From Silvanigrellaceae bacterium (GTDB taxonomy: Bacteria; Bdellovibrionota_B; Oligoflexia; Silvanigrellales; CANGWC01), in NCBI GenBank assembly GCA_947457515.1, contig CANGWC010000009.1, positions 1 to 32,790 on the forward strand: 32,790 nt of DNA, in the 5' to 3' direction. Positions 1 to 32,790 of this stretch are shown one piece after another. The translations under genes and the position numbers were made by a program. Every line of letters begins with the position of its first letter. Positions within the stretch are counted from its first letter, which is position 1. The notes beneath the pieces were generated by a model. The model was given only the letters and a program-made list of their open reading frames with translations. It was not told the DNA's origin and did no database searches.

Positions 1-105
1 AAGTAACAAAAAAACATGCGAATTTTTAGTTATCCTTATTTTAAAAGGCTATGGAGATTTTTATAAAATATTTTTAAATATATCGAATAAAATTTTATAT
101 TTTAA

Positions 106-246
106 TATCAGCAATTTACAAAGGATTTAGGGGGGTCGAGCAGTTACCAAAATGGTATTAAAGGACTCTATTCTTATAAAGCTATAGCTGAAGCAGCTTC
201 GGATAACGATCCTAATACCTATTGGATCACCACCATCACTCCCTAG
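106..246 (+). pseudogene. possible 3' remnant of an unidentified gene
   Basis: A reading frame of 46 codons runs from just after an in-frame TAA (103-105) to a TAG at 244-246. It has no ATG, GTG or TTG start of its own. The upper part (about 1-110) is extremely AT-rich and full of stops, whereas from about 125 to 246 the composition is coding-like (peptide pieces GGSSSYQNG, KAIAEAASDNDPNTYW, ending ITTITP). This could be the 3' end of a gene whose 5' part has been deleted. The Y..Y and TYWITTITP pattern is faintly like the end of a type IV pilin, but that is a guess. The rest of 1-249 holds no gene I can support. Confidence 0.3.
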
Positions 247-249
247 AAA

Positions 250-552
250 CTATTTTTGAGAATGCATACAAGAAGGAGAATCAGTAAATTCTCCTTTTGC
301 TTCGACCCATTCTTGTGAAGTGAAAAGACTTAAAGAACTGGCTTTTATTTTATTGAGTTCTAGTTTTTCTTGAACAATTCTATGTCTTTGTAAAGATTTT
401 AATCCATCAAAAACACTGGATACAATGACAATTTTAAAATGAGTTTCAAAAGGTCCAGGCCCAAAGTGTTGAGCACTTTGATTCTCTATAAAATAATACT
501 CTGGATGGAAAACCTCTAAAATTTTAGAATGAAGGAAAGGTTCTATTTTCAT
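250..552 (-). CDS. bolA: BolA family protein
   Basis: A small (100 aa) BolA/IbaG-type protein. These proteins partner with monothiol glutaredoxins in iron-sulfur cluster trafficking or act in stress and envelope regulation. The family core is clear: a HFGPGP...ETHFKIVIVS segment at about residues 29-46, then the central FDGLKSLQRHR block with the conserved RHR at 57-59, and a final LFTSQEW strand/helix. The C-terminus carries SPSCMHSQK, which places a Cys like the one seen after the core in several BolA proteins. It is the last gene of the minus-strand haem run; its ATG overlaps the TGA of the preceding hemD-like gene in an ATGA junction (549-552), so translational coupling is likely. Family assignment is firm; the exact BolA subtype is not. 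Confidence 0.85.
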   Translation of the reverse strand: MKIEPFLHSKILEVFHPEYYFIENQSAQHFGPGPFETHFKIVIVSSVFDGLKSLQRHRIVQEKLELNKIKASSLSLFTSQEWVEAKGEFTDSPSCMHSQK

Positions 553-1181
553 AAATTCACACTAGGTAATTGATATTGGTGAATATAATTCTTAACCGAA
601 TTTCGATCACTTTGAAAAGAGATATTTTTCCATTTTAAAGGATCGTTTCCTAAAATAGGGATCAGGGATTCATGAACTTCTTTAAGAACCTCTTTAGAAC
701 CACAGATAAAATGAGGGTTTTGATTTAAGATCCTAATGAGGTTTTCTTGAAGGTGATCCCTTTGAGAAATAAGTTCATAACAAGAGATTTTTTCTAAGAG
801 AATATTCTTGGGGTAATGTCTCCATTTTTGGATCAAAGCCTGAGTGATTCCTTGATAAGAGGAGAGTATGCCTATTTTTTGATGAGAATGGATATGCCTC
901 TTTAAAAAGAGATCTAGGCCTTCTAGCCCATGATAAGGCCTTAAACATGTCTTACTATAAATGTTTTCAATTAAAGAAGCTGTAGGGTCTCCTACCGCTC
1001 CAAAGTGAAAGCTTAAGGGAAGATGATAATATTTTTCGAAGGCTGCAACGGAGTGCTGGCTTGTGAAAATGAGCAAGTCTAAATCATGAGGTAGAATAAA
1101 AGGTTTAAGGATCAGTTGAAAAACACTGATTTCATTTTCTGAAGGGTAACAATAAGATCTTAAAAAATACTGATTGATCAA
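549..1181 (-). CDS. hemD: putative uroporphyrinogen-III synthase
   Basis: A 210-residue cytosolic protein placed directly after hemC, where hemD normally lies. Uroporphyrinogen-III synthase closes hydroxymethylbilane with inversion of ring D. The family is very poorly conserved. What can be seen is an alternating alpha/beta pattern and short stretches typical of the fold: LDLLIFTSQHSV near residue 34 (family: 'vvFTSanAV'), FGAVGDPTASLIE near 60 (family: 'iaavG..Ta..l') and IGILSSYQG near 98. The start is TTG at 1179-1181, overlapping the hemC TGA, with an AAAGGA Shine-Dalgarno about 7 nt upstream; no ATG lies near. The 3' end overlaps bolA by 4 nt. The call rests mainly on synteny plus these short motifs. 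Confidence 0.7.
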   Translation of the reverse strand: MINQYFLRSYCYPSENEISVFQLILKPFILPHDLDLLIFTSQHSVAAFEKYYHLPLSFHFGAVGDPTASLIENIYSKTCLRPYHGLEGLDLFLKRHIHSHQKIGILSSYQGITQALIQKWRHYPKNILLEKISCYELISQRDHLQENLIRILNQNPHFICGSKEVLKEVHESLIPILGNDPLKWKNISFQSDRNSVKNYIHQYQLPSVNL

Positions 1182-2062
1182 AAATGTTCCTTTAAAAAAG
1201 ATTCTAATTCTTTTGCTAAAGATGATGTTTGGAAAAGACTTTCTAATTCAAAAAAGAATTTTCCTTTGAAAGAAGAAGAAAAATCTTTTTTGTGGGAATC
1301 AGAAACTTTATATTTTAAAATCTCTTTTCCAGGATATGCAATAAATACTATCATATCATGAAGATGAACCCCTAAAGGAGTGAGACAGCCTCCCCCGAGT
1401 TTTTCAGCGATAAATCTTTCAATAATCGTTTCAAAACAAGCATCCAAATCATTTAAAGAAATCATAAATTTATGGTGCATTTTGCCTTCAATAGCTAAAG
1501 CTCCCTGTGCAGGTGCAGGGATAAAGAAACAGGGATCTAGGGGGATCATATAAGGTTGATAGAGATTTAATCTTTCTATACCTGCGAGAGCAAGAACAAT
1601 ACCATCCCACCCACTGAGTGAAAGTTTCTTTAAACGAGTATCTATATTTCCTTTTAAAGGGAGAACTTCACATCCTGGAAATTCTTTTTCTAAAAGAAAC
1701 TTTCTTCTTAAACTGGAAGATGCAAATTGAACGTTTTGTTTTTTTTTTAAAGATAATATTGATAATAAAGGGTTTTTAGGAATTAAAAGATCTCTAGAAT
1801 CATGTCTTTTGGGGACTGCTAAGATAGAAAGACCCTCGGGAGAAAGGTAGGCCATATCTTTAAAACTATGAATAGCAAGATCAGCTGTATCTTTAATGAG
1901 GGCTTCTTGAATCTCTTTGACAAAAGCTTCTTTTCCTAAAACGCCTTTGTCTCCCTGAGTGACAATTGTTTCGATACGACTAGATAAGGGAGAAATCAGA
2001 GATTGAATGTAGCGTGCCTGCCATAAAGCAAGAGGACTACCTCGGGAAGCGATGGTTATCAT
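1178..2062 (-). CDS. hemC: porphobilinogen deaminase (hydroxymethylbilane synthase)
   Basis: This enzyme polymerises four porphobilinogen molecules into hydroxymethylbilane, the third committed step of tetrapyrrole synthesis, in the cytosol. The 294-residue protein begins with the family motif IASRGSPLALWQA. It has TQGDKG, the catalytic Asp in HSFKDMA (Asp69), the substrate-binding Arg region SSSLRRK, PLKGNIDTRLKKL, and PAPAQGALAIE. The cofactor cysteine is Cys226 in EKLGGGCLTPLG, which should hold the dipyrromethane primer. Length is slightly below the usual ~310. It follows hemA by 6 nt and overlaps the TTG start of the hemD-like gene. All key residues are present, so it should be active. 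Confidence 0.95.
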   Translation of the reverse strand: MITIASRGSPLALWQARYIQSLISPLSSRIETIVTQGDKGVLGKEAFVKEIQEALIKDTADLAIHSFKDMAYLSPEGLSILAVPKRHDSRDLLIPKNPLLSILSLKKKQNVQFASSSLRRKFLLEKEFPGCEVLPLKGNIDTRLKKLSLSGWDGIVLALAGIERLNLYQPYMIPLDPCFFIPAPAQGALAIEGKMHHKFMISLNDLDACFETIIERFIAEKLGGGCLTPLGVHLHDMIVFIAYPGKEILKYKVSDSHKKDFSSSFKGKFFFELESLFQTSSLAKELESFLKEHF

Positions 2063-2068
2063 TTACAA

Positions 2069-3223
2069 CTAGGGTTCTAGGTTAAAAATTATTCTTAAAC
2101 TTTCTAACAGATCATTTTGACCATTGCGAACCTTAGAAATAGGAATAGAACTGATTTTTTTAGCAATCGCTTGAGCAATCACTTCAGGATTCTGTGTGCC
2201 TTTACTTTGAGCTTTGGTAAGTTCTTGATAAGTCACTTCTTTTACCCAAGAATGAAATTCTGCAATGGGAGATTTATTCTGTTTAGTATACCAATTTAAA
2301 GCTTCATCTTTAATGATCTGAGAAGCTTGCGTGATAGCATCACTTCGAGAATCAATATGATGAGCTGCAATGGTTTTAAGATCATCAATATTAATCAGAG
2401 TGACTTCGGGATTTTTGAAATCATCCACATTTCTTGGCATACCTAAATCAAAAATTCTTTGATTTTCACAGGTATGTTTCTCAAATATTAAAGGAGTATT
2501 GAGTTGAAGAGTGCAAAAAACAAGGGAATAAGAAGAGAAGTTTTCTAAAGCAGTCTCTAAAGATACAGCCTGACTAAGATGATATTTATCTTTGATAACT
2601 AAAGCTTTATCTAAAGTTCTATTAGCCAAAGTCACTGAGCTATGAGGAAAATACTCTTCAATATATTTAGCCATTAAGCTTCCCATATAACCAGCACCTA
2701 ATATCAGAATGGATTGGGAATGACGTTCTCTGGCAACTTCTAAAGCTATTTTAGCCAGAGAAGTATTCTTTTGATGAAGAGAAGTCTGGTTTTTGACTTT
2801 CTTGGCAACATAAAAACAATGCTGAAATAAAGATTCAGAAGAAGAATCACATAAGCCCCATTCTTTAGCTAATTGAAAACTTTGCTTAACTTGTCCTAAA
2901 ATTTGAGATTCTCCGACGACCAAAGAGTCTAGACTACAACTTACAGAAAAAAGATTCTCTAAAGCTTCTAATCCCTGTGAAAAGTGCAAGTATGATCGAG
3001 CATTTTCTCCTAAGAATTGAGTGAGAAAAGAGAGAGGATCTTTTAAAGGGCCAAGAATACAAAATTCAAAGCGATTGCAAGTAGATAAAGGAATAAACTG
3101 AAGATCTTTACGATAAGGTTGAAGCCATTTTGTAAGGACTTCTTTATCCATAAGAGAAGCAAATTTTTCTCTAAGGGGAAGAGGACAATTTTTATAATTG
3201 AGTCCTCCGTAGGTGATGAGCAT
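2069..3223 (-). CDS. hemA: glutamyl-tRNA reductase
   Basis: This enzyme reduces glutamyl-tRNA(Glu) to glutamate-1-semialdehyde with NADPH, the entry step of the C5 route to 5-aminolevulinate. The 384-residue protein has GLNYKNCPLPLREK at the N-terminus and the catalytic cysteine Cys49 in LSTCNRFE. LDSLVVGESQILGQVK follows at about 97-112, then a Rossmann NADPH-binding segment LILGAGYMGSLMAKY and ANRT around 173-203. The C-terminal part is a shorter dimerisation helix region than in many homologues (family about 420 aa). The ATG follows the stop of the upstream membrane-protein gene directly (TAAATG). Presence of this route argues against an alpha-proteobacterium, where ALA synthase is usual. 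hemL is not in the window. Confidence 0.95.
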   Translation of the reverse strand: MLITYGGLNYKNCPLPLREKFASLMDKEVLTKWLQPYRKDLQFIPLSTCNRFEFCILGPLKDPLSFLTQFLGENARSYLHFSQGLEALENLFSVSCSLDSLVVGESQILGQVKQSFQLAKEWGLCDSSSESLFQHCFYVAKKVKNQTSLHQKNTSLAKIALEVARERHSQSILILGAGYMGSLMAKYIEEYFPHSSVTLANRTLDKALVIKDKYHLSQAVSLETALENFSSYSLVFCTLQLNTPLIFEKHTCENQRIFDLGMPRNVDDFKNPEVTLINIDDLKTIAAHHIDSRSDAITQASQIIKDEALNWYTKQNKSPIAEFHSWVKEVTYQELTKAQSKGTQNPEVIAQAIAKKISSIPISKVRNGQNDLLESLRIIFNLEP

Positions 3224-4261
3224 TTAGAACTTACTGTCTTCATTTCCAGGGAAAGAGGGAGGATTCTCTTTTTTACTTTTATCTGTAGAACTTTTATCTG
3301 TAGAGAAACTTTCAGATCCTACATCACTGAAACGTTGATTGAATCCAGCTTGGGATCCGGCTTCACCGGATACAGAAAAAGGAGGTAATGATTTATTATC
3401 ATTATGATGTCCCATAGAAACACTATTTCTTCTTCTTAAAAAAGAGACCAAAAAAAGAAGAGTTAAAAGACCACCTAAACCTGCAATCCAAGGCAAATAA
3501 GCTAATAAAGGAGAGGATCTTTCTAAGGATGGAGTTGAAAGAACTAGGGAAGTCATAAATGGAAATAAAAGCTCTCTATTTTTTTGAAAGGAAGATTTTT
3601 CATCAGTTAATGTAATTCTAAATAACTGCGTTTGACTACTGAAAACAACGATGGTTTGAAAAACTTCATTCTCCCCTTGGCTATAACGAGCATCATAAAG
3701 AAGAAATTTTTTGCCAGGTTCAACTTCTTGAACAGATTTTTGAAAGATTTCAAAAGCAGATCCAGCACCATTGGATTCAGAGAATTTCTTTTGAATACTT
3801 GCACCATACTCTTCTAAGCTTAGAGGATCTATAGGTATAGGTTGATTCAGAACTTTAACGGTCATGTTAGGATCTGCTACAATAGGGTTTTGTGTAGTAG
3901 GAACAAGTTTTTCTTTAGGCTCAAAGAAAACTTCATAGCCCATATAATCTTCTTTAGGGATCCAAGAAGAAGGAATACTCATCTTAAAGGTTTTTTCAGG
4001 ATTGGTTTTATATTCGTATTCTTGTGCTTGAATAGCTGCTACAGGTGCCGCATCTTGTGCGGGAGGAGTTTTAGGAGCGGTTGCTTTGGAATCAGCAGGG
4101 TTATCTGCAGGTGCCGCTGCCTGTGGCTTAGGAGCGGGTTTAGCTTTAGCTGGGGAGCTTGCAGCAGGAGTATCCTCATCACCATCTGGAGCATCTTCAC
4201 AGAATGCTAAGACCGATAAAAGAAATAGAAAGTAACGTAAAAAATAAAAAAGATTAACCAT
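3224..4261 (-). CDS. exported membrane-anchored protein with PsbP/Mog1-like domain
   Basis: I do not recognise a named family. From the Met at 4261 the protein has 345 residues. It starts with a hydrophobic signal-like segment (about 4-20), then a low-complexity Ala/Pro/Lys/Asp linker to about residue 80. A globular domain of about 150 residues follows (FKMSIPSSWIPK ... KKFLLYDARYS ... FQTIVVFSSQTQLFRITLT); its strand pattern resembles the PsbP/Mog1/DUF1795-type fold. A transmembrane helix (about 252-274, LLAYLPWIAGLGG...) comes next, then RRR and a Ser/Asn-rich cytoplasmic tail. An upstream ATG at 4270 exists, but the AAAGG Shine-Dalgarno abuts it and is ideally spaced (9 nt) for the ATG at 4261. 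It overlaps the TPR gene by 8 nt and is directly followed by hemA. A role in the envelope is inferred from topology only. Confidence 0.7.
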   Translation of the reverse strand: MVNLFYFLRYFLFLLSVLAFCEDAPDGDEDTPAASSPAKAKPAPKPQAAAPADNPADSKATAPKTPPAQDAAPVAAIQAQEYEYKTNPEKTFKMSIPSSWIPKEDYMGYEVFFEPKEKLVPTTQNPIVADPNMTVKVLNQPIPIDPLSLEEYGASIQKKFSESNGAGSAFEIFQKSVQEVEPGKKFLLYDARYSQGENEVFQTIVVFSSQTQLFRITLTDEKSSFQKNRELLFPFMTSLVLSTPSLERSSPLLAYLPWIAGLGGLLTLLFLVSFLRRRNSVSMGHHNDNKSLPPFSVSGEAGSQAGFNQRFSDVGSESFSTDKSSTDKSKKENPPSFPGNEDSKF

Positions 4262-5468
4262 TAGCAACATCCTTTGGAGATAGAATAGATAATATTTGGG
4301 CAGTTTTCATACCCATAACATCATAATAATCGACTATTCCTGATGAATTTGTAAAGGGGTAAGCTTCTAAATCATTCCAAAGCAATGTTTTTGACAGGTG
4401 TTTCCAAGAGCTAATTCGAATTTCATGACCAGAACTAGGGCTTTGATGAACTGAACTCATATTTTTAGAAATACCTATGATGTGAAGAACTTGTTTTTCC
4501 TTGAAACCCAAAATAAATCGCGCTCTAGGTAAATCAAAAGGGCAAGAAATAAGAGTATTTTTTTGTGATAAAAGATCAAGTGCTTTTTTACGAGAAGTGA
4601 TCAAGAGACACTGTTTCCCTTGAGAAGAATCAACTTCAAAGAGGTCTTCTAAGCTTTCACTCCAAATATCAGAAAGAGGATAGTAAATATTTTTGAGTTT
4701 TTGAGTTTTCAAAACTTCTTGTCCTAAATCTAAAACAGATTGATTTCTAGCTTCTTGTTTTTGCCATTCAATATGCATTTTATGTATTTGAACATCAGGA
4801 TTTTCAAGGGATAAGTTTTTGATATGGTTCAAAGCCTCGGTATATTCACCTAAAGCAGAATAGCAAAGACTGGTGTTTAAAAGTGCTTCAAGATGTGTTG
4901 GATGATAATTCAAACAAGTTTTATAATACTCTAGAGCTTTAGAGATATTTTTATTTTGCCAATGCAGATTACCTGCAACAATATAAGGTTCTGGACAAGC
5001 GGGATATTGATTTTGGATTTGATAAAGACAGGAATAGAAATGAGAATCTTGAGGATTAAGATGTCTATAATAACTCCAAAGATCTAAAAAAGATCCCTTA
5101 AGTGCAAGTTTTTTTAAAATAACATGAGATTTTTGTAATAATCCATAAGCATGCCAATGGAGTTTAGTTGTAGGCTTAAGTCTTGAAAGAAGTCTTTGAC
5201 TCCAAATATTCTTCCCTAAGTGATGCAAACCTATAATAGATAAAGCGAGATAATTAACTTTTTCTTTTCCTGAGTAAAAACGATGCATCTTAAGACAATG
5301 GCGAGTCAAAGCTTGAACCCCCATAATATCTTTATTTTCTAAAAGACTTTCCATCCAGAATCGGTAATAAGAGAAAGTATTTTTAGATAAAGAAAAGACT
5401 TTATCGGAGCATATATTCACACATTCATCATATTGTTGCAGATAAAAACAGTTCATAAGTGTAGACAT
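4254..5468 (-). CDS. TPR-repeat protein of unknown function
   Basis: A 404-residue protein without signal peptide or membrane segment. Two consecutive tetratricopeptide repeats are recognisable at about residues 161-225: a family-like AGNLHWQNKNISKALEYY followed by ALLNTSLCYSALGEYTEAL. The flanking helices (15-60, 75-130) may be more divergent repeats. The C-terminal 150 residues look like a separate globular part with no motif I know. The ATG at 5468 has GAGG about 8 nt upstream and is preferred over Met5. It follows the uvrA-like gene after about 60 nt and overlaps the next gene, so it belongs to the same transcript as the haem genes. TPRs mediate protein contacts; the partner is unknown. 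Confidence 0.7.
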   Translation of the reverse strand: MSTLMNCFYLQQYDECVNICSDKVFSLSKNTFSYYRFWMESLLENKDIMGVQALTRHCLKMHRFYSGKEKVNYLALSIIGLHHLGKNIWSQRLLSRLKPTTKLHWHAYGLLQKSHVILKKLALKGSFLDLWSYYRHLNPQDSHFYSCLYQIQNQYPACPEPYIVAGNLHWQNKNISKALEYYKTCLNYHPTHLEALLNTSLCYSALGEYTEALNHIKNLSLENPDVQIHKMHIEWQKQEARNQSVLDLGQEVLKTQKLKNIYYPLSDIWSESLEDLFEVDSSQGKQCLLITSRKKALDLLSQKNTLISCPFDLPRARFILGFKEKQVLHIIGISKNMSSVHQSPSSGHEIRISSWKHLSKTLLWNDLEAYPFTNSSGIVDYYDVMGMKTAQILSILSPKDVANG

Positions 5469-5529
5469 GGAGAGATCCTCATATCTATTATTTCGGCATC
5501 ACAGAAAAAAGTGAGATGACAAAGTTTTC

Positions 5530-7842
5530 CTAGGAGAGATCTAGGCAAATATCGGCATAGGGAATAAACTCTTCTCGATTCTCTATCAAAACAAAAGAAG
5601 AGCCTTGAGTGGTGAGTTTCTTCATAAGATTCCCTAATATTTCAATATCATGGGTATGAAGACCTGTACTGGGATGGAAAAGAAGATACCATCGACCATC
5701 AATTTTTCTTTGGGAAAGTTCCTGAGATAAATGGAGTCGTTGAAGTTCTCCTCCACTCAGTTCACTTAAAGTTTGGCTTAAGGGAATATACCCTAATCCA
5801 AATTGCACCAAATTTTGAAGATGTGTTTTAAATCTTGGAAGGTGTCCTATAAGAGGCAAAGCTTCCTGTGCGTTTTTTTGGAGCATTTGGAAAAAATGCA
5901 ATCCTTGGTACTGCGTTAAAAGACTTTGTGGATGAAGTCTCTGTCCTTCACACTGAGGGCATTCATACTCAATAGGAGGAGAATATTTAGAAATCAGTTG
6001 ATGGTAACCCTTTCCTTTACAGGAAGGACATTGTCCTAAACTTGAACTCCAAGAAAAATGAGAATCTGTGAGTCCTAAGATCTGACTCATGGGAAGCCGA
6101 GCCCAAAATTTTCTTAATAAAGGAAGAAACCCTAAAACTGATGCTAAAACTCTATGAGATGTCTTCTTCAGAGATCCGGGACGGATATCTTGTAAAGACG
6201 TGACAGATTCATGTTTCTCTAAAGCAGGATAGATACACTCTTGTAAAAGAGTGCTTTTCCCGGATCCAGATTTACCTCTAATAATATGAATGCCTTTTTC
6301 ATAAAGAGTGAAAGACTTTAAAGAAACATTTCTTATCTTAATGTTTTTGAGTTCTAGGAAGGGAGCCAGTTTTGTTTTATCTTGATTAAATGAAGTCTTA
6401 ATAAGAGATGTATTTTCGCTATAGGGATTTTGAGACGTGTGAATACTTGTAATATAACCACCTTCTTTCCCAGCGTCAGGTCCTAGAACAAAGACACCAT
6501 CACAGCGTTTTAAAAAATGAGGATGATGTTCTACTGTAAGAATAGAGGCACCATTTTTGATCATTTTTTGAAGTAACAAGATTAAGTTTTCAACTTCTAA
6601 AGACGTGAGACCCTGGCAAGGCTCATCTAAAATATAAAGCATTCCCTGTAATTGATTAGAAAAAAGATTGGATAAACGAAGTCTTTGGATCTCACTGGGA
6701 GAAAGACTATTGGCACTTCTTCCTAAATTCAGATGATCTAAATTGAGATCTAAAAGTACGTTAAAGATCCGTTCCATCTCCGAAAAGACTTTTTTCTGTG
6801 CTGGATGTAAAAGAGCCGTTTTCTTTAAAGTCTCGAAAAAAGATCTTAATTGAGAAATAGGTTGTTGATTTAAATATGAAAAATCATATTTACCTAATAG
6901 AAGACGAACTCCAAAGTCTTCGATACGACTTCCCTTACAGGATTTACAGGGGTAAAGATCTGCAGGAAGATCTTCTTCTTCAGATCCTGTTCCATGACAA
7001 GATGTGCACTGACCTAAAGAAGAGTGACTTAAATGTCTAGGATCTAAAGATAATGCCGATTGACCACAAAGAGGACAGGTTTTCTTTGTATTAAAATAGA
7101 CCTTAATATCATCTTGAATCACGGTAAGGCATCCCTTACCCCAATCTAAAGCATTCACAATGCTTTTTTCTAAAGAAACAGTTGATTTAACTTGTAGCCT
7201 ATCAATAATCACATCAATAGAATTGAGAGTATCACTGGGGATTTTAGGCATTTGTTTTTGAATATCAACAATCTCATCATTGAGATAAATCTTAGAAAAA
7301 CCTGATTCTAAGATCTTCTCTAAGAGCTTTCCATGGGATCCTTTTCTTTTATGAATCAGTGGAGCTAAAAGTGAGATTTTTTGATCTTTGTAATCTTTAA
7401 ATATCTTTTCAATGATCTGAGTGACAGAGAAAGACTCTAAAGGGATCTCACATTGAGAACAGGTGGGAATCCCAAAAGAGACAAAATAGACCCTCAGAAG
7501 ATCTACAAGGCCACAGAGAGTTCCTACTGTGGAAAGATTTCCTAAAACACCTTGTTTTTGAGAGAGACCTAAAGCTGGGGGTAACCCGGTAAGACTTTGA
7601 AAATGAGGACGAACAGCTTTTTTATAATTTGATTGATAAAAAAGAGGGATATGTGATGCTTCTGAAAATCTTCGAAGTGATTCAATATACAAAGTATCAA
7701 AAACAAGACTCGATTTTCCAGATCCGCTTTTTCCTGTGAAAGCGATAAGTTGTCTTTTAGGAATTTCTAAAGAGAGATTTTTTAAATTATTCTCTGTAGC
7801 TCCAGTAAGGCGTATCCAAGGATCCATGTTAATATCTCTCAT
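5530..7842 (-). CDS. UvrA-like ABC ATPase lacking the insertion domain, degenerate second site
   Basis: Clearly a UvrA paralogue, but 770 residues instead of about 940. In order: Walker A GKSGSGKSS (37-45); first zinc module with C128/C131; a UvrB-binding-like segment (LLAPLIHKRKGSHGKLLE, 158-175); zinc cysteines C256, C259, C279, C282; then almost at once C299/C302, where UvrA normally has the damage-sensing insertion domain of about 90 residues. The first signature is altered (LSPSEIQRLRL, 380-390), with intact Walker B ILDEPCQG (D406, E407) and VEHH. The second half has Walker A GKSGSGKST (523-531), zinc pairs C605/C608 and C628/C631, and a perfect LSGGE (695-699). Its Walker B reads LLFHPSTG (no Asp-Glu) and the switch His is lost (IENR, 753-756). 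The start is 7842 or Met6 at 7827; both overlap amgK. It probably does not replace canonical UvrA in excision repair. Confidence 0.85.
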   Translation of the reverse strand: MRDINMDPWIRLTGATENNLKNLSLEIPKRQLIAFTGKSGSGKSSLVFDTLYIESLRRFSEASHIPLFYQSNYKKAVRPHFQSLTGLPPALGLSQKQGVLGNLSTVGTLCGLVDLLRVYFVSFGIPTCSQCEIPLESFSVTQIIEKIFKDYKDQKISLLAPLIHKRKGSHGKLLEKILESGFSKIYLNDEIVDIQKQMPKIPSDTLNSIDVIIDRLQVKSTVSLEKSIVNALDWGKGCLTVIQDDIKVYFNTKKTCPLCGQSALSLDPRHLSHSSLGQCTSCHGTGSEEEDLPADLYPCKSCKGSRIEDFGVRLLLGKYDFSYLNQQPISQLRSFFETLKKTALLHPAQKKVFSEMERIFNVLLDLNLDHLNLGRSANSLSPSEIQRLRLSNLFSNQLQGMLYILDEPCQGLTSLEVENLILLLQKMIKNGASILTVEHHPHFLKRCDGVFVLGPDAGKEGGYITSIHTSQNPYSENTSLIKTSFNQDKTKLAPFLELKNIKIRNVSLKSFTLYEKGIHIIRGKSGSGKSTLLQECIYPALEKHESVTSLQDIRPGSLKKTSHRVLASVLGFLPLLRKFWARLPMSQILGLTDSHFSWSSSLGQCPSCKGKGYHQLISKYSPPIEYECPQCEGQRLHPQSLLTQYQGLHFFQMLQKNAQEALPLIGHLPRFKTHLQNLVQFGLGYIPLSQTLSELSGGELQRLHLSQELSQRKIDGRWYLLFHPSTGLHTHDIEILGNLMKKLTTQGSSFVLIENREEFIPYADICLDLS

Positions 7843-8899
7843 TGTGGAAAAAATTGTCCAAAACTTTATTAAACATATCCAATCCCATCTTGGAAACCAA
7901 GATATTCATTTTAAAAGTTTTGATCTGATTGCTGGAGATGCCAGTGATAGGAAATTTTACCGATTGATTCTGGAATCTCCGCAAAAGACTTTTTCGTTTA
8001 TAGCCATGTCATTTTCAAAAAGTGGTTTTGGGGGAGATCTGCTCAGTTGGAAAAATTTGCATCACGATTTTTCTTCTTTGGGGGTACCTACCCCTACCCT
8101 CTACTATGAAGAGGGCTCTTTTCTCTGGATACAAGACTTAGGAGAGACGTTCCTGAAAACCGGTAAAGATTTCATTGGTTCTTCAAATGTAGATGATTAC
8201 CAAAAAAGCTTAAAAATTCTTTGGAACTTGCAATCTAGAGCAGATCAAATGCCTAAAAATTCTCTTATTTTTCAAAGACATTTTGATTATGAAAAACTCT
8301 GGTGGGAAATAGAATTTTTAGAAAAACACTTTGTACACGGTTACCTAGGAGAAGAACTACCTTCTCAAGTTAAAGAGGAACTTAAAGCACTGTGTGTTTA
8401 TTTAGATCAAAGGCCGAGAACACTTTGTCATAGAGATTATCACAGTAAAAATATTATGTTATTTGAAACTAAAGCTTATTGGATTGATTTTCAGGATGCT
8501 CGATGTGGTCCATACACATATGATTTAGTCAGTTTACTTAAAGACAGTTATATCAAATTTGATGAACAGATAAGATATGATCTTTTTATGTATTATTTAG
8601 AAGGGCTGAAAGAATCTGCTCCCAAAATCTATCAAGAAGTTTTCCCCTCTTTGGAAATAGCTATAGAAGAATTTCATTTTATGGGTCTTCAACGAAACCT
8701 CAAAAACATAGCCAGCTTTGCTTATCTTGCCCGGGAGAAAGGCAAGGAGGAGTATCTCAAATTCATTCCATACACTTTGAGTATTCTTTTTTTAGATCCT
8801 AAAGTCTGGGGATATGCAGCTCAGAAAAAATTTCCTTATACCTATGACTACGCGCATAAGCTTAAAGGATATTCACGCCTAAGCTATCAGGAAGACTAA
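7826..8899 (+). CDS. amgK: AmgK-type N-acetylmuramate/N-acetylglucosamine 1-kinase
   Basis: An aminoglycoside-phosphotransferase-fold kinase of the COG3178/AmgK type, 357 residues from the ATG at 7826. AmgK phosphorylates the anomeric carbon of MurNAc (or GlcNAc) in the recycling bypass to UDP-MurNAc. Visible motifs are IAGDASDRKFYRL (nucleotide-loop region, 36-47), the catalytic loop CHRDYHSKNIM with Asp204 and Asn209, and the metal-binding WIDFQDARCGPYTYDLVSLL block (Asp221). The frame is open further upstream to 7736, but that part lies wholly inside the uvrA-like gene; the ATG at 7826 has AAGG 4 nt upstream. murU follows after 2 nt, the classical pair. No promoter gap exists towards the divergent uvrA-like gene. 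Confidence 0.85.
   Translation: MLISLIVEKIVQNFIKHIQSHLGNQDIHFKSFDLIAGDASDRKFYRLILESPQKTFSFIAMSFSKSGFGGDLLSWKNLHHDFSSLGVPTPTLYYEEGSFLWIQDLGETFLKTGKDFIGSSNVDDYQKSLKILWNLQSRADQMPKNSLIFQRHFDYEKLWWEIEFLEKHFVHGYLGEELPSQVKEELKALCVYLDQRPRTLCHRDYHSKNIMLFETKAYWIDFQDARCGPYTYDLVSLLKDSYIKFDEQIRYDLFMYYLEGLKESAPKIYQEVFPSLEIAIEEFHFMGLQRNLKNIASFAYLAREKGKEEYLKFIPYTLSILFLDPKVWGYAAQKKFPYTYDYAHKLKGYSRLSYQED
7886..7902. promoter_or_regulatory. perfect inverted repeat upstream of the uvrA-like gene
   Basis: ATCTTGG-AAA-CCAAGAT, a 7-3-7 perfect inverted repeat inside the amgK coding sequence, 44 bp upstream of the uvrA-like ATG at 7842. On the minus strand it contains TTGGTT, which stands 17 bp before TATGTT, a weak promoter-like pair. 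An operator for the minus-strand run is possible; chance occurrence within codons is equally possible. Confidence 0.25.
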
Positions 8900-8901
8900 G
8901 C

Positions 8902-9906
8902 ATGAGTACGCCGGAAAAACAGTATATTCTGATTGTTCTTTGTGCAGGCCTAGGCACACGGTTACGGCCCTTAACAGATCTGATCCCAAAGCCAGTCATT
9001 CCTATATTATCTCAACCACTTGCAACATATACGATCAATAAACTTCTCCCTTTAGGTGATGTACATATCAATACCTTTCACAAAGCTTCTCAAGTGCGAG
9101 AAGAGGTCAATACATACTATCAAAAGCACCCAAATCCCTCCCATTATTCTATCCATTACCATGATGAGAAGGTCCTTTTAGGGACCGGGGGAGGTATTTT
9201 TAATATCTGTGAAAACATTAAAAAACAAAGTAATATTAAGAGTTTAGATAAAGATATTATTGTGATGTCCGGGGATATTTACACTCAAATGGACTTTAAT
9301 CAGATCATCCACTACTGGGAAACCCAATGTCAGGATGCAGGAGCCTTAATGACAGTTCTATCTCTGACAGAACAAAGAGATGATGCCTTAAGTGTTAATA
9401 ACGGCCTGGTTGTAGGTTTTAATGGTTTAAAGTCTCAATCTAACTCTATAGGAACAAAAGAACTCAGTGAGCCTTTAAATGAGTCTGAGAAAGAAAATCA
9501 TTCTATGATGTTTTCTAATTTTCAGATCATATCCCATAAGCTTTATGAAAAAGCTATTTCCTCCTATAAAGAACCACCAGTGATTTCTAGCGTTTCTTTG
9601 TTTTATCAAAAAGCAATCACAGAAAAACTTCCTATCATTGCTTATGCAGATGAGTCACCCTGGTTTAATGTGGGTGATCCTTCTGAGTATGCAGCTTGCT
9701 TAAGCAGCATAGGCGCGCCTTATCAAGACTACGCATGGCAAGCTGGATGCTTGCAGTGTCCTCTAGAGGATAATCTTGATTATCCTCTGGTGACAGATCT
9801 CTCCTATAGCCCTTATCGGGTTGAGATCACAGGATCTTCTAACCTTTCTTATCAAAGGTTATCTTTGAGTTCTACTCTACTGTTGCGCCTTCAGTATTTA
9901 AGTTAG
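8902..9906 (+). CDS. murU: MurU-type sugar-1-phosphate nucleotidyltransferase
   Basis: An NDP-sugar pyrophosphorylase-fold enzyme of 334 residues. The N-terminal signature CAGLGTRLRPLTDLIPKPV (14-32) is complete, as are LLGTGGGI (94-101), the metal-site MSGDIY (122-127) and the late WFNVGDPSEY block. Next to amgK this is best read as MurU, which converts MurNAc-1-phosphate and UTP to UDP-MurNAc, bypassing MurA/MurB de novo steps. It is about 100 residues longer than typical MurU; much of the excess is a C-terminal tail of about 65 residues after the WFNVGD block and an internal insertion near 175-200. AGGAAG lies 8 nt upstream of the ATG. The 3' end overlaps the convergent LysM gene by 35 nt. 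Substrate specificity is inferred from the pairing. Confidence 0.75.
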   Translation: MSTPEKQYILIVLCAGLGTRLRPLTDLIPKPVIPILSQPLATYTINKLLPLGDVHINTFHKASQVREEVNTYYQKHPNPSHYSIHYHDEKVLLGTGGGIFNICENIKKQSNIKSLDKDIIVMSGDIYTQMDFNQIIHYWETQCQDAGALMTVLSLTEQRDDALSVNNGLVVGFNGLKSQSNSIGTKELSEPLNESEKENHSMMFSNFQIISHKLYEKAISSYKEPPVISSVSLFYQKAITEKLPIIAYADESPWFNVGDPSEYAACLSSIGAPYQDYAWQAGCLQCPLEDNLDYPLVTDLSYSPYRVEITGSSNLSYQRLSLSSTLLLRLQYLS

Positions 9907-10933
9907 CATTAGCTAATTCTTCTGATGCATTAGCATTAGCTATATTATTATCAGAGACAGTTTCATTTGAGTTAACCACTTCTGGTTGTGCTTCCTCAGG
10001 TTTAGCTTCTTCTGCTACCTTAGTTGCAGGAGCTTCAACAGATGCTGTTGATACGGTTCCCCATTCTACATAATTTAGAACTTGACCCACTCTTAATTGA
10101 TGTGGATTTTTGATTTCTGGATTCATTTTCCATAAAGAACGCCATTGACCTTGATGTCCATAAACTTTCTTAGAAATAAGAGAAAGACTTTCTCCTTTTT
10201 GTACAGTTACTGTTTTCTTAGGAGCCATTTCATATTGTTCAGAGAAACCTTTAGATCTTTCATCTAGAACATAGAAAATCACATCTCCAGCATAAACTTG
10301 GTCAGGATTTTTTAGATGATTAACTTGAGCAAGTTCTTTCCAACGAGATTTATCACCAAATATTTTTTGTGCAATCACACCTAAGGTATCTCCACGAACA
10401 ATATGGTAAGCCATCTTGGAACCTAATTCAGGAATAGCACTTGCGCCAGATGATGCAGTTCTAGTTTCTTGAGGAGCGGTTTGAGTGACTTCTCCAACAG
10501 ATCCTTCTGGTTTAGCTGCATCCACAACAGGAGCAGCAGCATCCGCAACAGGAGCATCTGTAGGGGCAGGAGGAGTGCCATCTACACCAGCTACAGGAGC
10601 AACGCCGTCAGTAGGGGCAGGAGGAACAAGATTTTCAGGGGGAACAGCTTCTTCACCAGCATTTAAAGCAGTATTTTGGACCTCTACGGGAGGAGTCGTA
10701 GGGTTTTCCGCAGTAGGTGTTTCACTGTTAGTATCTGCTTCAGGAGTAGAACCGTCCGCAGGGGCAGAACCGTCTGCAGGAGCAGAACCATCGGCAGGTG
10801 CTTCTTCAGAGGAACCATCGGATGTAGCTTCAGTAGCTTCATCCTCAGTAGGAGAATCTGTAGATTGGCAGAATTGAATAGATAGAGTTAAGCTTGTTAA
10901 ACAAAGCAAAACTAGGTGGCGAAGACTTTTCAT
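9872..10933 (-). CDS. exported double-LysM protein with low-complexity linker
   Basis: A 353-residue envelope protein from the ATG at 10933, which has AAGGA about 8 nt upstream; the open frame continues to 11017 but without a signal-like start. A hydrophobic export segment (5-20) ends in IQFCQS. A Pro/Ala/Asp/Glu-rich linker (about 24-170) follows, containing three near-identical APADGS units. Two LysM domains come next: 175-222 (YHIVRGDTLGVIAQKIFGD...) and 241-289 (TVQKGESLSLISKKVYG...). The C-terminal tail is Ala/Asn/Glu-rich. LysM binds glycan chains of peptidoglycan, so the protein probably tethers to or works on the cell wall. No catalytic domain is visible. It lies between the wall-sugar salvage pair and the division cluster, facing away from rsmH. 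Confidence 0.85.
   Translation of the reverse strand: MKSLRHLVLLCLTSLTLSIQFCQSTDSPTEDEATEATSDGSSEEAPADGSAPADGSAPADGSTPEADTNSETPTAENPTTPPVEVQNTALNAGEEAVPPENLVPPAPTDGVAPVAGVDGTPPAPTDAPVADAAAPVVDAAKPEGSVGEVTQTAPQETRTASSGASAIPELGSKMAYHIVRGDTLGVIAQKIFGDKSRWKELAQVNHLKNPDQVYAGDVIFYVLDERSKGFSEQYEMAPKKTVTVQKGESLSLISKKVYGHQGQWRSLWKMNPEIKNPHQLRVGQVLNYVEWGTVSTASVEAPATKVAEEAKPEEAQPEVVNSNETVSDNNIANANASEELANANLNTEGATVE
10748..10801. repeat. three tandem 18-bp units in the LysM gene linker
   Basis: Three imperfect 18-bp copies beginning AGAACCGTCCGCAGG, AGAACCGTCTGCAGG and AGAACCATCGGCAGG on the plus strand. They encode the repeated APADGS hexapeptide of the LysM protein on the minus strand. Differences are mostly at third codon positions, so protein-level selection has kept the units while the DNA diverges. 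Such a repeat can expand or contract by slippage in frame. Confidence 0.85.
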
Positions 10934-11036
10934 AATAGATTCCTTGATTCCATCCTTTAGAATAGGTATCGACAGGTGACGGTTGCACTTTAAGGAATAC
11001 CTTTGAAGTCCTCTCAAAAAGAAAGACCTGCAAAAA

Positions 11037-11942
11037 ATGCATATTCCAGTTTTAACGAATCAAGTCTTAGAATTTCTTCTTCCAAAGAACCATAGAGGAG
11101 CTTCTTTTATCTATCTTGATGGAACTTTTGGAGGAGGAGGGCATACAAACGCCCTGTATTTAGAAGCTTTAAAAAGAAACTATCAAAATATTCACTTCAT
11201 TTTATTAGATCAAGATAAAGAAGCTATTGAGAGAGCTCACCTATGGGCTCAAGATAAAGATATTAAAATCAATATATTCCATGAAAATTTTGTTGAAATT
11301 CCTAGAGTGCTTCAACAACTTAAGATCAAAGAAGTGAGTATAGCTTTACTGGATATAGGCCTCAGTAGTTATCAATTACAGGACAAAGAAAGAGGATTTT
11401 CTTTTAATGATTCTAGTATGATAGATATGAGAATGAATCAAGAACAAGAGGTAACAGCTCAAAGTATTCTTATGACTTACTCTGAAGAGAAGCTAGCTCA
11501 AATTTTCTTCGAGTATGGTGAGGAAAGAGCCTCCCGGAAAGTAGCTCAAAAAATTGTCACCTTGCGTCAAAAAAACAAGAGTTTTTTCGAAAATACTCAA
11601 AACTTTGCTTCTTTTATTGAAACAATCATTCCTCGAAGAGGGAGATTACACCCGGCGACCAAGATCTTTCAGGCATTACGAATAGAAGTGAATGAAGAAC
11701 TCCAGAAGCTCTCAAAAACATTAGAGATTCCTTTTTTCAGTGATAGATTAGGAGTGATATCTTTTCATTCCGGGGAAGATCGAATTGTTAAAAGAGCCTA
11801 TAGAAAATGGCAAAAAGAAGGCCTAGGGGAAGAAACTCCTCGAAGAGGACTGATCCCTACAAGAGAAGAAATCAAGTATAATCCCCGTAGTCGTTCTGCT
11901 CGCTTAAGAGTCTTTTCGAGGAAGTATCCTGATGAAATATGA
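11037..11942 (+). CDS. rsmH: 16S rRNA (cytosine-1402 N4) methyltransferase
   Basis: RsmH (MraW) methylates N4 of C1402 in 16S rRNA using S-adenosylmethionine and is a standard early gene of the division cluster. The 301-residue protein begins MHIPVLTNQVLEFL, has the SAM-binding DGTFGGGGHT, then LLDIGLSSYQL with RGFSFND and IDMRM. FEYGEERASRKVAQKIV, HPATKIFQALRIEVNEEL and VISFHSGEDRIVKR follow; the last has Gly where SFHSLEDR is usual. The ATG at 11037 fits the conserved N-terminus; the Shine-Dalgarno is weak. No mraZ precedes it. The stop overlaps the start of ftsL by 11 nt. Identification is firm. Confidence 0.96.
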   Translation: MHIPVLTNQVLEFLLPKNHRGASFIYLDGTFGGGGHTNALYLEALKRNYQNIHFILLDQDKEAIERAHLWAQDKDIKINIFHENFVEIPRVLQQLKIKEVSIALLDIGLSSYQLQDKERGFSFNDSSMIDMRMNQEQEVTAQSILMTYSEEKLAQIFFEYGEERASRKVAQKIVTLRQKNKSFFENTQNFASFIETIIPRRGRLHPATKIFQALRIEVNEELQKLSKTLEIPFFSDRLGVISFHSGEDRIVKRAYRKWQKEGLGEETPRRGLIPTREEIKYNPRSRSARLRVFSRKYPDEI

Positions 11943-12213
11943 TCTTACACTCATCTGTTTCTTACTAGTGGCTTTTTTCTGTATACCTGTCAGTATCTTA
12001 AGGAATCAAACGTATAGTATTGGATATGAACTGAGCGGATTACAAAATCAACAAAGACAACTTCTTTTAGAACAAAAGCTTCTAGAAGAAGAACTTTCAG
12101 GTTTGAAAGCTAAGATCATAGACGATACTCTTAAAAACAAGAAAATGGATTTCCCTAAGCCAGAAAATGTTATTTTTTACGAACAAAAAAACTACCTATC
12201 TCAAACCCCTTAA
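11932..12213 (+). CDS. ftsL: FtsL-like division protein
   Basis: A 93-residue bitopic membrane protein: short cytoplasmic N-terminus, one transmembrane helix (about 5-25, LTLICFLLVAFFCIPV), then a heptad-like coiled coil (about 33-65, LSGLQNQQRQLLLEQKLLEE). That layout, with its place between rsmH and ftsI, marks it as FtsL, which scaffolds the FtsQBL complex. Sequence identity in this family is low, so the call rests on topology and synteny. The ATG has GAGGAAG about 8 nt upstream and lies inside the rsmH end. Its last 46 nt overlap the start of ftsI in another frame, an unusually long overlap. Confidence 0.8.
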   Translation: MKYDLTLICFLLVAFFCIPVSILRNQTYSIGYELSGLQNQQRQLLLEQKLLEEELSGLKAKIIDDTLKNKKMDFPKPENVIFYEQKNYLSQTP

Positions 12214-13909
12214 GAAGTTCTCCAGAGCTCTTAAAAAACGGTTACCTAAATTTAAAATATTTAGACCATATGTGATTGCAGGTGTTTTTAATCTTATATT
12301 TATGGTCATTGTATTTCGTTTTGCCTATGTAGGCATTTTCCCTGGGAAACTCAGAGATCAACTGAGGTCACAGGGAAGCCGACAAGCAGAAACAAAAGTT
12401 GTTTTAGCTTCTGAAAGAGGCACGATTGCAGATCGTTTAGGAACAATCTTAGCCACATCCACTCAAAGTGTGAGTGTTTTTGCTTTTCCTAGGAAGATCC
12501 CTAAAAATAAAATCTCATTTATATCTAAAGAATTTTCTTTACCTGAAAACAAAATTCGTAGAGCTATCAAAGAAAAAAGAAACTTTCTTTGGGTTAAAAG
12601 AAAAATTCCCAAGAATAAATATAAAAAATTTGAAACAAAAGTGAAAGAATTTGATTTTCTTCAGAGTGTAGAAGAACCTTTAAGATTGTACCCACATGGT
12701 CATCTTGCTTCTCATATCTTAGGCTTTGTGGGTATGGATAACGAAGGTTTAGGAGGTTTAGAATATACTTTAAACCAAAGACTCCAATCCGAATCTTCTC
12801 AAATGAAAGTCGCTCGAGATGCAAGAGGTCAAATGACTCTTGTTCAACCCAGTATGATTGATATTTTAAAACCGTTACCTAAAGTAGATCTTACTTTAGA
12901 TTATGTTCTTCAGAAAATCACAGAAAAAAATTTAGAAGAAAGCGTAAAAGAATCACATTCTCTTAAAGGAACAATGATGATTATAGATGTTCCTAAAAGA
13001 GAAATTCTTTCATTAGCCAGTTACCCTGATTTTGAACCACAAGATCCTTATTCTCATGGATATAAAGGGCATGAATTTCATGGAGTATCCAGCGGATTAG
13101 AATTAGGATCTATTTTGAAACCCATCGTGATCTCTTGTGCATTACAAGCAAAAGTCATCACTCCTGAAGAAAAGATTTTTTGTGAAAATGGAAAATATGA
13201 AATCGAGGGAGGAGTTCTTCATGATACGCACCCCTATGCTTGGTTAAGCCTCAAAGAAGTCTTAAAATTTAGCAGTAATATAGGAATGTTTAAAATAGCT
13301 CAGAAAATGGGTAAAAAAAGACTCTTCTCGTGTTTTGCCAGAGCAGGCGTTCTTCAACCTTTAAAAATAGGGATCCCGGGAGAATGGAAGCCTAGCTTAT
13401 CTAATCCTAAAGAATGGAAAATGATGAGATTTGCAAATCTTGCCTTTGGTCAAGGTATAGCTATGTCTCCTCTTCAGTTTATGCAAGCGTTTGTGAATAC
13501 CATTACAGGTAAAATTCAAAAACTTAAAATCATTCAAGACTTTGAAGCCCCTCCCCAAGAATCATTTGGATCTGTAGAAACAGCTAAGTGGATCAGAAAA
13601 GCCTTAAAAGATGTAGTAGAAGAAGGAGGAACTGGTTCTAAGGGGCGAATTTCTTTTCTACAAGTGGGCGGTAAAACAGGTACAGCTCAAAAATTTGATG
13701 GCAAGAGTTACTCTGAAAGAGTTTCATCATTTGTCTCTTTTGCTCCATACCAAGATCCTAAATTTGCTATTCTCCTTGTATTAGATGAACCTCAGGGAAC
13801 CACAGCTTATGGAGGAGTGATTGCAGCTCCCTATGTTGCAAAAGTTATGGAACAGACGTTTCGTTACTTTATGGGTAAAGGTAAAATAGCTCTAAAATCA
13901 GGATACTAA
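12167..13909 (+). CDS. ftsI: division-specific class B penicillin-binding protein (PBP3/FtsI)
   Basis: A septal peptidoglycan transpeptidase of 580 residues. It has a basic cytoplasmic N-terminus, a transmembrane helix (about 35-57), a dimerisation domain with SERGTIADRLG (82-92), and the penicillin-binding domain. Active-site motifs are SILK (Ser315-Lys318), SSN (369-371) and KTGT (503-506). The usual EPGSTFKP context reads ELGSILKP here. No PASTA domains. The start at 12167 lies inside ftsL; no good Shine-Dalgarno is visible and the only alternative in-frame start nearby is GTG at 12269, which would remove the basic N-terminus. It works with FtsW, encoded downstream, as the septal SEDS-bPBP pair. 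murE follows at once. Confidence 0.93.
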   Translation: MLFFTNKKTTYLKPLKKFSRALKKRLPKFKIFRPYVIAGVFNLIFMVIVFRFAYVGIFPGKLRDQLRSQGSRQAETKVVLASERGTIADRLGTILATSTQSVSVFAFPRKIPKNKISFISKEFSLPENKIRRAIKEKRNFLWVKRKIPKNKYKKFETKVKEFDFLQSVEEPLRLYPHGHLASHILGFVGMDNEGLGGLEYTLNQRLQSESSQMKVARDARGQMTLVQPSMIDILKPLPKVDLTLDYVLQKITEKNLEESVKESHSLKGTMMIIDVPKREILSLASYPDFEPQDPYSHGYKGHEFHGVSSGLELGSILKPIVISCALQAKVITPEEKIFCENGKYEIEGGVLHDTHPYAWLSLKEVLKFSSNIGMFKIAQKMGKKRLFSCFARAGVLQPLKIGIPGEWKPSLSNPKEWKMMRFANLAFGQGIAMSPLQFMQAFVNTITGKIQKLKIIQDFEAPPQESFGSVETAKWIRKALKDVVEEGGTGSKGRISFLQVGGKTGTAQKFDGKSYSERVSSFVSFAPYQDPKFAILLVLDEPQGTTAYGGVIAAPYVAKVMEQTFRYFMGKGKIALKSGY

Positions 13910-13910
13910 T

Positions 13911-15314
13911 TTGATATATTTTGAAAAAATCATTTTAAATCAAACAGAATACAAACAGATTTATCTTGTTTGGGATACAAGAAATATTTCTAAACTCTCA
14001 AATCAAAAATTCCTATTTTTTGCAAGAAATGACAAGAACTTCTCCTTCCAAAAATATCAATCAGAGGTTGTCCAAGGTGGAGGGATCTACTACGAAGGAT
14101 CAGTTCAGGAACTTTTTGAGTTATTAACGCAACATACTCCCTTAAAGATTCCATTAGTGGCAGTTACCGGAACCAATGGTAAAACCAGTGTTTGTCATCT
14201 CATTCAGCATATCTCTCAAAATACACTTCATGAAAAATGTTTTATTCTAGGGACCTTAGGGAAACATGGACTCACCATGTTAGATTTTCCCGAATTTTGT
14301 CAGGAAATTATAAATCTTAAACCTGATATTCAAAGAATGGCTTTTGAGGCCAGTTCTCAAGGCCTACATCAAAATAGACTTTATCATAAAGCTATAGATA
14401 CTGGGATATTTACTAATTTTTCACAAGATCATTTGGATTATCATAAGAATATGGACGCTTATTTAGATGCTAAGCTCATCTTATTTAAAAAAAATGTTCA
14501 AAATCATGCCATTATTTTTCAAGATATGGAATCTATTGAAAAAGTTTTTAGAAGCTTAAATCAGAGCCAAAAACGTCTAGGCTATGGTGTAGATACCCCC
14601 AAAATGCTCTGGGATGCTTATTTACAATGTGACCCCAAGCAAAACATGTGGGTGTATTGGGTTAAAAATCAAAAAAGACTAGAGATACCATATCAATGTC
14701 CACTGACAGGAACTTTTCAACATCTCAATTACACTGCAGCTGTTTTTTCGTTTCTTTGTGAGAGGGTCACACAAGACTTTGGAATCACACCAGAGGGAAA
14801 AATATTTTTAGAAAAATTATTAAAACTCAATTCATTTGAAATTCCTGGAAGAATGGAGACAGTAGAATCCAAAGGAATCAAAGTTTTTATAGATTATGCC
14901 CACACTCCTGATGCTTTGGAACATGCATTACAAGCATGCCAAAATGATAAGCCTCAAAAACTCTACTGTGTCTTTGGATGTGGAGGAGATAGAGATCCTC
15001 TTAAAAGGCCACTGATGGCAAAGATTGCTTCAAAATATGCACATGAAGTGATTGTCACAAGTGATAATCCTAGGAATGAGGATCCTCAAAAGATCTTAAA
15101 TGATATTATTAAAGGGTTTCCTTTAGGTTTTTCATATCAAATCATAGGGTCTAGAGAAGAAGCGTTGAAATCGGTTTTAGAGAAAGCAACTTCTGGAGAT
15201 ATTATTTTGATTGCAGGTAAGGGCCATGAAAAAATTCAAATTGTAGGAAATCAGACGTATTTATGGGACGATAAAGACTTTGTACAAAGATTTTTTGCCA
15301 TAAAGGAAACCTAA
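13911..15314 (+). CDS. murE: UDP-MurNAc-tripeptide synthetase, meso-diaminopimelate type
   Basis: MurE adds the third amino acid to UDP-MurNAc-L-Ala-D-Glu. The 467-residue protein has the P-loop GTNGKT (87-92), the region of the carbamylated lysine (DAKLILFKK, 187-194), RMETV and YAHTPDALE (329-337). The DNPR box (385-388, SDNPRNEDP) in this family selects meso-diaminopimelate, so the wall is of Gram-negative type. The N-terminal UDP-binding domain is somewhat shorter than usual (family about 490). The start is TTG at 13911 with AGGA 7 nt upstream; no ATG lies near. murF, which usually follows, is missing, and mraY comes next after 5 nt. Confidence 0.95.
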   Translation: MIYFEKIILNQTEYKQIYLVWDTRNISKLSNQKFLFFARNDKNFSFQKYQSEVVQGGGIYYEGSVQELFELLTQHTPLKIPLVAVTGTNGKTSVCHLIQHISQNTLHEKCFILGTLGKHGLTMLDFPEFCQEIINLKPDIQRMAFEASSQGLHQNRLYHKAIDTGIFTNFSQDHLDYHKNMDAYLDAKLILFKKNVQNHAIIFQDMESIEKVFRSLNQSQKRLGYGVDTPKMLWDAYLQCDPKQNMWVYWVKNQKRLEIPYQCPLTGTFQHLNYTAAVFSFLCERVTQDFGITPEGKIFLEKLLKLNSFEIPGRMETVESKGIKVFIDYAHTPDALEHALQACQNDKPQKLYCVFGCGGDRDPLKRPLMAKIASKYAHEVIVTSDNPRNEDPQKILNDIIKGFPLGFSYQIIGSREEALKSVLEKATSGDIILIAGKGHEKIQIVGNQTYLWDDKDFVQRFFAIKET

Positions 15315-15319
15315 ACGAT

Positions 15320-16399
15320 ATGATTTTTTATTTGATTCAATTTTTGTCTCCCTTTTATCCTTCGTTAAGAGCGTTTACTTACTTTTCAAGTCGAAGTATT
15401 TTAAGCCTGATTACAAGTATCCTTCTTTCCATGGTTCTCTATCCTTTTATGATAAAGATCCTCAAATCTTTTAGAGCAGATCAGCCTATTAGAACACTGG
15501 GACCAGAAAGTCATTTCTCTAAGCAAGGAACTCCTACCATGGGAGGAGTGGTGATTATTTTTTGTGTGGTTGTCACCAGTCTTCTTTGGATGGATTGGAA
15601 AAATATCTATGTTTGGATCCCTATTTTATCCCTGATTTCTTTTGGAATGATTGGGTTTTTTGATGATTATATTAAGATCACCCAAAAAAACCATAAAGGT
15701 TTATCTAGTCGCCATAAACTTTTAGGTCTTATTTTTGTTTCTTTAACTATTTTAACTTTAATTTATTTAAATAATAAGAATCAATTTGGACAGATCACCC
15801 TTCCTTTTATAAAAGATATTATTTTAGATACAGGTCTTTTCTATTTTTTTATCGGAGCATTTATTCTTGTGGGAAGCAGTAATGCTGTGAATTTAACCGA
15901 TGGCTTGGATGGTCTTGTCATAGGTCCAGTGATTACCAGTGCCATTGCTTTAATGATCCTCAGCTATGTGACAGGAAACAGTGTGATTTCTAAATATCTT
16001 TATTATGATTCTGTTCCCGGTTCTGGAGAGATTCCTATTTTTCTTGCGGCAATCATAGGAAGCTCTATAGGATTTCTTTGGTATAATACTTGGCCAGCAC
16101 AGGTATTTATGGGAGATTCTGGGTCTTTGGCTCTAGGAGGTTCTTTAGCTAGTATCGCTATTCTCATTCATCAAGAACTCTTATTTGCTCTTATGGGGGG
16201 TATATTTGTTTTGGAAGCGATCTCTGTGATGATGCAAGTTCTTTATTATAAGAAAACACAAAAACGAATTTTTTTGATGGCACCTCTTCATCACCATTTT
16301 GAAAAAAAAGGTTGGCCGGAACAAAAGATAACCATTAGAGCTTGGATCATCAGTTTTATTTTAAGTCTTATTAGCATTCTCACTTTAAAACTTCGATGA
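15320..16399 (+). CDS. mraY: phospho-MurNAc-pentapeptide transferase
   Basis: MraY transfers phospho-MurNAc-pentapeptide from UDP to undecaprenyl phosphate, giving lipid I, in the inner membrane. The 359-residue protein is polytopic (about ten hydrophobic helices). Family motifs are HFSKQGTPTMGG (65-76), the Mg-binding FFDDYIK (113-119), NAVNLTDGLDGL, FMGDSGSLALGG and MAPLHHHFEKKG. All catalytic Asp and His motifs are present. The ATG at 15320 follows the murE stop; an AAGGAA lies about 12 nt upstream. Its TGA overlaps the ATG of murD (ATGA at 16396-16399), suggesting coupled translation. Confidence 0.97.
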   Translation: MIFYLIQFLSPFYPSLRAFTYFSSRSILSLITSILLSMVLYPFMIKILKSFRADQPIRTLGPESHFSKQGTPTMGGVVIIFCVVVTSLLWMDWKNIYVWIPILSLISFGMIGFFDDYIKITQKNHKGLSSRHKLLGLIFVSLTILTLIYLNNKNQFGQITLPFIKDIILDTGLFYFFIGAFILVGSSNAVNLTDGLDGLVIGPVITSAIALMILSYVTGNSVISKYLYYDSVPGSGEIPIFLAAIIGSSIGFLWYNTWPAQVFMGDSGSLALGGSLASIAILIHQELLFALMGGIFVLEAISVMMQVLYYKKTQKRIFLMAPLHHHFEKKGWPEQKITIRAWIISFILSLISILTLKLR

Positions 16400-17871
16400 A
16401 ATACCATTGGATCATAGGCGGTGGTAAAACCGGAATCACTCTTTCTGTCTATTTAAATTCATTAGGAATTCCAGTGTTCCTTTCAGAAAAAACTTATCTG
16501 AATAAAGATGATAAGAATATTTTAAATAAACATAATATTCCTTTTGAAGAAGGAAAAAATTCTATAGATAAAGCTATCGCAGAAGCAAAAATAGTTATTC
16601 TCTCTCCGGGGATCCCTTTAAGCCACAGCATGGTTCAAAAATTCTTTTATAAAGGGATAGAGGTCATTAGCGAGATTGAATGTTTGACTCGATTACATAG
16701 GTACTTATCTTATATCAGCATCACAGGAAGTTACGGTAAAAGCACTCTCACTCAGATGCTCAGTTGTCTTTTAAATGCCGGAGGAGTTCCTTCTATCCCA
16801 TGTGGTAATTTTGGATATCCTCTTAGCCAAGCTCTTCAGGAAAAAGGTAAAGAAAATATTTTTATTACAGAACTGAGCAGTTACCAGTTAGAAACCTCAC
16901 CTACCATTGCTCCACAGATCTCTGTGTTTCTTAATTTTTCAGAGAATCATTTAGAAAGATACGAAACCCTTCAAGCTTATTTTCTAGCAAAGTGGAGACT
17001 GATCCTACAAACCCAAAAAATTGTTTTGATTCATTCTCATGTTTGGAAAATAGCCAGAGAATTAGGCTGTCCTATGCCTTCTTGTCATAGAATTATGATT
17101 CAGCCTACTTTGGAAGAACAACAAGAAATTCTGATATCCAGAAATCGTCTTTTTGATCTTAAAAGCGAATACAAAGAACTTAAAAAAATACCTTTACCGG
17201 GATTACCCACTCAGGAGTCTTGGGGATTCTTAGATATTCAAAAAGATAAAGTGACTCTCTTCTCAAGAGATGCTGATCTTCATGAGGAGATCTCTTTAAA
17301 ACATCCTAAAGTTCATCTTTCCCATAATAAAGAACATTTAGGCATAGCCATTGGGATCAGTCGAATCTTAGGTTTAGAGAAAAAATGGATAGAGACAACT
17401 TTGCCCTCTTTAGAAGATTTAGAGCTACCCCATAGATTAGAGCTTATTGAAAAAGATCCTATCACCATTATTAATGATTCTAAGTCGACTTCTGTGGAAA
17501 GTACTTTAGTGGCTCTCCATTCTTATCAAGATCATCCTTCTCTTTATTTAATGTTAGGTGGAAAAAAGAAAGAAGGTCAAAGTTTTCAAAAAATACTTAT
17601 CCATCAAAATAACATCCAAAAAATCATTTTATTTGGTGAATCTCGTCATGAAATTTATAATGAAATCATTGATCTTAAAGATAAAATAGAAGTTGTTACC
17701 TCTTTAAAAGAAGCCATTCCCATCGCTCTTCAACTCATACCTCATGGAAGTCTCCTCCTTTTTTCTCCGGGGTGTGCAAGCTATGATGAATTTGAAAGTT
17801 TTGAGCACAGAGGCGATGTATTTAAAAAAATGGTTCAATCTTCATTTCCAAGGAAAAATATGGGGGGGTGA
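16396..17871 (+). CDS. murD: UDP-MurNAc-L-alanine--D-glutamate ligase
   Basis: MurD adds D-Glu to UDP-MurNAc-L-Ala in the cytosol. The 491-residue protein has an N-terminal Rossmann-like UDP-binding domain (IIGGGKTGITLS, 6-17), LSPGIPLS, a P-loop, and the C-terminal domain motifs LPHRLELIE, INDSKSTSVEST and MLGGKKK. ELSSYQLE and FSENHLERY match the central-domain signatures. The P-loop reads GSYGKST (111-117) instead of GTNGKST/T, keeping the essential Gly-Lys-Ser but changing Thr-Asn. It overlaps mraY at the start by 4 nt and carries the 5' end of ftsW inside its last about 60-130 nt. Identification from motif set and synteny is firm. Confidence 0.93.
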   Translation: MKYHWIIGGGKTGITLSVYLNSLGIPVFLSEKTYLNKDDKNILNKHNIPFEEGKNSIDKAIAEAKIVILSPGIPLSHSMVQKFFYKGIEVISEIECLTRLHRYLSYISITGSYGKSTLTQMLSCLLNAGGVPSIPCGNFGYPLSQALQEKGKENIFITELSSYQLETSPTIAPQISVFLNFSENHLERYETLQAYFLAKWRLILQTQKIVLIHSHVWKIARELGCPMPSCHRIMIQPTLEEQQEILISRNRLFDLKSEYKELKKIPLPGLPTQESWGFLDIQKDKVTLFSRDADLHEEISLKHPKVHLSHNKEHLGIAIGISRILGLEKKWIETTLPSLEDLELPHRLELIEKDPITIINDSKSTSVESTLVALHSYQDHPSLYLMLGGKKKEGQSFQKILIHQNNIQKIILFGESRHEIYNEIIDLKDKIEVVTSLKEAIPIALQLIPHGSLLLFSPGCASYDEFESFEHRGDVFKKMVQSSFPRKNMGG

Positions 17872-18907
17872 AGCTCTCTGGTTCCCTGTGATTGCATTGG
17901 CAACTTTAGGAGTTGTGTTTGTCTACAGTAGTTCCGGTGTTTTTTCTCAACATAGATATGGTGATGAGTTTCTTTTTTTAAAGAAACATTTGATGTACTC
18001 TGTTATGGGGATGGGTGCCGCTGGGTTAGGCATGTTTATCCCTCTTTCTTTTTATGAAAAATGGAAGAAAGTGATTGTATATATAAGTATTTCTCTTGTT
18101 TTCTTCACATATCTTCCCGGAGTAGGGCGTAAGGTTTTGGGAGCATCCCGCTGGATTGATTTTAAAATCTTTAGATTTCAACCCTCAGAGATCTTAAAAT
18201 TATCTATGGTTATTTTTGCAGCTCAATCTCCTAAAAATCTATTCTTTTGGGTCACGTTAGTGCTCTCTTTAGGTCTTCTTTATGGACAACCTGATTTTGG
18301 ATCATGTTTACTTGTTTTATGGTCTGTTGGATGGATTATGTATTTGGAAGGTGTTCCAGGAAAATACTTTGTTTATGGAAGTATTGGTTTTATTCCAGCA
18401 TTTTTAGTTCTTTTAATTATCGCTCCCTATCGATTAAGACGATTAGGAGTTTACTTAAATCCTTTTAAGGATCCATTAGGATCAGGGTTTCAAATCATTC
18501 AGAGTCTTTTAGGCATCGCTAATGGTGGATGGTTTGGCAAAGGTTTAGGATCTAGCCAGCAAAAACTTTTCTTTTTGCCAGAAGCTCATACAGATTTTGT
18601 TTTATCCGTTATGACCGAGGAAATAGGATTTTTGGGATTCTTTGTAATCTGTCTTCTTTATCTTATTTTTATGAATTATCTTATTTTTATAACGATTCGT
18701 ACTAAAGATGCTTTTGCAAAGAGTTTTGCTTTAGGAATTGCAGCCTTATTTATGGGAAGTATTGTGATTAATATGGGTGTTGTTTGTGGACTATTACCTG
18801 CAAAAGGATTGCCTCTTCCGTTTCTTTCTTCTGGAGGCACATCACTTTTGATGTCGTATTTTATGGTAGGTGTTTGTGCTCGTATCCACCGATTTCATCT
18901 GGGGTAA
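17744..18907 (+). CDS. ftsW: septal SEDS peptidoglycan polymerase FtsW
   Basis: FtsW polymerises lipid II into glycan strands at the septum, paired with FtsI. It is a polytopic SEDS protein with LGASRWIDF and RFQPSEILKLSM, the large-loop block YLNPFKDPLGSGFQ, the catalytic-Asp region PEAHTDFVLSV, GFLGF, and LPLPFLSSGGTS near the C-terminus. The longest frame (387 aa) starts at 17744, deep in murD. More likely starts are the paired ATGs at 17783/17786 or the ATG at 17816, all still overlapping murD and leaving a short cytoplasmic N-terminus before the first helix (from GEALWFPVIAL). murG, which often follows ftsW, is absent; an FtsQ-like gene starts 3 nt later. Confidence 0.94.
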   Translation: MEVSSFFLRGVQAMMNLKVLSTEAMYLKKWFNLHFQGKIWGGEALWFPVIALATLGVVFVYSSSGVFSQHRYGDEFLFLKKHLMYSVMGMGAAGLGMFIPLSFYEKWKKVIVYISISLVFFTYLPGVGRKVLGASRWIDFKIFRFQPSEILKLSMVIFAAQSPKNLFFWVTLVLSLGLLYGQPDFGSCLLVLWSVGWIMYLEGVPGKYFVYGSIGFIPAFLVLLIIAPYRLRRLGVYLNPFKDPLGSGFQIIQSLLGIANGGWFGKGLGSSQQKLFFLPEAHTDFVLSVMTEEIGFLGFFVICLLYLIFMNYLIFITIRTKDAFAKSFALGIAALFMGSIVINMGVVCGLLPAKGLPLPFLSSGGTSLLMSYFMVGVCARIHRFHLG

Positions 18908-18910
18908 TGG

Positions 18911-19615
18911 ATGAAACAAGTCTCTTTAAAAATAGGTTTGAGTGTTTTTTGTATGTTGATGATTCTCATCATTTCACCCAGAAAACCACAAGAGATTTTT
19001 ATAAATCTTAAAGAAGAATCTATTAAAGAAACAGTCTTAAAAAGATATCAAGATATTAAAAAAGAAATGAATCAAGGACTTTTTCAAACTTACTTAGATA
19101 GAAGGCCAATGTCTGATTATATGATCCGGGAATTAAAGGTGAGATTACAATCAGAGAACTTTTGTGAGAAAGCTGAAGTTATTGTTATTCAAAATAAAAT
19201 CTTTGTTAATATAGAAAAACAAAAACCTCTATTTACTTTAAATTATAATGATAAAGAAAGAGTTTATGGAACAGCTTGGAAGCCTTTTTTAGAAGATAAA
19301 ACATTAACTGAAGATGATATGAAGCTAGGTTATTTAAAAGTTAAAGGTAAATCTAAACGCATCAAACTTTTAAATCTTAAGAAAATCTATTTTCAATACT
19401 CACAGTTTAAAGAAAAATATAACGATCTTTACTTTGATCAAGATTCATTACAGTTTGTGGCACACCAAGGTCAACATACCTTGATCTTAGGTGAAAATAA
19501 GTCTTGGAAGCATTCTTTAAATCAAATTGAAAATCATTTTGAACAAGATGCTGTACTAATCATTGACATGAGTCATATTGACAAAATTTTTGTGAAAGAA
19601 GCAAAATATTTCTAG
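18911..19615 (+). CDS. ftsQ: FtsQ-like division protein
   Basis: A 234-residue bitopic protein with an N-terminal transmembrane segment (about 7-22, [15 protein letters not shown]). The periplasmic part has the beta-strand pattern of an FtsQ/DivIB beta-domain ([20 protein letters not shown] then [16 protein letters not shown]), resembling the family's 'V....P.tl.I.v.Er.P'. The first periplasmic part would be the POTRA domain. Sequence similarity is weak, so the call rests mainly on topology and its place between ftsW and ftsZ, where ftsQ (then ftsA) normally lies. It starts 3 nt after ftsW with GGGG upstream. No ftsA follows; ftsZ starts 17 nt downstream. Confidence 0.65.
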
Positions 19616-19632
19616 TAGACCTAGGAGCTTTT

Positions 19633-20766
19633 ATGTTTGAACCTAATTCCTTGATACCCCATGCGGTCATTAAGGTTATCGGAGTGGGTGGCGGTGGCTG
19701 CAATGCCGTGAACACCATGATAGAAGCTGGTTTATCTGGTATTGATTTTGTAACAGCAAATACGGATGTTCAAGCGTTACATAAAAGTCAGGCTCCTATT
19801 AAAGTTCAATTAGGAAGACAACTCACAAAAGGACTAGGTGCAGGTGCAAATCCAGATATCGGTCGTGATGCAGCGTTAGAAGATAAAGCTATTCTTCAAG
19901 AAGTCCTACAAGGATCAGATATGATCTTTATCACTGCAGGAATGGGTGGAGGTACCGGAACAGGTGCAGCTCCTATCATTGCGCATATTGCAAGAGAATT
20001 AGGAGCACTTACCGTTGGTGTTGTCACTAAACCTTTTGATTTTGAAGGTAAAAGACGTAAGAATGCTTGTGAAAGAGGGATAGAAGAACTTAAGTCTTCT
20101 GTGGATACTCTTATTACGATCCCTAATCAAAGGATCCTGAATTTAGCTCCTGAAAATCTTTCTGTATTAGATGGGTTTAAATTAGCTGATGATGTTTTAT
20201 TGAATGCTGTTCGTGGGATCTCTGAAATCATTAACGTTCCCGGAAGAATCAACGTAGACTTTGCTGATGTCAGAACCATCATGTCAGAAATGGGAATGGC
20301 TTTGATGGGAATCGGATCTGCTTCAGGAAATCAAAGAGCTTTGGAAGCAGCACGTATGGCGATATCCTCTCCTCTATTAGAAGATGTGGATATTCACGGT
20401 GCCACAGGCATTTTAATGAATATCACTGGAGGAAGTAATTTAACTCTACATGAGATCTCTGAAGCTTCTTCTTTGATTCAACAAGCGGTCCATGAAGATG
20501 CCAATATCATCTTTGGAACAGCTATTGACGACACTATGGGAGATTTTATTCGAATCACCGTGATAGCTACAGGCTTTGATAAACCAAACCCTTTAACACA
20601 GGTTAATTTACCTCATAATAAGAATATTATTATCCCAACCCATACTGAAACACTGCAACAACAGTTAACTCAGATGACATTTCAAAATTCCAAGACCCCA
20701 TGGGAAGATCCTTTGTTTCAGTTAGCCAGAGATCTTGATAAAGAAGATATGGACAGTTTCACTTAA
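19633..20766 (+). CDS. ftsZ: cell division GTPase FtsZ
   Basis: FtsZ is the tubulin-like GTPase that forms the division ring. The 377-residue protein has the nucleotide-binding [11 protein letters not shown] (17-27), TANTD (41-45), the tubulin signature [12 protein letters not shown] (103-114), [10 protein letters not shown] (133-142) and the T7-loop [11 protein letters not shown] with Asp212. The GTPase body ends near 318. The linker is short (about 40 residues) and the end reads [21 protein letters not shown], which does not match the usual D-I/V-P-x-F-L-R/K C-terminal peptide bound by FtsA and ZipA. AGGAG lies 5 nt upstream of the ATG. The stop overlaps the stop of the convergent downstream gene by 4 nt. 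Confidence 0.97.
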
Positions 20767-21212
20767 TCTTCAGATAGGGAAGTATAAATAATACTTGGAA
20801 TGTAAATATTTAATTCTTTTAATGTATCCAAAAGATTAAATTCTTCTGCAAAATGGGAAGTATTTAAATGAATAATTAAACCTCTATGTGTTTGAAGTGC
20901 ATCAGTGAAATCAGTTAGATGTTTTTGCCTATCATCTGTCCCAACTAACTCGATATATTTCTCAGCACTTTCAATTATTGATTTAACTGACTGAGTAAAT
21001 TCAGTAAGTTGATTGTCTGTTATAATACTCCTATCTAACATTATGTTAGGAATATTTAAAATTAAGATCTTATTACTTAAGGCATTTTCAATAGGAAATG
21101 GAATGAAGGTCTTATCACTTAAGGTAGCATCAATAGGGTATGGCAAACTATAAGCTGTATCTACGGTAGATAACATGTTAAATATTATTGATAAAATAAT
21201 AAAAATATGCAT
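20763..21212 (-). CDS. small exported protein, single copy of the island's helical domain
   Basis: Unknown family. From the ATG at 21212 (GGAGAA 7 nt upstream; the frame is open to 21227) the protein has 149 residues and a clear signal peptide ([14 protein letters not shown]..., cleavage probably after TVDTA or AYS). Residues about 53-149 align by eye with the second repeat of the protein at 22890-23960. Both have IP near the start, an IT..QL...SVK.II..A helix, L.DF..A...H..L, and end DTL...N.Y..SIIY..LS. No cysteines, so not disulfide-rich. It is convergent with ftsZ, sharing 4 nt. A promoter-like pair lies upstream. It probably acts outside the cytoplasm; function unknown. Confidence 0.7.
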
Positions 21213-21238
21213 ATAAAAATTCTCCATTTAAAATAAGA

Positions 21239-21267
21239 AATATAAAATATAAGTTTTTAAATTTCAA
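21239..21267 (-). promoter_or_regulatory. sigma70-like promoter for the small exported protein gene
   Basis: On the minus strand, TTGAAA (21262-21267) and TATATT (21239-21244) are separated by exactly 17 bp, about 27 bp upstream of the ATG at 21212. The region is AT-rich, so chance matches are possible, but spacing and position fit a vegetative promoter. Confidence 0.4.
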
Positions 21268-21381
21268 TTAAAATTTCGTTATTCTATCCTTAAAGTATTC
21301 AGAATCTATAATAAATTTGTAGATTTGTATTAAGAAGACATGTGTAATATTACGGCACACAGGGCTAAGATAATAAAAATT

Positions 21382-21996
21382 TTATTCTTGAGAGGTTGGA
21401 ATCTCTTGTGGAATTGTGGGAGCAAAATATTTTATTGCTGTTCTTAATATTTTTTGCGTATTTGGATTGATAATAAGTTTAGGTTTTTTAAGGGCGGATA
21501 CTTCTTTTTCAATGAGGTTGCTCAATCGAAACTGTTCTTTCCAAAGTAACATATCTATATCTAAGTTTCTTTCTCTCAGCAAAAAATTCATAAGAAAAAG
21601 GATATAGGCTGGATATTTTGTCCATATAGCCTCTGGATTTATTTGATTAAATCTTGCAATCGCACAACCTTCTATGAATAGTCTGTAGTTTTTGAGTGCT
21701 TCGTAGAGATCAGTCATAATTGTATCTTTTATTTCTATAGCCAAATATGCAGCATCGAAGAATCTATTCATGAGTCGAGTAGCTTCGGAGATATCGGCTT
21801 TTTGAATAAGATTAAGCTCATGTAGCTTTTTAGGTATATTTAAAAGCTCATCTTCAATTCTGAGAACTGCATGAGGAAAACTATCTACAGCGAGATCCTC
21901 TATATGTATCGATATGACCTGTATATTTTGACTTTTATGGGCATACCCAGATACAAAAAGTGTATTTAAAGCAATGGATAATATTAATAAGTACAT
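21382..21996 (-). CDS. exported protein, divergent member of the same island family
   Basis: Unknown family, 204 residues. The signal peptide (MYLLILSIALNTLFVSGYA, cleavage probably before HKS) is strikingly like those of the two neighbouring minus-strand genes (M-Y/H..., LSI/LSL, then N six to eight residues on). The mature part is helical. Residues about 53-110 (NIPKKLHELNLI...ISEATRLMNRFFDAA, then DLYEALKNYRLF) fit the start of the domain shared by the other two, but with low identity, and the C-terminal SIIY-type end is not visible. The tail is Pro-rich. AGGAT lies 4 nt upstream of the ATG. Divergent from the alkD-like gene. Function unknown. Confidence 0.6.
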   Translation of the reverse strand: MYLLILSIALNTLFVSGYAHKSQNIQVISIHIEDLAVDSFPHAVLRIEDELLNIPKKLHELNLIQKADISEATRLMNRFFDAAYLAIEIKDTIMTDLYEALKNYRLFIEGCAIARFNQINPEAIWTKYPAYILFLMNFLLRERNLDIDMLLWKEQFRLSNLIEKEVSALKKPKLIINPNTQKILRTAIKYFAPTIPQEIPTSQE

Positions 21997-22110
21997 AGAA
22001 ATCCTAAATTATTATTAAATAGAGGCATATAATTACAAAAACAAAAGATCAATCTGGGTTCATAAATATATGTTTTAAAAGTCATAGATTTTTTAATAGA
22101 ATCGAAAATC

Positions 22111-22848
22111 ATGAAGCATATAAAAGAAATAGAAGACATCTTAAATAAGTTGCCCCAAAGAACGTCCTCACAACATCCTGAATCTTATATAGGAGGAGGT
22201 CAATCAAAGCTTAAATACATAGGATTAAGGGTGCCACACCTTCGTCAGGTCATGTCCCAAGGGTTTTCGTTTTCATATAGATCCCTTGATGAGATCGCTC
22301 GTATTTGGGATCAAATTTGGTGGGAGTCTGATTGTTTTGAAGTTATGCTTTTAGCATTAAATTGGTTTGATTCTCCTAAACAAAGACATAACCTCATAAG
22401 TTATTGGGATATCTTAGAAAAATGGTCTTCAAAAATAGATAACTGGGCTCATTCTGATACTCTTTGTGGGATATATTCAAGAATTTTAGAAGAGAGCCCT
22501 GATAAAGTGTACCCAGTCTTAAAAAACTGGAATCATTCTCTAAATCCATGGAAAAGAAGAATTTCTATCGTCAGTCTTCTTTATTATAGTAGAAGTCGAA
22601 AAAAGATACTCCCGGTGGATAAGATTCTAAGTCTTTTGGAAAATCAGCTTACTTTTGATCATTACTATGTTCAAAAAGGGATAGGTTGGACTCTTCGAGA
22701 AGCTTATAATGTTTACCCTGATGATACTTATCAATTTATGGAAACACATATCTATCAAGTGAGTTCGGTGGCGTTTTCTGCAGCGATAGAGAAGATGAGT
22801 CTAGAGGAAAAAACACGCTTAAAGAACTTAAGGAAAAAGAGATCCTAA
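22111..22848 (+). CDS. AlkD-like DNA alkylation-repair glycosylase
   Basis: A HEAT-like-repeat DNA glycosylase of the AlkC/AlkD group, 245 residues. AlkD removes N3- and N7-alkylated bases without flipping them. The family's fold signatures are visible: YIGLRVPHLRQV (36-47), WESDCFEVMLLAL (71-83), NWAHSDTLC with Trp112 and Asp116, W.RRISIVSLL (147-157) and VQKGIGWTLREAY with Trp193. The Trp, Asp, Arg and Trp have nearly the spacing of Bacillus cereus AlkD (W109, D113, R148, W187), so it should be active. It is the only plus-strand gene in the island, monocistronic, with no clear Shine-Dalgarno. Transfer together with the island is possible but not shown. Confidence 0.88.
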   Translation: MKHIKEIEDILNKLPQRTSSQHPESYIGGGQSKLKYIGLRVPHLRQVMSQGFSFSYRSLDEIARIWDQIWWESDCFEVMLLALNWFDSPKQRHNLISYWDILEKWSSKIDNWAHSDTLCGIYSRILEESPDKVYPVLKNWNHSLNPWKRRISIVSLLYYSRSRKKILPVDKILSLLENQLTFDHYYVQKGIGWTLREAYNVYPDDTYQFMETHIYQVSSVAFSAAIEKMSLEEKTRLKNLRKKRS

Positions 22849-22893
22849 ATTTTTTAGGATTTGAATATAAGTTATTTTAAAACAATAACTTAT
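22842..22893. terminator. two inverted repeats between convergent genes, possible bidirectional terminator
   Basis: The first perfect inverted repeat, ATCCTAAA-TTT-TTTAGGAT (22842-22860), overlaps the end of the alkD-like gene. The second is a 10-bp perfect stem ATAAGTTATT with AATAACTTAT and a 7-nt loop (22867-22893), overlapping the stop of the minus-strand gene at 22890. Both stems are AT-rich and neither is followed by a long T run, so termination is plausible from location but not certain. Confidence 0.45.
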
Positions 22894-23960
22894 TCGGATT
22901 TTGAGTTTAGTTGAGCTCTTAATTTATCTAAAAAATCAGGATTTATATCAAGATAATCTCTTATTTTTTCTGCAATTGCAGTCTGTTGCGTTGCTTTTAT
23001 TTGGTCTCTTAAAGGGTCTAAATCAAAAATAATATTTGAAAGACGTTTATATATAATAGAAGAAACATAAAGATTTTGAGCTATTAAGGTATCTATATTA
23101 TAGTTTTCTTTAGGAATTAATGTTTTTAATAGACTTTCATGGTCACTGACAGCTGAATTAAAATCAACTAGACCTACTTTAGCCACCTCTGAGGGATCCA
23201 GATGACTAGCATTAAGAGCAGCTTTAATGATCTTCTTAACTGAAGCCTCAATAGCCTCTAATTGATCTGGGGTTATGAAGCCTCCGTTAACAAGTCCTTG
23301 AGGAATAGATTCAATTACTGATAAATTTTTTATGGTATTTTGAATGGTATAAAACTCTGACGGAGATGTAAGATAGCTTCTTGGAAAGGAATCATGCATA
23401 TAAAGAATTTCTTCATTAGGAGTCTTTAAAGGGATAGAACCCTTACGAAATTGTTCCAAAAAGTGATGAGTAGTTGACTTTAATTGACCATCTTGAGGCC
23501 TATAAAATTCAATTGTTCCGCCTGTAGGCTCAATAGGATGATTGTTTTCTAGAGAAGAGCTAACTATAACAAAAATATTAGCATCCATATTTTTTAAAAA
23601 TGCCATCAATTCTGAATATTCAGCTGAAATTCTATAGTCATCTACATTCATTGTTTCATAACTTTCGCTATTAGCATGAATGAGTTGAGCTAATAAATTC
23701 TGATAAGTGGTAACGGCTGTCATAACATTAGAATGATTATTATCCCTTGCAGCTTCAATGATAATGGAAATTGCATTCTGAAGAGTCTCAACTTGTTTTG
23801 TAGATATTTTATCCATTGCTAATAATAGTCCAGGTATCCCTTCAAAATCTGCAGCGTTGGCTAAAACACTTTCAACTGCTGGAGATTGACCTAAGTCAGC
23901 CGCACTCGCTGAAATAGAAACCATATTTAAAATTAAAGATAAAACTATAGAAAGATACAT
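22890..23960 (-). CDS. exported protein with tandem copies of the island's helical domain
   Basis: Unknown family, 356 residues, with signal peptide MYLSIVLSLILNMVSISASA cleaved probably before ADLG. Two related segments can be aligned by eye: about 41-139 and about 218-309. Each begins IP.L/..L, then a T..Q.E...A-S-I/K..I..A helix, a region ending L..L, and a hydrophobic V-S-S/I helix. The second copy (FITPDQLEAIEASVKKII, DFNSAVSDHESLL, NLYVSSIIYKRLS) is very close to the 149-residue protein at 20763-21212. Residues 140-217 form a linker, and 315-356 a helical tail. AGAGG lies about 7 nt upstream of the ATG. No enzyme motif is visible; a structural or interaction role outside the cytoplasm is inferred. 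Confidence 0.7.
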   Translation of the reverse strand: MYLSIVLSLILNMVSISASAADLGQSPAVESVLANAADFEGIPGLLLAMDKISTKQVETLQNAISIIIEAARDNNHSNVMTAVTTYQNLLAQLIHANSESYETMNVDDYRISAEYSELMAFLKNMDANIFVIVSSSLENNHPIEPTGGTIEFYRPQDGQLKSTTHHFLEQFRKGSIPLKTPNEEILYMHDSFPRSYLTSPSEFYTIQNTIKNLSVIESIPQGLVNGGFITPDQLEAIEASVKKIIKAALNASHLDPSEVAKVGLVDFNSAVSDHESLLKTLIPKENYNIDTLIAQNLYVSSIIYKRLSNIIFDLDPLRDQIKATQQTAIAEKIRDYLDINPDFLDKLRAQLNSKSE

Positions 23961-24018
23961 ATAAAAACCTCTTTGTGGGGAATATAAAATAAATTTTTTT
24001 AAAATAAAATTAAAATAT

Positions 24019-25212
24019 TTAAGAAGGTTCTATGATTTTCTCTAAAAACACTTCTATATTATTTTTAAAATCGAATAAATCTTTTCCATTTAATTCAGTC
24101 ATTTGAGATCGAAGAGACTCTTTCTCAAGAGAACTTAAGAAAGAAAGATGTTTAGGATCAGTTAAAAGAAGATGAAGTTTCTGAAGGGAATCTTCCAAGT
24201 TCTCAGAAGACTTCCAGAAGAGATCTCGTTTTTGAGAGGGATAAGATAAGAAATGTTCATCTAAAACAGTATTTTTCTGATAAATAACAGGTAGTCCTGT
24301 CAAAGCAGCTTCCACAGGAACAAGGCCATAACCTTCACCTAGGCTGGGATGAAGGAGAACATCGGATGCCTGATAAAAATCATAGAGAGAAGAATCTTCC
24401 ACAAAAGGTAAGAGTAAAGTGTTATTAAGAAGTTGATTTTCTTTGTGATTTCCAATGTGTATGAATACAGAGGGTGTTTTATCGGCAATAGATTGAACGA
24501 TTTGGGAACCCATTTCCCAGTTTTTATAGAGGGCTTTTCTTCCTACTCCTAGGATCCATTTATGGAAAAGTAAGGCTTCAGGAATAGAATACTTTTGGAT
24601 GAGTTCTTGTCTTAAAGATTGTCTTTTAAGCTTAGAATAACGGGGTTCAGAACCAAACTTAGGATCAATTCCATTAGGCACAATGGTGATAGAAGATTTT
24701 AATTTAGGGAAATGCTTTATCAGAGAGTTTTTGGAGAATTCAGAAACCGTAACAATGGGCACACCTTTTTCTAGGTTAGATTTTAAGGTGAGAAAAAAAT
24801 GATTTCTAAATAGAAAACTATGATCTTTAGGAAAATCAAGGGGTAAAGTATCATGGATCCATTGAATTGTTTGAAGAAATCCTGCTTTTTGAGGGGACAA
24901 TCTTGGAACATCAGTATTATCTAACGAAAGCCATAAAAACGGTTCTTTGAGTTCAAGGGAGAGTTGATTCCAAACCTTGGTAGCCCAAACAGAGGGAGGG
25001 AGTTTTTTACAGAGTGGGAAATACTCATGATAGTAAATATAATTTGCATCTATCGGAAGATAATCAGGTTTTCTTAAGGAATTATTAACAAATATGAGCT
25101 TAAAAGATTTTTCGACAGAGAGTTTGAGTAGAGATTTAGCTATGCTTTGAAGAGTACGGGAGATTCCATAACCTTGGTTTCCGCAACGAATATCAAGGAC
25201 GATCCATTTCAT
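24019..25212 (-). CDS. GT4-type glycosyltransferase
   Basis: A GT-B-fold glycosyltransferase of family 4 (glycosyltransferase group 1), 397 residues from the ATG at 25212. Visible are the N-terminal beginning IVLDIRCGNQGYGISRT, VSEFSKNSLIKHFP with VPNGID (the mid-protein donor-domain entry), ILGVGRKALYKNW, and the EX7E-type block SLGEGYGLVPVEAALTGLPVI. No membrane segment. The frame is open to a TTG at 25233, but the Met at 25212 gives the conserved N-terminus. Either start lies inside atpC, so the gene is cotranscribed with, and translationally coupled to, the ATP synthase operon. Acceptor unknown; lipopolysaccharide or another surface glycan is a guess. Confidence 0.8.
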   Translation of the reverse strand: MKWIVLDIRCGNQGYGISRTLQSIAKSLLKLSVEKSFKLIFVNNSLRKPDYLPIDANYIYYHEYFPLCKKLPPSVWATKVWNQLSLELKEPFLWLSLDNTDVPRLSPQKAGFLQTIQWIHDTLPLDFPKDHSFLFRNHFFLTLKSNLEKGVPIVTVSEFSKNSLIKHFPKLKSSITIVPNGIDPKFGSEPRYSKLKRQSLRQELIQKYSIPEALLFHKWILGVGRKALYKNWEMGSQIVQSIADKTPSVFIHIGNHKENQLLNNTLLLPFVEDSSLYDFYQASDVLLHPSLGEGYGLVPVEAALTGLPVIYQKNTVLDEHFLSYPSQKRDLFWKSSENLEDSLQKLHLLLTDPKHLSFLSSLEKESLRSQMTELNGKDLFDFKNNIEVFLEKIIEPS

Positions 25213-25456
25213 ATTGATGAGTCTCATGAACAATTAAAGTCACTTTATTATCCAAAACTTTTGCAAAGCCGTCGGAAATAAAGAGAAATTCAGAGACCTC
25301 TCCTTGAGTAAAGTATGCCGGACCAGAAGAAATTTCGCAAACAAATGAAGCATGATCTTCTAAAATTTCTACCATACCTTGTGGAGTATGAAATGAAATC
25401 TTCTCGTAGAAGCCTTCTAGAGCTGAACCTGTAGGGGTGATGATTTTAAGATCCAT
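25193..25456 (-). CDS. atpC: F1 ATP synthase epsilon subunit, short form
   Basis: Epsilon belongs to the central rotor stalk. This one has only 87 residues: the N-terminal beta-sandwich is complete (LKIITPTGSALEGFYEKISFHTPQG, about 3-27, with LEDHASFV and the ISDGFAKV strand), but the C-terminal two-helix domain, which inhibits ATP hydrolysis in E. coli and Bacillus (total about 135), is absent. The frame ends at a normal stop inside the 5' end of the glycosyltransferase gene, so loss looks fixed and not like a sequencing break. It follows atpD by 5 nt. Confidence 0.9.
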   Translation of the reverse strand: MDLKIITPTGSALEGFYEKISFHTPQGMVEILEDHASFVCEISSGPAYFTQGEVSEFLFISDGFAKVLDNKVTLIVHETHQYEMDRP

Positions 25457-25461
25457 AAGAG

Positions 25462-26889
<1,428 letters not shown>

Positions 26890-27786
26890 TTAAAGAGCCT
26901 CAGCTCCACTAATGATCTCACTGAGTTCATTGGTAATGGCAGATTGTCTAGCTCTTTGATAGGTAATTTGCAAGCGTTTTTGAATTTCACCGGCATTACG
27001 TGTTGCATTATCCATAGCAGCCATACGAGCTCCCTGCTCGCTTGTATAGGCATTCATAAGAATAAAATAAAGTTGAGATTGTATCAGATCTACACTGAGA
27101 GAGTGTAGAAAATCAGAATCAATCAAAGGTGCAAAATCTGTAGATATCTCTTCAGATAAGCTCAAAGGGATAAGTGTTTCTTGTTTAGGAACTTGAGAAA
27201 GCGCCGAATAAAATTGATTATAAATAAAATTTAATGAATGGAATGGGAATAGTTTTTTAAGATCACAAATTTTTCCAAAAAAATCTTGAGCAGTAGAAAA
27301 TGTTGGATTTTCCCAAGCAAAAGAAAGATAAATAGGAGAAATAGGGTAGTGAGAAGCTGAATTTAATAATTGAGAAGAAAGATCTTCTAAATCAGACTCT
27401 TTAATATAACTTCCATAATTTTTCTGAATAGATGCAATTCCTCTTTTACCTAGGAAAACAAATGGACCTTGAGCTGTAGAAGGAAGAATCTTAGTCAAAG
27501 AGTTATTATACCCTCCACAAAGACCTCTATTTGTGAAAAGAGCAATGGATAATGGAGGTGCTTCAATAGGTTTAACCCATTCTAATTGAAGCATTCTTTG
27601 ACGTATTGCAGGGTAAGAAGAAAGAAAAGTCCAAAGACTTTGTAGCTCTGTGTAAAAATGTTTAACTTGATGAAATTGATGTAAAGACTTACCAAACTTA
27701 GCCGTAGAAACAAGTTTCATGGCTTTAGTTATTTGGGAAGTACTTTTAATACTCTTAAGTCTAGTACGAAGTTCTTTAAGGCTCAT
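26890..27786 (-). CDS. atpG: F1 ATP synthase gamma subunit
   Basis: The rotor shaft of F1, 298 residues. The N-terminal helix (LKELRTRLKSIKSTSQITKA then MKLVSTAKFGK) and the C-terminal helix (SEQGARMAAMDNATRNAGEI...ITNELSEIISGAEAL) that form the coiled coil are strongly conserved; the central Rossmann-like part has FTNRGLCGGYN. Located between atpA and atpD with short spacers. Nothing unusual apart from a divergent middle region. Confidence 0.96.
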   Translation of the reverse strand: MSLKELRTRLKSIKSTSQITKAMKLVSTAKFGKSLHQFHQVKHFYTELQSLWTFLSSYPAIRQRMLQLEWVKPIEAPPLSIALFTNRGLCGGYNNSLTKILPSTAQGPFVFLGKRGIASIQKNYGSYIKESDLEDLSSQLLNSASHYPISPIYLSFAWENPTFSTAQDFFGKICDLKKLFPFHSLNFIYNQFYSALSQVPKQETLIPLSLSEEISTDFAPLIDSDFLHSLSVDLIQSQLYFILMNAYTSEQGARMAAMDNATRNAGEIQKRLQITYQRARQSAITNELSEIISGAEAL

Positions 27787-27807
27787 AAGATGATGATATC
27801 CAAAAAG

Positions 27808-29328
27808 TTAAATGTCATGATTTTCAAATTTTTTGTCAAAATCTTGAAGGATTGTACGAAGGTTTTCCATAAATTCTTTAGACATTTTTTTGCCATCAGC
27901 AATAGATTCTAAAATATCAGAATGATTTAACCGGAAGTATTCCAACATAGATTTTTCATAAGAAGCTAACATATTCAGATCTTTTTTATCCAAAAAGCCT
28001 TGAGTTGCAGCAAATAAAATCAGGATCTGACTTTCCACAGCTAAAGGAGAATATTGTTTTTGCTTTAAAAGCTCCGTTAGTCTTTGTCCCCGGACAAGTT
28101 GTTGACGGGTTGCAGCATCAAGATCTGAGGCAAATTGAGAAAACGCTTGAAGATCTCGGTATTGAGCAAGTTCCAATCGAAGAGTTCCCGCAACCTGTTT
28201 CATAGGTGCTGTTTGAGCAGAACCACCCACACGAGAAACGGATAATCCAGCATTAATAGCAGGTCTTACACCACTATTAAAAAGATCAGATTCTAAATAG
28301 ATCTGGCCATCGGTAATGGAGATCACATTTGTAGGAATATAAGCTGAAACGTCACCAGCTTGTGTTTCAATAATAGGAAATGCAGTTAAGCTGCCTGCAC
28401 CTAATGAATCACAAAGCTTACAAGCTCTCTCAAGAAGACGACTATGTAGATAAAAGACATCTCCAGGATAAGCTTCCCTACCTGGTGGTCTACGTAAGAG
28501 CAATGAAACTTCTCTATAAGATTGAGCATGTTTAGTGAGATCATCATAGACAATCAACGCATGTTCACCGTTATCTCTAAAGTATTCTCCCATAGCGACA
28601 CCGCTATAAGGAGCAAAAAATTGAAGAGTCGCTGAATCTGAAGCGCTTGCCATAACCACTATGGTATATTCTAATGCGTTATATTTTTTGAGTTTCTCGA
28701 CAAATTGAGCAACAGTGGATGCTTTCTGTCCAATAGCGACATAGATACAGAAAATACCTTTGCCTTTTTGATTGAGGATTGTATCTAGTGCAACAGCAGT
28801 TTTCCCTGTTTGACGATCTCCAATAATCAACTCACGTTGGCCTTTGCCGATGGGAATCATGCTATCTATAGCTTTAATTCCTGTTTGGAGAGGTTCATGA
28901 ATCCCTTTTCGAGTCATAATTCCAGGAGCTTTTGTCTCCACAGTACGAAATTCAGTGGTCTCTAAAGGGCCAAGACCATCGATAGGTTCACCTAAAGGAT
29001 TTAAAACTCTTCCTAAAAGAGCTTTACCTACAGGAACTGAATTTAATTTATGAGTTCGTCGAACTTCCATCCCTTCTTGGATGGTGGAAGAATCTCCAAA
29101 GATAGCGATTCCTACGTTATATTTCTCAAGGTTAAGGACCATGCCTTTGACACCATTATCAAATATAACAGTCTCACCACTCATAGCCTGATCAAGACCA
29201 TAAACACGGCAAATACCATCGGCGATAGAAATAACAGTTCCGACTTCGAGAAGAGAACTCTGAGAAGATGAGTTAGCGATTTTTTGAGAAAGAATATCAA
29301 TAATTTCTGTAACTTCAGGTTTTTCCAT
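27808..29328 (-). CDS. atpA: F1 ATP synthase alpha subunit
   Basis: The non-catalytic nucleotide-binding F1 subunit, 506 residues. Visible: [10 protein letters not shown]-type N-terminal barrel (here [12 protein letters not shown], 36-47), Walker A GDRQTGKT (170-177), the Walker B region [41 protein letters not shown], and the arginine-finger area [11 protein letters not shown]. The ATG has AGGA 6 nt upstream. It follows atpH after 7 nt. Confidence 0.98.
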
Positions 29329-29335
29329 GATTTTC

Positions 29336-29845
29336 CTATAGATTTAAAAGAGTCGAAGAGAAAAATTTCAAACTACCATCTATCACAAGATGGTTAATTT
29401 TTACAATACATCCAGCTCTGAGGCTTGGATCAACATTCTCTTCCCACTCCCACTTTGTTTTGGGGTATTGAGTGATGAGTATATTTTTTATAGCAGAAGA
29501 ATCAGCTTCTGAGGGAGGTAAAGCCCAAATAATTTTTACAACAAAAGTTCCAAAATATTCACGAATCAATTGAGGATAAACTTTTAAGATTTCAGTAAAA
29601 ATACGGTAACGAGATTTTTCAATAATCAGTTTAAAGAAGTTTAATGTAATAGGAGAAAACCCTAGTTTTTCAAAAGACTCTTTTAGAGTTAGCCATTTCT
29701 CTGAAGGTGTTATCTTAGGATGATTTATAAACTCAGTGACTGCAGGAGTCATAATTTGTTCTAAAAGCTTCATTTCTTTAAAACATATTTCTTCAGAGGC
29801 AGAGTTTTTAAGCCATGAGAGAACATAAGGAGATAAAACTTTCAT
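29336..29845 (-). CDS. atpH: F1 ATP synthase delta subunit
   Basis: Delta joins the peripheral stalk to the top of F1. The 169-residue protein has the N-terminal helical bundle ([16 protein letters not shown] region) and the conserved segment [20 protein letters not shown]. The C-terminal strand/helix end is [20 protein letters not shown], close to the family's 'DPsLiGGf.iri.d.viDgS'. Its ATG overlaps the stop of the fused b'-b gene by 4 nt. It precedes atpA in standard order. Confidence 0.93.
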
Positions 29846-30801
29846 GAAACATAATCTCCGATAGAATTTTTTTCAGATAATGTATCAAGAGTTTTATTTT
29901 TAAGTTTTTGATCTATTTTAGAAATATTATCAGTAATAAAAGAAGAGTTCATAAGATCATTAAGGATCTTTTTTTCAATAGAAAAGAGCAGTTCTTTCCT
30001 ATAGTTCTCAAATCTTAAATGATAACTTCCCTGGAGATAATTAATGCTTTCTTCAAAATTTATTTGAATTAAAGTTTTTTCTTTTTCCCAGTCTTGCCAG
30101 AATTTCTCTTTATAATTTTCAAGATCTTCAGATAAAGAAGCCATTTTGATATCTAAAGAACTTGCTTCTTTTTGAGCTTCATTCAAGCTTTCTAAAGATT
30201 CAGAAAGATGAGTTTTGAGTTCATCTCTATTCTTCATAAGCATGTTTTTTAAGGGTTTTTTACCTAAAAAATAAATAAAAACAAGAAACCATGCAAATTG
30301 ATAATAAGGCCAAAAAATAGCCTCATCACTGGAAGAGAAAGCATAAGGGGTCCATAACCCAAATATAATCACTGGAAGAAGTTGTTGAGAGAGTTTTTCC
30401 CAAAGAGACTTTTGAATACTTTTATAATGACTATCATCTAAGGATAAACTTTTTTGAAGTTCGTCTTGAGACTGTTTTAAGTTTTGAAGATAATTTGCTT
30501 CTATTTGAGAAAGACTTTGAGAAAGAAGTTCAAGATGAGCTTTTTTTAAAGCTTCCTTTTCTTTACGAAGATTTTCTTTGAGATGACTAAACTCTGTCTC
30601 TATATCTTTTTTGATTTGTAAAGATTTTTCAGAGAGTCTTTTTGCTTCTTCTTCTCTTCCCAAAGTCCTTTTTCGTCTTTCTATACTAAGAGCTGAAAGA
30701 GGTTTAAGAAGAAAACGATGAGTAATAAAAGCTGATAGAAGGAATGCAGCTCCTTGAAATATCAGACGTTCATCAGGAATGAGGTTAAAATCTGCGGACA
30801 C
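29842..30801 (-). CDS. atpF: fused ATP synthase b'-b subunit
   Basis: One open frame of 319 residues carries two Fo b-type subunits. The first half (1-125) has a membrane helix (about 13-33), FLLKPLSALSIERRKR, then a long charged coiled coil, as in b'. A second hydrophobic region follows: a signal-like helix LLPVIIFGLW (141-150), then YYQFAWFLVFIYFLGKKPLKNML (166-188), the b signature, and a second coiled coil to about 290. Delta-proteobacteria usually carry separate b' and b genes here, the latter often with a signal-like N-terminus. No internal ATG with a ribosome site lies at the junction; the only candidate is a GTG at Val144. The gene start is GTG at 30801 with GGGAG very close. It overlaps atpH by 4 nt. 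Confidence 0.85.
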   Translation of the reverse strand: MSADFNLIPDERLIFQGAAFLLSAFITHRFLLKPLSALSIERRKRTLGREEEAKRLSEKSLQIKKDIETEFSHLKENLRKEKEALKKAHLELLSQSLSQIEANYLQNLKQSQDELQKSLSLDDSHYKSIQKSLWEKLSQQLLPVIIFGLWTPYAFSSSDEAIFWPYYQFAWFLVFIYFLGKKPLKNMLMKNRDELKTHLSESLESLNEAQKEASSLDIKMASLSEDLENYKEKFWQDWEKEKTLIQINFEESINYLQGSYHLRFENYRKELLFSIEKKILNDLMNSSFITDNISKIDQKLKNKTLDTLSEKNSIGDYVS

Positions 30802-30876
30802 GCTCCCACGATACTGTAATAGTCTTCAGACATCAACTAAAGTCTTATGAACTCTTAAAATTCCTAGGTTTTGGGA

Positions 30877-31623
30877 TTAAGCCACGGCTTCTAGAGATTT
30901 GAAAATCGAGTATTGAGAAGCTAATTTTAAATGATCTTGAAGAGTCCCTCTCGAGATACTGAGAATTTGACTTGCTTTCACAACACTACAACCCTGGTGG
31001 TGATAAACATAGTAACTCAGAGCTGCTTTAAGATATTGATGGGGATGGATATTTTGATGAATCACTTGTTCAAAAAAATCATGAGGTAGAGATGGATTCA
31101 GTTTTTTTTGGATTAAAGATAAATGATTCTTTAAAAGAGAATTACCTTTTTCATCATCACCTAAAACACCATGATAAAAAGCAAGAGAGATAGTAATATC
31201 AATGAGTTGTTTTAAAGAAGCTCCTTGTTTCATTAAGAGTTTAATTTTTTGAAGTTTAGGGGCATCAAAAATATCTATAAAAAGATCTAATTTAAAAAAC
31301 TCTAGTATTTGTATGATCATATGATGTGGACTTGAAATCAGTAAATTCCAATCAAGATGAAAGAGAGTAATAAAACCCCAGCCTTCAGGAGGAGGTTCTT
31401 GAGATATCACAATAGCAGGCAAAGATGATTGGTCGAAATTCCAATCTGTATGAAATCGATGAAGATCATAAGACTCATGGAAGAAAGGAATTAAAAGATT
31501 CTGAATCTCTACACTGCTTGTGTGAATATGGATATTAAACTTATTTTGGTGACAAGAAATTGCATGATCTACTATTTTTTGAATATTCTTGTTACAAATG
31601 AGATTATAAAGATGGGAATACAT
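30877..31623 (-). CDS. unknown protein with C-terminal Fis-like helix-turn-helix
   Basis: A 248-residue protein I cannot name. Its last 40 residues (about 208-236, QGCSVVKASQILSISRGTLQDHL) fit the Fis/NtrC-type helix-turn-helix (family: 'n.t.AA..LGIsR.TLyrkL'). Residues 1-120 may be a degenerate AAA-like or receptor-like domain, but no Walker motif is present; 125-205 is helical. No signal peptide. ATG has AAGGA 8 nt upstream. It is divergent from parB across a gap of about 180 bp and precedes the ATP synthase operon by about 75 bp on the same strand. A local transcription regulator is a reasonable inference. Confidence 0.6.
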   Translation of the reverse strand: MYSHLYNLICNKNIQKIVDHAISCHQNKFNIHIHTSSVEIQNLLIPFFHESYDLHRFHTDWNFDQSSLPAIVISQEPPPEGWGFITLFHLDWNLLISSPHHMIIQILEFFKLDLFIDIFDAPKLQKIKLLMKQGASLKQLIDITISLAFYHGVLGDDEKGNSLLKNHLSLIQKKLNPSLPHDFFEQVIHQNIHPHQYLKAALSYYVYHHQGCSVVKASQILSISRGTLQDHLKLASQYSIFKSLEAVA

Positions 31624-31806
31624 ATTAAATTCCTTGCAAAAAAATACAATGATCCGTTTTTTATAAACAATAAATAGACATTTTTAGTTTAATATCAAAA
31701 AATTAAATTATCTTTTAAAAAATATTCATTTAAATAGAGGAAGTATTGTCACCATATCTCTATAATTTGAACATTAGATAATTTAAAAATGATAAAGGAG
31801 ACCTCA
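31624..31806. promoter_or_regulatory. divergent intergenic region between the HTH gene and parB
   Basis: A very AT-rich gap of about 180 bp. On the plus strand a perfect TATAAT stands at 31761-31766, about 40 bp upstream of the parB ATG, but no good -35 box lies 17 bp before it. AAAGGAG (31794-31800) is the parB ribosome site. No DnaA-box cluster was seen, so I do not call it an origin. Confidence 0.35.
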
Positions 31807-32607
31807 ATGAATGAAAATATTACTCAAATCGATCTTTTTCGGCTCCAACCACTACATCATCAACCTCGAGTTGATTTTAATTTAGAAACAATTGAGGAGT
31901 TAGCTCAGAGCATCAAATCAGTAGGACTGATTCAACCTATTGTTGTTTGTACTGATGGAGAAAATTATAGAATTATTGCCGGAGAACGACGTTGGAGAGC
32001 TGCTCAATTACTCTCTATGGAGAAAATACCTTGTATTATTAAAGATATTGATCCTAATCGTCGTCATGAAATTGCACTGATTGAGAATATCCAGAGGGAA
32101 GAGTTATCTCCTTTAGAAGAAGCTAGAGCCATTAAATATCTTATGGAACAGTTTGGACACACTCATGACACATTGGCTTTAAAAATCGGCAAAAAAAGAT
32201 CGACGATCAGTAATTTATTAAGAATTCTACAGTTACCAGAAGATATCTTAGACGGTCTGAGTAAAAACCAGATTAATTTATCCCATGCAAAGCTTATTTT
32301 GAGTCAAAATGATCCCAAAGTTAGACAGAAACTTTGGAAGAAAATTATTTCTAAGAAATTTTCTGTTCAACAAGCAGAAGAGTGGGTTAAAAAAAATCAG
32401 GACATTTCAAAAAATGAAGGCTCATTAGTCAATATTGCCAAACTGTCTCCCAATGTCAGACATCTTTGCGATCAAATGAAAGCTCTTTTAGGAACAAAAG
32501 TCTGTATTCAGGGGAATGAACAAAAAGGCAAGATAGAAATCACATACTATTCTCAGAGTGATTTAGAGAGAATTGCTGAAATATTTGTTACAAATAATAT
32601 AAAATAA
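31807..32607 (+). CDS. parB: chromosome partitioning protein ParB
   Basis: ParB is a CTP-dependent DNA clamp that loads at parS and, with ParA, segregates the chromosome origin. From the ATG at 31807 (AAGGAG 6 nt upstream; an upstream ATG at 31789 lies before this site and is rejected) it has 266 residues. Visible: the N-terminal IDLFRLQPLHHQPR (8-21), CTP-binding boxes AGERRWRAAQ (58-67) and IENIQREELSPLEEARA (92-108), then the HTH DTLALKIGKKRSTISNLLRIL (121-141), INLSHAKLIL, and a C-terminal dimerisation domain. No parA is adjacent: the upstream neighbour is a divergent unknown gene and nothing follows within the window. Proximity to the atp operon is as in delta-proteobacteria near the origin. 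Confidence 0.95.
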   Translation: MNENITQIDLFRLQPLHHQPRVDFNLETIEELAQSIKSVGLIQPIVVCTDGENYRIIAGERRWRAAQLLSMEKIPCIIKDIDPNRRHEIALIENIQREELSPLEEARAIKYLMEQFGHTHDTLALKIGKKRSTISNLLRILQLPEDILDGLSKNQINLSHAKLILSQNDPKVRQKLWKKIISKKFSVQQAEEWVKKNQDISKNEGSLVNIAKLSPNVRHLCDQMKALLGTKVCIQGNEQKGKIEITYYSQSDLERIAEIFVTNNIK

Positions 32608-32659
32608 TTATTTCTGTAAGCAAGGATCAAACAATCATTAAAAGAATCATAAAATTAGC

Positions 32660-32681
32660 CTATGTTCCGCAAGGAACATAG
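32660..32681. promoter_or_regulatory. inverted repeat resembling a parS site (or parB terminator)
   Basis: A perfect 9-bp inverted repeat CTATGTTCC / GGAACATAG with spacer GCAA, about 53 bp after the parB stop. The inner 16 bp (32663-32678, TGTTCCGCAAGGAACA) match the parS form TGTTCCACGTGGAACA at 13 of 16 positions, differing only in the central bases. Alternatively it is a GNRA-looped RNA hairpin, but no T run follows (TTAAAAACG). Confidence 0.45.
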
Positions 32682-32790
32682 TTAAAAACGATGTAGATAT
32701 CTATGAAAAACATAGAAAACTTAAGTTTTAGGAAATTCAAAAACTGATCGAAAAAGGAGATTTTGGGGGTTAGAAGCTAAAATCGGTAAT

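Follow-up and report, generated by a model that had tools for sequence, protein, structure and literature searches.

A single-frame b'-b fusion of the ATP synthase peripheral stalk in Silvanigrellales, most likely a processed precursor, with an independent counterpart in a second phylum

Results

The atp locus

The window, by which we mean the whole analyzed stretch of 32,790 nucleotides from a Silvanigrellaceae bacterium, contains atpH-atpA-atpG-atpD and, directly upstream of them, a fused atpF'-atpF gene; all features described here lie on the reverse strand. The fused gene (29842-30801) starts with GTG and forms one intact frame of 319 codons (319 aa) with no internal stop. It overlaps by 4 bases with atpH (29336-29845), which encodes the delta/OSCP subunit (PF00213, E=9e-26), and this is followed by atpA (alpha, 27808-29328; 65% identity to its best named relative), atpG (gamma, 26890-27786; PF00231, E=9e-64) and atpD (beta, 25462-26871; assigned by sequence). 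As delta has its own ORF at 29336-29845, the fused chain carries no delta domain and is not a b-delta fusion (AtpFH). The genome is a draft of 1.17 Mb in 68 contigs, about 74% complete, in which a subunit a gene was also found and the genes for alpha, beta, gamma, delta and a are all intact. The fused gene is the only atpF-like locus found in it, with no second match at E<=10.

Upstream, the fused gene is adjoined by a gene (30877-31623) with a Fis-like helix-turn-helix at the C-terminus of its product and an N-terminal part that belongs to no family. This gene encodes 248 aa in the window versus 274-285 aa in relatives from the order, is conserved at this place in the forward-oriented loci of the order that we inspected, and appears to be peculiar to the atp locus of the order. 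Downstream of atpD, the interval 24019-25461 holds a glycosyltransferase-like gene (24019-25233); atpC (epsilon) does not adjoin atpD. Elsewhere in the window, we observe three predicted secreted proteins with no Pfam family above cut-off (20763-21227, 21382-21996 and 22890-23960), the first and third of which share a similar stretch (IIKAALNASH.. in one) and possibly form a lineage-specific paralogous group, as well as a LysM-like secreted protein (9872-11017) whose repeat region is long and rich in Ala, Pro and Glu (ADGSAPADGSAPADGS).

Two complete modules in one frame

Judged by its sequence, the frame at 29842-30801 contains a whole b' and, after it, a whole b subunit. Both halves consist of an N-terminal membrane helix and then a long coiled-coil helix. 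The b' module (30388-30801, residues 1-138), delimited by a profile match to the PDB and by length comparison, has its membrane segment at 30712-30768 (about residues 12-30), with no K or R before it and a K/R-rich stretch after it, as for an N-out/C-in orientation. The predicted mature b subunit (29842-30333, residues 157-319) has its membrane segment at 30256-30318 (about residues 162-182, IFWPYYQFAWFLVFIYFLGKK), which scores below a simple hydropathy threshold because it is rich in W and Y. Between the two helical modules lies an internal signal-peptide-like segment (30334-30402, residues 134-156), reading WEKLSQQ, LLPVIIFGLW and TPYAFS in turn.

The assignment of the two halves draws on several comparisons. 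The Pfam family ATP-synt_B (PF00430) matches residues 162-242 of the window protein (E=1.2e-5; 25.8 bits against a gathering cut-off of 28), and the first half is unrecognized by Pfam; in relatives G001 and L153, the same family matches two stretches each, at 51.7 and 108 bits, respectively. When a profile of the order's fusions is compared with the PDB, positions 5-144 match b subunits and positions 185-299 match chloroplast b. The residues that are invariant in the order are retained in the window protein, namely P and ER..RT.G in b' and WPY-QF and SE in b. These results bear out the sequence-only reading, which had seen two membrane-anchor and coiled-coil modules in one frame and had placed them where delta-proteobacteria have atpF' and atpF. 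Many NCBIfam b and b' models match the fused relatives twice, and the alignment of the b model PRK08475 with relative L150 begins at model position 4, on the internal signal. No b'-b fusion is described by any NCBIfam model that matched, and the curated models that fit the fused proteins best are named simply "subunit B" or B', so that automated annotation will probably overlook the fusion.

Distribution and two origins of the fusion

Every one of the order's 15 genomes (families f1 and f2) carries a single uninterrupted b'-b frame of 319-339 aa. The class, which here equals the whole phylum, contributes 43 more genomes, and none of those with a match shows a b'-b fusion: they have two separate hits, halves parted by a stop, or one half only. 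Five class genomes returned no match to the fused protein.

A second set of fusions is found in the phylum of Centralia_MAG_33, where b' and b share one frame in 11 of the 395 genomes searched (319-329 aa from a b'-type start). In a tree built from b' and b with the join left out, the order's fusions group with unfused members of their own class (100/99), and those of the second phylum group with their own phylum (96/92). One origin of both fused groups, including by gene transfer, is rejected by the AU test (p-AU 0.0002), and the fusion therefore arose at least twice. The branch of the window protein is very long (2.9 changes/site), and its composition is odd. No fusion was found in 399 genomes of the phylum to which a Rickettsiales record belongs, 58 from a Dadabacteria phylum or 24 from the phylum of L039 and L040, all at a score limit of 1e-25 that very divergent fusions could escape; nor does a fused b'-b occur among 80 named atpA loci from other phyla. 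The b'-b fusion is thus real, conserved and convergent.

The join resembles a signal peptide

The sequence-only reading had pointed to LLPVIIFGLW at the join as a signal-like stretch; this stretch is indeed present (residues 141-150), and its equivalent is conserved in the order. In both sets of fusions, a basic b' end is followed by a hydrophobic core, a small-x-small signal peptidase I motif and then the b membrane helix. The charges around the join predict three membrane segments, oriented N-out/C-in, N-in/C-out and N-out/C-in. Across the family, the join thereby has the features of a signal peptidase I substrate: a basic n-region, a hydrophobic core and a small-x-small c-region that is predicted to face the periplasm. 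In the window, the predicted cut falls after S156 (AFS/SSDE, the slash marking the cut here and below), and the position of the segment and the class of its motif are kept in 15 of 15 genomes of the order.

The join motif was found by a simple motif scan rather than with SignalP. In all 13 distinct relatives, [AG]x[AGS] begins 15-18 residues before WPYFQF (shuffled mean 4.6, maximum 10), the variants being AFA, AMA, AYA, ARA, ALA, AHA, AVA, ASA, AQG, GQA and ALS. Strict AxA accounts for 10 of the 13, against a shuffled mean of 1.0, and none of 5000 shuffles reaches 10. The concentration of AxA at the join is the densest of the whole fused protein, and the middle residue differs from one protein to the next, which fits a signal peptidase I site. 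The window motif is weaker than those of its relatives, with A-F-S at -10 as compared to AxA at -15 to -18 and a shorter linker; relative G014 has A-L-S.

In the second phylum, 11 of 11 fusions have a hydrophobic core and then a small-x-Ala motif (shuffled mean 1.8; 0/2000 shuffles reach 11). By eye, the sites read SYA/SEEGG, VFA/GGGG, ALA/STEGG, AGA/APEGG, AFA/SAGGD, ALA/SGGGG, VFA/SAGGE, AFA/AEREE, ASA/STEGG, VMA/STGGE and AFA/SESEH, with the automatic choice differing by a few residues in five of the 11. In the unfused genomes L162-L165 of this phylum, b is a protein of its own and begins with a signal of the same type. A type I signal peptidase gene (PF10502, E=7.5e-44) is present in all 14 genomes searched, the window's included.

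Within the window's class, the separate b of L016-L030 has no signal peptide, and one is present in L031, in Campylobacterota and in L162-L165. The signal was thus either lost here or gained elsewhere, and the segment at the order's join could be newly made instead of inherited.

Discussion

A precursor that is probably cut

The fused gene probably encodes a two-subunit polyprotein with three membrane segments that signal peptidase I would cut into b' and b. The b' helix would insert N-out/C-in, its coiled coil being made in the cytoplasm; the internal signal peptide, of the kind that heads a separate b elsewhere, would then insert N-in/C-out, and b's own helix would follow N-out/C-in. Signal peptidase I would cut on the periplasmic side, behind the small-x-small motif, yielding a mature b with a normal N-out end. 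Such a cut would leave the signal on the C-terminus of b', which predicts a second clearance step: the remnant would be removed by another protease, or tolerated, before b' reaches the top of F1. In E. coli, signal remnants are cleared by RseP-type enzymes. We infer the cleavage itself, the order of these events, the clearance of the remnant and the benefit for stoichiometry, in which a 1:1 ratio of b' to b would be set at synthesis and not by a covalent link. The broader proposal, in which maturation in both phyla needs signal peptidase I and then intramembrane clearance of the b' signal remnant, is tentative and falls somewhat short of an even chance. If it holds, ATP synthase assembly in these bacteria would depend on secretion proteases and would have a built-in 1:1 supply of b' and b.

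The geometry of the stalk is consistent with a cut. The b' part measures 139-146 residues in 24 of 25 fused proteins and 136 in the window, and free b' in relatives measures 142-146, from which it appears that a whole b' has been joined to a whole, signal-bearing b without a linker. In known enzymes, the C-termini of b and b' lie near the top of F1 with delta. A full-length b' should therefore end far from the membrane, yet the residues that follow must enter it, and this conflict makes an uncut chain hard to reconcile with the known stalk. With an alignment of 15 rows, the AlphaFold model of the window protein is weak (pLDDT 68), and with 23 rows that of G001 (pLDDT 76) has helices at 13-139 and 189-310 and leaves the join undetermined.

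Alternatives

The most serious alternative, which we consider unlikely, is an uncut covalent b'-b heterodimer that spans the membrane three times and fixes a 1:1 stalk, with the internal segment serving as a permanent extra membrane helix. A single frame and a charge pattern that suits three membrane segments would both be expected of such a chain, and the weak cutting motif in the window also speaks for it. For a plain membrane helix, however, a small-x-small motif at the outer end would be superfluous, and both independent fusions keep one; the b' part matches a free b' in length, and its end is thus expected at the top of F1 and not at the membrane; and the G001 model consists of two long helices connected by an undetermined stretch. 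For the mature enzyme, the covalently fixed 1:1 stalk put forward in the sequence-only reading is accordingly doubtful and probably wrong, given this motif and this length. The same reading had held that the second half must either cross the membrane once more or be cleaved internally, and on this point it is supported.

The window copy might instead be a decaying version in a reduced genome, that is, a real fusion with degenerate processing or stalk assembly. This would account for the very long branch and odd composition of the protein, the failure of Pfam to recognize its first half, the shortened linker and the weaker motif. We regard it as improbable for a frame that is intact and keeps the order-invariant residues, in a genome with intact genes for alpha, beta, gamma, delta and a. 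The weaker A-F-S of the window, the A-L-S of G014 and the very long window branch do count against the cleaved-precursor reading, and processing may have decayed in reduced genomes.

It is very improbable that b is made separately from the same mRNA by internal initiation at the join. The window has a single in-frame start codon in the 60 codons before its b membrane segment, the GTG of V144 (30370-30372), and some relatives have scattered candidates at no conserved position. The GTG has no Shine-Dalgarno sequence, and a start there would cut into the hydrophobic core. In G001 and L158, the 60 codons before the b membrane segment contain no ATG, GTG or TTG at all, on which ground internal initiation is rejected as a shared mechanism. 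Among the other relatives, the only Shine-Dalgarno sequences are GGAGG in L006 and GGAG in L012, before start codons that are not shared. Since the first half has no stop, the fusion would be made anyway, whatever the extent of internal initiation. The prospect of relatives with two genes matched by an internal start here, raised earlier as grounds for abandoning the fusion, has not materialized: relatives in the order are fused, and the internal start is unconserved.

Finally, a stop or frameshift between two genes that was lost through an assembly or sequencing error, the other objection foreseen from the sequence, has a negligible chance of explaining a frame that, despite the window belonging to a 68-contig draft, recurs in the order's 14 other genomes, of which two are assembled into a single contig each; with all 15 sharing it, the fusion is no frameshift artefact.

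Relation to known systems

Taken together, the fused protein is most likely a processed precursor, and the separate origins of the same fusion suggest that some bacteria produce an essential stalk pair as a joint precursor that is later split. Because the stalk is indispensable and its architecture well characterized, a fused precursor raises a clear question that experiments can answer. The recurrence of one cutting motif in two independent fusions amounts to a natural experiment on the equal production of heterodimeric stalk subunits, and it also bears on polyprotein processing in bacteria, of which we know of few examples.

We found no description of a b'-b fusion in the literature searched, a body that leaves most subscription journals outside its scope. 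The passages found in the work that traced the 0B/0B' duplication (PMC4154653) do not mention one, and a review of peripheral stalks mentions no fusion of any sort. The closest counterparts are the AtpF' and AtpF of cyanobacteria and chloroplasts and of alpha-, delta- and epsilon-proteobacteria, which have the same two modules in the same order and at the same place before atpH-atpA. In those groups, they are encoded by two genes and build a heterodimeric peripheral stalk, whereas here they form one frame without a stop. The b subunits with an N-terminal signal, from Campylobacterota, L031 and L162-L165, likewise have a hydrophobic core and a small-x-small motif just before the b membrane helix, the difference being that the signal in the fused protein is internal and directly follows b'. 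The b-delta fusion of actinobacteria (NCBIfam NF009961, subunit B/delta) is also a natural fusion of peripheral-stalk subunits, with another partner; delta is a separate gene here. A parallel for the proposed processing comes from FbcH of Bradyrhizobium japonicum, a cytochrome b-c1 polyprotein that signal peptidase reportedly cleaves at an internal signal, as shown experimentally. FbcH belongs to another complex, and its cleavage is experimental where ours is predicted from the join, but in both cases two subunits of one energy-converting complex are encoded as one chain with an internal, and here putatively, cleavable signal.
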